Assembly: GCA_025558095.1 (NCBI GenBank)
Contig: JAIVFI010000005.1
Coordinates: forward strand, 248,001-312,000
Direction: 5' to 3'
Length of the DNA: 64,000 nucleotides
Source of the DNA: Hyaloraphidium curvatum
Lineage: Eukaryota > Monoblepharomycota > Hyaloraphidiomycetes > Hyaloraphidiales > Hyaloraphidiaceae
Of the stretch, positions 1-64,000 are shown piece after piece. A model generated the notes under the pieces. That model searched no databases. It was not told where the DNA came from and saw nothing but the letters and a program-made list of their open reading frames with translations. The position numbers were made by a program, and so were the translations under genes. Each line of letters opens with the position of its first letter. Position 1 is the first letter of the stretch.

Positions 1-773
1 TCGGCGGCGGTTCCGACTGCATGACGGTCAAAACTCAACAACTATGCGAGCGGAACCAAAGTACTCACCAACAACCCTGTCGGTGTTGTTGAACGGGTCG
101 CTGAAATACTCCTCGCCGACGGAAGGATCGCTGGAAATGTCGTCCGCAACTGGAAAACGAAGACCTCCTCAGACTCAGTAGCGCCAACGGCTCGACTGCA
201 CCCACGGATCCTATTCTTCAATGACAGACGGGGGAGCAGCGGAGAAATCCCCAGTATGAGTTTCTCCATTATCCATGGCATCCTCTTGTCGTGATTGACC
301 TCGAGCATGGGTGCAACGGCGATCGCGCCGGCGAACTCAAATTCGTGGTGGTACTTTGCCGCCGCATGCAGAGCGAGTGTTCCGCCATAACCGATTCCCA
401 GGACGAAATGGGGAGCATCTCCATGCCGCGTCCGCAGCATGGCCTCCCGAGCGTCCGTCAGAGTCCGGTCCCAGCCCTCGTTGTACCCTTTGGATTCCGA
501 CTTGTTGTGCCTCAGCGTTCTCCCGTGGCCACGCTGGTCGTACGAATGCACCTGGATACCCTGCTCCGCCAAGTGCGTGAAGGCAACGGAGTACCGGAGA
601 CAGTGTTCTCCCAGGCCGTGGAATGCCGTCACGACGCATCGCGGAGGGCGCCCATTCGGATCCTGCGGCCAGGCCAACCAGGTCTTGCAATAGAGCTCAG
701 CTCCATCCGAATGCTTCACGTATTCGCCGCCGTGGAGCTCAAAGACCTCGTCCTCGTCCGAGTCACGCGGCAT
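1..773 (-). CDS. Monoacylglycerol lipase-like alpha/beta hydrolase, 3' end outside window, nucleophile Ser replaced
   Basis: Exons 773-206, 149-69 and 16-1 (continuing off the left edge); the introns at 150-205 and 17-68 are GT-AG and keep frame. The protein starts MPRDSDEDEV and shows the serine-hydrolase/MGL layout: oxyanion-type FHGLGEH near residue 51, then SYDQRGHGRT, then the strand-turn-helix that normally carries GHSMGG. Here that elbow reads GIGYGG, so the catalytic serine position is glycine. The family hydrolyses monoacylglycerols or lysophospholipids; with this change activity is doubtful and a pseudo-enzyme role is possible. The acid and histidine of the triad would lie beyond the window. 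No signal peptide is evident. Family call firm, activity uncertain. Confidence 0.8.
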
Positions 774-1087
774 CTCCGTCCGTGATGGACGATTGTAAGA
801 GACTCCAGAGCAGCCTCGCGACCTCGATACGAGCAGAGTTGCTCAGCGAGCCGCGAGAGCGGGATCGCGAAAACGGACTCGTGCAGGTTCCGTCTCCTCG
901 CGATCGACACGCGATTCTCGCCCAGATGGCAACAAAACGGAAGCTTAGGCGTTCCTAGCAGTTCTTTCCGGTAGCCAATGAACCCGCTGGCGCGTTCGTT
1001 CGCGTCGTTTTCGCGAGCCGCGAGTGATCGGGCCTGCGCGCGTCCTCGCAAGGCCGTCCCCCTTGGCGCGAGCGCCAACGGAAAGCC
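774..1087. other. Intergenic gap between divergent genes
   Basis: This 314-bp stretch separates the start codons of the minus-strand hydrolase and the plus-strand unknown gene. Reading frames here are open on both strands, but they match no family and lack codon-level coherence. It presumably carries both promoters; no specific motif can be named. Confidence 0.4.
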
Positions 1088-2648
1088 ATGGTTCTTCCGG
1101 AACCCGGCTACGATGTCTTCGACATTCCGTACGACGAGGAGTTCGAAATCGTGCGGCCGCGGCGGCGCGAGCGGAGCCTGAGCATCACCATTTCGTCCAA
1201 CGACCTGCGGGCCCCCCTTTCGGACTCGGGATTCGGCTCCGAGGAAGACAACCGCAGCGAGGACGAAGACGATGAGGAAGCGCCCAGCAAGGAGGAGGAA
1301 GAGGAGGAGGAGGAGGACGATCCGCCTCCGCGCTCCAGGGGAACGAAGCGCGCGCGGTCGGTATCCGCGGACGCCGCTTCGGTGTCGGCAGACAAGCGTC
1401 CGTCCCTCCCGGATGACGAACGCGTTCGGGGCTACCCAAAGAACAGGCTGCCGAAGCCTTTCTTTGTTCTGGACCACAGCGGACGGACCGTTCGCGTCAT
1501 TCAGCAGACCGCCGCGGGCCCGGTGATTAGCGAAGTGTTACCCGACGGCACGTCGCGCGAGGAGCCGATGGACATGAGTCGCTTCGTTCCAGGAGGGGAC
1601 AAGGCGAAGAAGAACGCGCTAGTGCTCGGCATGTTCTACTGCGATCCCCAGGTGGGCTCGTGCGACGTCGGTCCCGAGCGGCACTTCTGACTCGGGCGCT
1701 GCAGAAATTTGGAAACCATCCAATCGGCTCTGCTGCCATCAGGGATTCCGTGCGCTTGCTGGAGCTTGAACTGGACTACAACGTGTATTCTGTGGACAGG
1801 GAGCACACAACCCGGGACTCGATGGACCGGCGCCACTTCAAGATCGACCTTTCGAACGGGATCCGTGCAGCACGCTCGTTGAAGAGCGAGCTGAAGGAAC
1901 GGGGCCTGTCCAAGGTCCGATTCAGTGTCGTGATTGGGGACTACTTCAGGCTTCCGGCAGGTTGGTGGAATCCAGTAGGCGCTCGCAATCAGCAGCTCAC
2001 TTTTTTGGCTCAGATTGCCTGAATCGCCTCTACACGCGCGGTCTCTTTCTCAAATTCTTCACTGCAATGTACGACGAGCGTCTCCTGACGTCGAACGCGG
2101 AGTTCTATCTGCCGAATGCCCCGCGCATCCGCGAGAACATGCACGACCTCGACTGCCTTTACCGGATAACCCCGATACCTGGTTCCGACAATCCGCTGTT
2201 TGTGGCCACGGAAAGAGCGCCTCTGCCGGACCGATACAACAACGTGGGGGAGACGAGGGCGCTGGACGATACCCACCCCTTCCTGCTTTTGGAGATACTG
2301 GACTCTGCGCTCGAGAAGGCGAAGGATCTGCATGGCGATTCGCGATCCGCTCTCGAAAGGACGTTTGCTTCGCAGCTGAACCCGCGAGCTGTTCCTCTTC
2401 CGCCACCGCCGAAACCGCGAAAGTCCAACGGCGGGCCTGGGGCTTCGTCCTCGAGCGGTGTCAATGGCAAAGGACACACCAACGGCACTGCTAATGGCAA
2501 GGAGAAAGGCACCAAGACGAACGGGCACGGCGGCTCGGCGGCCAACGGAGCGAACGGCAAGCGGGCGGAATCGCCCGCCTCGGGGAGCAAATCTCGGAGC
2601 CGGCTCGTGCTGCGTCGTGGAAAATGGGTGCGTGTGCCGGCCACATGA
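1088..2648 (+). CDS. Uncharacterised acidic protein, three exons
   Basis: Exons 1088-1651, 1705-1960 and 2014-2648 join in frame. The first donor is GTGGGC and the second GTTGGT, both with AG acceptors. The N-terminal third is disordered and acidic, with runs of Glu and Asp around residues 55-80 and a basic TKRARS patch that could be a nuclear localisation signal. The middle, from about residue 110 to 390, looks globular (for example KFGNHPIGSAAIRD, VVIGDYFRLP, RLYTRGLFLKFFTAMYDERL). The C-terminus is Gly/Asn/Lys-rich and ends in a basic RSRLVLRRGKW segment. I do not recognise the family. Charged tails and basic patches suggest a nuclear or RNP-associated protein, which is a guess. Confidence 0.65.
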
Positions 2649-2881
2649 TCTGCGGATCTGGACGGCGCAATGAGATACCTCGCCCGATAGACGCAGATTT
2701 TGTACTACTGGACCTGATGTATTGCTAATGCACGATGTGGCCATGCGGCTACCTTTTGCATGACGTAGGAATCACTTCCAATTGTTCCATGACGCGCCGA
2801 GACTCAGATGGGATATCGGGGTATCTCTGAAAAAACGAGTTCGAAGCAGGCTTGCGATCTACCTCCCGGTGCCGGCCGGGA

Positions 2882-5399
2882 TCAACAGAATCGCCACCTG
2901 ATGGGGAAGACGCCGTCTCCCGAGGTGCTCCTGCCCAGGCGACGCAGTGCGCCGGGGGTGAAGTCGATGTTGCCCCAGCCGCAGCCTGCGCAGCGATCGG
3001 CAACATTGAAGCGGGCGGTAACGCCCCGATTAACGTCCAGGACTTCGACGCAAGCCCGAGTCGCGCACATCCAGAGCTGGTACTGTTCCGAGTTGACGGC
3101 AATGACCGGATCGTCGTCAACCACGCGATTGTCGCAGGAGCCCATGCTGCCAGGACACTGTCAGCCACGTCGCAGCGCAGGGTTACTACAGCACGCACCA
3201 ATTCCAACCGTGGTTCTGCCCAGGATCGCTTAAGGAGACTGTTAGTGTCTACTCAATGATGTCCCACCTGCAGATCCCTACCAAGGGTTGAACCAAGTTG
3301 CTCGACCACTGAACTGCCAGCTTGACGAGGGCGGAGGAGGCGGCGGCGGGGCAGGAGCCGGTGACGGAGGGGGAGGAGGAACGGGCGCGGGCGGGGGAGG
3401 CTGATCGGATCGGAGGCGTAAGCAGGATGTTCGAGCAACAATAAAGGGGCGCTTACCGGCGGGGGTCGCGGCGGCGGGGACGGCGGCTTTACAAGCTGGT
3501 GCGTTAGAGTATTCTCCGTGTAACGAAAGGCACTGTTGCTTACCGGAGGAGGCGAGGGAGGAGCGGGAGCCGGCGGCATTCCGCACACAGCAGGAGTCGA
3601 GCAGGTTCCCTGCCAGCAGCACTTGCTCTGACAGGTGTCTCCGTTCTCGCACTCGTTGCCGAGAGTGTCGTCCGAGCTCGGGGGAGGCGAAGACGGTCTG
3701 GGGTTCAGGTTTCCGCCATCGCCCTGCGAAGGAGGCGCGACCTCCTGGGGCCGATTGCCGAAGCAAACGGAATACTCCCGACAGAATCCCATGAAGCAGC
3801 ACGGGCATTCGCGGCCCGAAAGGGTGCACGAAACGTTGGGGGAGTTGCTGCCAAAGCACACCGAAACGTCCGAGCAGACACCGAGATGGCAGCAAGCGCA
3901 TTCGATCCCGGAGCCCGTGCAAGGGGTGACAGGAACCGGCGGTGGCGGAGGTGGTGGACGAGGGCGATCTCCAAAGCAGACCGACCAGTCCCTGCACCTG
4001 CCCTCGTGACAGCACTCGCATTCGATGCCGGAGCCGGTGCAGATCCTTTCAGAGGGACCGTCCCCGAAGCAGACGGAACGGTCCCTGCATTTGCCTTCGT
4101 GGCAGCACTCGCATTCAATACCGGATCCGGTGCAGGTCCTCTCGGCAGGACCGTCACCGAAGCAGACCGAGCGCTCGCGGCACTTGCCCTCGTGGCAACA
4201 CTCGCACTCGATGCCGGATCCAGTGCAGGTTTTCTCCGCGGGGCCATCGCCAAAGCAGACCGAGCGGTCGCGGCATTTGCCCTCAAAACAGCATTCACAC
4301 TCGATGCCGGAGTGGGTGCAGGTTTTGTCGCCAGAGCCGGGGCCCCCATCGCCAAAGCACACGGAGCGGTCGCGGCACTTGCCCTCGAAGCAGCACTCGC
4401 ACTCGATGCCGGAGTGAGTGCAGGTTTTGTCGCCGCTGGAGCCGGATCCTCCATCTCCGAAGCACACCGAGCGGTCGCGGCATTTGCCCTCGAAACAGCA
4501 CTCGCACTCGATGCCGGAGTGGGTGCAACTCTTGTCCGAGCCCCAGTCACCGCCGTCTCCTCCGCCATCGCCTCCGCCGTCGCCGAAGCAGACCGAGCGA
4601 TCACGGCATTTGCCTTCAAAGCAGCACTCGCACTCGATCCCGGAGTGAGTGCACTGTGGCTTTGGCCCGCCGTCGCAGTTCCGCTTCCCGTTGCGGCCGG
4701 ATCGTTTGCACTTCGAGCCGTGATCTTTGCCGCTGTCGCCCTTGTCCTTGCCCCCTTTGTCCCCCTTGTCCTTGCCCCCTTTGTCCCCCTTGTCCTTTCC
4801 CCCTTTGTCCCCCTTGTCCTTCCCGCCCTTCGAGCCGTCGCCGGTCTTGTCCCCGCGGCGGGCAAAAGAATGCAAGATGCCGCAGCGGAAATCACCGCTT
4901 CCATAGCAGAGGCCGTATTGGCGCTGACAGCCGGCTTGGCACCTGCGCGGGGATGACACCTGTCAGCTGATGACGCTGATCATTGCTGATCAAGGGTCGC
5001 TCACCCCTTCTCCTGGCTGAGCGACTCCTCGACGCAGGCGCCATTTTTACTGCAGCATTGCTCGTCGGGACAACGGGTGTCTGCCGGCGAAACGGTCAGT
5101 TCGTTCGGGATTCGAGCCGACGGTTGCAAGGGCACCCATGCCGGGTGACACCCACGGCCAAAGGAAGCGCCGCAGCGCCCGTCCGAAGAGACAGGCAGGC
5201 TCGTGCAGCCGTACGTATTCAGATCGCTGGCGAAGCTGGAGGCCAGGCGGTGGGGTTCCGGTGCGCTGCCAGACCCTTGCTCAATAGTCGCCAGCTGATC
5301 AGCGCCGCCGTCGGTGCGCGCACGCAGCGCGGCGGCCAGCGCCGTGCTGACGAGTGCGAGCTGGGCGCAGAGCACCAGCACGGGGGCGCGGAGCCGCAT
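2882..5399 (-). CDS. Secreted CBM18 / nine-fold Cys-repeat / barwin-RlpA-like protein
   Basis: Seven exons join in frame to 730 aa: 5399-5156, 5080-5005, 4942-3544, 3495-3457, 3400-3282, 3238-3199, 3157-2882. The start MRLRAPVLVL opens a signal peptide cleaved near ALA. Joining exons 1-3 gives a type-1 chitin-binding module (CBM18): DGRCGASFGHTRCPDEQCCS followed by GCQAGCQRQYGLC. Next come a Gly-Lys-Asp repeat, nine copies of a Cys motif (C-x6-C-x-CC-x4-C-x5-C), one divergent copy, and Pro-rich linkers. The C-terminal domain has VADRCAGCGWGNIDFTPGALRRL and ends IRWRFC, the signature of barwin/expansin-like double-psi beta-barrels. Likely cell-wall or extracellular, binding chitin. Least certain is exon 6, where alternative acceptors exist. 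Such architectures are known for wall and matrix proteins; the function of the repeat is unknown. Confidence 0.75.
3740..4653 (-). repeat. Nine tandem Cys-rich repeats (about 25-residue core plus linker)
   Basis: Within exon 3 of the chitin-binding gene the unit (S/T)GIECECC-x4-CRDRSVCFGD recurs nine times. The four N-terminal copies are almost identical (CTHSGIECECCFEGKC), the next three use CTGSGIECECCHEG, and the last two (CTGSGIECACCHLG, CTLSGRECPCCFMG) diverge. Linkers shorten from Gly/Asp-rich tracts to four or five residues along the array. A tenth, more distant Cys module (CQSKCCWQGTCSTPAVCG) follows. The gradient of identity suggests recent amplification at the N-terminal side. Confidence 0.85.
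4735..4830 (-). repeat. GGKDKGDK tandem repeat (24-nt unit)
   Basis: The DNA here repeats a 24-nt unit about four times and encodes GGKDKGDK in tandem between the CBM18 module and the Cys repeats. It is a hydrophilic spacer. A perfect short repeat like this is likely to vary in copy number between strains. Confidence 0.85.
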
Positions 5400-5709
5400 G
5401 GCGGTCCGTGTGGGCGAGGAGAAGCGGTGCTCAGGCTGCTGGGACGGGACGGTCAGACGGGCGACATTCTCGGCGGCGCCGGGCGGGAGCGGCGGGCTCG
5501 GTGGGGAACTACTTACGCTTGTAGGAGACGGCAGATCCACAAGGGTTTGGAGCACGCTCGAAGCTCCCGAGGTGGAGAGTTGGCGGGGAGATTCGGGCCA
5601 GCGTTTCCGGCTCCCGCGGGCGCGACTTTCGCGCGACTCCGACCCACCAGCCCGGCGTCATCAACATCACCCCCTTGCGTTCTCCGTTTCCGTACCTTTC
5701 CTTCTCGAA
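5400..5709. other. Divergent intergenic region
   Basis: About 310 bp lies between the start of the minus-strand chitin-binding gene and the start of RMT2. A minus-strand frame stays open upstream of the chosen signal-peptide Met but encodes low-complexity Pro/Ser sequence, so I treat it as 5' untranslated and promoter sequence. Nothing else stands out. Confidence 0.4.
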
Positions 5710-7111
5710 ATGGCCGAAGGAAGCGACGCCGGCGCGCAGCTCCTGCTGAAGGCGGCTGCGCGCTGCGGCCCCGCGGATGTCAGCCTCGTGCGCACCCTGC
5801 TCGAGAAGGACCCGCTGCTGGTCCACACCGCTCGCGACGCCGCGAACCACAACCGTTCGCCGCTCCATTTTGCCTGCGCTGCGGGCAGCCTGGAGGTCGT
5901 GAAGCTCCTGCTGGACAATGGAGCGCAGTGGAACGTTGTTGACGATGTGTACATCTCCGCCGGAGACTTGGCCAGGGACAATGGCCACGACGAGCTCTAC
6001 GAGTTCATGGTCACTCGCGGCGTGGAGACCGAGTTCCTGATTCGGGTGCTCGAGGACCACGATATGGAGGATGCGGACGAAGAGGGGGAGGGGGAACAAG
6101 CGGACGTTGATGCTGAAGATGTGGTGGATCAGGAGGCAGCGGAAGCCGACTCTTCGGACGCCCCAAAGAAAGACGAGGACGAGTTCACCCTTCCGAACCC
6201 CATCTTTGTCAACGGAAAGGCGGTGCAGCCGCCCTCGAAGCCCGGCACGGGCACCGACTTGGACACGTACCTTTCGAAAGAAGTGAAGTACGAGGATGAG
6301 CACGGACGGCTGCTTGACGCCAATGGGAACGCCATCGAAATGGAGTGGGAGCGGATCATTATGGACAAGCACGCCGAGGTCGTCGCGCCGGTTCCCGGTC
6401 TCTCGGTGGTGAACGTGGGGTTCGGAATGGGCATGGTCGACGAAGCGCTGCACAAGCGCGAACCTCGTCTCCACACAATCTGCGAGGCTCACCCCGTGGT
6501 CTTGGAGAGAATGTGGGTACCACTGCGGCTCTTGCGAGCTCAACCTTAATGCCGTGGCTATCGAGCAGCAAAAAGACCCCGTGGATAAGCGAGTTGCCCG
6601 CCGACCGGATCCGTATCCTCTTTGGAAAGTGGCAGGACACGTTGGCCGAGGACCTGGAGCCCTTCGACGGCATTTTCTTCGACACTTTCTCCGAGCAGTA
6701 CGACAACTCTCTCCTTCCCCTCCACCGGGATTACCTTCCCCGCCTCCTCCGCCGGCCCGATCCGTCGAAACCCGGGGACCGCGGCGGGATCTACTCGTTC
6801 TTCAACGGCTTGGGCAGCGGGAACAAATTGTGCGTGTCTCGCCCTCCGCTTCTAGGGCTCGCGCTAACCAGCTTCGTCAACTCGCCAGCTTCCACGACGT
6901 CGCCTGCCGCATCGCCGAGCTGGACCTCGAAGAGTTCGGGTTCGAGACGGAATGGGTCACGTGGGACTTTGCCGGGCCCGACGGCGAGACCGCGAGGGCT
7001 CTTGGCAAGGACGAGGGCGACAAGGTCTGGCAGGGCATCCGCTACGACTACTGGCGGCTCGGCAACAAGTACCGGTGCCCGATCGTTCGCTGGAAGGCCG
7101 CTTCCGGGTAG
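5710..7111 (+). CDS. RMT2: Protein arginine N-methyltransferase 2 (RMT2)
   Basis: Exons 5710-6512, 6569-6829 and 6889-7111 give 428 aa, the usual length for RMT2. The N-terminal ~110 residues hold ankyrin-like repeats (NRSPLHFACAAGSLEVVKLLL). The methyltransferase part has the family blocks VNVGFGMGMVDEAL (SAM site), CEAHPVVLER, FDGIFFDTFSE and YSFFNGLGSGNKF, the last restored by the second splice. RMT2 in yeast delta-N-methylates an arginine of ribosomal protein L12. An acidic linker between the two parts (residues about 115-155) is longer than I expect for the family. Identification is strong. Confidence 0.93.
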
Positions 7112-7243
7112 GAGTGTATGACCGTGCGGCGAAAGTCAGAGGCTCTGCCTGTGTTGCTAGTAGAGCGAGCCGTGTCTCAAGCCAGAGTACATTACATCTC
7201 TTTAACCATGCCCAGAGCCACCACGCGGTCCGGCGAACTGGAT

Positions 7244-8140
7244 TCAGTGCCACCCCAGCTGTATCGGCGTCGCTTTCCTCACCATTTCCCGAAACTCGCA
7301 GCAGCCCTCGTCCGTGCCCCCGAGCTCGTCCATGTAAAAGTCCAGGAGCTGCTGTTGGAACCCCCAGTTCGGCCGGGCCTGCGGTCTCCGTTCCTTCACG
7401 AGCCTGTACGCCTCGTCCAGCGTCATCCCCCGCGAAATCATCAGGTACGCTATCGCCAGCGTGACGGACCGCGAAACGCCCTGCTGGCAGTGCAGCAGCA
7501 CGCGCGCACGGTCCCTGAGCTGCCGCGCGGCCCCGTCGATGAAGGCGGCAACCTCGCGGAAGTGCGAGGCGATGTCGGCGTCCACGCTGTCCCGCATGAC
7601 GAGGTTCAAGTAGCTGATCCTCAGCTTCGCCAAATCAGGCGGGGAGGCGAAGCTTTCGGGCACCACCACCGACGACCTCCGCCTTTTGCGCTGCGGCGGT
7701 GGCTCCGACGACCAGTGTGCGCCGTTGGCCCCGTGCGGCGCCGCGTCCCTTGCATCCAGCTTCTCCGCCTCGCGGTCCACGATCAGCTTGGCGATCTTGA
7801 GCCCCAGCGCCGCGTCCAGGTCAGCGTGCTCAAAGTCCGGCTCCTCGGCCGATTCCAGTCCCTGCCCGACCAGGCCGACGTGCGACGACTCCCACGCCCC
7901 GTGGGGCAGGCCGCCGACGTTCACGATGTGCGTGATCAGGAGCTCGTTCAGGATCCAGGGGTTCGCGGCGTTCTCGCCCGTGCCGACCCAGAGGAAGTGG
8001 TCGAGGATTTCCGAGGGGAGCTCCGAAGGGTCGGTCGGCGGGCCGTGGGAGAGCGCCCGCGAGATGTTCAGGAAATGGACGATGGACGTCGAGAGCCGCC
8101 GCAGGCGGTGCTTCTTGTCCGTTTCCGCCATGTTGCTCAA
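7244..8140 (-). CDS. Dual-specificity protein phosphatase, single exon
   Basis: The 298-aa protein carries the DSP signature HCQQGVSRS (the HC-x5-R loop) near residue 220, preceded by the WVGTGENAANPWIL and THIVNVG strands typical of the domain start. A loop of about 75 residues with a basic KRRRSS patch separates these from the catalytic half. DSPs remove phosphate from Ser/Thr/Tyr, often of MAP kinases; the substrate cannot be read here. The gene converges on RMT2 with a 132-bp gap. No introns are needed. Confidence 0.9.
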   Translation of the reverse strand: MSNMAETDKKHRLRRLSTSIVHFLNISRALSHGPPTDPSELPSEILDHFLWVGTGENAANPWILNELLITHIVNVGGLPHGAWESSHVGLVGQGLESAEEPDFEHADLDAALGLKIAKLIVDREAEKLDARDAAPHGANGAHWSSEPPPQRKRRRSSVVVPESFASPPDLAKLRISYLNLVMRDSVDADIASHFREVAAFIDGAARQLRDRARVLLHCQQGVSRSVTLAIAYLMISRGMTLDEAYRLVKERRPQARPNWGFQQQLLDFYMDELGGTDEGCCEFREMVRKATPIQLGWH

Positions 8141-9210
8141 GGAGCTTTGCGGCAGAGGCCGTCACCGTACAGCCGGTCTAGCCGGGACCGCTCTTGATCC
8201 CAACCAGGGACATTGGTGCTGGATTGCAACGACTCACTGGTTCAGGAAAGGAAGTACATCGATGTGCCAGAAATTCGGCCTTTTCCTGCTCCGATAGCGA
8301 CTTGGTCAGATTGGTGAGCTTGAAAGCGTCGAGCAGGTACGATCGCCTTCCCGACCCGATTCGAATTGCTCGGTCGAAAGGAGAGGATGGCTCTCTGTAG
8401 GAGATGATTAGCAGGGTTCTCGCGGGGATCCTTTGTAGAACTGACCGTTGATGAGCATGGGCCAAGCAGGCTCCCTCAAAAAAGAACGCAACGATGAGCG
8501 TAGCAAGCTCCTCCTTCGTGAAACCGTAGAGGTCCTCGAACATTGCGTCGGCGGGCTTCGGTCCGTAGCTAAACAGATGTCCCGGAGCTCGGCTTTCCGG
8601 ATCATCCCGGCCGAATCATCAGATAAACATTTTTCTTGCTCTCCAGTCGATCCGATTCTTTCTGCAGCGGAAGCCCCGTTGGCCTTGATCGAGATCGTTC
8701 AACCTGTCGTGCAATGAGGAGCTAGCACCCGGACCGGACCGGGACCGTCGCAGGGCGAGGAGGGCGAGGCGCTCATCGCGGCTCGGACGGACGACGGATA
8801 AAGGAGGTAGCTTCCGATGTCAGGCTGGGTTCGCCACCGCCGGAGCTGTTTGCCTAGACCTAGATCGTTGATGCTACGGTGTTCGCGACGACCTTTGGTC
8901 CATGTGAACGAGTGGTTAAGCAGGTTGCGCAAGGCGTACGAGTGCCTGGTGCGCGAGGCGGCTGCCAGGGCGGCCTATGGCGGCAAGGCCGAGCTGTGCA
9001 TGATTCAGGCATCCTAGCGATGCGCGAGGAAGGCAGGGGGAAATACAATGGAGGCGAGGGAAGATGGGCGCCAGAGTTCGATGAGCACAACGCAATTAGT
9101 ACCTGACAAAGCACATGCAGACTTCCATGGACACTGCCGGAGCCTCCCAACCATCACACCCCTGCTACAGAACACTCCATCCGTGTAGAAGAAATCTCCA
9201 GTCAAGTTGC
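8141..9210. other. Gene-poor stretch with one doubtful ORF
   Basis: About 1.07 kb without a supported gene. The only frame with some protein-like texture is on the minus strand at 8178-8543 (MFEDLYGFTKEELATLIVAF...). It resembles the entry segment of some fungal transposase-derived proteins only weakly, has no catalytic motif, and its upstream frames are broken. It could be a relic of a mobile element or chance. No repeats or RNA genes were recognised. Confidence 0.4.
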
Positions 9211-9791
9211 TCACGAGGCTTTAGCGGTCATGAGGCCCTTCAGCTCGCCAACGTCCTTGTGGAGCTGTTGGAGGCCCACCTATTGGAAGCACACAATGAG
9301 ACTCCCACCACAAAGCCCTGAGAAGAGCACTACCTCGACCCGGCCAATATCGGCCCGCAACTCCGCCTTGAAAGCCTGCATGTCGGCTCGCATTGTTTCC
9401 TTGAAACAGACAGACAGTGAGGGTACCGCCACAAAGCCAAAAAGCAAACAGTACTTCAACGCGACCAATATCGGCCCGCAATTCGGCTTTAAAGGCCCGT
9501 GAATCAGCTCTCATAGTATCCTTCGAAAGCAGATAGTCAGAGACCATTATCAACGAGCCATGGTGTATGAGGCACCTCAATTCGATAAATGTCGGCCCTC
9601 AATTCCGCCCTGGTATTGTAACCAAAGGCCAAAACGAGGCCGAACGGGGCGGCGAGAAGAGAGTAGGCTTTAGCATTCCGTTGCAAGTGTTGCAGCGGCC
9701 CTTCGGGCGTCAAGTTCTCGGTGCTGAAGGAGCGCGCCCTCGAGAGCTTGGACAACGAGATGAGGCCGAGACGCCTAAAGAAATCCGCCAT
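9211..9791 (-). CDS. Small mitochondrial-type membrane protein with tandem coiled-coil exons
   Basis: Exons 9791-9576, 9520-9455, 9399-9334 and 9279-9211 join in phase 0 to 138 aa. The start MADFFRRLGLISLSKLSRAR is Arg-rich without acidic residues, as in mitochondrial presequences. A hydrophobic segment (SLLAAPFGLVLAFG) follows near residue 50. Two exons of exactly 66 nt each encode near-identical 22-residue units, (D/E)TMRAD-xx-AFKAELRADIGRVE, and exon 1 ends with a third partial copy (TRAELRADIYRIE). The last exon (VGLQQLHKDVGELKGLMTAKAS) continues the heptad pattern. The TM-plus-coiled-coil layout recalls small mitochondrial membrane coiled-coil proteins, but I cannot name a family. Confidence 0.75.
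9334..9575 (-). repeat. Tandem exon-plus-intron duplication (121-bp unit)
   Basis: Two adjacent units consist of an intron of 55 nt and an exon of 66 nt. The exons match at most positions (shared GAGTTGCGGGCCGATATTGG-like core), and the second and third introns share the segment GGCTTTGTGG. The unit size, the phase-0 boundaries and the intron similarity show duplication of a genomic exon-intron block, not of mRNA. Confidence 0.85.
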
Positions 9792-10923
9792 TGCATTCCT
9801 GAGAATGCGAAACCAAATGAGAAACACGAATGATTGCGGTCGCAGCGCAGAAGTCGCTGCTGTCCAGTCACGCGGCGCTCCCTCACGCGGCCTCCGCGCT
9901 TTCGCCCCCGTGGGCTCGTGCCACATGTCCGTGTGGAAAGCAGTCCGCGTCGAAGCAGTGCCCCGCAACGGTCGGCCAACTCACCCGCGTAGTCCGTGTA
10001 TAGTTGAAACCCTTTTTTTCGCGTCGATCCAATGGGCGGGGATTGGGGCTAGCTCCTCATTACACGCGTCGAGTTCCGGCGTTCTGCACCTGAATGGTCG
10101 CCTGCATGGGTTGAGAAATCATAGAAGCCGCGATTCGCGTGGCACTTCCGGCGCTCCGTGGCCGGCTCTCCCACATTTGTTTCTCGGGCCCAGGTCTCCG
10201 TTTCGCTCCCTCTGACCTCTGCCCTCCGGGCACAACGAAAGAGTTTGCTACGCTATTCGTCTGTCATGATCCTCGCGTCGGCGCTGGGCTTCCCTTACGC
10301 TTGATTGGTTTCCTTGGCTCCAACCAACGCGGATAGGGACAACGAATCGATCTTCCGTGCACGCGATCTCTTGATGGACTGGATGATAGTGGAACCTTCT
10401 TGGCATCGTCGGACGGTCCATAAAGCTCATCGTGCTGACGGTGTCTGACGGGGCGCGCAGGAGTCTGACACGCTAGAGATCGGACCGCCTAATGCGGCCG
10501 CGGCCGAATCGATTGGAGGAGAAACTGGCCGTGCCTGCGACTCGGGCCGTCCGATGGCGGGGGCAGCTGGACAATTCGGGTGTGGACTCGCTCGGAGCTC
10601 GTCTCTGGGGAATGGGGCGGCGAGAGCCCTGATGGCGTCGATGCAAAAATTGCGTGAAGGATCGATTCGTTGATGGTTGACTGTCGTCGTGTGGTGCCCC
10701 ATGGTCGCGATCGGCGCTTCATAAGTCCGGGGGGCTTGCAGTCGGGCGGCCGAACGAGCAGGGCTCGCACGCGTGCCGAAATCGGCGAACCCCCCCTGTT
10801 CCCCCCTCCTTTCCAGCGGTAACAAGTACCAACATCTGCCCTCGGATGTGGCGCTTCGTCACCCGTTCGCGCTCAGTCGAAGATCCATAGCAACTGCGTA
10901 TTGAATGCCCATCTTCCATGCTG
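9792..10923. other. Gene-poor intergenic stretch
   Basis: About 1.13 kb between a minus-strand gene start and the 3' end of the next minus-strand gene. Short frames on both strands (for example minus 10427-10825) lack conserved motifs, and the + frame at 9721-10215 is antisense to the coiled-coil gene for its first part. I see no repeat, tRNA or element here. Confidence 0.45.
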
Positions 10924-12267
10924 CTAGAGCTTGCTATCCGCCCCCTTCTTCTTCTTTCCAATCTCCGCGTACCGCCTGTACAGCTTCTCGTACCCCTCCG
11001 TCATCCCCATCCCTTTTATCGCCTCGTCGTCGAGCTCGAACCCCGTGAACATCGGTATCCTGCTCTCGGGCTTGTACACGGCCTCCTCGGGGAAGATCAG
11101 GCCCTGCTTGAAGCTCTGCCCGCCGTCGACCCTGCCGATCCGATCCGGCGTCAGCCGATCCCCGGCGCAGCCGGCGATGCAGGGCACCCACTCGAGCGCG
11201 ACCCCGTTGACGTACGCAGCCCCCGGCGACAGCAGGAACACCACCGCGGCGCTGACCTCGGCCTCGGTCCCGAGCCTGCCCGACGGGTTCTGGTAGTGCC
11301 ATTTCGCCTGAATGGCCTTCTGCACAGGAGCCGGGTAATTCGCTTGTCCGGCGCCGATGACGGCGCCGGGGACGACGGAGTTGATGCGGATGCCCGAATG
11401 GGGGGACCATTCCTGCACGAGGGAGAGGGTGAGGTTGGCGACGCCCGCGCGGGCGGCTGCCATTGGGCGGGCACGGTTAGCCGGCTCCACGCGTTGCCAT
11501 TGAGTATCGCACCTGCGCTATGCGATACGTAGTACCACCCGGGCTTGAACGTCGCCAGGACGTTCACCACCGACCCCCCGTTGTCCTTCATGTACCCCTC
11601 GTAGGCCGCCTTGGTCATCAGGAACGTGCCCGTCAAGTTGAGATCCACGACGCTGCGGAACCCTTTTGCCGAGATCTTCTCGGCGGGGCTGGCGAACTGC
11701 GAGCCGGCGTCAGCCGGGCGCGCCAAAGGGCCCGAGGAATGAACGTGCCTGTCCGCCGGCATTGTTGACGAGACTTGGAATGTGGAAACAGAAAGGAGAT
11801 GGACAGAAAGGCAAGGAGAGGGGCAGAGAGTTCAGGAGAGGATCTCCCCCGGCGCCGGATCCGTCAACGCCCATCTCCTCCCCGGAACACGACCCCACCC
11901 ACCCGTCCAGCCTCCCATGCCTCTCCAAAATCCTCTTCACCGCCTCCACGCACTGCCCCTCCTCCCGCACGTCCAGCGGGCACACCACGTCGCACCTTCC
12001 CCCCGCCGCCTCGATCTCGGCCTTGACGCGCGCCAAAGGTTCGGGCCGGCGCGCGGCGATGACCACAGTGGCGCCGAGGGAGGCGAGTTCGTGGGCGATG
12101 GTGCGGCCGATGCCCGTTCCGCCGCCTGGTTCGCGTGTGGGGGGGTTCCGGAGAGGAGGGCGGTTAGGAGGTAAGACAGGGGAAGGGAGGGCAAACGCGC
12201 CTGTAACGAGGATGACGCGGTCTTTGAAGAGGTTGGAGCGGTATATCGAGTGGTACTTTGGAGCCAT
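10924..12267 (-). CDS. Peroxisomal short-chain reductase (trans-2-enoyl-CoA reductase-like)
   Basis: Exons 12267-12201, 12125-11903, 11773-11749, 11696-11513 and 11456-10924 give 343 aa. The spliced N-terminus reads VTGGGTGIGR, the SDR cofactor loop; then LVNNAGGQ (NNAG motif) spans exon 3, and VVDLNLTGTFLMTK and INSVVPGAV follow. The product ends in SKL, a canonical PTS1, so it should be imported into peroxisomes. Best match by layout is peroxisomal trans-2-enoyl-CoA or 2,4-dienoyl-CoA reductase. The usual catalytic Tyr-x3-Lys is not clear (YYVSHSAAARAG lies there), so the exact reaction is open. Introns 1 and 3 begin GC instead of GT. Confidence 0.82.
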
Positions 12268-12345
12268 CGCGGGAGACGGTCCGACGCGTCTTGGCCGTGT
12301 TTGGATCGACGTCCCGGGCCGGACAAGGCTGAGTCGCCGCCAAAC
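12268..12345. promoter_or_regulatory. 78-bp divergent promoter region
   Basis: The start codons of the peroxisomal reductase (minus) and the secreted protein (plus) are only 78 bp apart, so both promoters must overlap or share elements. No TATA-like box is evident. Confidence 0.45.
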
Positions 12346-13204
12346 ATGGCACTCCTCGGGATCCTGCTCCTGGCGCTGGCGGCCTCGGCCGCCGCGCATT
12401 CCCCCTCGGACACGATTTTGCTGCGCCCCGCATGGCCGCGGCGGCAGGACGCCCCCTGCGCGGACGTCGACTGCCCGAACGACGTCGACGACTCTTCCTG
12501 CTACGCCGCCTCGCTCTTTTCCGCGCTGGACGCTTCTCCCGCCCTGCCGACAGCCGGACCATGCGCGGACTACGCATCCTGCCTCGCGGCCGCGGGGCCG
12601 GGCACGCTCACCTGGGCGGCGGCGGGCACGGCGGCGGACTGCGGGCTGGCGGGGGTGGAGCTGCGGACGTACCCGGGGAACGCGAGCGACACGGCGGCGC
12701 TGCTGGATGTTCTGGTGCCGGAGTATGTTGTCGAGGAGGGGGGGGAGGTGCCGCCGGACGACGCGGTGCCCGAGGCGGGGTGCGCCGAGTACTCGTGCCC
12801 GGGGGACTGCAACGACTGGCCGTGCTGTGGGTTTCCCGCCGTTCCGGTGCATGCATCGCACTCACCCCGTTTGGTTTGCAGTCCAGGAAGCGTTCGGGAC
12901 CCCTGGGGACCTTCCCGCCGCGTGCGCGACCTTCAATAGGTGCCTGTCGGACCGGTGCCCCGCGGGGCAGACCTACGGGTACGACGCCGGCGTGGCGATC
13001 GAGGTGGACTGCGCGGGGACGGTGCCTCCTGCGCGGCTGCGGCGGTACCCCAAGGCGTTTTCGGCGGCGGGGGACCCGGTGGCGGAGGCGGGCGGCGCGG
13101 GGCCTACGAAACCCGCTTCGGGGGGCAGACGGGCGGCGGGGGTGCTGCCAGCTGCGGTGCTGGGCGGTGCCGTGGCTGCCGCTGCGTGCCTGTTGTCGGC
13201 ATGA
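12346..13204 (+). CDS. Secreted Cys-rich, probably GPI-anchored protein
   Basis: Exons 12346-12826 and 12882-13204 (donor GTGGGT) give 267 aa. MALLGILLLALAASAAAH is a clear signal peptide. The mature part contains about a dozen cysteines in spaced pairs (APCADVDCPND, GPCADYASC, CAEYSCPGDCND, CATFNRCLSDRC). The C-terminus has a Gly/Pro spacer, then a hydrophobic tail AGVLPAAVLGGAVAAAACLLSA that ends the protein, as in GPI-attachment signals. No enzyme motif is seen; it is likely a wall or surface protein. Alternative: a type-I membrane protein with no cytoplasmic tail. Confidence 0.75.
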
Positions 13205-13324
13205 ATAGACCTAGAGACCAGCCTCGAAGCATTGAGACCTTGAGACGACGACTGATGGGTGCTGCATGATGGAAGCCGCGGCTCGCCTCCACACACTTTT
13301 GACCTTGCTCTCACGTTAGCCCCG

Positions 13325-16300
13325 ATGGGCGACGGGACACTGGGAGGCGGCCCGCATGGCGGCCTGCCGCCCGGGCAGGTGCCGCCCGGGCAGGTGCCGC
13401 ACCTGCCGTACTCAGTGGCGCGCGGGCCGTCGGCAGCGGGGACGCCGGTCGGAGCGGGACAGGCCGCGGGAGGTCTTCCGGCCGGCTTCAACCCCGCGGC
13501 GCTGCTGGGCGGCGGGGCGGGCATTCCCGGGGCGATGTACGCGGGCGGCGGGGGCCGGGCGGGCGGCGTGCGGGGCGTGCCCGGGGCGGGGCAGCCCTCC
13601 GCGGCGATGGGTTCGGCGGGACTGGCGAGGCCCGGCGGACTGCCGCTCCAGTTGACCGCCCAGCAGGCGGCGTCTTTGGAGCAGGTCAAGCGGGAGCTGG
13701 CGGCGCGGGTCGCCCCCACGCTGCCCGCCGGGGCCCGCCCGTCTGCCCTCTCCGACGCCCAGCTGCAGCTGCTCCGCGCCGCACACCGCGCCGGCCAGGG
13801 GCAGGCCACCTTCCGCCCCGCCCAGATCGCGCGGCCCGCGCAGAACGCAGACGTCATCGACCTCACCGGCGACGCGGACCCGCCGATGAAGGCCATCCGC
13901 CCCGCGCCCCGGCCGCACCCCGCCCTGCCGCCGCCGGCCTCGCACGACCTCGTGCTGGGCGTCGTCAAGTCGCACGTCCACGAGATCGTGTGGGAGAACT
14001 ACCTGACGAGCTCCAGCAAGCCCGGCGTCGAGGAGACCGTGGCCTTCCGCGCCGCCGCCTCGGAGCTGTCCGTCGACAACCTGCTCGGCATGCCGGTGGG
14101 CTGCACGGCGTGCCCCGTTCCAGTCGCCATCTCTCACTCGTTTTGTCAGATGGGAAAGGTCGACCGCCGCATCGCCCACTTCCTCGCGCAGCTGCTCGCC
14201 GCGCGCCTCATCACCCTCGCCGGCTCCGTCCCCTCGGGCTACCCCGCCGGCCTCACCAACGTGCTGCCCCTGACCATCGTCGTCTCGTGCTCCCGCAGCC
14301 AGCAGACCGGCCTCGTCAACTTCTTCGCCAAGGCCAGCATCGGCCTCTTCCCCCCTACCCTCGCGCAGATCGGCTCGCGGATGTACCTGGGCCTCAACCC
14401 CGCCGGCGCCGCCGTCCCGGCGCGGCAGCCCTACGCCGCCTACACGCAGGACCGCGCGCTGAAGGAGTACGCCGAGGCGAAGAACCAGCTGGACGAGGTG
14501 TACGACGCCATGAAGGGCTGGGAGGACCTCGAGGAGACGGAGCCCTCGGGGGACGTGCGCACGGGGTTCTACCCGCACCAGAGGCAGGCACTGACCTTCA
14601 TGCTGCGGCGGGAGCGCGACCCCGCCGAGCGGGACGCGGGGCACAACATCTGGCGCCGCGAGGGCGCGTCGTTCCGGTGCGTGATCAACGGCGAGGTGCG
14701 GCCGCGAAAGGGGGAGGAGAACTTTGCCGTCAGGGAGCTCAGGGGCGGGCTGGTGGCGGACGACATGGGCCTGGGAAAGACGATCCAGGTGCTCGCGCTC
14801 GTGCTGAGCGACCCCGAGAGGGCTCGGCCGGGCACGAGGGCGCAGAGGCTGGGCAAGGGGGAGAGCAACCCCGTCGCGGTGCGGTCGCTCAAGCTGCGGA
14901 TCGGGAAGCGCAAGCGCGAGGAGGAGGAAGAGGCGGAAGCGCCGCCGCCCGCGGCGCTCGCGCTGGCCGAGAGCACGTGGCGCGGGGAGGAGCTCTGGCA
15001 GCCCGGCCGGCCGGCGGTCGTGGACCTGGACGCGGACGAGGACGAGGTGGACGGGACGGGGTACCGCGCGACGCCACCGGCGGGGGAGTTCGAGGATTTG
15101 GGGGGGGAGTACGTGGGCGAGGACGGGGGTTGGTGGTCGCAGGAGCAGCCCGAGGCCGAGGCGGAGCCGGAGCCGCAACCGCAGCCTCGGCGGCGAGTGG
15201 AGCCCGAGCCCGAGCCGGAGGAGGAGCCCGAGTACGAGCCGGAGGAGGAGCCCGAGGACGAGGAGCCGGCGATGCCGCGGCCGATGCCCGGGTGGCGGCC
15301 CAACGCGCTCGCGGCGAGGGGCAGCGAGACGCCGCCGCCGCCGGAAAAGCCGCAGACGCCGACGCTGTCGATCCGGATCAAGTTCCCGGGACAGGGCGCG
15401 CAGCCGGCGCCTTCGCCGCCGCCGCCGGCCGCGCCGCCGATGCAGCGGCCGATGCAGGTGCAGCAGCAGCAGCAACCGTACCCCTTCGGTGGTGTCGCGC
15501 CCTCGCGCCCGGTTGCTCTGCAGGGCTCGCTGTACGCGATCCAGCAGGGCATGGCGTCGCAGCCCCCGGCGCAACCCCCGCCGGCCATGCGGCCCGGGTT
15601 TCCGGACGCGCGCACCGCCGCTTCCATCGGCTCGCCCGCGACGCCGACCTTTTCCGAGACCTCGTCCCGGCCCGGCGGCCGGAAGAAGAAGGACGACGAG
15701 ACCTTCTACCCCGAGCCCGTGGTCAGCTCCCCCGGCACGCTCATCATCTGTCCCCTCTCGACCGTGACCAACTGGGAGGAGCAGATCGCGCAGCACTGCC
15801 GCCCCGGCACCGTTGGCGCGTACGTGTACCACGGCGGCGGGCGCAACCAGAGCGCTGAGCAGCTCAGCCTGCACGACGTGGTCATCACCACGTACAACGT
15901 CCTCAGCATCGAGTACGGCCGCATGGCACGCGCGGGGAGCAACGCCCGGAACGACGCCGAGGGCGGGTTCCTGGCCCCGCTGCACGCGATCGAGTGGCAC
16001 AGGGTGGTGCTGGACGAGGCGCACACGATCAAGGACGCGAGCACGGCGCAGAGCAAGGCCGCGTGCAGCATCAACGCCCGGCGGAGGTGGTGCCTGACGG
16101 GGACGCCGATCCAGAACAAGCTCGACGACCTGTACGCGCTGATCAAGTTTCTGCGGGTGCAGCCGTTCGACGAGAAGTTGGCCTGGACGACCACCTTCAC
16201 GCGCCCGCTGCGGAGCGCGGACCCCATCGGCGTGTCGCGGCTGCAGACACTCATGAAGCTCGTCACCATCCGCCGCACAAAGACCATGAAGATCAAGGGG

Positions 16301-17625
16301 CAGCCCATCGTCAGCCTGCCGCCGCGCGAGGACCGCGTCGAGAGCGTGGAGCTGGGCCCGTTCGAGCGGAAGCTGTACGACGCCGCGCACAGGCAGTCCA
16401 AGGAGATTTTCGAGCGGCTCGTGCAGAACGACAACGTGATGCGCAACTACGTGCACGTGCTCGAGATCCTGCTCCGGCTGAGGCAGCTCGTCACCCACCC
16501 GGGGCTGGTCAAGCGGTCGCAGATCGACTTTGCCAACCTCAAGCTGGAGGAGTCGTCCGTGATCGACCTCTCGGACGAGTCGGCCGTGGACGCCGCGCAG
16601 TCGTGGGAGACGTACAACCTGCTCCGCGACTCGGGGGAGGACTACTGCTGCCGGTGCCAGGAGCAGGTCGTGGACGCCACGTCCGGCGACGTGGACCCGC
16701 GGTACGCCGCCCGCGCGCCCGTGGTGTCGCGATGCGGGCACCTGTACTGCAAGGGCTGCGTCGAAGCGGGGCTGAAGCAGAACGCGTTCGAGTGCCGCAT
16801 GTGCTCGCGGATCGTGACGACGACGGACGTGCTCGAGCTCAACGAGGCGTCGCTCGAGGCGGTGGGTTTCCGACTTCCCGCTGATTGTGGCCGCAAGATC
16901 TAATCGGGTATCCTTCTGCGCAGGTCACGAAGCAGACGATGGCGAAAGCCGAAAAGACCATCAAGCTTTTCATGAAGGGTCCCAACGGCACGACGGCCGA
17001 CGCGACCATCACCGTGGATCCCAACAAGCTCGAGCTGCTGAGCCCGTACGACGAGAGCGCCAAGGTGCGGGCCATCATCGCAGACCTGCGCCAGGTGCGG
17101 CTCGATGCCCAGACGGCGGGGACCGAGATGCCCAAGAGCGTCATCTTTTCGCAATGGACGGGGATGCTCGACATCCTGCAGAACCACCTCACGTACCACG
17201 AGTTTGGGTTCACGCGGCTGGACGGCAAGATGTCGCGGCCCGACCGCTCCGCCGCCATCCAGACCTTCCGGAGCGACCCCGACTGCACCGTCATGCTGGT
17301 GTCGCTCAAGGCCGGCGGCGTGGGGCTGAATCTGACCATGGCCTCGCGCGCGTACCTGGTGGAACCGTACTGGAACCCGTCGGTCGAGAACCAGGCCGTC
17401 GATCGGATCCACCGCATGGGCCAGACCAAGCCCGTGACGACGATCCGGCTGATCGTCAAGGACTCGGTGGAGGACAACATCCTGGCGCTGCAGAAGAAGA
17501 AGCTCGCGCTGGCCAACATGGCATTGGAGCGTGACGAGAGGGGGAAGGGCAAGGGGACGTCGGCGCAGCAGAAGGAGGAGATGGCGAGGCAGCGCCTCAA
17601 GGACCTGAAGGAGCTGTTCAAGTGA
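13325..17625 (+). CDS. Rad5/HLTF/Rad16-type SNF2 ATPase with RING finger
   Basis: Exons 13325-14095, 14150-16861 and 16924-17625 give 1,394 aa. The first intron (54 nt) is a multiple of three and leaves the frame open, so it is easy to miss. The SNF2 lobe 1 holds GFYPHQRQALTFML, ADDMGLGKT (Walker A) and VVLDEAHTIKD (motif II). A C3HC4-type RING (CCRCQEQ...CGHLYCKGC...CRMC) sits between the lobes at 16640-16810, and lobe 2 shows VIFSQWTGML, LKAGGVGLNL and DRIHRMGQTKPV. This order defines the Rad5/Rad16/HLTF group, which couples DNA translocation to ubiquitin ligation in damage tolerance or repair. The N-terminal ~190 residues are Gly/Pro-rich. Whether it is a Rad5 or Rad16 orthologue cannot be decided by eye; a HIRAN domain is not obvious. 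Confidence 0.92.
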
Positions 17626-17833
17626 GGGGCGGACCGGTTGCCGCAGACGGTTTTGATGTTCTTTGTCTCCCATTTACAAAAGGAGTATTGGTCTTGTCCT
17701 ATGCGCTGGAGGCGGATAGCCGAACGGGCTCTCTGCCGCGGTCCGTGACTATCGATGCTGGCGGCCGGGTTGCCGAGCAGGACCACAGTTGCTCCTCTAA
17801 TGGCTGTTCCCTGTCGAAGTCGCCTCTTCTGCA

Positions 17834-19042
17834 ATGCATAAGCACGTCCCCCGCGCCGCGAGCCCCGTTCTGGAGCCGAAATCGCCTTCGCGGACTTCCA
17901 CGCCTAAACCGTCGACACCGAAACCGGAAAGCAATGGACACTCCCACGGAGCTGCGAAGCTTCCGCGACCGTCCTCGGCAACTTCGCTGGCCGGAGCGCT
18001 GGGGAAGCGGTTGCCGAGGAAATCCTGGAAGAGGTTTCGGGGGTCAGGTACCGCGGCGATGCTGGCCGCGACCTTTTCCTTCTTCGCCATGTCAGTCGCG
18101 ATCAAATCGTTGTCTCCGGAATGGAAATCCTACGAGGTGATAGCGGTGCGCTCTGTGGCTGCGCTCCTCTACTGTTTCTGGGCGTCTGGGTTCCATTCTA
18201 CGGAGAATGCGGTTACCGGCGGTCTGTGGGCTCGGGATCCGAAGGCAAAAGGGTGGACGGCGCCGACGGATCTGCAGCTGAAGCTCATGCTCAGGGGTCT
18301 GCTGGGCTTCTCGTCCCTCTGGATGCAGTGCCTCTCGCTCGAAAGGCTGTCGGTCGGCGAATCGACGACCCTCCAATTTCTTTACCCCTTGATCACGGTC
18401 GTGGCGGCAGCGGCGATATTGGGGGAAACCTATACCGCATTCGACGTGGTGATGAGCGCCCTCGGATTCGTCGGCTGCATGATGGTGGTGCTGCCAAAGA
18501 CGGGGCCGCCTGGAGACGGGGCGGAACACTCTGCCGGGGACGCCCTGGTCGGGGTGGCAGCCGGAGTAGGGAGCGCCGTTTTCCAGGCCCTGTCTTTCAT
18601 TAGCGTCAGGCAGATCACGAAGCAGGCGCACGGACTGCAGCTGCTGTGGTACTTCAGTGCCGTCTGCCTACCGTGTGCGGCCCTGGCTCGTATGGTGTTT
18701 GCTCCGGTAGCGTTCTCCGAGCTGTACTATTTCCCCACCAGCTTCAAGCAGGCGTGGTGGCTCTTTGTCACGTGCGCAACGGGGATATCCGGCCAGGTGG
18801 CACTCTCGGCCGCTTTGCGAACAGAAAAGGTCGGAGACGCCGCCTCTCTCTCGTACCTACAAGTTCCGCTGGCGTTTATTGCGGACTACGCCGTGTTTCA
18901 CGTTCCCTCGGGATTGCTGGGTGCCTCGGGGGCACTCCTGATCACGGCGGCCGGTCTCGCTCCGTCCTTCCCCTTCAAAGAGAAGTTCAACCGCTGGTTC
19001 GCGGCGACTTTCTACGAGTCCGCTGAGCGGGAACGCGAATGA
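17834..19042 (+). CDS. EamA/DMT-family membrane transporter
   Basis: A single exon encodes 402 aa. After a Ser/Pro-rich cytosolic N-terminus of about 70 residues come roughly ten hydrophobic segments, with an internal duplication typical of EamA (SLC35G-like) proteins: AAMLAATFSFFAMSVAIK and VRSVAALLYCFWA start the first half, GVAAGVGSAVFQALSFISVR the second. LERLSVGESTTLQFLYPLIT and LRTEKVGDAASLSYLQVPLA are the two conserved alpha-4/alpha-9 signatures. The substrate is unknown; nucleotide sugars or small metabolites are typical. It converges on the sucrose-type transporter, ending 50 bp from it. Confidence 0.88.
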   Translation: MHKHVPRAASPVLEPKSPSRTSTPKPSTPKPESNGHSHGAAKLPRPSSATSLAGALGKRLPRKSWKRFRGSGTAAMLAATFSFFAMSVAIKSLSPEWKSYEVIAVRSVAALLYCFWASGFHSTENAVTGGLWARDPKAKGWTAPTDLQLKLMLRGLLGFSSLWMQCLSLERLSVGESTTLQFLYPLITVVAAAAILGETYTAFDVVMSALGFVGCMMVVLPKTGPPGDGAEHSAGDALVGVAAGVGSAVFQALSFISVRQITKQAHGLQLLWYFSAVCLPCAALARMVFAPVAFSELYYFPTSFKQAWWLFVTCATGISGQVALSAALRTEKVGDAASLSYLQVPLAFIADYAVFHVPSGLLGASGALLITAAGLAPSFPFKEKFNRWFAATFYESAERERE

Positions 19043-19091
19043 TGCGGTGTGTTGAATGTGAAAAAGATTGTATACCGTGAATCTAGCCTAT

Positions 19092-21247
19092 CTACCTTGC
19101 TTCGAGCTTCGTTGCCAAGTACGCCGCCGCAATCGCGGCCACTCCGCCAATCCTCAAAACCCATCCGAATGAGTCCAGCTGCCGCCTCGGCTGTCCGGGC
19201 TCAGGTGTTCCCTCCAGGTAGTGCAGCAATGCAAAGACCAAGGCGCTTATGCCCGTCATTGCGAGCTGCGGAACGACAACGTAGAGATTCGCAATTCCCA
19301 TGACGATGCCGACATCCAGCGGCTTCTGATCCGGAGAAGCAATGACGGAGGGAGCGTTCTCCGACGCCTCGGAGTTGATGGATGGAGCAGTTGGTTCGTC
19401 GGGTACTGCCAGAAAAGAATCGCCACGCTCAAGTCCATCCTCCGCTTCCTCCGTATCCTCGACATCGCCTTGCTCCGAAGCAACCGGCGGAGTTGTGGAT
19501 GATGTCATGGAAGCAGCGCCGTTGTGGTCGCGGTTTCGGACGTGTTTCTCTCGATCGAGCTCGGCCCTGCAGTACTCTCCGATGAGCACAAAGGGAGCCC
19601 ACACTGCCGCAGCCCAAGGAACTCCGAGGAGGGAGATGCAAACGGTCGCTCCAATCTGTCCGCCAACGAAGATGGTGCTGAACATCACGGCCGCAAACAT
19701 GATCAGCGAGCCCATCCACATTCCGGGAACAGACGGCAAGAAGTTCGCGAAGGACCGCGTATCGTCCGGGCGGCGTGCCAGCGGGGGAAGAGCGAAGGAA
19801 AAGACCAGAGAGACGAGCGCGAACACAAAGAGGGCAAAGGAGCCTGCTCGGGCCCCATCGGATGCCGAATCATCGGGCTCACTCGGCGGCGCGGGAACGG
19901 GATCGGTCCCATTCGCCGCCAAAGCTCGAGCAGCGGCGAGAGGGAGCGCGCGCAACCAAAGCAGGGGCTGCTTTGTCCGACGGTCGAGCTCCATTGCCAA
20001 CGAGAATGTGGATGCCGGCGAGATCCCAACAGCCGTCGAATTCCCAGGAGCAGGAACGTGGGGAGCCAGGCCGATCGGGCCGTGCGTAACCTCGGCGACC
20101 CAGGAGCTGCTGAAGAACAGGAAAGAGAACCACCCAAACCAGGCGAAGAACTGCGTATTGCAAATCCGCTGCAACGGAGGAGGCAACGCAACGATGGCAG
20201 CGACGATCCCTTTCAGCGGATCGAGCCACCCCCGTTTGACGCCGGGTGCCCGGACGACAACTTCGTGCGTCCAGATGCATGTGACGGCGACGCAAGCAAC
20301 CAGGATGAAGAGAGCCAGAAGCGAAAGTATGGTGACCTGGGCAGAGCCCAGCGCAGGCAGGACCTCGGGCAAGTTGAGAAAGCCAAGAATGTAGCCCGCA
20401 ACGTTGCCTAGCGACACCATTCTGCCGGCGAAGGCGGACGCCAGGCCCTGCTGCTCGACAGGAGCGATGTCCATCACGAGCGCCCTCGACGACGCCATGA
20501 CTGCGTTCAGCGAGAAGTCGAGGATCCAAAAGGCTGCGACGACTACCCATCGGGTCAATGCGGCAATGCTCTCCTTCTGCTCCGGGGTAGGCTCCCCGGT
20601 CCCCGCCACGAGGAAGCGGCTGGCTTCCAAAGCATAGGCAAGCATCAAGAGACTTATGCACACGACGGCAGTACCTCCTGGACAGTGGGTGGGACAATTG
20701 GTTAGCTTGTCACTGAACAATGTCACGCAGAGCGTGAAATACCAATGATAAAGGGCCGCCGCCGACCAAGCCTGAACGTGGCTTGGTCGGAGTAAGAACC
20801 AACAATGGGCTGCACGACCAGGCCGCTCAGGGGGCCGGCCAACCAGACCAGGCTCACGAAGGCCTTGGCCACACCGAGCGACAGGAGGTATGGCGTCCCA
20901 AATGCGAGCTCGACCGTCCACACAATCTGTACGCCGAAGAGACACAGCGTCGCGAGGGCCAGCTTGTACCACGGAAGCTCTGCCTTTACTTCAGCCTGAA
21001 TCTCCGCTATGCCGGAAGCCACCCCCGGTCTCGGCCATCCCGCCTCGTCGTCGCGTTCCTCCTCGGTCTCTCCGGCCAGCTGCTCATATGAGCTCCCCAT
21101 CGTGGCCTCCAGAGGAATGTCCGAAGCTCGCAGGGGCTCGCGGGCGGGCCCGCGGAGCCGGGCCAACAGCGACTTCCCGGCACCTTCCACTTTGCCCCTG
21201 ATGTCGAGAACGCGTCGAGGCCGTGTCCACACGCCGGCCCCATGCAC
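19092..21247 (-). CDS. SLC45 / sucrose-type MFS (GPH) transporter
   Basis: Exons 21247-20743 and 20677-19092 give up to 696 aa; a later Met (MGSSYEQLAG) is an alternative start. The MFS signature between TM2 and TM3 is FRLGRRRPFIIGG, rebuilt by the splice. Other family segments are VWLAGPLSGLVVQPIVGSYSD and VEQQGLASAFAGRM. About 12 hydrophobic segments are visible, with a long Ser/Glu-rich cytosolic loop late in the protein. Plant SUTs, fungal alpha-glucoside/sucrose-proton symporters and animal SLC45 share this pattern. The likely role is proton-coupled disaccharide uptake at the plasma membrane; substrate not provable here. Confidence 0.88.
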
Positions 21248-21376
21248 GGGAGCCCCAGAAGCGATGTGCCGCGAGCACGGAGCGCGTGGGGGCCAGCTAT
21301 GAAGGGTGACGTGGAGGATGCCGCACGATGCCGCGTCGCCATCACCACACCTGCACCTGAGGAAATCCGGTCTACT

Positions 21377-22555
21377 CTATTCCTTTGTATCCTTCTGGAC
21401 ACTCTCGGCCGCTGCCATTGCCGCATCCATATCTCCAAGCGAAACTTCCATGCGCTGAGGCGACGGGCTCCTTCGCGCGCTCATTGCCGACACTTGAAGC
21501 TGCGCCAGGTATGAAAAGTGGGAGGCCAAGCCTTGCTTCAAAGCATCCTGTGCCTCCGGATTCGCGAGGGATTCGTTGACGCGCTCCAGAATGGCATTTT
21601 GCACGATCGATTGGGCGTCGATCGACGCCCTGAGGGCTACCGCCACTTTCCGCGCCCGGGCGATGGCCGAAGGCGGCAGGGTCGGAAAGCGCACGTTGGC
21701 GTCGTCCAGTTTGTCAATGCCCTTCTCGGCGGGCTCCAGTAGCCATGGATGCCGCAGCGCTTCCTCAGCGGTAGGGCGTTTCGTCGGATCCTGCACCAGC
21801 AAGCGACGAACAAAGTCCTTGGCCTCCTCCGACACCCCAACCCAGTTCTCGCCCACCATGCTGAAGCGGCCGTTGGTAATGGCGTCGAACATGCCGGATT
21901 CTTTCGGATGGGAGAAAGGAAACGTGCCAGACAAGAGTACGAAGGTGATCACGCCTGTAGACCAAAGGTCTACCTTGGCATCGTACGGCCTTCCACGGAG
22001 TAGCTCTGGCGCAGCATAGGCTAAACTTCCTAACTGAGTTCTCAGGAGCGTCTCCGGCGGCATGTGTTTGGCGAATCCGAAGTCCGAAATGCGCACGGCA
22101 TTGCTGAGCTCTTCGGGCCCGTCGTTATCAATCGTCGCGAAGAGAATGTTCTCGGGTTTGAGATCCCTATGCACGATCGACAGGCTGTGGAGGTGCGCCA
22201 CGGCGTTCAAGACTGAGCCGATGATTGCCCTCGCCTCTTCCTCGGTTAGAAACCCTTTTTCTGCGACCCTGGTGAACAGTTCCCCTCCCGCCGCGAAGTC
22301 CATTTGCAAATAGATCTTGCTCGCTGACTCGAAGACATTGTGGAGAACAATGATATTCGGGTGGGAGAGCCGGCGCTGAAGAGCAATCTCCTCCAGCAGG
22401 TGCTTCACGTCCTTGGGCTTCAGGATGGCCTTGTTGATCACCTTCATGGCGTACGGATGGCCCGTCTTCCGCTCCGTCACGTAGACAACCTCCGAGAAGG
22501 ATCCGCGGCCGAGGATGCGACCCCATTCGAAGGTTTCCTGCAGACTCAGGGCCAT
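21377..22555 (-). CDS. Calcium/calmodulin-dependent-type Ser/Thr kinase
   Basis: The 392-aa single-exon protein begins at MALSLQETFEWG, since the frame upstream is not kinase-like. Kinase blocks are complete: GRGSFSEVV (Gly loop), AMKVINK (ATP lysine), HRDLKPENIL (catalytic loop), DFGFAKH (DFG) and the APE equivalent YAAPELL. After the lobe a helical segment (RARKVAVALRAS) could be autoinhibitory/calmodulin-binding, as in CaMK1-like enzymes. Partner and pathway are not visible. It is divergent from OST3, 164 bp apart. Confidence 0.9.
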   Translation of the reverse strand: MALSLQETFEWGRILGRGSFSEVVYVTERKTGHPYAMKVINKAILKPKDVKHLLEEIALQRRLSHPNIIVLHNVFESASKIYLQMDFAAGGELFTRVAEKGFLTEEEARAIIGSVLNAVAHLHSLSIVHRDLKPENILFATIDNDGPEELSNAVRISDFGFAKHMPPETLLRTQLGSLAYAAPELLRGRPYDAKVDLWSTGVITFVLLSGTFPFSHPKESGMFDAITNGRFSMVGENWVGVSEEAKDFVRRLLVQDPTKRPTAEEALRHPWLLEPAEKGIDKLDDANVRFPTLPPSAIARARKVAVALRASIDAQSIVQNAILERVNESLANPEAQDALKQGLASHFSYLAQLQVSAMSARRSPSPQRMEVSLGDMDAAMAAAESVQKDTKE

Positions 22556-22719
22556 TCTGTCCGAGACGCAACAAAGGCCGAAGAAGCAAATGTAAATCGG
22601 TCGAGGTACGATTGGCAGCGGCGGGGTGCTCTGGTGCGGGCAAAAGCAGGCGGAAGGGAACAACCGCATGCTGGCCAATAAGGCAAGGGGTGACTTGAGA
22701 CTTGCGGCTACTGCTCACG

Positions 22720-23948
22720 ATGCGGCAACGGGCCCTGCCGGGGCTCGCATTGCTATGCGCAGCACTCCTCCTGTCGCTGGCGTCGCCGGCTGCGGGCCTG
22801 ACGTCGGCCTACAAGCTCCGGAAGCTGAATGAACGCGTCGCCGCGGACCCGCGGGCGCCCATTCGGTTCGACGGCAGGCTCTTTGAGCAGGTCACGTCGA
22901 AGCCGCGCAATTACAGCACCATAGTCGTGCTGACGGCGTTGTCTGCCGAGCACGGATGCGTGCTGTGCAAGTGGGACGACGCGTCGGATCCCGCGCTTCC
23001 CGCCTGACCGGTCCGCGGAACTCCAGGGACTTTGACAACGAGCTGAAGCTGGTCGCAGCATCGTGGAACGCGGCAAAAGTGCCGTCGCGGCTCTACGTGG
23101 GCTCGCTGGATTTCAAGGACGGGCGCGAGGTCTTCCAGAAGGTGGCCTCGCCTAGAGACACGGCAGTCTCCCTACTGACCCGTTTGCAGATGGAGGTCCG
23201 CTCCGTCCCTTTGGTCTTGCATTTCCCGCCGACGGAGGGTCCGCACGCAAAGCCGTCGGCACCCGATCGCGAAACCTACGACATGCAGCGGCGGGGACCC
23301 ACGGCGGAGGACCTGGCACGATACATCGAGTCGATCACCCAGACCAAGGTTCGCGACAAAGTTTTGGCCTTCTCTCGACCCACTTTGAGCTCCTCTAATT
23401 TGGGCAGATTACGATTGCTCGTCCCACGGACTGGGGCAAGATCTTCACCAACGTCGTCATCGGTCTCGTCCTGTTTGTCACCGTCAGCTTTGCTTGGCGC
23501 CACTTCGCCTGGGTTTTCACCCACAGGACCGTGTGGACGGTGCTCTCCGTTGGCTGGATTTCGGTGATGACGTCTGGGTACATGTGGAACCAGATCCGGC
23601 ACCCGCCGTACACGGGCGTGAAGGACGGCAAGCCCGAGGTGTTTGCCCCCGGATTCTCGAGCCAGTTCGTGCTGGAGACGCAGATCGTCATGCTCATGTG
23701 TAGGTGGATCTTGCGGTGCGGATGGAGCCCCGATTTATCGCCTCTTGGCCGCAGACGTCTTCACTTCCGTCTTCTTCGCGCTGATGGCGGTGAAGGCACC
23801 CGATATTCCTGACACGAGGAAACGTTACCTGACGGCGTATGTCGCTCTCGGGGGCTTCATCGGGATGTTCTCGTGGATCCTGCGCACGTTCCGCTTCAAG
23901 AACGGCGGGTGGGTGGACGACTCTCGAGTGTTTGCGGACACCACTTAA
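22720..23948 (+). CDS. OST3: Oligosaccharyltransferase subunit Ost3/Ost6
   Basis: Exons 22720-22970, 23027-23348, 23408-23699 and 23755-23948 give 352 aa. A signal peptide (LALLCAALLLSLASPAAG) leads into a thioredoxin-like lumenal domain whose CxxC reads CVLC. Splicing joins it to KDFDNELKLVAASW. Four hydrophobic segments fill the C-terminal half (FTNVVIGLVLFVTV, TVWTVLSVGWISVM, MLMYVFTSVFFALM, LTAYVALGGFIGMF), matching Ost3/Ost6 topology. The subunit belongs to the ER complex that N-glycosylates proteins and forms mixed disulfides with substrates. Splicing of the last intron is the least certain. Confidence 0.92.
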
Positions 23949-24007
23949 CATACCGGTCATCAGATACCCCTTCAAGCTCCTTTAGGCGGGTTCGAATGTA
24001 TTGCCGA

Positions 24008-25735
24008 TCAGAAGACGACTCGCTTGAAGCGATACACTCGTTCGGTTCCGGCTCGAGAAGAATCGAAGAGGCCAACCTCGTCCTCGGATAGAACGATCAG
24101 CGAGAAGTCGTGGGCCAGCTCACGCCGACTTGAGTAGCCCCAGAGCGCGACTACCATTCGAGCTTCGTAGCAGCTGGCGTTCTGGAACTCCGGCGTTTCG
24201 TCGAGAGCGATCCGATCGCCGTCCTCGTCATCCGACTCCTCGTCGTTGCCGTTGCCACCAACTGGGTCCCGCCGAACAGAAACCGTCATGGCGTCGGACA
24301 TAGACGCTCGGAACACCAGCTCTCCCCGGGGATTGCGCATGTTTCCCGTAATTGACCAGGCACGCAGCTCGTAGTGCACGTCGCCCTCGCCCTCCTCCAT
24401 TTCATCCACCACAACACGATCCGCGGGGATAGTCCCGGGCTGTCGACGACGCGGTGGGCTCGGCGGGGGAGGCCCATCGAGGCGGGGAGGCAGATCGAGC
24501 ACGCTTTCAATGTCCACGTTGGTGTGTGTCGTCGTGGATTCGTGGTGAGACATCGACATGGCTGTCGACATTCCGTCGTCGTCGGAGTCCCGTTCGTCGT
24601 CCGCCTGCAGCAAGTTGACGGGGGCGAACCGGAACAGGAACAGGCCCAACGCTGTGCGCCCCTCGGTCTCTCCCTCCGGCCCAATGGATCCCGCCCAGAT
24701 TCCCTCGCGGGGCATGATTGGCGGCTCCGGGAAGATGTCGATCGGCTCCAGAGACTCGAGTTCGATCTTGGAAAAGCTAGGCGTGTACTTGATCTGGGAC
24801 GGTATCGGAACGGCTTGCGTGGCGTCGAAAGGTTGGAGGTAGAGAGGAAGTGACCGGGATTGGCACCCCAGCTCACACGAAAGGTGCATGGTCAGCATCC
24901 GCTTATTGTTGCCGCTCGGAAAGTAGATGTTCGCCAGCGACTCGACAACGACGGAGCTGTGGTCATCCAGCGATCCCACAAAGACGGCGGCGGTCAAGTC
25001 TTCCGGCATGGGGACGTTGGATTCGGGGTGTGGCCACAATCCGTAGCGGTTCGGCGCGTGGAACTTTGCGAAAGGCTTCAGCTGCGCGGCTTCTGCAGGG
25101 AACGCGGCGGTGCCCGTCGACCAGACGAGAGCATGAGCATCGCCGACGCCGCGCCTCAAGCACGCTGCATGCGCCTTGTCGTCCTCCAGCGAGATGCGGA
25201 ACACGTTCGCCGTGCACAGCTGCGGCTCAATCACATCCAGGGTCACGGCTCGCCGCACGGAAAGCGCTGCCTGCTGGAAGCGCCTTTCCAACGCGTTGAC
25301 GAACTCGATCCGCTGTCCTCGGATACTGCCGTCTTCAAACAGCGCGATCCTGAGCGCATAACCCCTGAAACTGGGCCAGTCCGCCTGGTAGATCCCGAGG
25401 TACGATCCGTACCGACGAAGCAGTGCGGCGTACAGCTTCCTCGGGGCTTGGATGCTCGCCGTGCCTGTGTTCGCGAGGGAGCGCCGGGCGCCCGACTTTC
25501 CGCTGCCGTCGACTGAAACGGCCAAAACGGCCTTTCCCTTGCCATCGACAGGAAGCAACGAATAACACGCGCGGAACTTGCGTATCCAGATGCTTCCCGA
25601 CTCGGGCGAGTCCAGGAGTCTGAACAGCGGCCCACCCACGAGAGAAAGGCGGTGCAGGTCCTCCAGCTCAAGCCATTCAAAAACATGCAGCAGGACGTCG
25701 GACGCAATGTTCTCTAGAAGCCAGGGTTCGCTCAT
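24008..25735 (-). CDS. F-box protein
   Basis: A single exon encodes about 575 aa from MSEPWLLENI; an in-frame Met seven codons upstream is possible. The F-box (ASDVLLHVFEWLELEDLHRLSLVGG) occupies roughly residues 10-45. Downstream segments GSYLGIYQADWPSFRGYALRIALFEDGSI resemble the beta-rich domain found after the F-box in many fungal proteins. A long acidic Ser/Asp linker occurs near the C-terminal third. By family it would recruit substrates to an SCF ubiquitin ligase; the substrate is unknown. Confidence 0.82.
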   Translation of the reverse strand: MSEPWLLENIASDVLLHVFEWLELEDLHRLSLVGGPLFRLLDSPESGSIWIRKFRACYSLLPVDGKGKAVLAVSVDGSGKSGARRSLANTGTASIQAPRKLYAALLRRYGSYLGIYQADWPSFRGYALRIALFEDGSIRGQRIEFVNALERRFQQAALSVRRAVTLDVIEPQLCTANVFRISLEDDKAHAACLRRGVGDAHALVWSTGTAAFPAEAAQLKPFAKFHAPNRYGLWPHPESNVPMPEDLTAAVFVGSLDDHSSVVVESLANIYFPSGNNKRMLTMHLSCELGCQSRSLPLYLQPFDATQAVPIPSQIKYTPSFSKIELESLEPIDIFPEPPIMPREGIWAGSIGPEGETEGRTALGLFLFRFAPVNLLQADDERDSDDDGMSTAMSMSHHESTTTHTNVDIESVLDLPPRLDGPPPPSPPRRRQPGTIPADRVVVDEMEEGEGDVHYELRAWSITGNMRNPRGELVFRASMSDAMTVSVRRDPVGGNGNDEESDDEDGDRIALDETPEFQNASCYEARMVVALWGYSSRRELAHDFSLIVLSEDEVGLFDSSRAGTERVYRFKRVVF

Positions 25736-25858
25736 GGTTGGCGCTTCAATAGGCAACGCTTTCCATCGTCCATATGCCAGGTGCCATTGAGCCCCGCGCG
25801 CGCGCGATCGCGCAAAGGTTCAGTCTCCCTGTCTCCCGCCCCGCGCCAACCCTCTTCA

Positions 25859-27398
25859 ATGGCGCCTTCTCCCCACGCTCCGTACGGGGACGTTCCGAAG
25901 GATGCCCCGACGCGGCCGGACCTCGATCCCGGCGCCCATCTCAAGGTGCCGCCGACGCCGAAACCTGCTCCGCCAGAGTACAAACCGAGGGAGATGGGCA
26001 ACATCGGGCAAAACGGATTCACGCCGGAGCAGGTCGCAGAGTACCATCGCACCTTCACTACGCGCGGATGGAACGTTTCCGAGTCTGCTTGGTTTTCCTT
26101 TGTCAGGATCCCAGAGTTTTTCCACACTGCGAACATCTCGCGGGGAACAGGACCAGTACGCGAGCTGCAGAAGCGCATGGACCTCGAGAAAGCCATCGGT
26201 GCCCTGAAGAACGACTTCCCTGGCGTCTCTCGCACGTTCCCCGGCATCACACTCGAAGACTACGTGGATCAGGCCGAGATCGCGGCCTTCATCGTGCTAC
26301 ATGAGGGCAAGATCGTGTATGAACGCTACCCTCGCATGCGGCCGGAAGACAAGCACATATATTGGAGCATTTCGAAGACGACGGTCGGGCTTATGGTCGG
26401 CCTTCTCGAAGCCGAAGGCCTCGTGAACGTGCACAAGAGCATTGCATTCTACATTCCGCGTCTTAGAGGCACGGATTGGGAAGATTCGACGGTCCTGGAT
26501 TGTCTTCACATGGCATCTGGCATGGGAGGTCGGGAGCACGACGACCACGAGGACGGCCGCCTCGAGGGCAACGTTCCGACGAAGCAGTTCTATCAGGCAT
26601 GTTTCTTCACTCCTCGAGCTTCATTTTTCTCATCTCTGTTTTCCACGCAGTACTGCGCGACTTTTGGCATTATGAATGCGAAGCACACCCGCTCCCACGA
26701 CACTCTGGAGTTCATAGCCAACCTCAGGCGTCAGAAACCCGCAGGAGCCGCCTACGAATACAGCTGTGTCGACACACAAGTGTTAGACTGGTTGGTCCAG
26801 TGCGTTACGCGCAAGCCGTTCAACGAAGCGTTCTCCGAGAGGGTCTGGCGGAGGATCGGGGCGGAAGCGGACGCGCACGTTTTGCAGGGGCCGCTCGGCG
26901 AGTGCTGGTCGCCCGCCGCGGTGTGCTCAACGCTGCGGGATCTGGCACGGTACGGCACCCTGTTTACGCGGGACTCTTGGTCCGCCGTCTCCAAGGAGCG
27001 GATCGTACCGCAAAGCTTCCTCGACAAGGTCAAGACCCCTTGGCGTCCTCAGATCCTCGACCGTGGCTGGCTGGGCTACTACGGAAGCCGCAATATGTTC
27101 GGAGAGGAAGGTCGCAAGGACATAAGTCATTGCTCGTATCAGATTGACCTCGTTTGGAAGGATGGTGCCTTTGTCAAGACCGGTGCGAATGACCAGGGAC
27201 TCTTTGTTCACCCGGATCTTAACTTGGTACGTCCTAGAGACGCATGTAGTGTTCGCGGCCTGTGTTGACCACCGTTCGCTTCAATTTTAGGTTGTGGCCT
27301 ACTTTGGCGCCCACAACCTCTCGTCAACTCCGACTCAAACGTGGGGCCGGGCCATCGCCGACTCGGGCCTCTTCGGGCGCAGCCGTTCGACCCTGTAG
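25859..27398 (+). CDS. Serine beta-lactamase-fold hydrolase (esterase / aminohexanoate hydrolase-like)
   Basis: Exons 25859-26596, 26651-27226 and 27291-27398 give 473 aa. I start at the ATG (MAPSPHAPYG), because the longer frame opens with GTG. The catalytic SxxK is SISK in YWSISKTTVGLM and the second motif is YSC in AYEYSCVDTQVLDWLV, at the usual Y-x-N position. Family members hydrolyse esters or amides; no signal peptide is visible. Intron 1 starts with GC (CAG|GCATGT) and is 54 nt, so it leaves the frame open; removing it restores TKQFYQ-YCATFGIMN. The gene faces away from the F-box gene, 123 bp apart. Confidence 0.85.
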
Positions 27399-27408
27399 AT
27401 TGAGATGC

Positions 27409-28758
27409 TCACATTACGCGATTCAACCTGAAAAGAGAACCGAACGCGCTGGCCGTCGGAGCACTTGGTGGGGCAGACCTTGATTCCAAAGCCGATGGCA
27501 CACTCCTACCCAGACCTGCGAAATCCGGTATGGAAGGGTACAGTTCTTTGAGGCTGTTCCGAATGGCTGCAGTCCGATCTGTCAACATAGGCGGCAACTG
27601 CATGTTCGGGTCCGATTGGAGCTCCTCGACCACGTCGAGCAAACGGTGCAGCGATGCAAGGAACTGCCGCAACAGTCCGCTCAGCCCTTCCGTCTCCCCA
27701 GTCTGCGTACTTGGTTCCATTTGTGGCGACATGAGATCGGGGCTCGAGCTGCCGCTCTTTGCAGGACTGTGAAGCAGGCTCTCGATCAAGGCTTTCAGCA
27801 CTTTCTTCCATGACCGCCGCTTCTCGGTCTGCGTTGCTTGCTCCTCCGTGGGTGTTGCGGAAGTTTGGAGCTTCGATCGGCCCACTCGCAGAACTGCATG
27901 CCTGCCTGACAGAACGATGAAGCAAGCATTTGAGGAGCTCTGGAAGTCCAAGAGCTGATTCAGCAACCTTTCAAAATCAGCGTTTCCATGGCGAAAGCAG
28001 TCGTCCTCCGTGGGGAAACAAACGTCGTAGAGTAGTTCAACCGCTTGACCGAGGCGCGAAAGAGATCCGGCGGACTTTAGCGTCATTCGCCGTAGCTCTC
28101 GGCGATGGATGGCATTTCCAGGCGCATCTATCCTCGTCGAAGAAACCAGCAGATGGTAAAATTCCCGAAAGGTAACGTGGAGGTCCTCGGCACATCGCAG
28201 GATGCCTGCGAGAGTGTCGCTCCGGTTCGGGCGTCTTCCTCTGCGCGCAAGTACGCCACCGCGCCTGAACGCCGTTACTCCGCAATCATCTTCAGCTTCA
28301 CAGGTTGCATCAGGGACCGGATAAGCAGCCTTGCCGCTGGCAGAAGCTGGACTGTCTCGCACGGTTTCGACGCTCCCGACAAATGCACCGTTGTCGGCCA
28401 GAGGTTTCCACGTGCTTCCTGCAATTGGCAACACCGTTTGATGCGGAATTTCCATGTGCCTTCGCGGCAGGTCGACGATATTACCAAGAGCTGTCCCCAG
28501 GGTTGTCGCACCGAGGGCAAGCTTCACGGCCTCGGTCGCGACGGCTGCTCCCACGTCCAAAGCCGTCAATCCGGCAGAAGTACGATCTCCACTTTGTGCT
28601 GGAGGCGCCTCCGCCTCCGGTTGAACATCCTTGCCGTCTCGGCTGCCGCTCGGGGGCCCCTGTGCCTCGGCACAGGCGGGTTCCGGGGAAGCGGTCCTCC
28701 GCCTCGAGCGCAACTTCGTGGATCTTTTGCGGCTCGGAGGGAGCTCCATGACTTCCAT
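27409..28758 (-). CDS. Uncharacterised protein
   Basis: The frame is open from 28896, but its first ATG (MEVMELPPSRKRS) is at 28758, giving 449 aa. The N-terminus has a basic RKRSTKLRSRRR patch. The C-terminal half is predicted helical with several Leu-rich stretches (FREFYHLLVSS, LGQAVELLYDVCF, LLRQFLASLHRLLDVVEEL) separated by Ser/Thr/Gln-rich linkers. No domain is recognised and introns are possible. It is divergent from RRN6, 138 bp apart, and its 3' end lies 10 bp from the preceding gene. Confidence 0.5.
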   Translation of the reverse strand: MEVMELPPSRKRSTKLRSRRRTASPEPACAEAQGPPSGSRDGKDVQPEAEAPPAQSGDRTSAGLTALDVGAAVATEAVKLALGATTLGTALGNIVDLPRRHMEIPHQTVLPIAGSTWKPLADNGAFVGSVETVRDSPASASGKAAYPVPDATCEAEDDCGVTAFRRGGVLARRGRRPNRSDTLAGILRCAEDLHVTFREFYHLLVSSTRIDAPGNAIHRRELRRMTLKSAGSLSRLGQAVELLYDVCFPTEDDCFRHGNADFERLLNQLLDFQSSSNACFIVLSGRHAVLRVGRSKLQTSATPTEEQATQTEKRRSWKKVLKALIESLLHSPAKSGSSSPDLMSPQMEPSTQTGETEGLSGLLRQFLASLHRLLDVVEELQSDPNMQLPPMLTDRTAAIRNSLKELYPSIPDFAGLGRSVPSALESRSAPPSAPTASAFGSLFRLNRVM

Positions 28759-28896
28759 GTCGGCAGCAGGTCGCGTAAAGGAGTCGGAATTTCGCGAGAT
28801 CCGAAAGTTGAGCTCGACCGCCGTGCGCGTCGCAAAGCTCACGTCGATTGCGCCAGCACGACGCCGCCCTGCCTCCTGCCGGAGAGATGACTTCAA
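28759..28896. promoter_or_regulatory. 138-bp divergent promoter region
   Basis: The start of the unknown minus-strand gene and the start of the RRN6-like gene are separated by only this interval, so it must hold both promoters. No distinctive motif is seen. Confidence 0.35.
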
Positions 28897-31800
28897 ATGT
28901 CGGACGAAGAAACGAGCCGCAGCGAGAGCGGGTCGCGTCGGAGCAGCGATGACCCCTCAGAGGATCGCGAAACGAAGTCCACGTCGGAGTCGGCCAGCGC
29001 GTCCGATGAGCGCTTGTCGTCGGAGGAAAGCAGCGCCGCAGCAGATTACGGCAATGCCGGGGCTTCGATTGCGCTCCAATCGGGACTCGGAGACGCGTTC
29101 GACCATGGACACTCGTCCTTTCGGGACCGAGGCCCCTCCGGCGTACTTCACGCCTCGGCCACATTTCCGGACTGGACCTTCGCGAGGTTCCGGGGAGAAG
29201 CACCTGCAGGCAACAGAATGGACGGAATGTTGGAATCCGTCCTCGATTTCGGGAAGATTGGCTCCATCTCTTTCGGTTTCCCGGCTGTTGCGACCTCGAC
29301 GGCGGGCGACGCACTTGCGACTCTCCTTTCGGACCCCGAGGTGCGCTGCGAACAACGTGCCCTGCAGCGGATGTTGATTCGCGCTGCAGGTCGTCTTGCC
29401 CGTTTCCTATGACCACCGGAGGCGCGTCGACTATCGGAAGGACATGTCCGCGTTTTCGGACTCTTTCGGCCGTCACACGCCGGTCAATGTCGCAGCCGTA
29501 TCCGTGGCCGTCGAGCTCCCTGCTGTTAAGATGACGCCTCGTCAGCGGGCTGTTTGGCCTAGGCCAGCCATACCAAGGACCGAAGTGTCGTCGATGGTGA
29601 GCTACTTCGACTTTCATTCCGCCCAAGCTAGACGTCTTCCAACAGATCCAATACTACGAGCACAATTACCGCGGTGTCTACATCCCACGCGACGTTCTCG
29701 AGGACCACGTCAAGGAAGCCTTGGCGGTGGATGCGGAAACCAGACGATACGATCTTGGATTAGGATCGTTGCTGGATATCGTGTACGGGGTGCCGTTTGA
29801 AGCATCGGATGCTGCTGGTGTCGTGTTGCGCGCCGAGGAGGGCGACTCGGAGGAGGAAGGAGATCGCTCGGACGAGCACGGGTATTCGGACGGCGATTCG
29901 GAGGCAAGGTTGCAACGGGCGTACACTCCGGCACTCAGCCACGTTCCGGACGAATCTGATTGGAAAAGCTGGCATTGGGCCGCATGTGCGACGGGAGACG
30001 ACTTTGGAGACATTCGTAGGTGGAGCTTCATGGTTCTCAGCATCGGTTGCTCACCCTCCGCTCTAGATGTCCACCCTTTCTTCTTCGCCGGCGACAGTCA
30101 GTTGGAGACCCGCATTGTACCCACACCCTACTTCCGTACCGGCCGGCACATCCGCCAGTTGCTTTGGGCAACGTTTCCGAACCAAAGCCCGCGGCTGCTG
30201 TACCGGGACCGGCAGAACATCAACTTCCTCACGCCGATTGTCTTCCGACCCAACGCGGTGGCGAAGTTGTACGGCCAAAAGCACGCCTCGCTCGCCGATC
30301 GGAGTCGGCGATTCAACGACCGCCCGCCTTTCGCGACCCCGACGGTGGCGACCTGGCGGTTCGAAGGGGACCTGCCAGTCGACTGCGATTTCAACCGCTG
30401 GATCCCGGGCGAGGTTGCCGCCGTCACGCAGAGGGGCAAGGTGGTCCTGCAGAACATGGGAGCACTCACGGAGGCGGCCAGCTTGCTCGGCTCCATGGGC
30501 AGCGCTCCGGGCTCATCCTGGATGTCGCAATGGAAATGCGCGCGTTTCTCGCCGGATCATCCTCGCATCGTCAACGTCGGAAGTGCAAGGCACGTCGGGT
30601 GGGTCGATTCCAGGGTACGCCTTACAAATGCATTGCTTCGCGGCCACGCTAACCCGTTCTTCAGGCTCCGAGATCGTTGCAGCACCACGTCTTGTTCAGT
30701 GCACCCACCTCGAACCGCGTCACGGCCCTCCATGCGACCTCGGGCGGACTGGCTGTTGCGGCAACGGAACGGGCGATCGCTGTCTTCGATCGACGCATGC
30801 CGCAGAGGGAGCTGACGAGCTGGACTCACCATTTCGGGGTGGGAAACCCGGCCGCAGCAATCACTCAGCTGAGCGTCGTTGAGGTTGCGGGAGCGGGTCG
30901 GAAAAAGGATGGTGGGTGGGCGCAATCTTTTCGAAGGACCTGCATAACCAGGCCGCGTTCAGAGTGGATCATTGCCGCATCCCGTCACTCTACTTCGACT
31001 TTCGTGGTCCCGTTCGGCACATCCACTGACAGTTGCTCCGCCTACTCCCTTGCCGACTTCCCGTTCTCCGTCCCCGGGTTTCGCAATAACGTGGACGCGC
31101 TCGCGGACCGACTTCCGGGGCGGCCTTTGGGATCCAATGCCAAGCTCGCCCGGGATCTCGACGAGCGCAAGCTCCTGCTCGGGACCTGCGGGCGGTTCTT
31201 TCCATCAATGGACGAGCGGCTTGTCCTGTGGCAGCTGGCCGAGGACGGGAGCATCTGGTGTTCGGGCCTATCCCTGGGCGGGCTGAACACCTCGTGGGAC
31301 CATCCGGCGGAGCACGCCAAGACCGAGGACGCTTTTGTCGCGGAGCAAGAGGATGCCCTCGCAGCCAGCACCGCGGAAAATGCAGAGGCCGAGAGTTGGA
31401 TGCACGCTCGTCGGACCGTGGACATGCGCGGCCTGCTCCAGCCGGCGTTGGAGACCATCGCTTCAGGCAACGTCGGCGCGCGGGACGAGGAAGAGGCCGA
31501 CGGGGAGGCCGACGGGTTCCCGCCCGAAGATCCGAGCGTGCCGCACACGCTCCTGGATCTCCTTCCTGTCCGGCCGGCAGAGTACGACGAGGAAGGCAGG
31601 TTCCTCCGGCCGGCAAGCAAGCACATGGTGATCAAGCGGCGGGAAGAGTACGGCATGCCTTCGGACGGACACAGGCTTTGGGCGCCCGACCGTCCGTCCT
31701 GGATCGGCGGGATCGACCTCTCGCAACCCTACACCGTCTGGGAGGATCTGGCCAACAGGTACCTGCACCCGGGCCTGCAGGCCATCACGGACGCGGAGGA

Positions 31801-32533
31801 GATCGCGGCGGAGCAAGGAGAGGAGGCGGACTACACCCTTGCCCGGTCGCTGCGCACCGAATCGGTCAACAGGATGGCGGGGGAGCTGTACCTAGGGACA
31901 AACATCCTGCTCCCTCCGCCGGACGACCGCGCGATGGACCTCGACGAGGACGACGGCGTGCTGCACAGCCCGATGCTGCGGGAGCCGCTGCAGCTGAACG
32001 AGGCGGCCAAGCTGCTCCGCGCGCAGTGGGGCCGCCCGCCGAAGCGCAACTACCCCCCGATCAAGGTCGATCCGCGCACCAAGCGGGCGCAAAAGGCGGC
32101 AGCCGCGGCCGAGAACGACGAGTGGGGAAGCGGCGAGGAGGAAGAGGTGGCGCCCGTGCGGCGGCGGGAGCGCAGCAAGAGCGTGGTCAGTGCGGGCGGC
32201 AGCCAGCGTGCCCCGAGCCAGGTGCCCGACGGCAGGGGACGGAGCGTGGGCTTGGACAGCCAGCGGGCCGCGAGCCTCGGGGTTGGCAGCCAGCGCGGGG
32301 CGAGCGTGGGCTTCGGAACCCAGGACGTTGGGCGCGCCTCGCTGCCGGCATCGCAGGCGCTTCCTGCGAGCCAGTCGGCAAAGGCCGCGAAGCAGGCGCC
32401 CGCTGCCGCTGCCTCCCAGATCAGCCAGATGCTGGACAGCTACCTCGCGAGCCAGGCCACGTCGACGCCCGTCGGGAGAGCATCGCAGAAGAACCCCAAC
32501 CCCAACAAGAAGCCCAGGCGGTCGGGCTTCTGA
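28897..32533 (+). CDS. RRN6: RNA polymerase I core-factor subunit, RRN6/TAF1C-like
   Basis: Exons 28897-29340, 29390-29596, 29646-30015, 30067-30614 and 30665-32533 join in frame to 1,145 aa. The N-terminus is an acidic Ser-rich tail. The body has propeller-like strands, and VFDRRMPQRELTSWTHH corresponds to the conserved (D-R-x-P...W-x-H-H) block of Rrn6/TAF1C. The C-terminal ~150 residues are a Ser/Ala/Gln-rich low-complexity tract ending KKPRRSGF, matching the basic (K/R-rich, terminal GF) end of fungal Rrn6. By family this protein sits in the factor that places Pol I on the rDNA promoter. The 51-nt intron at 30016-30066 is in frame and could be missed. Orthology is probable, not certain. 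Confidence 0.72.
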
Positions 32534-32679
32534 GCTTTGACAGAACTGGATCTGAACTGAAAACTGGTCATTTCTCTCTCTCTCGTCCGATTGGTGGCCA
32601 TGCCAATAGCACTTTACACGAATACTTTCAACCGTGCCCACAGATCGCGCTCTCCGAACCTACGCTCCTTTCCCACGCC

Positions 32680-33812
32680 TCAGCTAGGCCCGTCCTGGCC
32701 GTACTCGTCGATCCACAGCAGGTCCGACAGCTCGTCCCAGACCAGGGACTGCAGGATCCGGTAGAACGGGCTGGTGCCCTCCATGATCTTGCGGACCGTC
32801 AGGCCCTTGAGGTACTTTTCCCACGACTTGCTCTCCCAGAGGTGGATGCCGAAGTTCTCTCTGAAGTCCCACGAGCTGCCCAGGAACAGCTCGTGCAGCG
32901 CCGGGTCGTCCCACATGGGCCAGAAGAAGCGGGTGTGGCCCAGCGTGGTGAGGATGTCGGGGCGGTTGCGCGACATCATGCCCGGGAGGCTGGAAGACGG
33001 AGGTGAGGACTAAAGGTGGCACGCGAGGCCGGAGACACCCACATGACGGAATGGTGGTTCCAGTCGCTCTGGTTGAACGACCTATAGCTGTCCAGCCACA
33101 TGTCGATGAATTCGGCGCCCTTCTTTGCCAGGATCACGGCGTTGCACAGGCCTATCCGTCCGCCCTCGCCCTCCTGGGCCATCACGACGTCGTGGCTCAG
33201 CAGCGGGTCGAACGGCCGCAGCACGAGCACGTCCATGTCCAGGTAGATCCCGCCGTAGCGCTGCAGCGCGCGCAGCCGCACGATGTCCGCGCGGTGGGCA
33301 AAGTGGTCCACGGGGTTGCCAAAGACCTCGGTGAAGGGCTTTATGGGAGCCAGCACGAGGAAGCGGCGGGCGTGGCGGAACCACCTGCTCGACGGCAGGT
33401 TGATGTGGTGGTACAGCATGGCCGTTGGCCGCAGGTGCTTGTGCGCGGCCTTGATGACCAGGTAGTTCACGAGCGAGAAGTCGATGTGCGCATCCGACCG
33501 CAGGCCGAAGACGAAGTGCACCACGCGCGGGATCGACTCGTTTGCGCACAGCGCCGGCGGCGTGTCGAGCGGCACGGCAGTGTTCGGGCAGCCGGCGATC
33601 GACGCGCACGGGCGGCGCCATGCCGGGCGCGAGAGCAGCAGCACGGCGTGCGCGAGCAGCGCGGCGAGCAGCGCGGCGCGCCACCACCGCGGCGGCCCGC
33701 GCGAGCGGTCCTTTGCCGACAGCGGCGGCGGCAGGCTCGGCACCGCCTCGCCGTTGCTAAAGTCGGCCATTGCCGGGCCTGCCTCGTCCACAGACGACGG
33801 GGTGCCGATCAT
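32680..33812 (-). CDS. Type-II Golgi glycosyltransferase with DXD motif
   Basis: Exons 33812-33043 and 32989-32680 give 359 aa (a later Met at 33770 is possible). One N-terminal transmembrane anchor (WWRAALLAALLAHAVLLL) is followed by a lumenal domain with IPRVVHFVFGL, YGGIYLDMDVLVLRP (the DXD of sugar-nucleotide binding) and FNQSDWNHHSV. This fits the Gly_transf_sug family (Och1 / alpha-1,4-galactosyltransferase-like). Splicing AT|C restores HHSVILPGMMSRNRPD. It probably adds a hexose or HexNAc to glycoproteins or glycolipids in the Golgi; donor and acceptor are unknown. Confidence 0.88.
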
Positions 33813-33917
33813 GCATACCGCACCAACGATCACAACAATCCACCAGCGCTCTCGCGCTACTGCCGGAGCACGCCTCCGTGCCTCGCGGCCCGAATCAGTG
33901 GTCTCTGCATTTGCATC
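33813..33917. promoter_or_regulatory. 105-bp divergent promoter region
   Basis: The glycosyltransferase and sulfite-oxidase-like starts are 105 bp apart on opposite strands. If the glycosyltransferase begins at 33770 the gap is 147 bp. No clear element is seen. Confidence 0.4.
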
Positions 33918-35345
33918 ATGGCGTCCGCGGCGGCTGCGACGCGTACCGTGCCGCGGAATCCGTTCGTCACCACCAATCCGCCAAAAGGCCACTCGCCGCC
34001 GTCCACATTCACGGCGCAGGAGGTGATGCTGGCGAACCGCAACTACGGGCAGCCTTCGGAGACGCTGCGGCTCGCCCGGACACCGACCGGTCTCCACTAC
34101 ACTCTGAATCATTTCGACGTCCATGTCTTTGAGGAAGACGCGGACTCGTGGGAGCTGGAAGTCGGCGGCATGGTCCGCAGTCCCCGCCGCCTCACGCTTC
34201 ACGACATCCGTGATGCTGCGAAGCGGAGTGGCTGGGAGCGGACAATCAGGGTGGTGTTGGAGTGCGCCGGCAACGGAAGGGCATCGTTGACAGCCGCGGC
34301 ACCGCCCGAGGACACCGGCCTGACTCTAGACGGAGGCTTCGCGCCAAAGTGGCCGAGCATGCCCTGGACCACGACGGCAGCGTCGACTGCCGACTGGACG
34401 GGCATGCCTCTCTCTAGGCTGCTCGTCGACATGTGCGGCGGGCTTGAGGAATCCGCAGTGGACCTTGTCTTTTACGGAGCCGACTTCGGCCACGACGGAA
34501 AGTGCAACATGCACTACTACGCCCGGAGTCTGCCCGCGGACATGTTCGGCCCCCCGGATCCAGCCAAGCCGCGGCCTTCGCCGGACGATATCCTCGTATG
34601 CTGGGCCATGAACGGCGCCCCGCTTCTCCCGCAGCACGGCTTCCCGCTGCGGCTCGTCGTGCCGGGATTCTACGGCTGCGCCTCCGTCAAGTGGTTGACC
34701 TCAATATGTGCGATCGGAAGCCGGTTCCTCGGGCACCAGATGATGGGCACGTACATAACGCGCCAGCGCGCGCCGGCCGTGGATCCGGGCGTTCCGGTGG
34801 ACTTTATCCGCGTCAGGAGCCTCTGGGCGCCTGCGGGGGTGGTGGATTGGTACACCCGGACACGCCTGGTCTTTGTCAATCTGTCGGGTGCGACCCAGGT
34901 CGGCAAGGCCGAGGACTTTGCTCTAACGGGCAAGGCCGTCCCCGCCGAGCACGTCGTGGTTCCCAAAGAAGACGTGGCGGCGATCACGGTGCGCGGACGG
35001 GCATGGGTCGGATCGCCGGCGGTCCCGCGGACCCGCGTGGTCAGGGTGGAGGTTTCGTCCAACGGCGGGGAAACATGGGACGCCGCTGAGCTCGGCAGCG
35101 ACTCCGTCCCACCCCCCGATTCATCTTCGGACCTCGTCACATTCTCGTGGGTTCCGTTCTCGTACGATTACAAGGTCCGTGTGCCGGATAAGGCGGAAGC
35201 TCCCTTGGACGATTCGTATCACAGGCTCCTGTGCCGCGCGATCGACTCGGAAGGAAGGGTGCAGCCGACAGAGAGCCCATGGGACTGGCAGGGCTTCGCA
35301 AAGAACGGGGCGGACGCGCTCGAGTTCTGGCTCAGATTCATCTAG
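33918..35345 (+). CDS. Molybdopterin sulfite oxidase-like protein without cytochrome b5 domain
   Basis: A single exon encodes 475 aa. The Moco domain shows LHYTLNHFDVH, the cysteine ligand in VLECAGNGR, and SVKWLTSI; the dimerisation domain shows VVRVEVSSNGGETW and ends in CRAIDSEGRVQP...WDWQG. No N-terminal b5 haem domain is present, unlike animal sulfite oxidase but like plant and many bacterial forms. The likely activity is sulfite to sulfate or a related oxotransfer. No clear targeting signal is seen, although residues 1-15 (MASAAAATRTVPRNP) could be a weak presequence. The motif GTYITRQRAPAVDPGVPV is closer to bacterial-type members, an impression from memory. Confidence 0.9.
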   Translation: MASAAAATRTVPRNPFVTTNPPKGHSPPSTFTAQEVMLANRNYGQPSETLRLARTPTGLHYTLNHFDVHVFEEDADSWELEVGGMVRSPRRLTLHDIRDAAKRSGWERTIRVVLECAGNGRASLTAAAPPEDTGLTLDGGFAPKWPSMPWTTTAASTADWTGMPLSRLLVDMCGGLEESAVDLVFYGADFGHDGKCNMHYYARSLPADMFGPPDPAKPRPSPDDILVCWAMNGAPLLPQHGFPLRLVVPGFYGCASVKWLTSICAIGSRFLGHQMMGTYITRQRAPAVDPGVPVDFIRVRSLWAPAGVVDWYTRTRLVFVNLSGATQVGKAEDFALTGKAVPAEHVVVPKEDVAAITVRGRAWVGSPAVPRTRVVRVEVSSNGGETWDAAELGSDSVPPPDSSSDLVTFSWVPFSYDYKVRVPDKAEAPLDDSYHRLLCRAIDSEGRVQPTESPWDWQGFAKNGADALEFWLRFI

Positions 35346-35371
35346 TCGGAATTGACGCAGCTAAACAGGGC

Positions 35372-38300
35372 TCATAGCGATACACGGATGTCCGCCTCCA
35401 TGCTGCCCCGTCCCGCATGGAATTGTTTTTCGGCCCGGTCCCCGGCCTCGAGCATCATCTTCTCCATCTCCCACAGTCCGTTCCCGCCCACGAACCAGCT
35501 CGCGAGCGTGGATGCCGCCGTGCGCCCGAGGCTCACGAGGTTCTCCTCGATCGACTCGTTGTCGGCGCTCAGGAACGACAGCCAGGATTTCTGGACAGGA
35601 TATATGCGCACGTCCACGACCTCGGGCTCGGGTGCCGTGGCCAGCTGGTTCAGCACGTCCCTGACCTTGTCCGGAAGCAGCGTCGTGCGGGCCCTGAGCC
35701 CCAGGTCGACCGCCGCGGCGATCGCGGCGTGGGTGCCGCCCAGCTCGTCCACGAGGCCGTTCTCCTTGGCCTGCTCCCCCGAAAAGACGCGGCCGCCCGT
35801 CACGGCGTCCAGTTTCCGCTCGCGCTCCTCCTCCGGCAGCTCGCTCCAGCCGCGGGCATCGGCGACGCGCTTGCGGAAGACGCGGTACATGCTTTCGATG
35901 CTGCGCTCCGTGCGCTCAATCTCCTTCGCGTCCAGGTCGTGGAAGATGGAGGCGAACTTGGCCGAGTCGGTGGTCATCACGTCGTCCGTGGTGACGCCGA
36001 ACTTGTCCAGGAATTCGGGTGTGAGCCACGGGCGAAGGGAGGCAACGCCGATGGAGCCCGTGATCGTGCCAGCTGGACAGGAGACTTGTCAGCGAACTCA
36101 GACCAACAACCCGCGCTCGACACCCACGCATTGCGATGATCTTGTCGGCGCCCGATGCAGCATAGTAGCCGCCGCTGGCGCAGACGTTGCCCATGCTGGC
36201 CACCACGGGCTTGCCCGTCGATTCCCTGACGTTCTTGACTGCCTCCCAGATCGTGTCCGAAGCCAGCGCGTCGCCGCCGCCAGAGTCGATCCGCAGCACG
36301 ACCACCTCGACGTCGTTGTCCCGCGCGGCCTCGGACATGGCCTTGACCACGTGGTTGCCGCCGCCGGGGCCGTCGCCGCGGCTGATGTTGCCCGTCAGGT
36401 ACACGAGACCGACCACCATCCGGTTCACGTTCAGGCGCTGCGATTTGGCGCCGTCGATGGCGCCGGCCCCCTTGGCAGGCACCAGAGGGTTGGGGAACCA
36501 GCGCTTCTTGTTGCGAGCGAGCTCGTAGTCGCGGGCCACCTTGTACCTGGACACCAAGTACTGATTTAGCCCCCACAGCGAAAGGATCACGAAAGTTCCC
36601 ACCGGTAAATCGACATGGTGTTCACGTGATCTTTCTTTGGCCCCCAGGTCGGGAGAATTATGCCGCCCAAGGACCACGGCGCGCCCATCTCCTCCCGGGC
36701 CTTGCTCCGGACCTGCCCCTCCCAGACATCGCCGAGGAACCAGTCGACAATGTCCCTGCGGTACTTGAGCACGTCGATGAAACCGGCCTTCAGCGCCTCC
36801 TTGGCCGTCATCGGGCCGCGGTCGATGATCTTGCGGACAAATCCGACCGATTCCTCCATCTCCTGCTCGGTGAGGAAGGCGTGGGCGGGGAAGAAGGAAG
36901 CACCGATCCCCGTGATCGGCCCGTCCTTGACCAGGCTCCTGGGCTCGTGACCGCCCACGACCGCACTGGCCTTGATTGCCTCCAACACGTGCTCTGGAAC
37001 GCCCGCCTTGGCGTTCTGCGCAGCGATGGCGTAGAGATCCGAGACCTCCGGTTCCCCCCGCTCCTGCAGCTGCCCTTTCTCCAGCTGCGTCATCGTGGCA
37101 TCGTGATCCACGAGCCGGAGGCGGCCGGCGCGGCCCTGGGCGATACCAGCCACGAACTGCTCGTTGAGGTTCGAGAAGAGCGAGAGCATGTTGGCCTTGA
37201 TCTCGGGGCTGTACTCGGTGCCCTGGACATTCGAGAGGACCGACTTGTACTGCTCCCTGGTGAAGGTGCGAACCTGGATCTTCAGCCGGTCGAGGAGATT
37301 GCGGAAGAACTGTAACGTAACGAAGCGAGACGTATTAGCGGAGACCCATCGATCACGGGAACCGACGTACGGGCTGGGCGCTTCCAAAGCCAAACAGCGG
37401 CAGGCTAGACATCGGCTCGGCGCGGATCTCGTCGAAGACGGAGGCAAGATAGTATCCAATCTGTGATTCTGCGCCCGGGATCAGTCAATGAGGAAAGATG
37501 GTTGAGAGCACAAGGTACCAAAAGTATCCGTGTACGCAACCATGAGGAAGTTGCCCTCGCCAAAGCGTTCCGCTTTGGCAGCCCTGAGGTTCATCAGAGC
37601 CTCCCTGATTTCTTGGGCCTGAGCAAAGCCGATGCCACCGCGCGCCGAGAACTGGCCAGCGGAAGCCAAGTCGAGCACCAGACCTGCCCCGCGAGATTAG
37701 GAAACTATTGCCACGCTAAGGAGGTCAGAAGAGCCACACCAGTAATGCGGTCGTCCGATTCAATGTCCTTGATCGCCTGAAGGAAGTCGATGAGGGAGAT
37801 GAACCGCTCGGCCATGCCAGAGATCGGGTTGCTCCGCGCGAGGGCTTCCCGAAAACCGCCGATCGGTGGTTGCTCGTCAATCGCCAATTTCTAGCCGAGC
37901 CGAACAGCTTTAGAAGGGTACCTCCCAAACGGCGGCCGAACCCACGTCAAGCCGCCATCGAACGATGGTTCCGTCCCGAACGCGCAAGAACTCGCGCTGC
38001 CGCAACTGCGCCTGGGCGATCCTCAGGGCAATCAAGGCAAAGATGGCGAGGCGAAACACGCGACCGGGCTTCCATCTCGCGTTGAATGCCTCGAGACGCG
38101 CCGAAGCCCGCGCGAAGATGCCAGGGCGCTTCGGCGGCGGAGGCGGGGGTGTTCCGGCAGCCGCACCAGCGACCGCGGGCGCCTCCGGGGGAGCCGCGGC
38201 AGCACCACCCTCGGGAATGGTCGCCATAGCGCGGCGGGCCGTGGGCGATGGGCTCCACCCGCTGCCGATCCGAGCTCTCCACGCCCAGGTCATTCTTGTG

Positions 38301-38389
38301 GTCGCATAACCCAAAGGACGCGACGTTGCTGGCTGCAGCGCGGCATTCCCCTGCCGGAACGTCGCCGGCGGCCTGCCGAAGCCGCTCAT
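35372..38389 (-). CDS. SPPA: Signal peptide peptidase SppA (protease IV, S49)
   Basis: Seven exons join in frame to 894 aa: 38389-37946, 37890-37740, 37683-37519, 37468-37371, 37309-36603, 36546-36128 and 36072-35372. Residues 1-55 are Arg-rich without acids, like a mitochondrial presequence; a hydrophobic segment (VFRLAIFALIALRIAQ) follows. The first S49 half runs from DDRITGLVLDLASAG to YYLASVFDEI, and the second contains VVVLRIDSGGGDALASDTIWEA, VASMGNVCASGGYYAAS with the nucleophile Ser of SGGYY, and AMPGTITGSIGV, which is rebuilt by splicing. Two halves plus length match the 67-kDa-type SppA. It cleaves leftover signal peptides or damaged membrane proteins in bacteria and in plant thylakoids. 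Location here is unproven, with mitochondrial import plausible. Confidence 0.93.
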
Positions 38390-38627
38390 GGCAGCAGAAG
38401 CGGAGATTCGGTGCGGCCGGGTCTTGCGCGTCGTCCCGATCTCCGCAAGTGATCTCCGCGTCCAATCTGCCGCTTCACGTCGTTGGAGGCGTCGAAACCC
38501 AAGGAAAGCAAACAGATGCAGCGCTCGTTTCGTTAATGGTATCGATAGATACACTGACTGCCTCGTTCAACCTCCAGCGTGTCACCGTGTCCCAGCTCCA
38601 TGTCGTAGCAACTCAACCACAACCCGT

Positions 38628-39300
38628 TCAACCGAGTAGATACAGCCGTTCTCCGACGTCCGCGACCAGCCAATCCAGACCAGTGAGGAGGTTCTGTCCC
38701 GTGTACGCGGAGCATCCCTGGATCGCCCAGTGGTGCCCCTTCAGCATCTCGGCACCCTCCTCAAGGCCCAGCAACCTCGCGATCTCGTCCACGGTCCGCG
38801 CTCCCGGCAGATCCTGCTTGTTGGCAAACACCAACAGCGATGCCCCGGCCAGCCGCTCTTCCTTGAGCAGCTCCCCAAGTTCCGCCCGCGCGTCCGTTAT
38901 CCGCGGGTCCGACGCGTCCACGACAAAGACGAGACCGTCGGTGGACTCGAAATAGTTGCGCCAGTACGGTCGAATCGTCCGCTGGCCGCCAATGTCCCAG
39001 ATGTTGAGCTTGTACCTTTGACACAGGTTCAGAACGCGAACCCCCGGTTGGGACCCCGCAGAGCCCACCCTTTGTGCTCCAAGGTCTCAATGTTGAAGCC
39101 CAACGTGGGAGAGATGGTGTCGATAGGCATGCCCATGATCCGCTTGCAGATCGTCGTCTTGCCCGCGTTGTCCAGACCCCTTCAGAGGACGACGAGTCGG
39201 CACGCATCCGGAGGCCGAAACGCGTCCAAACCAACAGAACGAGGATCCGCATCTCCTTCTCCTTTTGCCGCGCTTTTCGGATGATGGTAAGCAGGCCCAT
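38628..39300 (-). CDS. ARL2: ARF-like small GTPase ARL2
   Basis: Exons 39300-39236, 39179-39069 and 39015-38628 give 187 aa. Splicing of the GTTGGT donor rebuilds [12 protein letters not shown] (P-loop), and the second splice rebuilds [15 protein letters not shown] (switch II, G3). NKQD (G4) and the GCSAYTG segment (G5-like) follow. The start [18 protein letters not shown] matches ARL2 closely. ARL2 works with tubulin cofactor D in tubulin folding and with lipidated-cargo release factors. The call is strong by residue pattern. Confidence 0.95.
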
Positions 39301-39465
39301 GGTGTGGGGCTGCCGACGGAATGGAAGGCTCGAAGGACCGCGGTGCCGTCTCGTCATCACAAGTTTACCGGTCGACGATTCCCGTTCATCCCGAAAAGCT
39401 ACAATCGCGCACGATGACCATTGCTAACTCCTACCACCAGCGAAGAATGTGTCCATCGTTTGCGT

Positions 39466-40333
39466 TCACTCCTTGTTCTTGGCAGCGCCGACGATCTGCT
39501 CGCCGACTTCACGACCCCTGGCGCCCACGAAGCCTTGGTTCCCGGGGCCGGCGGCCGATCCCTGGCGCTTGACCCCGGTGCCGTAGGCGTAAACCATTGT
39601 GCCTGAAGTACCAACTCGGTCACTTCCGATGCTTCGACGTGCGATCGCACGCTTACCGCCGAGATAGGCCGAGTAGAGGGCTCCGGCAAATCCAGTCATG
39701 CTAGCCATCGCGGTAGCGGCGGTGGGCTCGAAGGAGGGACGGCCACGGCGAGCTGCGATGTTGAAAAGGCTGATCGACAGGGCCGTGACGTTCAGCAGAG
39801 CGTGCGTGAACGCCGTGTCACGTTTCCCTTGGATGTTGAAGTATTCGGCAAGGCCGGTCAGGGCAGCAGGGACGGCTGTGGCGACCGCGAGCACGTGCAT
39901 CCAGTAGGAGCTATCAGCAGAAGGCGGCGATCGCAGGGGAGCCGGTGGGTGATCGCGAGATCCACGTGGACGAGGAAGACAAAAGTGCGTTTAGATCGAG
40001 CCATGAGCCGGCAGTTGGACACGTCGACGACCCACAAAGGACCGATGGCGAGTCCAGAGCCCCCGAAAATGATCTCCTGACCAGGCATTTTGCCCATGAG
40101 CTTGGCGTACCCATCGGCGCCAAATGCCGTGAGAAAGAAGGCGAGCGGGACGTGAACCTGGCAAGCTCGGTCGTCAAGCGTCGCTGAAGGTGGTTAGAGA
40201 AGTCACGCACAAGCATGGGGTGAAGGGGGTGGGGGTTGTTGAGCACGTCGCCGCTGGCCAGGCGGTGGAGGAACGAGGCCGTCGGCGGGATGGCGCTCGC
40301 GGCGGTGCTGGAGGCGGAGCTCGAAGACGACAT
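39466..40333 (-). CDS. DUF2231-like membrane protein
   Basis: Exons 40333-40211, 40157-40036 and 39910-39466 give 229 aa. Joining exons 1 and 2 gives HPLHPMLVHVPLAFFLTAFGADGYAKL, the HPxLVHFP signature seen at the start of DUF2231 domains. Further hydrophobic segments are MHVLAVATAVPAALTGLAEYF and ALLNVTALSISLFNIAA. The C-terminal 60 residues are Gly/Arg-rich. Role unknown; quinone- or haem-linked membrane functions are only suggested for the family. The second intron is 125 nt, longer than its neighbours. Confidence 0.78.
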
Positions 40334-40510
40334 TGCGAATGACTGCGTTTGTGTAGCGGTGATGGGGCGGGACGACGCGCGTGTTTTTGAAGTTCGGACA
40401 ACGATGAGGTGGCACCCTGGTCCGCGAAAACGGATCGGATCGGGGAAGCCCCTACAAAAACACGCGCACATCGAAATGGCGCTTCAAAAGAGCTTCGAAG
40501 CAAGTTTGTA

Positions 40511-42510
40511 TTAATCCGCAAAAGCAAACACTTCGACCTCGTCCGCCACAAACATCCCCCCGATGCCCTGGCTCCCGTCCAGCGGGGTGTTTGCGAACGT
40601 GTGGCAGGGCCCCGTCGATCCTTCGAGGTCTACATCGAGGGTCAGCGCCGCTCGGGATCCGCCTCCGCCGATGCATAGGGACGTCTTGGTCGCCAGAACA
40701 AAGAGGCTTGCGCTTTCGGGCGTCGCAGAGAAACGCCGACCGAGGAAGATCGGGGAGGGCATCGCAGATCCCGGAGCGGCGGATGCGGAGCTCGTGGGCT
40801 CTGACGGTGCCGGAGCAAGCTCTGTGAGCAGCGATCGCTCGTCGGCCGTGAGCACGGCCGGCGCCTCGGTGTCCTCGCCGATCCCGCGCAGGGCGTTCTC
40901 GTTTGCGCTTCCTCGCAAGACGCTTTCCACGCTGCCGAGCTCCCTGCCGGCCCTCGCCACGGCCTCGGCGGCGTACTTGGGATCCACTGCTTCCCCAACA
41001 TGTAGGCCAACCCATGCCCACATCTTGGCGGCGGGTTCGAGCGTGAACACGAAAGTCTCGCCAGTTCCCCCGTATCGGGCCTTGTTATCCGGCACCGGAT
41101 CCAGGGAGCAGGAAATGAATGCCCCAAAGACCGAAGAGCCGGTACGCACGACCAGGAGAAGCGGCGAACGCTCGGCAACCCGATCGTAGAGTGTGCCGAG
41201 CCGGAACCCGTGTTCCCCGGCCTTGAAGACCAGTTCCAGAGGCCGGGAGTTGAGCGCTTCGGGGATCCAAGACCAGAGGAACACCCAGGCATCCTCCTTG
41301 ATCACGTCTGCCGCCGGTGGGGCTGCGGTGCTTGGCGTCGCACCGCTGCCCGGAATGGACGGTGATCGCAGCTTGGGCTGCAGCCTCCGCGCAGGTCCGG
41401 CATCCTCGAGGTTTTGCGTGCTCACGGAAATTGATGGCAAAGGGGGTAGATCGTCGCGGGAGAAGGAGAAGCCGAAGGCGCGCTGCGCGAGCACCGCCGG
41501 CGGGCACCGCCAGACCGCATCCGGGCTGCGCGGCGAGAAGAGCCGAGTCACCTCAGCCGGCGTTGTGCATGCCAAGATACGTTCACGGGCGCACGAGACG
41601 ACGGCTAGGGCGTAGCGGAGCAGGATCTTGTCCCCTTCAATGGTCCAAGCGTCAGCAATGCGCAGCACCGACGCTGCCGGCAAGACGCCGAGGAAGAAGC
41701 CCGAAATCCAGCCCCCGAAGAGCTTCTCGAGCTCCCTCGGCAGGGCAGGCGACTCCCGTCGCGGATCCATCGCTGCCAAGTGGGTGTGGATCGCGGGAAG
41801 CTGCGCGAGCATGAGCTTGGAGAAGGCTCTGCCGACGGCGGCGGCATCGCGCGTGCTGACGGGCAAGCAGCGGAGTCCTTCCCGGAGCGCGCGGCCACAG
41901 AGGTAGTTCCGACCCAGAGTCTCCGTCACCCAAAGCACGTCGCCGGGATCCAGGTGGGTTAGAAGGATCGCGGCCAGGGGGGCAGCGGCGGGGAAGAAGT
42001 GGAGCGTAGGAAGGTCGTGCTGCAGACAGCACAGAACATGGTCCACCGCAGTCCATCCTGCTGCAGTTAGCATGGGCAGGGAGGTGCGCGGGAGATAGCC
42101 CCCGAACAGGGGCGGTGCCGGGGATACGGGAACGTTGGGTCCATGCGCCCGGGTCAGTGCGGCTGCAAAGTCGCGTTCGTGGGCTTCGACGGCACGAAGA
42201 TGTGAGATCAGTCGCATCTGCCATTCACAGACAGCTCTCTCCCACCTGGTGTCCGATCCAGGCCCAGCATGACGGACCATGTCTTTGCCCGAAGCGGCGG
42301 AGTTGGGCAGCCCCTCCGCACCAGAGCTTTCAAGGCTCCCGGCTTGTTCGGTGTAGCACCCAATAGAGCCACCGCATACTCGGAAGGCGCAACCTGTCAG
42401 AAGGCCGAAGCACGATGGGTTTCGAGCACGCTCAGTTGCCAGGGCCAACCCACGTCCAGCCCCGGCTCGAAGGGCAGCAAGGCCGGGTCGACCAGCGCGC
42501 CGAGATCCAT
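40511..42510 (-). CDS. TBC + TLDc domain protein (TBC1D24-like)
   Basis: Exons 42510-42454, 42393-42246 and 42183-40511 give 625 aa; the first two exons restore LKALVRRGCP and RAKTWSVMLGLDRTP, the entry of a RabGAP-TBC domain. The TBC C-terminus shows WISGFFLGVLPAASVLRIADAWTIEG. The TLDc domain begins PLELVFKAGEHGFRLGTLYDR and includes SSVFGAFISCSL and FVFTLEP. This two-domain order is known from animal TBC1D24, which binds phosphoinositides and acts in vesicle traffic and oxidative-stress resistance. The central TBC catalytic motifs (IxxDxxR, YxQ) are weak or missing, so GAP activity is doubtful. Confidence 0.85.
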
Positions 42511-43115
42511 TAAGATGCCCTGGAGTGCAAGCAAGACTCAGATTGGCCCCGTAGCGACGGGAACCCGCAGATTGATTTGGCGAAGCCGTGTTTGGAGGTT
42601 TTTTCGTAGTGAAGCTCTAACCGCAGTTTTTGTGATCGACCGAGTCCTCCAACGGACACTCTTTCACCCAGACCCGCCCCGCGGAGCAGGGACCGCCCGT
42701 CCCCGCTCCGACCCGCCCGCGACCGCCTTCGCAGCGGCACGCAGGCGCGGTCACCGCGGGCGCCCGGCACCCCGCCCGGCGGGGTCCGCCGCGCGTGCCG
42801 AAGGCGGCGGGAGGGCAGCGGAGCAGCGACAGCGGCGGGGGCCCGCGGACCGCGGCGCCGCCCGTTGCAGAGCGCGGAGGCGCAGAGGCCGCGGAGGGAG
42901 GCGGCGGAGGGCGGCACCCGAGGAGGGCGCCGAGGACAGCAGGGGCCGGAGGGCAGCCAGTTGACGGCCGGGCGGATCGCCCACCGCAGCGATGGGTCTC
43001 TTCGGCAGTGCGTACAGCGCACGTCGCCGCCGCGGATCTGGCGCGCTGACGGCCCGTTTGTGCGCCGGCCGGCGCCGTTTCCCCGCCCGCGCCCGCAGCC
43101 TTCACCGAGTCCAAA
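42511..43115. promoter_or_regulatory. GC-rich divergent region upstream of RPB1
   Basis: A 605-bp interval between the TBC/TLDc gene and RPB1. The core, about 42660-43010, is extremely GC- and CpG-rich and opens long frames on both strands without family similarity. It most likely contains the RPB1 promoter and 5' UTR; a small upstream gene cannot be excluded. Confidence 0.45.
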
Positions 43116-46100
43116 ATGCCCGTGCGGCAGGTCAAGTCGGTGCAGTTCGGCTTGCTGTCGCCCGAGGAGACGGTGGGCGGGCCCGCGGCCGCGTGTGTGC
43201 GCCTGATGGGGTGCCTGACGCGTGCAACCGTTTCGGACGCGTCGCAGGCGTCCATGTCCGTGGCCCGCATCGAGCACGCCGAGACCTACGAGGACGGCAA
43301 GCCGAAGACGGGCGGCCTTGAGGATCCGAGGCTGGGCACCGTGGACAGGAACATCAAGTGCCTTTCGTGCGGCGAGGACTCGTTCAACTGCCCCGGCCAC
43401 TTTGGGCACATCGAGCTCGCCCGGCCCGTGTTCCATGTCAGTGAGTATCGCACAGACTTGCTGGGACGGCAAACGTCCAGTTCCTGATCTGCGGGGCAGG
43501 TCTCATCGGCAAGGTCAAGAAAATCCTGGAGTGCGTCTGCTTCGAGTGCGGCAAGCTCAAGGTCGACGCCTCGAACCCCCTCTTTGCACAAAAGCGCCTG
43601 ATCAAGGACCAGAAACGGAAGTTCAAGGAGGTCTGGGACTTGGCCAAGGGCATCATGGTCTGCGAGGGCGGGGACGAGGAGGAGGACGAGTTCGGGGCGA
43701 ACGGGGATGCGCCAAAGAAAAAGTCCCACGGCGGTTGTGGCGCCGCGCAACCGAAGATCCGGAAGGATGGCTTGAAGTTGCTGGCCGTCACGACCAAGGT
43801 GGACGACGTGGGTGGCAGTCGTGCGGGCAAAGGATGTGCACGCTTCTGACCTGGCGCGCTTCGTGCAGGAATCCGGGCCGCGGCAGGACAGAAAGGTCAT
43901 CACTCCGTCCAAAGTCCGCGAGGTTTTCCGGGTGATCTCGGACCAGGATTGCCGGGACATGGGCCTGAGCCCCGAGTTTGCGCGACCCGAGTGGATGCTG
44001 GTCACGGTGCTTCCCGTTCCCCCGCCGCAGGTCCGCCCTTCGGTTTCCATGGACGGTGCATCCGGCGGCATGCGGAGCCAGGACGACCTGACCTTTAAGC
44101 TGGGCGACATCCTCAAGGCGAACATCGCCCTGAAGCGGCACGACGCCGAGAACTCGCCGGCGCACATCACGCGCGAGTTCGAGGAGATCTTGCAGTACCA
44201 CGTGGCCACGATGGTGGACAACAACATCTCCGGCATGCCGCAGGCCATGCAGAAGAGCGGTCGGCCGATCAAGTCGATCCGCCAGCGGCTGAAGGGCAAG
44301 GAGGGCCGGATCCGCGGCAACCTGATGGGCAAGCGCGTAGACTTTTCCTCCCGCACCGTCATCACGGGCGACCCAAACATTTCCATCGACGAGGTCGGCG
44401 TGCCTCGGTCGATCGCGCGGACGCTCACGTTCCCCGAGATCGTGACGCCGCACAACGTAGCGCGGCTGCAGGAGCTCGTGCGCAACGGGGCGCTGGAGCA
44501 TCCCGGCGCGAACTACATCGTGCGGCAGTCTGGGGACCGGATCAGCCTCAAGTTCGTGCCGCAGGCCGGGGACCAGCCCCTGCAGATCGGCGACACGGTG
44601 GAGAGGCACCTGCAGGACGGCGACTACGTCATCTTCAACCGGCAGCCCTCTCTGCACAAAATGTCGATGATGGGCCACCGCGTGAAGATCATGCCCTTCT
44701 CCACCTTCCGCCTCAACCTCTCCGTCACGACGCCGTACAACGCGGACTTCGACGGCGACGAAATGAACCTGCACGCCCCGCAGTCGTACGAGACCCGGGC
44801 CGAGATCAAGGAGATCATGATGGTCCCCCGGCAGATCATTTCGCCGCAGGCGAACAAGCCCGTCATGGGCATCGTGCAGGACACGCTTTGCGGGATCCGC
44901 AAGTTCACCCTCCGCGACAACATGATGACGCGCGACATGGTGATGAACATTTGCATGTGGATCCCGGACTGGGATGGCCAGCTGCCTCCGCCTGCGATCT
45001 TGAAGCCGCAGCCGCTGTGGACGGGCAAGCAGCTCATGAGCATGGTCATCCCTTCGGTACGCTCCGAGGAGCGCGTCGTTGCATTGTATGCTTAACCTGC
45101 CCGTTCTAGCGCATCAACGTCACGGGAAAGCACTCGACGCACCCCGACGATGAGCGCGACAACATTTCGCCCGGCGATACCCAGGTTGTGATTGAGGACG
45201 GCGTCGTCCTCGCGGGCATTTTGTCGAAGCGGACCGTGGGCAACTCGGCCGGCGGCATCATCCACGTCATCATGAACGAGTACGGGCCGGAGATGGCTAA
45301 GAAGTTTTTCAACGGCACGCAGCGCGTCGTGAACTACTGGCTGCTCCAGGTAAGCTGCCGGCCCCTGCGGTGCGCCCCTGCTTCCCTCCTAACCTTGCTC
45401 GAAAGAACGGCTTCTCGATCGGCATTGGCGATACCGTCGCCGACAAGGCGACGATGCACCAAATCAACCAGATCCTGAAGCGCGCCAAGGAGGACGTGGG
45501 GGAAACCATTGCGCGGGCGCAGCAGAACCAGCTCGAGCCCCAGCCCGGTATGACGATCCGCGAGACGTTCGAGAGCGTGGTGAACAAGGTACGTAAGGAA
45601 ACGAAACCCGCAAAAGGGCTTTGTCTCACGCGGCATGTGCGCGAAGATCCTGAACAAGGCGCGAGAGGACGCCGGCAAAGCCGCGACCAAGTCCCTGGCG
45701 CCGTTCAACAACGCGAAGCAGATGGTCGACGCCGGCTCCAAGGGCAGCGAGATCAACATTTCGCAGATGGCCGCCTGTGTGGGGCAGCAGAACGTGGAGG
45801 GGAAGCGTATACCCTTTGGCTTCCGCCTGCGGACTCTGCCGCACTTTACGAAGGACGACCAGTCGCCCGAGTCGCGCGGTTTCGTCGAGAACTCGTACCT
45901 GCGCGGGTTGACCCCTCAGGAGTTTTTCTTCCACGCGATGGGCGGTCGCGAGGGTCTCATCGACACGGCCGTCAAGACGGCCGAGACCGGCTACATCCAA
46001 CGGCGTCTCGTCAAGGCGCTCGAGGACGTAATGGTCAAGTACGACGGGACCGTGCGCAACTCCCTCGGCCACGTGATCCAGTTCGCGTACGGGGAGGACG

Positions 46101-48958
46101 GGATGGACGCCGTGGGGGTCGAGCGCCAGGACCTCGAGATCCTCCGCATGAGCGACATCAGCTTCAAGCGCCGCTACGAGTTCAACCTCCAGGGCAGGGA
46201 CAGGCAGCTGTTGCAGCGTATCCTGCGCCCCGACGCCAGGGCCTTGCTGGATTGGGCCGAGACCCAGGAGGCGGTGGACGGCGAATTTGAGCAGCTCGAG
46301 AATGACCGCAAGGTTCTGCGCAAGGACATTTTCCCCAGTGGCGAGAGCAGCTGGCCCTTGCCGGGCAATCTGCGCCGCTTGATCGACAACGCTCGCATCC
46401 AGTTCGGGCTGTCGGATCGTGCAAAGACGGACCTGCTTCCGACCAAGATCGTGCAGGACGTGCGCGCGCTGCTCGCCGAGTGCGTCGTGGTGCCCGGGAC
46501 GGACGGCCTCAGCCGGCAGGCGCAGGCGAACGCGACCCTGCTCTGGCAGATCCTGGTCCGCAGCACTCTGGCGTCCAAGCGCGTGCTGAGCGAGTACCGG
46601 CTCACTTCGGAGGCCTTCGAGTTCGTCGTCGGCGAGATCAAGACGAAGTTCATGTGGGCCAAGGTCCAGGGCGGCGAGATGGTCGGCACGATCGCGGCAC
46701 AGTCAATCGGCGAGCCGGCGACGCAGATGACGCTCAACACCTTCCACTACGCCGGTGTCTCGTCCAAGAACGTGACCCTCGGTGTCCCGCGGCTCAAGGA
46801 GATCATCAACGTCGCCACCGCGATCAAGACGCCGTCGCTCACTATCTACCTGGACGAGAAGCACAGGAAAGAGCTGAGCACGGCCAAGGTCATCCAGAGC
46901 AAGCTCGAGTACACGACGCTGCGCAAGATCGCGCAGGCCACCGAGATCTACTACGACCCGGATCCGCGCAACACGGTCGTGGAGGAGGATCGGGAGTTCC
47001 TGGACTCGTACTGGGAGATGGAGGAGGACGAGAATCTGACGAACAACCTGAGCCCTTGGCTGCTCCGCATCATCCTCGACCGGAACCGCAAGCTCGACAA
47101 GCAGATCAGCTTGAACGAGATCGCATCGGCCATCGCCGGCGCGTTCGGCGGCGAGAACATCGCGGTCTTCCATTCGGACGACAACGCAACAAAGCCCGTG
47201 CTGCACGTCCGGATCCGGAAGGACGTCAAGGAGCAGATCGATGAGGAGGAAAAGGTGGACGAGGAGCTCATCCTCCGCAAGATCGAGAGCAACATCATGA
47301 ACCAGCTCAAGCTCGGCGGTATCGAGGGCATCACGCGCGTGTACATCAACGACGCCAAGGTCTCCAAGATCGGGGACAACGGCGACTACATCCAGGACAA
47401 GGAGTTCATCCTCGAGACGGACGGCATCAACCTCAAGGAGGTCATGGCGGCCGAGGGCGTGGACTACAGCCGCACGTACTCCAACAACCCCGTGGAGATC
47501 ATGCAGGTCCTGGGCGTCGAGGCTGCGCGGAACGCCCTGCTCCGGGAGCTGCGCAAGGTCATCGAGTTTGACGGCTCGTACGTCAACTACCGCCACCTCG
47601 CGCTGCTGTGCGACGTCATGACGCACAAGGGCACCATGATGGCCATCACGCGGCACGGCATCAACCGCGCCGAGACCGGTGCCCTCGCGCGGTGCTCGTT
47701 CGAGGAGACGGTGGAGATCCTCGTGGATGCGGCTTCGGTCGGGGAGAACGACCCCATGAAGGGCGTCAGCGAGGCCATCATCATGGGCCAGCTCGCGCCC
47801 CTGGGCACGGGCGAGTTCGACCTGCTGCTCGACGAGACCAAGCTCAGCAAGGCGCGGCCGATGGCGGCTCCCGGCGGCATGTACGGCATGGAGATGGACA
47901 CCTTTGGCGCCCGAACTCCGGCGTACAACGAGGGCGGGATGTCGCCTTCGCAGATGCGGTACAAGCAGTACTCGCCCGTGCACCGGCAGGACGTGCAGAA
48001 CCAGGAGATCATCTTCTCCCCGATCGGTGCGGACGGCAGGTGGACGCCGGGCAGGACGGGTTGGTCGCCGGCCGGTCCCCTCGGGACCCCGAGGTACTCG
48101 GTAAGTCGATATTTTGGGCTTCCCGCACCGTGTGTGCTGATCCGATTGCCGCGCAGCCGACTTCGCCGAGCTATTCTCCGGCCCGGGGAGGGTACAGCCC
48201 CGCCAGCCCGTCGTACAGCCCGACGAGCCCGTCCTACAGCCCCACGAGCCCGTCGTACAGCCCGACAAGCCCGTCCTACAGCCCTACCAGCCCGTGAGTC
48301 ACGGTTGCGCGGTCGTGTGGCTGCGACCGGTTGACACGTTCCTCTCTTTCAGCTCCTACAGCCCTGCGAGCCCTTCCTACAGTCCGACGTCGCCGTCGTA
48401 CGAGCAGATCACCTCTCCGCGGTACTCGTGAGCATCTCCCGCGCCGAGTGTTCCTTCGCACCTGACCTGTTCGCGCGCAGTCCGACGTCTCCGCAGTTCT
48501 CCCCCGGCAGCCCTGCCGGACGGCGCCCGGGCTACAGCCCCACCTCCCCCTCCTACAGCCCGACGTCTCCGCAGTTCAGCCCGCACTCCCCCGCCGGGCG
48601 CAACATGGCGTCCTCGCCCGCCTACTCGCCCACCTCGCCGCAGCTCTCGCCGTACAGCCCCAAGGCGTACAGCCCCGCGAGCCCGGCCTACTCTGCCAAC
48701 TATTCGCCGCAGAGCCCGCGCCCGCTGGGCACGTCGCCCGCGGGGCGCGTGCTGGCGACGTCGCCGCGCATCGCGTATGCGCCCGTCAGCCCCGCGGCGC
48801 CCTCGCCGGCATACTCGCCGACCTCGCCGGCCTACCAGCCGGCGTCTCCCGCGAACCCGTGAGTTGCTTGCCGGCGCCCGCCGGCTGTTCGGAACGTCTG
48901 ACGCGGGCCCCGCAGATCCACCAACGGACAGCAGAAAACCACCGACGCACGGCGCTGA
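43116..48958 (+). CDS. RPB1: RNA polymerase II largest subunit (RPB1)
   Basis: Ten exons join in frame to 1,776 aa: 43116-43440, 43500-43807, 43869-45056, 45110-45349, 45406-45588, 45647-48100, 48157-48293, 48353-48427, 48481-48858 and 48916-48958. [18 protein letters not shown] and [19 protein letters not shown] form the clamp start. The catalytic loop reads [10 protein letters not shown] (three metal-binding Asp), [11 protein letters not shown] is the lid/rudder area, and [23 protein letters not shown] closes the trigger-loop region. The CTD has roughly 20 heptads of YSPTSPS type, many degenerate ([21 protein letters not shown]), and ends [13 protein letters not shown] via a last short exon. 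The final intron is my inference; without it the protein stops at NP (48862). Confidence 0.97.
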
Positions 48959-49261
48959 GGATCTTGCATTCCGAGCCGGATTTAGCAATTCGTTGAAAAA
49001 ATGTACTAGATTGTCGGCAATCCGAGGGTGCGATGCGATCGCCTTTGAGTCAGGCACAGGATTTGAAAACGCCGATGACGCGAGGTGCTCGCCGCCACAC
49101 CGCTGTCAGGCACCTCAGTCACAGGTGCTACCAAGGAAGGCTTCGGCCTCCGCCGCGTTCATAAAGCCTTTCGCAGCTTCGCTGCTCGTGAGGACCGGCG
49201 CCTTTCTGCGCCAGTCGGAGCGCACCCGCTTCCCGGACACTTCGCCGCGCTTACCCCCGCG
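48959..49261. other. Intergenic gap
   Basis: A 303-bp interval between the RPB1 stop and the COX17 start, both on the plus strand. It is less GC-rich than the flanks near 49000, which fits a 3' UTR and promoter. Nothing else seen. Confidence 0.35.
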
Positions 49262-49528
49262 ATGCTCGCCGACGCCTCCGCTTCGGCCCCCGCTTCGGCG
49301 CCCGCGGCGCCCGCGGTGCTCAAGCTCGACCCGTCGATCCCGCCGGCGGACCCTGCGATGAACATCGGCCCCGACGGCAAGTACCTCGTCAAGCCGTGCT
49401 GCGCGTGCCCGGCGACCAAGACCGCGCGGGACGACTGCGTGCTGCGGTTCGGGCAGGACGACGTGCGGTGCGCGGACCTCATCGAGCAGCACCGCAAGTG
49501 CATGAGCGGGTTCGGGTTCAAGGTGTGA
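49262..49528 (+). CDS. COX17: Copper chaperone COX17
   Basis: The 88-aa frame begins at ATG 49262 (MLADASASAPASAPAAP), an Ala/Pro-rich tail; an inner Met (MNIGPDG) is a second candidate. The core has KPCCACPATK followed by paired cysteines in DDCVLR...DVRC...HRKCMSGFGFKV, the twin CX9C helix pattern with the CC copper site at CCACP. COX17 carries copper in the intermembrane space to Sco1 and Cox11 for cytochrome oxidase assembly. Identification is strong from the residues. Confidence 0.93.
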   Translation: MLADASASAPASAPAAPAVLKLDPSIPPADPAMNIGPDGKYLVKPCCACPATKTARDDCVLRFGQDDVRCADLIEQHRKCMSGFGFKV

Positions 49529-49759
49529 TTGGGCGGCGGACGGGGAGGGGAGGGGGCAGGGGGAAGACGGATCGGGCGGCGGGGCGCGGATGCCGGCCGG
49601 GGCGGGGTTTCTGGAGATCTGCGGACGCTGTATTCCGATGGCGGAAGAGACTTAAGGAAGCACATCATTCGGGGGTCGGCCCCAGGGGTTGAGCATGGCC
49701 GATGCCGACGATTTGGAGCGACCTCTCCTGTGAAACGACACTCCAGAACCACTCCCGAA

Positions 49760-52097
49760 ATGCCCCTCCACCTGCAGTTGTCCCCGCCGGCGCCGGCCGT
49801 GCCGCGGGGTGCCGCCGAGGCGGAGGTGCCGCGGCGGCTGAGCGACCTGCCCGTCGACGTGCTCGTCGCGGTCGCGGCATTCCTCGAGCCGGCGGCGCTC
49901 TCGCGGCTGCGGCGCGCCGCGCGGCTGTTCGACGGCGTCGCGCGCAAGTTCGCCGCCGCGATCTTCCGCGCGATGCTCCGCCGCGACTTCCGATGGCGCG
50001 CAGACCGCGGCGGCGACCCGCGCGAGGCGTACCGCGTGGCAGACAACCTGCGAAGGGGGCGGGCGCGCGCACGGCTGCTGACAGACAGCGACGCCTTCGT
50101 CGAGGGCGGGCCCGCACGGGAGGCGGCGGGCACGCTGGATGCCGCGGCCATGCTGGAGGAGCCGGCGGGCCCGGCAGACGACCCCGAGAACGTGGACGCC
50201 CCGGGGGACCCGTCGCTCAAGCGCGGCGGCACATCGTCCGGCGAGAGCTCGCGCAGCAGCTCGCCCGACAGGACACGCAAGCGCCGCCGCAGGGTGTCGC
50301 GGCTGGAGCTCGGCGACAAGCTGGTGGAGGCGCCCGGCACGGACGCTCCCGCACGGCACCCCGTGCGCCGCATCTGGCACAAGCGGCAGTCCTTCATGGC
50401 CTGGCCCGCCGATCCTTCGGGTGCGTTGCATGCCGCGATTCCGCTGTGCGTTCGCGTCGCTCATCGCTCTTTCCGCAGACGCCTATCTGCTGGTCTTGGA
50501 AAACGACTTCCTCTTCCTCCTCGACTCCAACCGCCCCATGGGCATCTGCGTCTACGATCTGCACGAGGACACGCTGCGCGAGCCGGCGCAGGAGGGCGGC
50601 CGCTCGCACCGCGTGCTGCGCACCGTCGCCGTCCTGCCCAACCCCCCGCCTGTGCCGGCCGAGAATCCGGGCATGGGGCCCGACAACAACCCCTCCGTGT
50701 TTGGACTCATCCTCGGCAACGGCAAGGGCTCGCTGGTTGCCTTTGACGAGGGCTCGCAGATCTCCATCTGGGATTCTTTCCGCCGGCCGGAACCAGAGTT
50801 CCGCCTGCGCCTTTTGATTGCGGCCGGGACGATTCTGGGCCCCACCATATTCTCTATGAACGTGTGGGACGACTTTGTCGTGACCGCAGGACGTTTCGGA
50901 CAGGTCGTCGTTTTTGACATGCGCACCGGCGATGCCGTGTACGCTTTCGATGTGCCGCGCCCGTATCGACCCTTGGAGCCGGCGCCGCCCGCCGCCGAAG
51001 TGCCCATTCCCCCGCCAGCACCCGCTGCCCTGGTCGTCGCGGATGCGGCCGAGGCCGAGGAGGATGCCGCGGACGAACCCGAGGACCTGGACAACCTCGC
51101 CGACATCGGCCCCGCCCCGGCCGACGCCCCTGTGCAGGCCGAGCCCCCCGTACCCCACGTCAATGCCGTGAACCTCATGAACGTCGCCATGTCCGGGGAC
51201 CAAATCGCCGTTGCGGTGCACGACGGCACGTGGTGGGTGTGGAAGCTGCCCGAGGCGCAGGCCGACGCGGGCGAGGGCACCGGGGAGCCCGCGAGGGGAT
51301 CGCTGCATTCGATCGTGCGCAGGGGGCAGACGCGCAACTACCCCGTCATCTCGGACGCGTTCGACGACGGGCGGGCGCATTTCCCGCCCGGGCTGCCGGT
51401 GCTGCGCTCGTGGCTGCCGGAAGAACCGTCCGAAGCGGATCAGTCGCGGGAGCCGGTGGCCAACGACGAAGTGGTGGAGCAGCTCGCGGACCACGGCGTC
51501 GCGATTCTGCCCCCGCACGCGCAGGGTTTTGCCCCCGAGACGCTGGCCATGACGTCGCACGTGCTGATCACCAACGGGCCGGACAAGCACAGCATCGGCC
51601 TGTGGGACCTGTCGCCCGTGGCCGACTCGCAGGAGGCCGAAAGGGCGCGGCGGAGCCCAGGCGCGAAACCAAGGGTGCGGTGCTCCAAGCTCTCGGTGCT
51701 CGACCTCTTCCGCGAGCAGTGCGAGCCCGGCGCCGCGGCAAACTATTCGCCCGACCTGCGGTTCGCCGAGATCTCGACGCTCTGCCCGGGAAGGCCGACG
51801 GTGGTGGCCAGCGTCCGCGGGCGCCGGCTGGCGCGCGAGCAGGGCGAGGAGGGCGCGGACCACGCGCTCGCGGTGTGGGATTTCGGGGAGGAGGTGCTCT
51901 CGGAGCGGCCCGACGCGGACCGGTTCGCTAGCAAGTGGGAAAAGGTGGGCCTGCTCCCCGAGCAGGAGGCGGGGACGGGGACGGCAACGCCGAGATCTTC
52001 TGGGCCTGGGTCGGGTTCGCGTGCGAGGCCGAGGACAGGGACGGCTAGGTGCGCGGGAGACGCAGATGTGTACAGATTGCCCGCAGCTCTACAATAA
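49760..52097 (+). CDS. F-box protein with beta-propeller-like C-terminal domain
   Basis: Exons 49760-50420 and 50479-52097 give about 759 aa. The F-box (VPRRLSDLPVDVLVAVAAFLEPAALSRLRRAARLF) lies near residues 20-60. A Ser/Arg linker follows, then WD-like strands: DAYLLVLENDFLFLLD, MGICVYDL, LVAFDEGSQISIWDSF, DFVVTAGRFGQVVVFDMRTG and HSIGLWDL. A Pro/Ala/Glu-rich loop interrupts the propeller (51000-51160). It probably recruits substrates to SCF. At the 3' end the frame turns low-complexity after 51960, while the adjacent frame reads AEIFWAWVGFACEAEDRDG to a stop at 52046, so the true C-terminus may differ (sequence error or missed intron). Confidence 0.78.
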
Positions 52098-54575
52098 TCA
52101 CTCCTTCTTTTGGCCCTCCGCCGTGCCGTGCGCCGAGACCAGCTTCTCGAGGATGGAGTTTAGTCGCTTCGTCATGCTGCGCGGGTCGTCCAGGAGACCT
52201 GGAGGAGTGGCACGTCAGGCACTCCGATCTCGGCCGATTAGGAGAACAAGCGAGACCCACCAGCAGCGATCAGCGCGTTGTCCATTATCTGCTCCGCCAG
52301 CATCTTTGCCAGCGGCTCGTCCGTCTTCCTGAGCGAGTTGATCCCCAGGATCACGGGGCTCAGCGTGTTGATCTCGAGCTTCTGCGGCGGCAGCGGCAGC
52401 TGGCTCAGCGGCGACCCCGGCGCCATCGCCATCATCCTCCGCATGACCGCCGAGGTCGGGTCGACGATCAGCGCCGGGATCGACGCGGCGCGCGAGGTGG
52501 GGACGACCTCGGAGATGAGGTCGCCGAGGGCGCCGTCGAACCAGTCGCAGAGCTCCTTCTTCTCCTCCTTGGACAGCTCGGCGGCCGAGGCGTCCTTGGC
52601 GGCCTCCTCCTCCGCGGCGGCCTTGACGAGCTCCTGCGCCTCGCGGCTCTCGACGCTGACGATCTTCTTGCCGTCGTACTCGCTGAGGTTGGTCCAGACG
52701 AACTCGTCCACAGTTTCGTACGAGAAGATGATCTGCCGAGGCAAACGATCAGCACAATGGACAAGGCATCGCGCCAGCGACCACGCACCTCGTAGCCCTT
52801 CTTGATGAGGGGCTCGCAGTACGGCGACTCCAGCGCGATCTGGCGCGAGGGGCTCAGGACGTAGAAGATCATCTTCTGGTCGGGCTGCATCCGCGAGACG
52901 TAGTCCTTGAGCGAGCACGGCTTGCCCGCTTCCGTGAGGCTGGTCTCGTAGCGGAGGAGCTTCGCGATGTCCTTGCGGTGGGCCGCGTCGACGCAGACGC
53001 CCTCCTTGATGAAGAGCCCAAAGTCGCGCCAGAAGTCGAGGTACTTGTCCGCGTCGCGCCGGGACTCCTCGTCGAGCCACTTGCAGATGCGCGTGGTGAC
53101 GACGTCCCTGAGCTTGTTGATCAGCATCGAGTCCTGCATGTGCTCCCTGGAGATGTTCAGGGGCTGAAGAGACAAAGATGAGTAACGCCAAACCAGGACA
53201 ACGATCTCCGCTGAACCCACAATGTCCTCCGAGTCGACGACGCCCTTCACAAAGCGACACCACTCCGGAAGCAGCTTCTTCGACTTGGCCTGGATGAGCA
53301 CCTTCCGCGAGTACAGGTTCACGCCGGGCTCCATCCGCCCCATCCCAAAGATCTCCGTGTGCCGCTCCGGCACGTACAGCAGCGCCCTGATGTTGAGCGG
53401 CGAGTCCGTGCGGTACTGGAGCCGGTACTGCGGTTCATCGTAGGCGTGGGCGACGAAGCGGTAGAACTCCTTGTGCTGTTCGTCCGTGATCTCCGACGGG
53501 GACTTTGTCCAGAGAGCGCCCACGGTGTTGACGACGCTGCCGTTGACGTGGATGGGGAACGAGATGAAGCTGGAGTACTTCTTGATGATGTTCTCGACGT
53601 CGAACTTGTCGGCAAACTTGCGCGAATCGTCCTTGAGGTGCAGGACGATCTTCGTCCCAACGGACACTGGGTGGCGGCGGTCATTGGCTTGCGAGCCCTC
53701 CAAATGTACGCAAGACCTCACCTCCTTCCGCCTCAGCAACATCGTAGGAGCCAGAACCATCGGTGGACCAGCAGTATCCCTTTGATCCCTTCCTGGCCGA
53801 CCTGGTGTAGACCTTGATCTTGTCTGCGACCATCAGCGCCGAGTAAAAGCTGTCGCCTCATCAGGAACGACCGGGCCGCTCAGAGCACATGTCCTCACCC
53901 AACACCGAATTGACCGATTAGGTTGTCCTTGGCCGTCTTGGAAGTGTCCTTGGACGTCTCCAGACTCTCCACAAAAGCCTTCGTGCCGGAGCGAGCGATG
54001 GTCCCCAGGTTCTCGTTGACTTCTTCCAGCGTCATGCCGACGCCACTGTCCTGTATGATGAAGATCCCGTTCGGTTTGTCCACGGAGATGTTGATCTCGA
54101 GCTTCTGGTGCTCGACGCCATAGTCCAGGGCCGATGGGTCCGAGAGGATGAGGTACCGCAGCTTTTCGCAAGCATCCGAGGCGTTGGACGCCAGCTCCCT
54201 GACGAAAACCTCGCGATCGGTATAGAGCGAGTGGGCCACAATGTCCAGAAGGCGTTTCGTCTCCGCCTTGAACGAGTGGTGTTCGATCGGGCCCGTCACG
54301 CGTTCCGTTTCCGACAGGATCTTCTCCTCCTGGGGTTTGGTCTGCTCCTCGGACACCGGCTCGAACTCTGCTTCCTGTTTCGCAGCCTCATCGGCCGTGG
54401 AATAGGCACGCCGGGACAGAGTCGACGAACGGTTCTTCCACAGGCTTCCGTGGTCCCCAGCGCTGTTCCGCGCCAGCGACGCCGTGTTCAACGCCCGGGA
54501 AGGGGAAGAGGGGCGACATAATGATGCTGCCCTCGCGGCGGCGACCGGGAGGGACAGAATACGGCGCGAAGCCAT
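52098..54575 (-). CDS. TRAP1: Mitochondrial Hsp90 (TRAP1-like)
   Basis: Six exons join in frame to 732 aa: 54575-53899, 53849-53722, 53666-53221, 53163-52789, 52732-52261 and 52198-52098. The N-terminus [20 protein letters not shown] is a typical mitochondrial presequence. ATPase motifs are [22 protein letters not shown] and GQFGVGFYSALMV, the last split by intron 1. The middle domain has [14 protein letters not shown] and VVDSEDIPLNISRE (split by intron 3). There is no MEEVD tail and no charged linker, as in TRAP1. The gene ends immediately next to the converging F-box gene. The in-frame 57-nt intron 3 would otherwise appear as an insertion. Confidence 0.95.
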
Positions 54576-54660
54576 TTCCGGAGTCGCGCCAAGCTTCTGT
54601 TTGCCCAAAGGTAAGGCGTCGATCGCGTCGCTCTGTTTACTCAAGGCGGGGTTCCCGAGG
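54576..54660. promoter_or_regulatory. 85-bp divergent promoter region
   Basis: The TRAP1 and PRMT3 start codons are 85 bp apart on opposite strands, so the two genes must share control sequence. If TRAP1 starts at the upstream in-frame ATG (54644) the gap falls to 16 bp, which makes 54575 the better start. Confidence 0.45.
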
Positions 54661-56565
<1,905 letters not shown>

Positions 56566-56644
56566 AAAGAAAGGAGAGGAAGGGAAGAGGACTCGGGGAA
56601 TGACAAATCGGTGATTCACGCAAACACAAACGCGTCGTCGGAAG

Positions 56645-59600
56645 ATGGATCCGGAAACGGACCTCGGCGATGATACTCTCGCACTGCGAGACGCGATATC
56701 CGAAGCGTCGAGCAATGATCTGGCGTTGGAACGCGTTACAAAGCTCTTCGAGAGAATCCTCTCGGACGGAATCGGTTGGGGTGCCGGAGGGAGACCCGCG
56801 ACGCGTTTCTTATACACGGATCGACCCAACGAGCAGACGAACGGACTCTTTCTTTTGTTTTCAGCGCTGTGGACATAGCACGAGATCGAATCGTGGGACC
56901 GTTCAAGTCGCGACGAGCGGATGGAGGCCTGGGCTTTGGCAGCGAAGCCACCCTTGCTGTTCACTCGCAGGCACAAGAGCCGGTTGAGGAAAAGAACAGC
57001 GCTTCCGACCGACTGTGCCGCCTTCTGGCGGACATCTCCCACCTGTTAGAAACCGGAGTCGATGCCTGGATAGGTGCCGCCAGAGGCGTCGCGGAGACCA
57101 CCGACAATCTCCTGGGCAGTGTCATGCAACAAAGCTACAATCTAGACGCGGGTTCGCTGACAGTCGCTTGCGCGGCTGTCGTGCAACTTCATGATCGCTG
57201 TCCCTCAGGTTGTGCAATCGCGCGTCTGCTTGTCGATGCCGGCAAAGCAAACGCTTCTGCTGCCATGCGGAGCTCGATTCCCATGGCAGCCTCCGTGATG
57301 GCGATTACCGATCTCCAGAAAGCGATCGAGCGGTCTCTAGTCCTCGCTTTGGATCTACTGATCCCGTGGCTCTTGGTAGGCGATCTTGTGGCGCCGATCG
57401 AGACGAGTCTTACATCAAATGTCAAGCAGACTTCGGGGGCCGACCTAGCAATACCTGCTATGCTGCAGCTGCTTACCGAAACTTTCAAGATCCCGCGCGT
57501 ACTGGACGCCGAGGCCTCGCCTGTTACTGTTTTCGCTCGCATTCTTGTCGCGAGCTCGTTCGTGGAAAACTGCGTCTCGGATGACGCTGCGGTGGACCTT
57601 GCAGAGAGAGCCAGCTTCTTGCGTGCATGTCTTCATCGTTTGCTGGACAGTGGTGCTGTCGAGCTGGTCCAAGATACCGAGATCGAGGCACTTCTTCGTG
57701 AGTTGCGGGAGCCTTTTGTTTCGCCGCGCTTTCTGACTGCTCCTCACAAACGATCAGGAGAACCGAATGGCAGCCGAACTCCGATCAGTGAATCATCTCC
57801 GCCACCCACAACGACGGCCCTGGCGTGGACTTTCATTCGCAGCTTCCTTGACGATCACGAGTTTGTGTCCTCGCCATTCACGCCAAAGCGCGTGCAAGCC
57901 ATCATCGACTCTATACTGGAAATGGGCATTGAAGAGTATTCTGCCGAAGCCCTTCAGACCAGGGCCAAGGCAGGCGACGTAGTTCGGGCGCAGCTTTCGA
58001 TAACGCAGTGGATTCTGTGGCTTCAAGTGGTGGGAGCGCCTCCATACTTCGCAATGACACGCACGCGTTGACATGCTTTCCGCAGCGACACAACAGGGCG
58101 ACGACACCGTCTGGTAAGCAAGCAATGCGCGTGCATATTCAAGCTCAAGACATGCCGTCCAGGCATGTCGCCTCGGGTGCTCTTCGTTGTCGCATGGATG
58201 GCCCGGCTGATTGAGTCCTTGGAAGCTGGGTCGAAAGCCAACGACAGCAGCCCGATCCTGGAGCCGTCGTTTGCCAGAGCTGTGGTGCCGTGGGCCTGGA
58301 CCGTCGGGCAGGGCTCTTGGAGCCTCTACAATTCTATCCTGATCCTCACGAGGGCTTGGGCATCCTCGACGATCGTGCTCAATGCGCCGCCCAGGCAAGA
58401 AGATCTCTGTGCGCCCTTCGTCAGCGGCGGTTTGCCCTGGCTCATCGTGAGTTCGGCCCTTGGTGATCTTTCGCCGGCGTGACTCACGAAATCACCAAGG
58501 ACTTGCTGGATGCCGAATGTCCTGGAAACACAGCGTTGACTGACAGAATCTGCCTCGTTCTGCGGGACGGGCTACCGGTGTCAAACGGCGCGGCCTTCGC
58601 GAACAGTTCGGCAAGGACGTTGCTATTGAGAGCCTTCAGCGCTCTTAGCAGCTGGGTATGCGACGGCCTTGTGACGCTCGATCGTGGGTGAACTCCTGGG
58701 CTATGCACCCTGTGCTATCTAAGAGCCAAACCTAGGCTTCGGATTGCTCAACGAGGTCCTCTCGGCGATCAAGACGGTCCTGCCGACATCGATGACCTTG
58801 ACAGTGCCCGAGAGATTGAGTCTCGGTGAGTGTGTTTGCTGGCGGCGTGAATGAGTTGCATAACCCGTGGAGCGCCCAATCAGCGATCATGAGCTTCAGC
58901 AAGCATCTCCGAGCCGTCGAGGCCAGCATGCGCAAGAGCATGGTCAGCTTGGACCTGCAAGAACGGACGCGCTTTGAAGCCGTGGTCGCGGAGCTGATTG
59001 ATCGCTGCAACTTTCTCGCTCTGCAAGAAGTGGCCCTGGACGGCGTCGTGTTCGAGACCGTGTTCCGTTTTTCGGTGTCGGAAGAGTCCGACCCGAGTGG
59101 CACGGATGATTTCTCGAAGCGGCGACGTCGTGTGATCCTCGCGACTCGGGAGGCTTGCGCTGCCGTCCTGCTGGCCTCGATCGGGTGGTTTACCCGGGCA
59201 TCTGCAAGCGGGCATGGTGCGAACTACCGCTATCCAGTGAATCGCTACCTGCCTGAGCTATTCAGGCAAGCCATCCTGGCCGGCTCGGCTGCCGGTATCT
59301 GCCGAGCTGCTACAGCCATGATCGCCACCGGCGATCTGAGGGACACGCAGCGCGACGCGGAGCAGCAAAACTCGATTCCGGTTGACTCTGTTCCCCCGGA
59401 GACACGGCAGGCAAAGGTTCAGGCTGAAGAGAACAAGCTCTGGCGCCAGGCGTGGTTCAGGCTATGCTCTGCGCTCGCACCGGTGGGTGGCTTCATCGTG
59501 CCCGTGCGAATGCCAACTGACGGGCCAAACGGTTTTGCAGACGGCCCGTACATATCCAGCGTTTGCCGCCAGAACCGTCCGGCTGATGGTGCGGGCCGTC

Positions 59601-60087
59601 GAGTACCTGCAAGTGAGGGGGTGCAAACGGTTTGGTGGGTCACCGGTGCTCGACCAATGAAGGTGCTGGGGCAACTGAGTCTGCTCGCCCCTCAGCATTC
59701 TCGCTCGTGAATGCGCCGTACCTGCGCTTCGTGGCGCGGCTCGGACTGGGCGCCGTGCGCGAACATCTCGCGATGAAGGCGGCGGTGATAAGGTTGGCAT
59801 CCGGCGTGGACGGTCCATCCGCCGGGATGCCGGACGACCTGGAGGTCGGACGGACGCTGCAGTGCTTCATTCCCCTCCTCAGGGACGTGCTGCTCGCCGA
59901 AGGGCTGAAGCCGACGTGGATAGAAGAGGAGATCGCGGGGGTGTGGGCCGGGGAGGGCGTCGGGGACGTGATCGCGCGCATCCGGGCCTTCCTTGAGGAA
60001 TCAGGCGGGGCATGCGCCGGGCTGCCATGTGCGGCGGAGGAGGCGGCGGATCAGGGATATCCGTTGTGCTCGTTGGCAGCGGAATAG
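56645..60087 (+). CDS. Uncharacterised 990-residue helical protein, nine introns
   Basis: Ten exons join in frame: 56645-56774, 56879-58029, 58086-58113, 58163-58446, 58500-58683, 58736-58825, 58884-59503, 59541-59634 and 59696-60087, with exon 1/2 the least certain (the second acceptor is chosen at 56878). Nine exons are listed because two small neighbours merge in this model. The protein is almost wholly alpha-helical in texture (for example SAVDIARDRIVG, LQKAIERSLVLALDLL, FLRACLHRLLDSGAVELV, RTVRLMVRAVEYLQVRG) with few charged loops, as in HEAT/ARM-like scaffolds or tethering subunits. No motif identifies it. One intron is only 37 nt. Function unknown. Confidence 0.7.
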
Positions 60088-60339
60088 TTGGATCCACGGC
60101 GTGTCTGCCGCTCCCGTACAGCAGGATCATCGAGCATATCTCCGGGAACGTTCAATCAAGAGGCAGAATGTATGGTGTCCGAGCACTCGTGTAGTCACGA
60201 TGAAGTGCTAGAAGATCCTCGAACTTTCCGGGTAAATCTTCAACGGCGCCCGCGGCAACTTGCGAGCCGGTCAACATTCCGCCACATCAACGTCGCCCGT
60301 CGCCCTTCGGAACCTTCCCCCCAACCCGAAGACTTCGAA

Positions 60340-62269
60340 ATGGCGCTCGCGTCTCCGCAGGAGTTGAAGGACCTCGGCCTGGACGGCCTGAGCTGGATTG
60401 TGAGTTCGGGGCGGCGATGCCTGAAGTGGGAGACGCCTGACGATCCATTGGCCTCCCCACGCGACAGAACATCTCGGCCGCCGGTGCCAAGCTCATCAGG
60501 ACTGTCAGGGACTACGTTTACGACGATTGCTGTGCGAATTTGCCGTGCTTTGTCGTGCCATCGCGTTCTGACGCTCCCCGCCGCAGTGCCCGCCGAGCGT
60601 CTCATGCACGCCATCCACCAAGAGGGCGAGGAGAAGGGCTGGAACCGGATGCAGATCTACGAGGCCGGCCTTCCCGTCTTCCACGCCCTGCAGGACAAGG
60701 CCAAGGCCCTCGGCCTCTGGAATCTCTTCCTGTGAGCATCGTCTGTTCGGATCTACTTGGGACATCGGGAGGACACTCGGGTCGCTGGGAAGACAGCATC
60801 GTACTATGATGGCTCTTCAGGACCGAGCACGAGGGGCTCGAGCAGCTCTCGCGCGCAAAATCACTTCGTCTGACGCGTCTTTCATCAGGACGGGCGAGGA
60901 ATTCCACGGCAAGATCGAAGAGACCTCCCCCATCTCGACGCTTGAATATGCCATAGTCGCTGAATTCATGGGACGAAGTGGCCTCGCTTCGGCTGCGACG
61001 AACTGCGCCGCCCCCGACACCGGCAACATGGAGGTGATCGCCCGTTTCGGCAACAAGGCCCAGAAGGAAAAGTGGCTCAAGCCCCTGATGGAGTACAAGA
61101 TCCGCTCGGCCTTTGCGATGACCGAGCCCGGCGTTGCCAGCTCGGACGCGACCAATCTGGCCACGACCATCGAGAAGACCGCCGACGGCAAGTTCTACAT
61201 CATCAACGGCCGCAAGTGGTGGACCTCGAACGCCGCCCACCCGCTTTGCAGTTCGTATTCGCCATTCGCAGTCGTTGGGTACGCTTTGGGGCTGATCCGG
61301 TTTTGTTTCGCCAGAGATCTTTGTCCTCGTCGGCCGCCAGGTCGGCAGGGAGGACCAGGGCAGGCACGGCAAGCACACCGTACTGCTTGTCCCCAAGGAC
61401 GCCCCCGGCGTCAAGATCGTTCGCCGTCTTACCGTTTTCGGGTACGACGAGCACATTGGCGGCCACTGCGAGGTCCTCTTCGAGGACGTCCGCGTGCCCG
61501 TCGAGGAGGCCCTCGTCCACCGCGAGGGCGGCGGCTTCGAGGTCCTTCAGGGCCGTCTCGGCCCCGGGCGCATGTGAGTTGCCGTGTTAAGCTCGCTGAA
61601 CGGTCGCTAATCTTGATCGCTGGTTTCGTCGGCCGGTTTCTCCGGATCAGCCACCACTGGTGAGTTTCTCGCTCGCAAACTCAATGAGCATCGTGTTCTG
61701 ACTTCCCACCGATTAGCATGAGGTCCATCGGTGTCGCCGAGAAGGCCTTGGACATGATGCTACTGGAGGCCACCAACACCCGCAAGAGGCCGTTCGGCAA
61801 GCTGAAGGGCGAGCACGACAAGGTCCAGCGCGACATTGCCTACAGCCGCATGGAGCTTGAGCAGGCCCGCCTCCTCGTCCTGAAGGCCGCTGCCACCATG
61901 GACAAGGTTGGTAGTGATCTGTCGGGCAAGGATGAGACAACGGTCCACTGATCTTTCCACTTTCTCAAGGTCGGCCCCAAGGCTGCCCAGGCCGACATTG
62001 CCATGGCCAAGATCATCATCCCCAACGTTGTTGGCGCCATCCTCGACCGCGCCATCCAGCTGCACGGTGGCGGCGGTGTCGCCGGTCCCCTGGCCGAGAT
62101 GTGGTCGGGCATCCGCACGCTCCGTCTCGCCGACGGCCCCGACGAGGTGCACGCCCCGACCGTCTTCAAGAACGAGATGAAGCGCATCTCGCAGGTCCAC
62201 AAGACGTACGAGACCATTGAGCAGAGGGCTGCGGACCTGTCCAAGCGCCTCGGCATGGCCAAGCTCTGA
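60340..62269 (+). CDS. Acyl-CoA dehydrogenase (ACAD10/11-like), probable PTS1
   Basis: Eight exons join in frame to 462 aa: 60340-60399, 60468-60531, 60587-60731, 60889-61250, 61315-61573, 61651-61659, 61717-61906 and 61970-62269. The core has KALGLWNLFL, FAMTEPGVASSDATN (FAD/substrate loop), INGRKWWTSNAAHPLCKIFV, GRIHHCMRSIGVAEKALDMM and IQLHGGGGVAGPLAEMW. These match the peroxisomal/mitochondrial ACAD11-type branch, which lacks the usual C-terminal extension. The product ends AKL, an accepted PTS1 variant, suggesting peroxisomes. Exon 6 is only 9 nt, and intron 3 (157 nt) is the longest of the gene. The reaction is the first dehydrogenation of fatty-acid beta-oxidation. Confidence 0.9.
61651..61659 (+). 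other. 9-nt microexon
   Basis: CCACCACTG is flanked by AG upstream and GTGAGT downstream. It supplies the HHC of the conserved GRIHHCMRSIG block of acyl-CoA dehydrogenases. Without it, exon 5 (…GRAT|) and exon 7 (|CATGAGG) do not rebuild that block in frame. Confidence 0.85.
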
Positions 62270-62496
62270 AGGAACGGAAGGCTGGAAGTCGGTGTTAGAA
62301 CATAGGTTTCGGTCGCTTGACGAAGCTGTGAATAGTCATTTTGTCCCACGTTTTCTCGTCCGACGTCGTTGTTCTTTGCGCGGGACTTCTGGCTTCGATC
62401 GACTCCGCCACGCAGAAGGACGTGGGAGACAAGTGACCCCCCAAGCTCACGGCGTTACGAAGGAATACTGTGCTGGAAAGGACGTGATACGAAGCA

Positions 62497-63502
62497 ATGT
62501 CGACTGATTACATCAAGGGCTCGGTCTTTGTCGTGTTGGTACAGCGTCGCCTGTTCAGTCTTCAACGTTCACTCACCGGACCTGCCCCAACGATCTCCTA
62601 CCTCAACGCGACCATTCTTCCTTCTGTTGACGGATCTCTTTCTCTAGCACCGGCGGAAGCAGCGGGCTCGGACGCGCAACCGTACATGCGCTCGTCAAAC
62701 GCGGTGCGAAAGTGGTCAACCTCGACCGCCAGTCGAGCGACAAGGTCATCGCCGAGCTCGGCGCCGAGAACGTGGTCTGGCCCGGACAGGTGGACGTGTC
62801 AAATGAGGCCCAGGTCAAGGCCGCTCTGGCCCAGGGGTTGACCGCTTTCAAGGGCCTCACGCTTCGCGGACTGGTGAACTGCGCCGGGTTCAGTGTGCGT
62901 GGCAACATAATCGATGGCGACGGGAATCCGATGCCCATCGGGCTGTTCGATCGCATCGTGAGGGTCAACCTCCACGGTACCTATCTGATGGATTCCCTCG
63001 TGGCGGCGGAGATGATCAAGAGTACTCCGCCGATCGGCCCCGACGGAGAGCGCGGTGTCCTGATTCACACGTCTTCCGTCAACGCCTCGGACAACCCGGA
63101 GGGCGCCGTGCCATACAATGTGGCGAAAGCCGCAGTGCTTGCATTGACCTTGGTAGGAGGCGTCCTGCGGCTTCACACTCTTTCGATCGCTCACTGTCAT
63201 CACAGGGCAACGCGCGCGAGCTTTCGCGGTGGGGAATCCGCTGTATGACAATTCAACCCGGCGCGATGGACACTCCCGGGCTGGCGCTCGGCGGATCGTG
63301 GGGCCAGGACCAGATCGACAAGGCCGGCGTGTTCCCCCGGCGCCTCGGCGGGGCGGACGAGTTCGCGGCGCTCGTGATCCACATCATTCAGAACCACTAC
63401 CTCAACGGGAGCACGATCCGGCTCGACGGCGGCGTGCGCGTGCCTCTGCAGCGGGACGATCCGAAGCGGTTCGAGCGCAAGTACGGCAAGTCTGTTCTGT
63501 GA
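62497..63502 (+). CDS. HSD10-like 3-hydroxyacyl-CoA dehydrogenase (SDR)
   Basis: Exons 62497-62534, 62648-63152 and 63206-63502 give 279 aa. The first splice rebuilds VVTGGSSGLGRATV (Rossmann loop); then LVNCAGFS, VLIHTSSVNAS, YNVAK (catalytic Tyr-x3-Lys) and IRCMTIQPGAMDTPGLA follow. The layout is that of type-2 3-hydroxyacyl-CoA dehydrogenase (HSD17B10), which acts in fatty-acid and branched amino-acid breakdown. No PTS1 is present (ends KSVL). It lies downstream of the acyl-CoA dehydrogenase, about 230 bp away on the same strand. Confidence 0.88.
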
Positions 63503-63760
63503 GCCGGAACCGGCGACTAGTTCTACTTCTCCAAGGCCGAGTGGCATCTGTACAACAGCAACGCTGAAGAACGCCATAAACTACATCGGAGGGGCCGAGT
63601 CCCCGAATGGCACGCCCTACATCTCCACATTTCCAGTGATGTTCAGCTGTCAGATCCAACGAGCAGATTGTCCAAGTCCAGGTGATCCCAGTTACAAGAG
63701 TCAGTACTCAGCATTCCCAATTGTCATCGGTGCATTTCCGGTACAGCGCTCGCGGCGCGT

Positions 63761-64000
63761 TCACTTGTCGAACCCCTTGAGAGCCCGAAGCGGGTAGACG
63801 CCTTCCTTCGAAGGGTCGGCAACGGCGAACCCGACGCACCACCACTCGGTCTCCCGCGCCGGGGCGACGCCGCTGTCCCCGTGCTGGTGCGGGCCCGCGT
63901 GGAGCTGCTCCCCCTCGATCTCGAAGATGCCATGGTGCTCGTGCGATTCGTTGCCCTCGCCCGCCGAATGCTCCAGGCCCGGGCCCAGGAACCGCGATCG
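63761..64000 (-). CDS. 3' end of an unknown gene, running off the right edge
   Basis: The last 80 codons are open, ending WWCVGFAVADPSKEGVYPLRALKGFDK before a TGA at 63763-63761. The piece is rich in His/Glu (EHSAGEGNESHEHHGIFEIEGEQLHAGPHQHG is partly low complexity) but has plausible codon use. No family recognised; its start lies beyond the window. Confidence 0.45.
   Translation of the reverse strand, partial: RSRFLGPGLEHSAGEGNESHEHHGIFEIEGEQLHAGPHQHGDSGVAPARETEWWCVGFAVADPSKEGVYPLRALKGFDK

What the first reader, a model, noticed from the sequence alone, without database searches (positions are those of the whole stretch)
2882..5399. New domain order: CBM18, Gly-Lys-Asp spacer, nine Cys repeats, barwin/RlpA-like end
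I know of CBM18 arrays and of barwin/expansin domains in fungi, but the C-x6-C-x-CC-x4-C-x5-C repeat array between them is not one I can name. Near-identical N-terminal copies show recent amplification. It may be a chitin-wall remodelling or shielding protein with a modular Cys-knot-like stalk.
Basis: partly seen in the sequence, partly recalled or inferred. Interest (0 to 1): 0.75.

Follow-up and report, generated by a model that had tools for sequence, protein, structure and literature searches.

The report
Fungal wall protein with knottin-like repeats
This gene encodes a secreted fungal cell-wall protein carrying ten copies of a small six-cysteine module that no searched database describes, and because the same module is fused to many other wall-modifying enzymes across this genome it may be a new kind of wall-binding tag.

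Summary
On the minus strand, 5399-2882, a seven-exon gene encodes 723 aa: signal peptide, CBM18-like domain, Gly-Lys-Asp spacer, nine C-x6-C-x-CC-x4-C-x5-C repeats, Pro-rich linker and a loosenin-like double-psi beta-barrel (DPBB). I add a tenth, divergent repeat with C-x3-CC spacing. The repeats are a derived form of a module spread through this 31.9 Mb genome: at least 84 intact copies in 33 other fetched loci, usual form GxxC-x5-8-C-x3-CC-x4-C-x5-C[FYW]. Partners include chitin deacetylases, CRH-like GH16, a CE2 esterase, other DPBB proteins, a beta-lactamase-fold enzyme and a hemerythrin. The module has no significant match in Pfam, NCBIfam or PDB sequences; strict DNA scans of prokaryotes and viruses gave chance-level hits or none. 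The domain order is not unique: paralogues repeat it with two modules. Repeats 1-4 are identical in protein but differ at 6-9 of about 14 synonymous sites, so they are kept alike by selection rather than freshly amplified. The CBM18 has lost its ligand-binding aromatics. Best reading: a small disulfide-rich wall-binding module standing in for CBM18, used here as a multivalent anchor for a non-lytic wall-loosening domain. Binding is inferred, not shown. Other eukaryotes could not be searched.

The parts
5331..5399 (-). Signal peptide, about 23 aa (MRLRAPVLVLCAQLALVSTALAA)
   Evidence: Sequence shows a basic start, hydrophobic core and AxA-type end; no predictor was run
5156..5399 (-). Exon 1
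5081..5155 (-). Intron 1 (GTGGGT...CAG, 75 nt)
   Evidence: its removal restores the CBM18 cysteine spacing and a match to pokeweed lectin-C
5005..5080 (-). Exon 2
4879..5189 (-). CBM18/hevein-like domain (aa 71-128, split over exons 1-3); cysteines kept, ligand-binding aromatics lost (CCSKNGAC)
   Evidence: Pfam PF00187 E=0.021, below cut-off; PDB 1ulk E=9.4e-7; paralogue alignment
3544..4942 (-). Exon 3, holding the spacer and all ten repeats
4734..4830 (-). Gly-Lys-Asp spacer, 24-bp tandem repeat, 4.0 copies, 94% match
4582..4653 (-). Repeat 1 CTHSGIECECCFEGKCRDRSVCFG
4456..4527 (-). Repeat 2, protein identical to repeat 1
4351..4422 (-). Repeat 3, protein identical to repeat 1
4249..4320 (-). 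Repeat 4, protein identical to repeat 1
4156..4227 (-). Repeat 5 CTGSGIECECCHEGKCRERSVCFG
4063..4134 (-). Repeat 6 CTGSGIECECCHEGKCRDRSVCFG
3970..4041 (-). Repeat 7 CTGSGIECECCHEGRCRDWSVCFG
3850..3921 (-). Repeat 8 CTGSGIECACCHLGVCSDVSVCFG
3757..3828 (-). Repeat 9 CTLSGRECPCCFMGFCREYSVCFG
3583..3651 (-). Repeat 10, divergent, with the C-x3-CC spacing usual elsewhere in the genome (CENGDTCQSKCCWQGTCSTPAVC)
   Evidence: weaker profile support p=0.03
3326..3582 (-). Pro-rich linker (end of exon 3, exon 4, start of exon 5, with introns)
2882..3325 (-). Double-psi beta-barrel (RlpA/loosenin-like), over exons 5-7, ending at the stop codon
   Evidence: PDB 9ce9 E=7.3e-9, 4jcw E=4.6e-6; Pfam DPBB_1 only E=0.052, below cut-off

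Best explanation
A secreted, multivalent cell-wall protein of a fungus. Its repeat is a genome-wide six-cysteine, knottin-like module of about 26-30 residues that probably works as a small wall-polysaccharide binding tag (chitin or chitin-associated glucan), in the place where related enzymes usually carry CBM18. In this gene the layout CBM18 - two modules - Pro-linker - DPBB, seen in paralogues, was extended to ten modules, the CBM18 lost its sugar-stacking aromatics, and the array took over anchoring. The C-terminal DPBB keeps the Thr and Asp that non-lytic expansins and loosenins use, so it would loosen chitin/glucan contacts without cutting while the array holds it in the wall. Shown: gene structure, domain order, homology of the modules across the genome, partner enzymes, constraint on the repeats, loss of CBM18 aromatics, conserved DPBB Asp. 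Inferred: cystine-knot pairing, polysaccharide binding, wall loosening, direction of the evolutionary change.
For: Module family: the repeat query finds 17 places in the genome, the CE2-gene repeat query 39; 84 intact modules in 33 loci outside the window; the pattern C-x-[ST]-G-CC-x4-C occurs 85 times against 19 for the reversed control. Partners are mostly wall-polysaccharide enzymes: CE4 deacetylases on C39, C17, C23, C28, CE2/GDSL on C24, GH16 on C35, C38, C13, the C13 one closest to Aspergillus Crf1 (6ibu), DPBB on C5, C9, C32, C19 and possibly C38. CBM18 and DPBB also occur together without modules on C29. An aromatic follows the sixth cysteine in 64 of 84 modules. Repeats 1-4: dN 0, dS 0.6-1.4. 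The DPBB Asp in GNIDFTP aligns with Asp in 9ce9 and 4jcw; loosenins bind alpha-chitin more than cellulose and use a Thr-Asp pair without lysis (PMC9888185). CBM18 aromatics absent.
Against: No binding data. The window repeats carry few aromatics and are rich in Glu, Asp, Arg and Lys, unlike typical chitin binders. Some partners are not carbohydrate enzymes (beta-lactamase-fold on C8, hemerythrin on C27, proteins with transmembrane segments on C16 and C38). AF2 models are weak (pLDDT 77.8 and 67.0) and Foldseek finds no PDB match, so the knot is not shown. Frames are read from DNA without transcripts.
Confidence: 0.5

Rival explanations
1. The modules are rigid, protease-resistant spacers or wall structural units, a disulfide-stiffened stalk that positions the DPBB, with no ligand.
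For: Tandem array flanked by spacer and Pro-linker; near-regular period of 93-105 bp for much of the array; few aromatics in the window repeats; array length varies from 1 to 10 among paralogues.
Against: Non-cysteine residues, too, are held constant while synonymous sites diverge. In other genes a single module sits at one end of an enzyme (C28, C13), where a stalk has little purpose.
Confidence: 0.2
2. The modules are protein-protein docking domains, working like the dockerins of anaerobic gut fungi: small cysteine-rich tandem domains on many wall-degrading enzymes that bind a scaffold.
For: Same logic: 1-5 small Cys-rich copies on diverse CAZymes, esterases and expansin-like proteins; non-carbohydrate partners would fit too.
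Against: No Pfam dockerin/CBM10 match; no scaffold was looked for or found; the partners that can be named are mostly fungal-wall remodelling rather than plant-biomass enzymes.
Confidence: 0.13
3. The modules are knottin-type inhibitors or shields (of proteases or foreign chitinases), like QID74 of Trichoderma, which protects the wall from chitinase.
For: The C-C-CC-C-C order is that of inhibitor knottins and conotoxins (only a non-significant Pfam conotoxin hit, E=1.5). Short secreted proteins with little beyond a signal peptide and two modules seem to exist (C12, C16). QID74 shows that Cys-rich repeat arrays can shield walls (PMC13170347).
Against: QID74 repeats are 59 aa with eight cysteines and NGKQCVCPKGQVW motifs, so they are a different family. 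Fusion to many of the fungus's own enzymes is odd for an inhibitor.
Confidence: 0.1

Closest known systems
Loosenins and loosenin-like proteins (single-domain DPBB, expansin-related)
   Same: Secreted fungal DPBB with conserved Thr and Asp; related to solved DPBB domains by sequence (9ce9 E=7.3e-9); loosenin-like proteins are reported to bind chitin (PMC9888185)
   Different: Loosenins are essentially the DPBB alone; here it follows a CBM18-like domain and ten Cys modules; no D2/CBM63
CBM18 / hevein domain (PF00187)
   Same: N-terminal domain keeps its cysteines and matches lectin-C; CBM18 is widespread in this genome (33 matches) and is joined to DPBB on C29
   Different: Window copy is below the Pfam cut-off and lacks the stacking aromatics; the ten repeats are not CBM18
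CBM18 arrays of Batrachochytrium dendrobatidis
   Same: Expanded Cys-rich arrays, up to 11 per gene, joined to deacetylases or alone (PMC3569864)
   Different: Different module: hevein pattern with CCS there, six cysteines C-x6-C-x1/3-CC-x4-C-x5-C here
CBM1, the small fungal cellulose-binding module (from own knowledge)
   Same: About 36 aa, disulfide-rich, linked to many secreted enzymes by Pro/Ser-rich linkers
   Different: No sequence match; different cysteine pattern; not in long tandem arrays
QID74 cysteine-rich repeats of Trichoderma
   Same: Secreted tandem Cys-rich wall protein (PMC13170347)
   Different: 59-aa repeats, eight cysteines, other motifs

Membership tests
CBM18 | Hevein cysteine framework CG...C...CCS..G.C...C...C | tested here: met
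   Aligned with paralogues and with 1ulk at E=9.4e-7 after intron 1 is removed
CBM18 | Score above Pfam PF00187 cut-off | tested here: not met
   15.5 bits against 27.8; paralogue C29 passes with 32.4
CBM18 | Stacking aromatics around the CCS motif | tested here: not met
   CCSKNGAC in place of CCS-x-[YW]-G-[YFW]-C; so CBM18-derived, probably not a chitin binder
Expansin/loosenin DPBB | Significant similarity to solved DPBB domains | tested here: met
   9ce9 7.3e-9, 4jcw 4.6e-6; Pfam DPBB_1 0.052, below cut-off
Expansin/loosenin DPBB | Asp equivalent to BsEXLX1 Asp82 | tested here: met
   Asp of GNIDFTP aligns with Asp in 9ce9 and 4jcw; residue role from PMC9888185
Expansin/loosenin DPBB | Thr equivalent to BsEXLX1 Thr12 | tested here: inconclusive
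   A Thr is present in GRATWF at the expected motif, but it lies outside the aligned part
Full expansin | Second domain D2/CBM63 | tested here: not met
   The protein ends two residues after the DPBB match
Barwin (PF00967) | Score above Pfam cut-off | tested here: not met
   No Barwin hit for the window domain; paralogue C20 15.7 bits against 21
Knottin / inhibitor cystine knot | Six cysteines in order C-C-CC-C-C | tested here: met
   All nine repeats, the tenth, and 84 genome modules
Knottin / inhibitor cystine knot | Disulfides 1-4, 2-5, 3-6 threaded as a knot | tested here: inconclusive
   AF2 pLDDT 77.8 and 67.0, pairing not readable from the output; no Foldseek match
Known Cys-rich repeat families in Pfam or NCBIfam | Significant match of the repeat | tested here: not met
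   Best are Toxin_19 E=1.5 and Colipase-like E=0.13, both below cut-off; NCBIfam none
Fungal dockerin / CBM10 | Pfam match | tested here: not met
   No hit
Carbohydrate-binding module (any CAZy family) | Demonstrated binding to a polysaccharide | not testable with these tools
   Needs protein

The most novel reading that the evidence does not exclude
The repeat founds a new family of very small carbohydrate-binding modules, a knottin-type chitin/wall binder that has spread to at least 34 places in one fungal genome and stands in for CBM18 and CBM1, with this gene as its most extended, ten-module form with a secondarily shortened second loop.
Probability: 0.4. Interest if true: 0.75.

Novelty: new variant of a known kind. 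Interest (0 to 1): 0.6.

Why it matters
Fungal wall enzymes are usually targeted by a short list of known binding modules. A 26-30 residue module used in dozens of genes yet absent from Pfam would be a new targeting device, small enough to make synthetically, and would give a likely role to many proteins now annotated as hypothetical. The deacetylase, CRH-like GH16 and loosenin-like partners make the target directly testable. The contrast between identical protein repeats and divergent synonymous sites suggests that each copy matters.

Tried and rejected
Six-exon model: rejected, since it leaves 25 extra residues inside the CBM18; the seven-exon model fits. Recent DNA amplification of repeats 1-4: rejected by synonymous divergence. 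Prokaryotic origin of the module: 33 pattern stretches but no relative, and a stricter pattern gave 8 lone hits in 257 Gb, about what chance gives by my rough estimate. Viral contigs: none. Two-module alignment search failed because no stretch was conserved enough. Radial-spoke search was uninformative, as nothing rang in the controls either. Structure: no Foldseek match for repeat 5; the model of repeat 10 was too weak to search. Literature search for the cysteine pattern found only one ant-venom paper. The glycosidase-like look of the C41 and C11 partners was not confirmed by Pfam.

Full report
Gene. The minus strand from 5399 to 2882 encodes a protein of 723 residues in seven exons. I first built six exons. 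The CBM18 then had a 25-residue interruption that contains a good donor (GTGGGT), a CTGAC branch-like motif and a CAG acceptor. Removing it (5155-5081) gives DGRCGASFGHTRCPDEQCCSKNGACVEE, which matches pokeweed lectin-C at E=9.4e-7 and aligns with paralogues on C9, C32 and C29. Introns 5 and 6 are supported by the C20 paralogue, where GRATWFNPCDPAQNHGWSCMGSCDN is read without a break.

Repeats. Nine units fit C-x6-C-x-CC-x4-C-x5-C exactly. A tenth, at 3651-3583, has C-x5-C-x3-CC-x4-C-x5-C. Repeats 1-4 are identical over 24 residues, yet each pair differs at 6 to 9 of about 14.3 synonymous sites: dS 0.61-1.36, dN 0 (Nei-Gojobori; short sequences, so the values are rough). This points to strong purifying selection, not a fresh amplification. 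The Gly-Lys-Asp spacer, by contrast, is a 24-bp tandem repeat at 94% match.

The repeat is a genome-wide module. The window is G000:C5:248001-312000 of a 31.9 Mb, 55-contig assembly. A search with four window repeats found 17 places on 12 contigs; a search with the repeats of the C24 gene found 39, including the window at E=8e-17. A DNA pattern for C-x-[ST]-G-CC-x4-C has 85 matches against 19 for the reversed control pattern, a rough baseline. In 33 fetched loci outside the window I count 84 intact modules; loop 2 is three residues in 80, four in three, and one residue in one only, in the hemerythrin gene on C27. So the C-x-CC form in the window is the rare, probably derived variant, and the tenth window unit keeps the usual loop. 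To test homology beyond the cysteines, I made a profile of non-cysteine columns from the canonical modules outside the window and shuffled the non-cysteine residues of window repeats: the five distinct types tested (repeats 1-4, 5, 7, 8, 9) beat all 20,000 shuffles; repeat 10 gives p=0.03.

Partners. Pfam shows CE4 polysaccharide deacetylase on C39, C17, C23 and C28; CE2 N-terminal domain plus GDSL on C24; GH16 on C38, C35 and C13, the last closest to Aspergillus Crf1 (6ibu; a CRH enzyme, from own knowledge a chitin-glucan transglycosylase); a beta-lactamase-fold enzyme on C8 and a hemerythrin on C27. On C9 and C32 the order is CBM18, two modules, Pro-linker, DPBB, so the window architecture is an expanded form of one already present. 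C29 has CBM18 and DPBB without modules. From own knowledge, CRH enzymes and chitin deacetylases often carry CBM18; the module sits where CBM18 would. CBM18 itself is common in this genome, with 33 matches.

DPBB. The C-terminal domain matches 9ce9 at 7.3e-9 and 4jcw at 4.6e-6, but Pfam DPBB_1 only at 0.052. The Asp of GNIDFTP aligns with the Asp of both; in the near-identical chain 4js7 that position is Asn. PMC9888185 reports that the equivalent Asp82 and Thr12 are the presumptive active pair of non-lytic expansins and that loosenin-like proteins bind alpha-chitin better than cellulose. The window has a Thr in GRATWF at the matching motif, outside the aligned stretch. There is no second expansin domain.

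CBM18. Its cysteines are kept, but the aromatics that stack on sugar in hevein and wheat-germ lectin (CCS-x-[WY]-G-[WYF]-C) are Asn and Ala in the window (their role in binding is from own knowledge). Chitin binding by this domain is doubtful, which fits a transfer of anchoring to the repeat array (inference).

Novelty search. No Pfam match for the repeats above cut-off, no NCBIfam match, no PDB sequence match (one search gives only a chance hit at E=1). Strict patterns gave no viral hit and eight scattered single hits in 257 Gb of prokaryote DNA. A text search for the cysteine pattern gave one unrelated venom paper. Other eukaryotes cannot be searched here, so the spread of the module among fungi is unknown, and it may be known in databases I could not reach.

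Structure. AF2 of one repeat, with only the window's repeats as alignment, gives pLDDT 77.8 with two short strands and a helix turn; no Foldseek match. The tenth repeat is weaker (67.0). The cystine knot is therefore inferred from cysteine order, not shown.

Verdict. Observation confirmed and extended. The likely mechanism is a multivalent wall anchor carrying a non-lytic loosening domain. The most interesting part is not the domain order but the module: small, undescribed in the libraries searched, and spread over dozens of wall-related genes in one genome.

Noticed in passing
G000:C27:59409-59624 (L009): A hemerythrin-domain protein with one or two modules of the short C-x-CC type, the only other place found with the window's variant spacing.
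   Followed up: partly
G000:C38:318000-323500 (L079): A long frame with a transmembrane-like segment and at least seven modules; a DPBB match lies close by at C38:320336-320581, perhaps a membrane-anchored loosenin-like protein.
   Followed up: partly
G000:C4:602984, C7:188471, C9:707300, C19:571357, C3:365147 (L062-L065, L072): A subfamily of large proteins with about three N-terminal modules followed by a conserved CDHVFVCGQCIPANSE-type region; the one tested (C9) has no Pfam match.
   Followed up: partly
G000:C41:22183 and C11:208238 (L013, L081): Two paralogues with C-terminal modules after a domain that looks like a beta-propeller glycosidase (SHSFDEGITWEDRG), not recognised by Pfam.
   Followed up: partly
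G000, Chitin_bind_1 search: CBM18 is itself expanded here, 33 matches, several in tandem in one place (C38:11564-12411, C43:429601-430262).
   Followed up: no
window 43812-48334 +: Reading frames of an RNA polymerase largest subunit (RPB1-like); CTD heptads are not obvious in the listed frame and may lie in another exon.
   Followed up: no
window 5710-7111 +: Ankyrin plus methyltransferase gene resembling fungal RMT2, divergently placed next to this gene.
   Followed up: no
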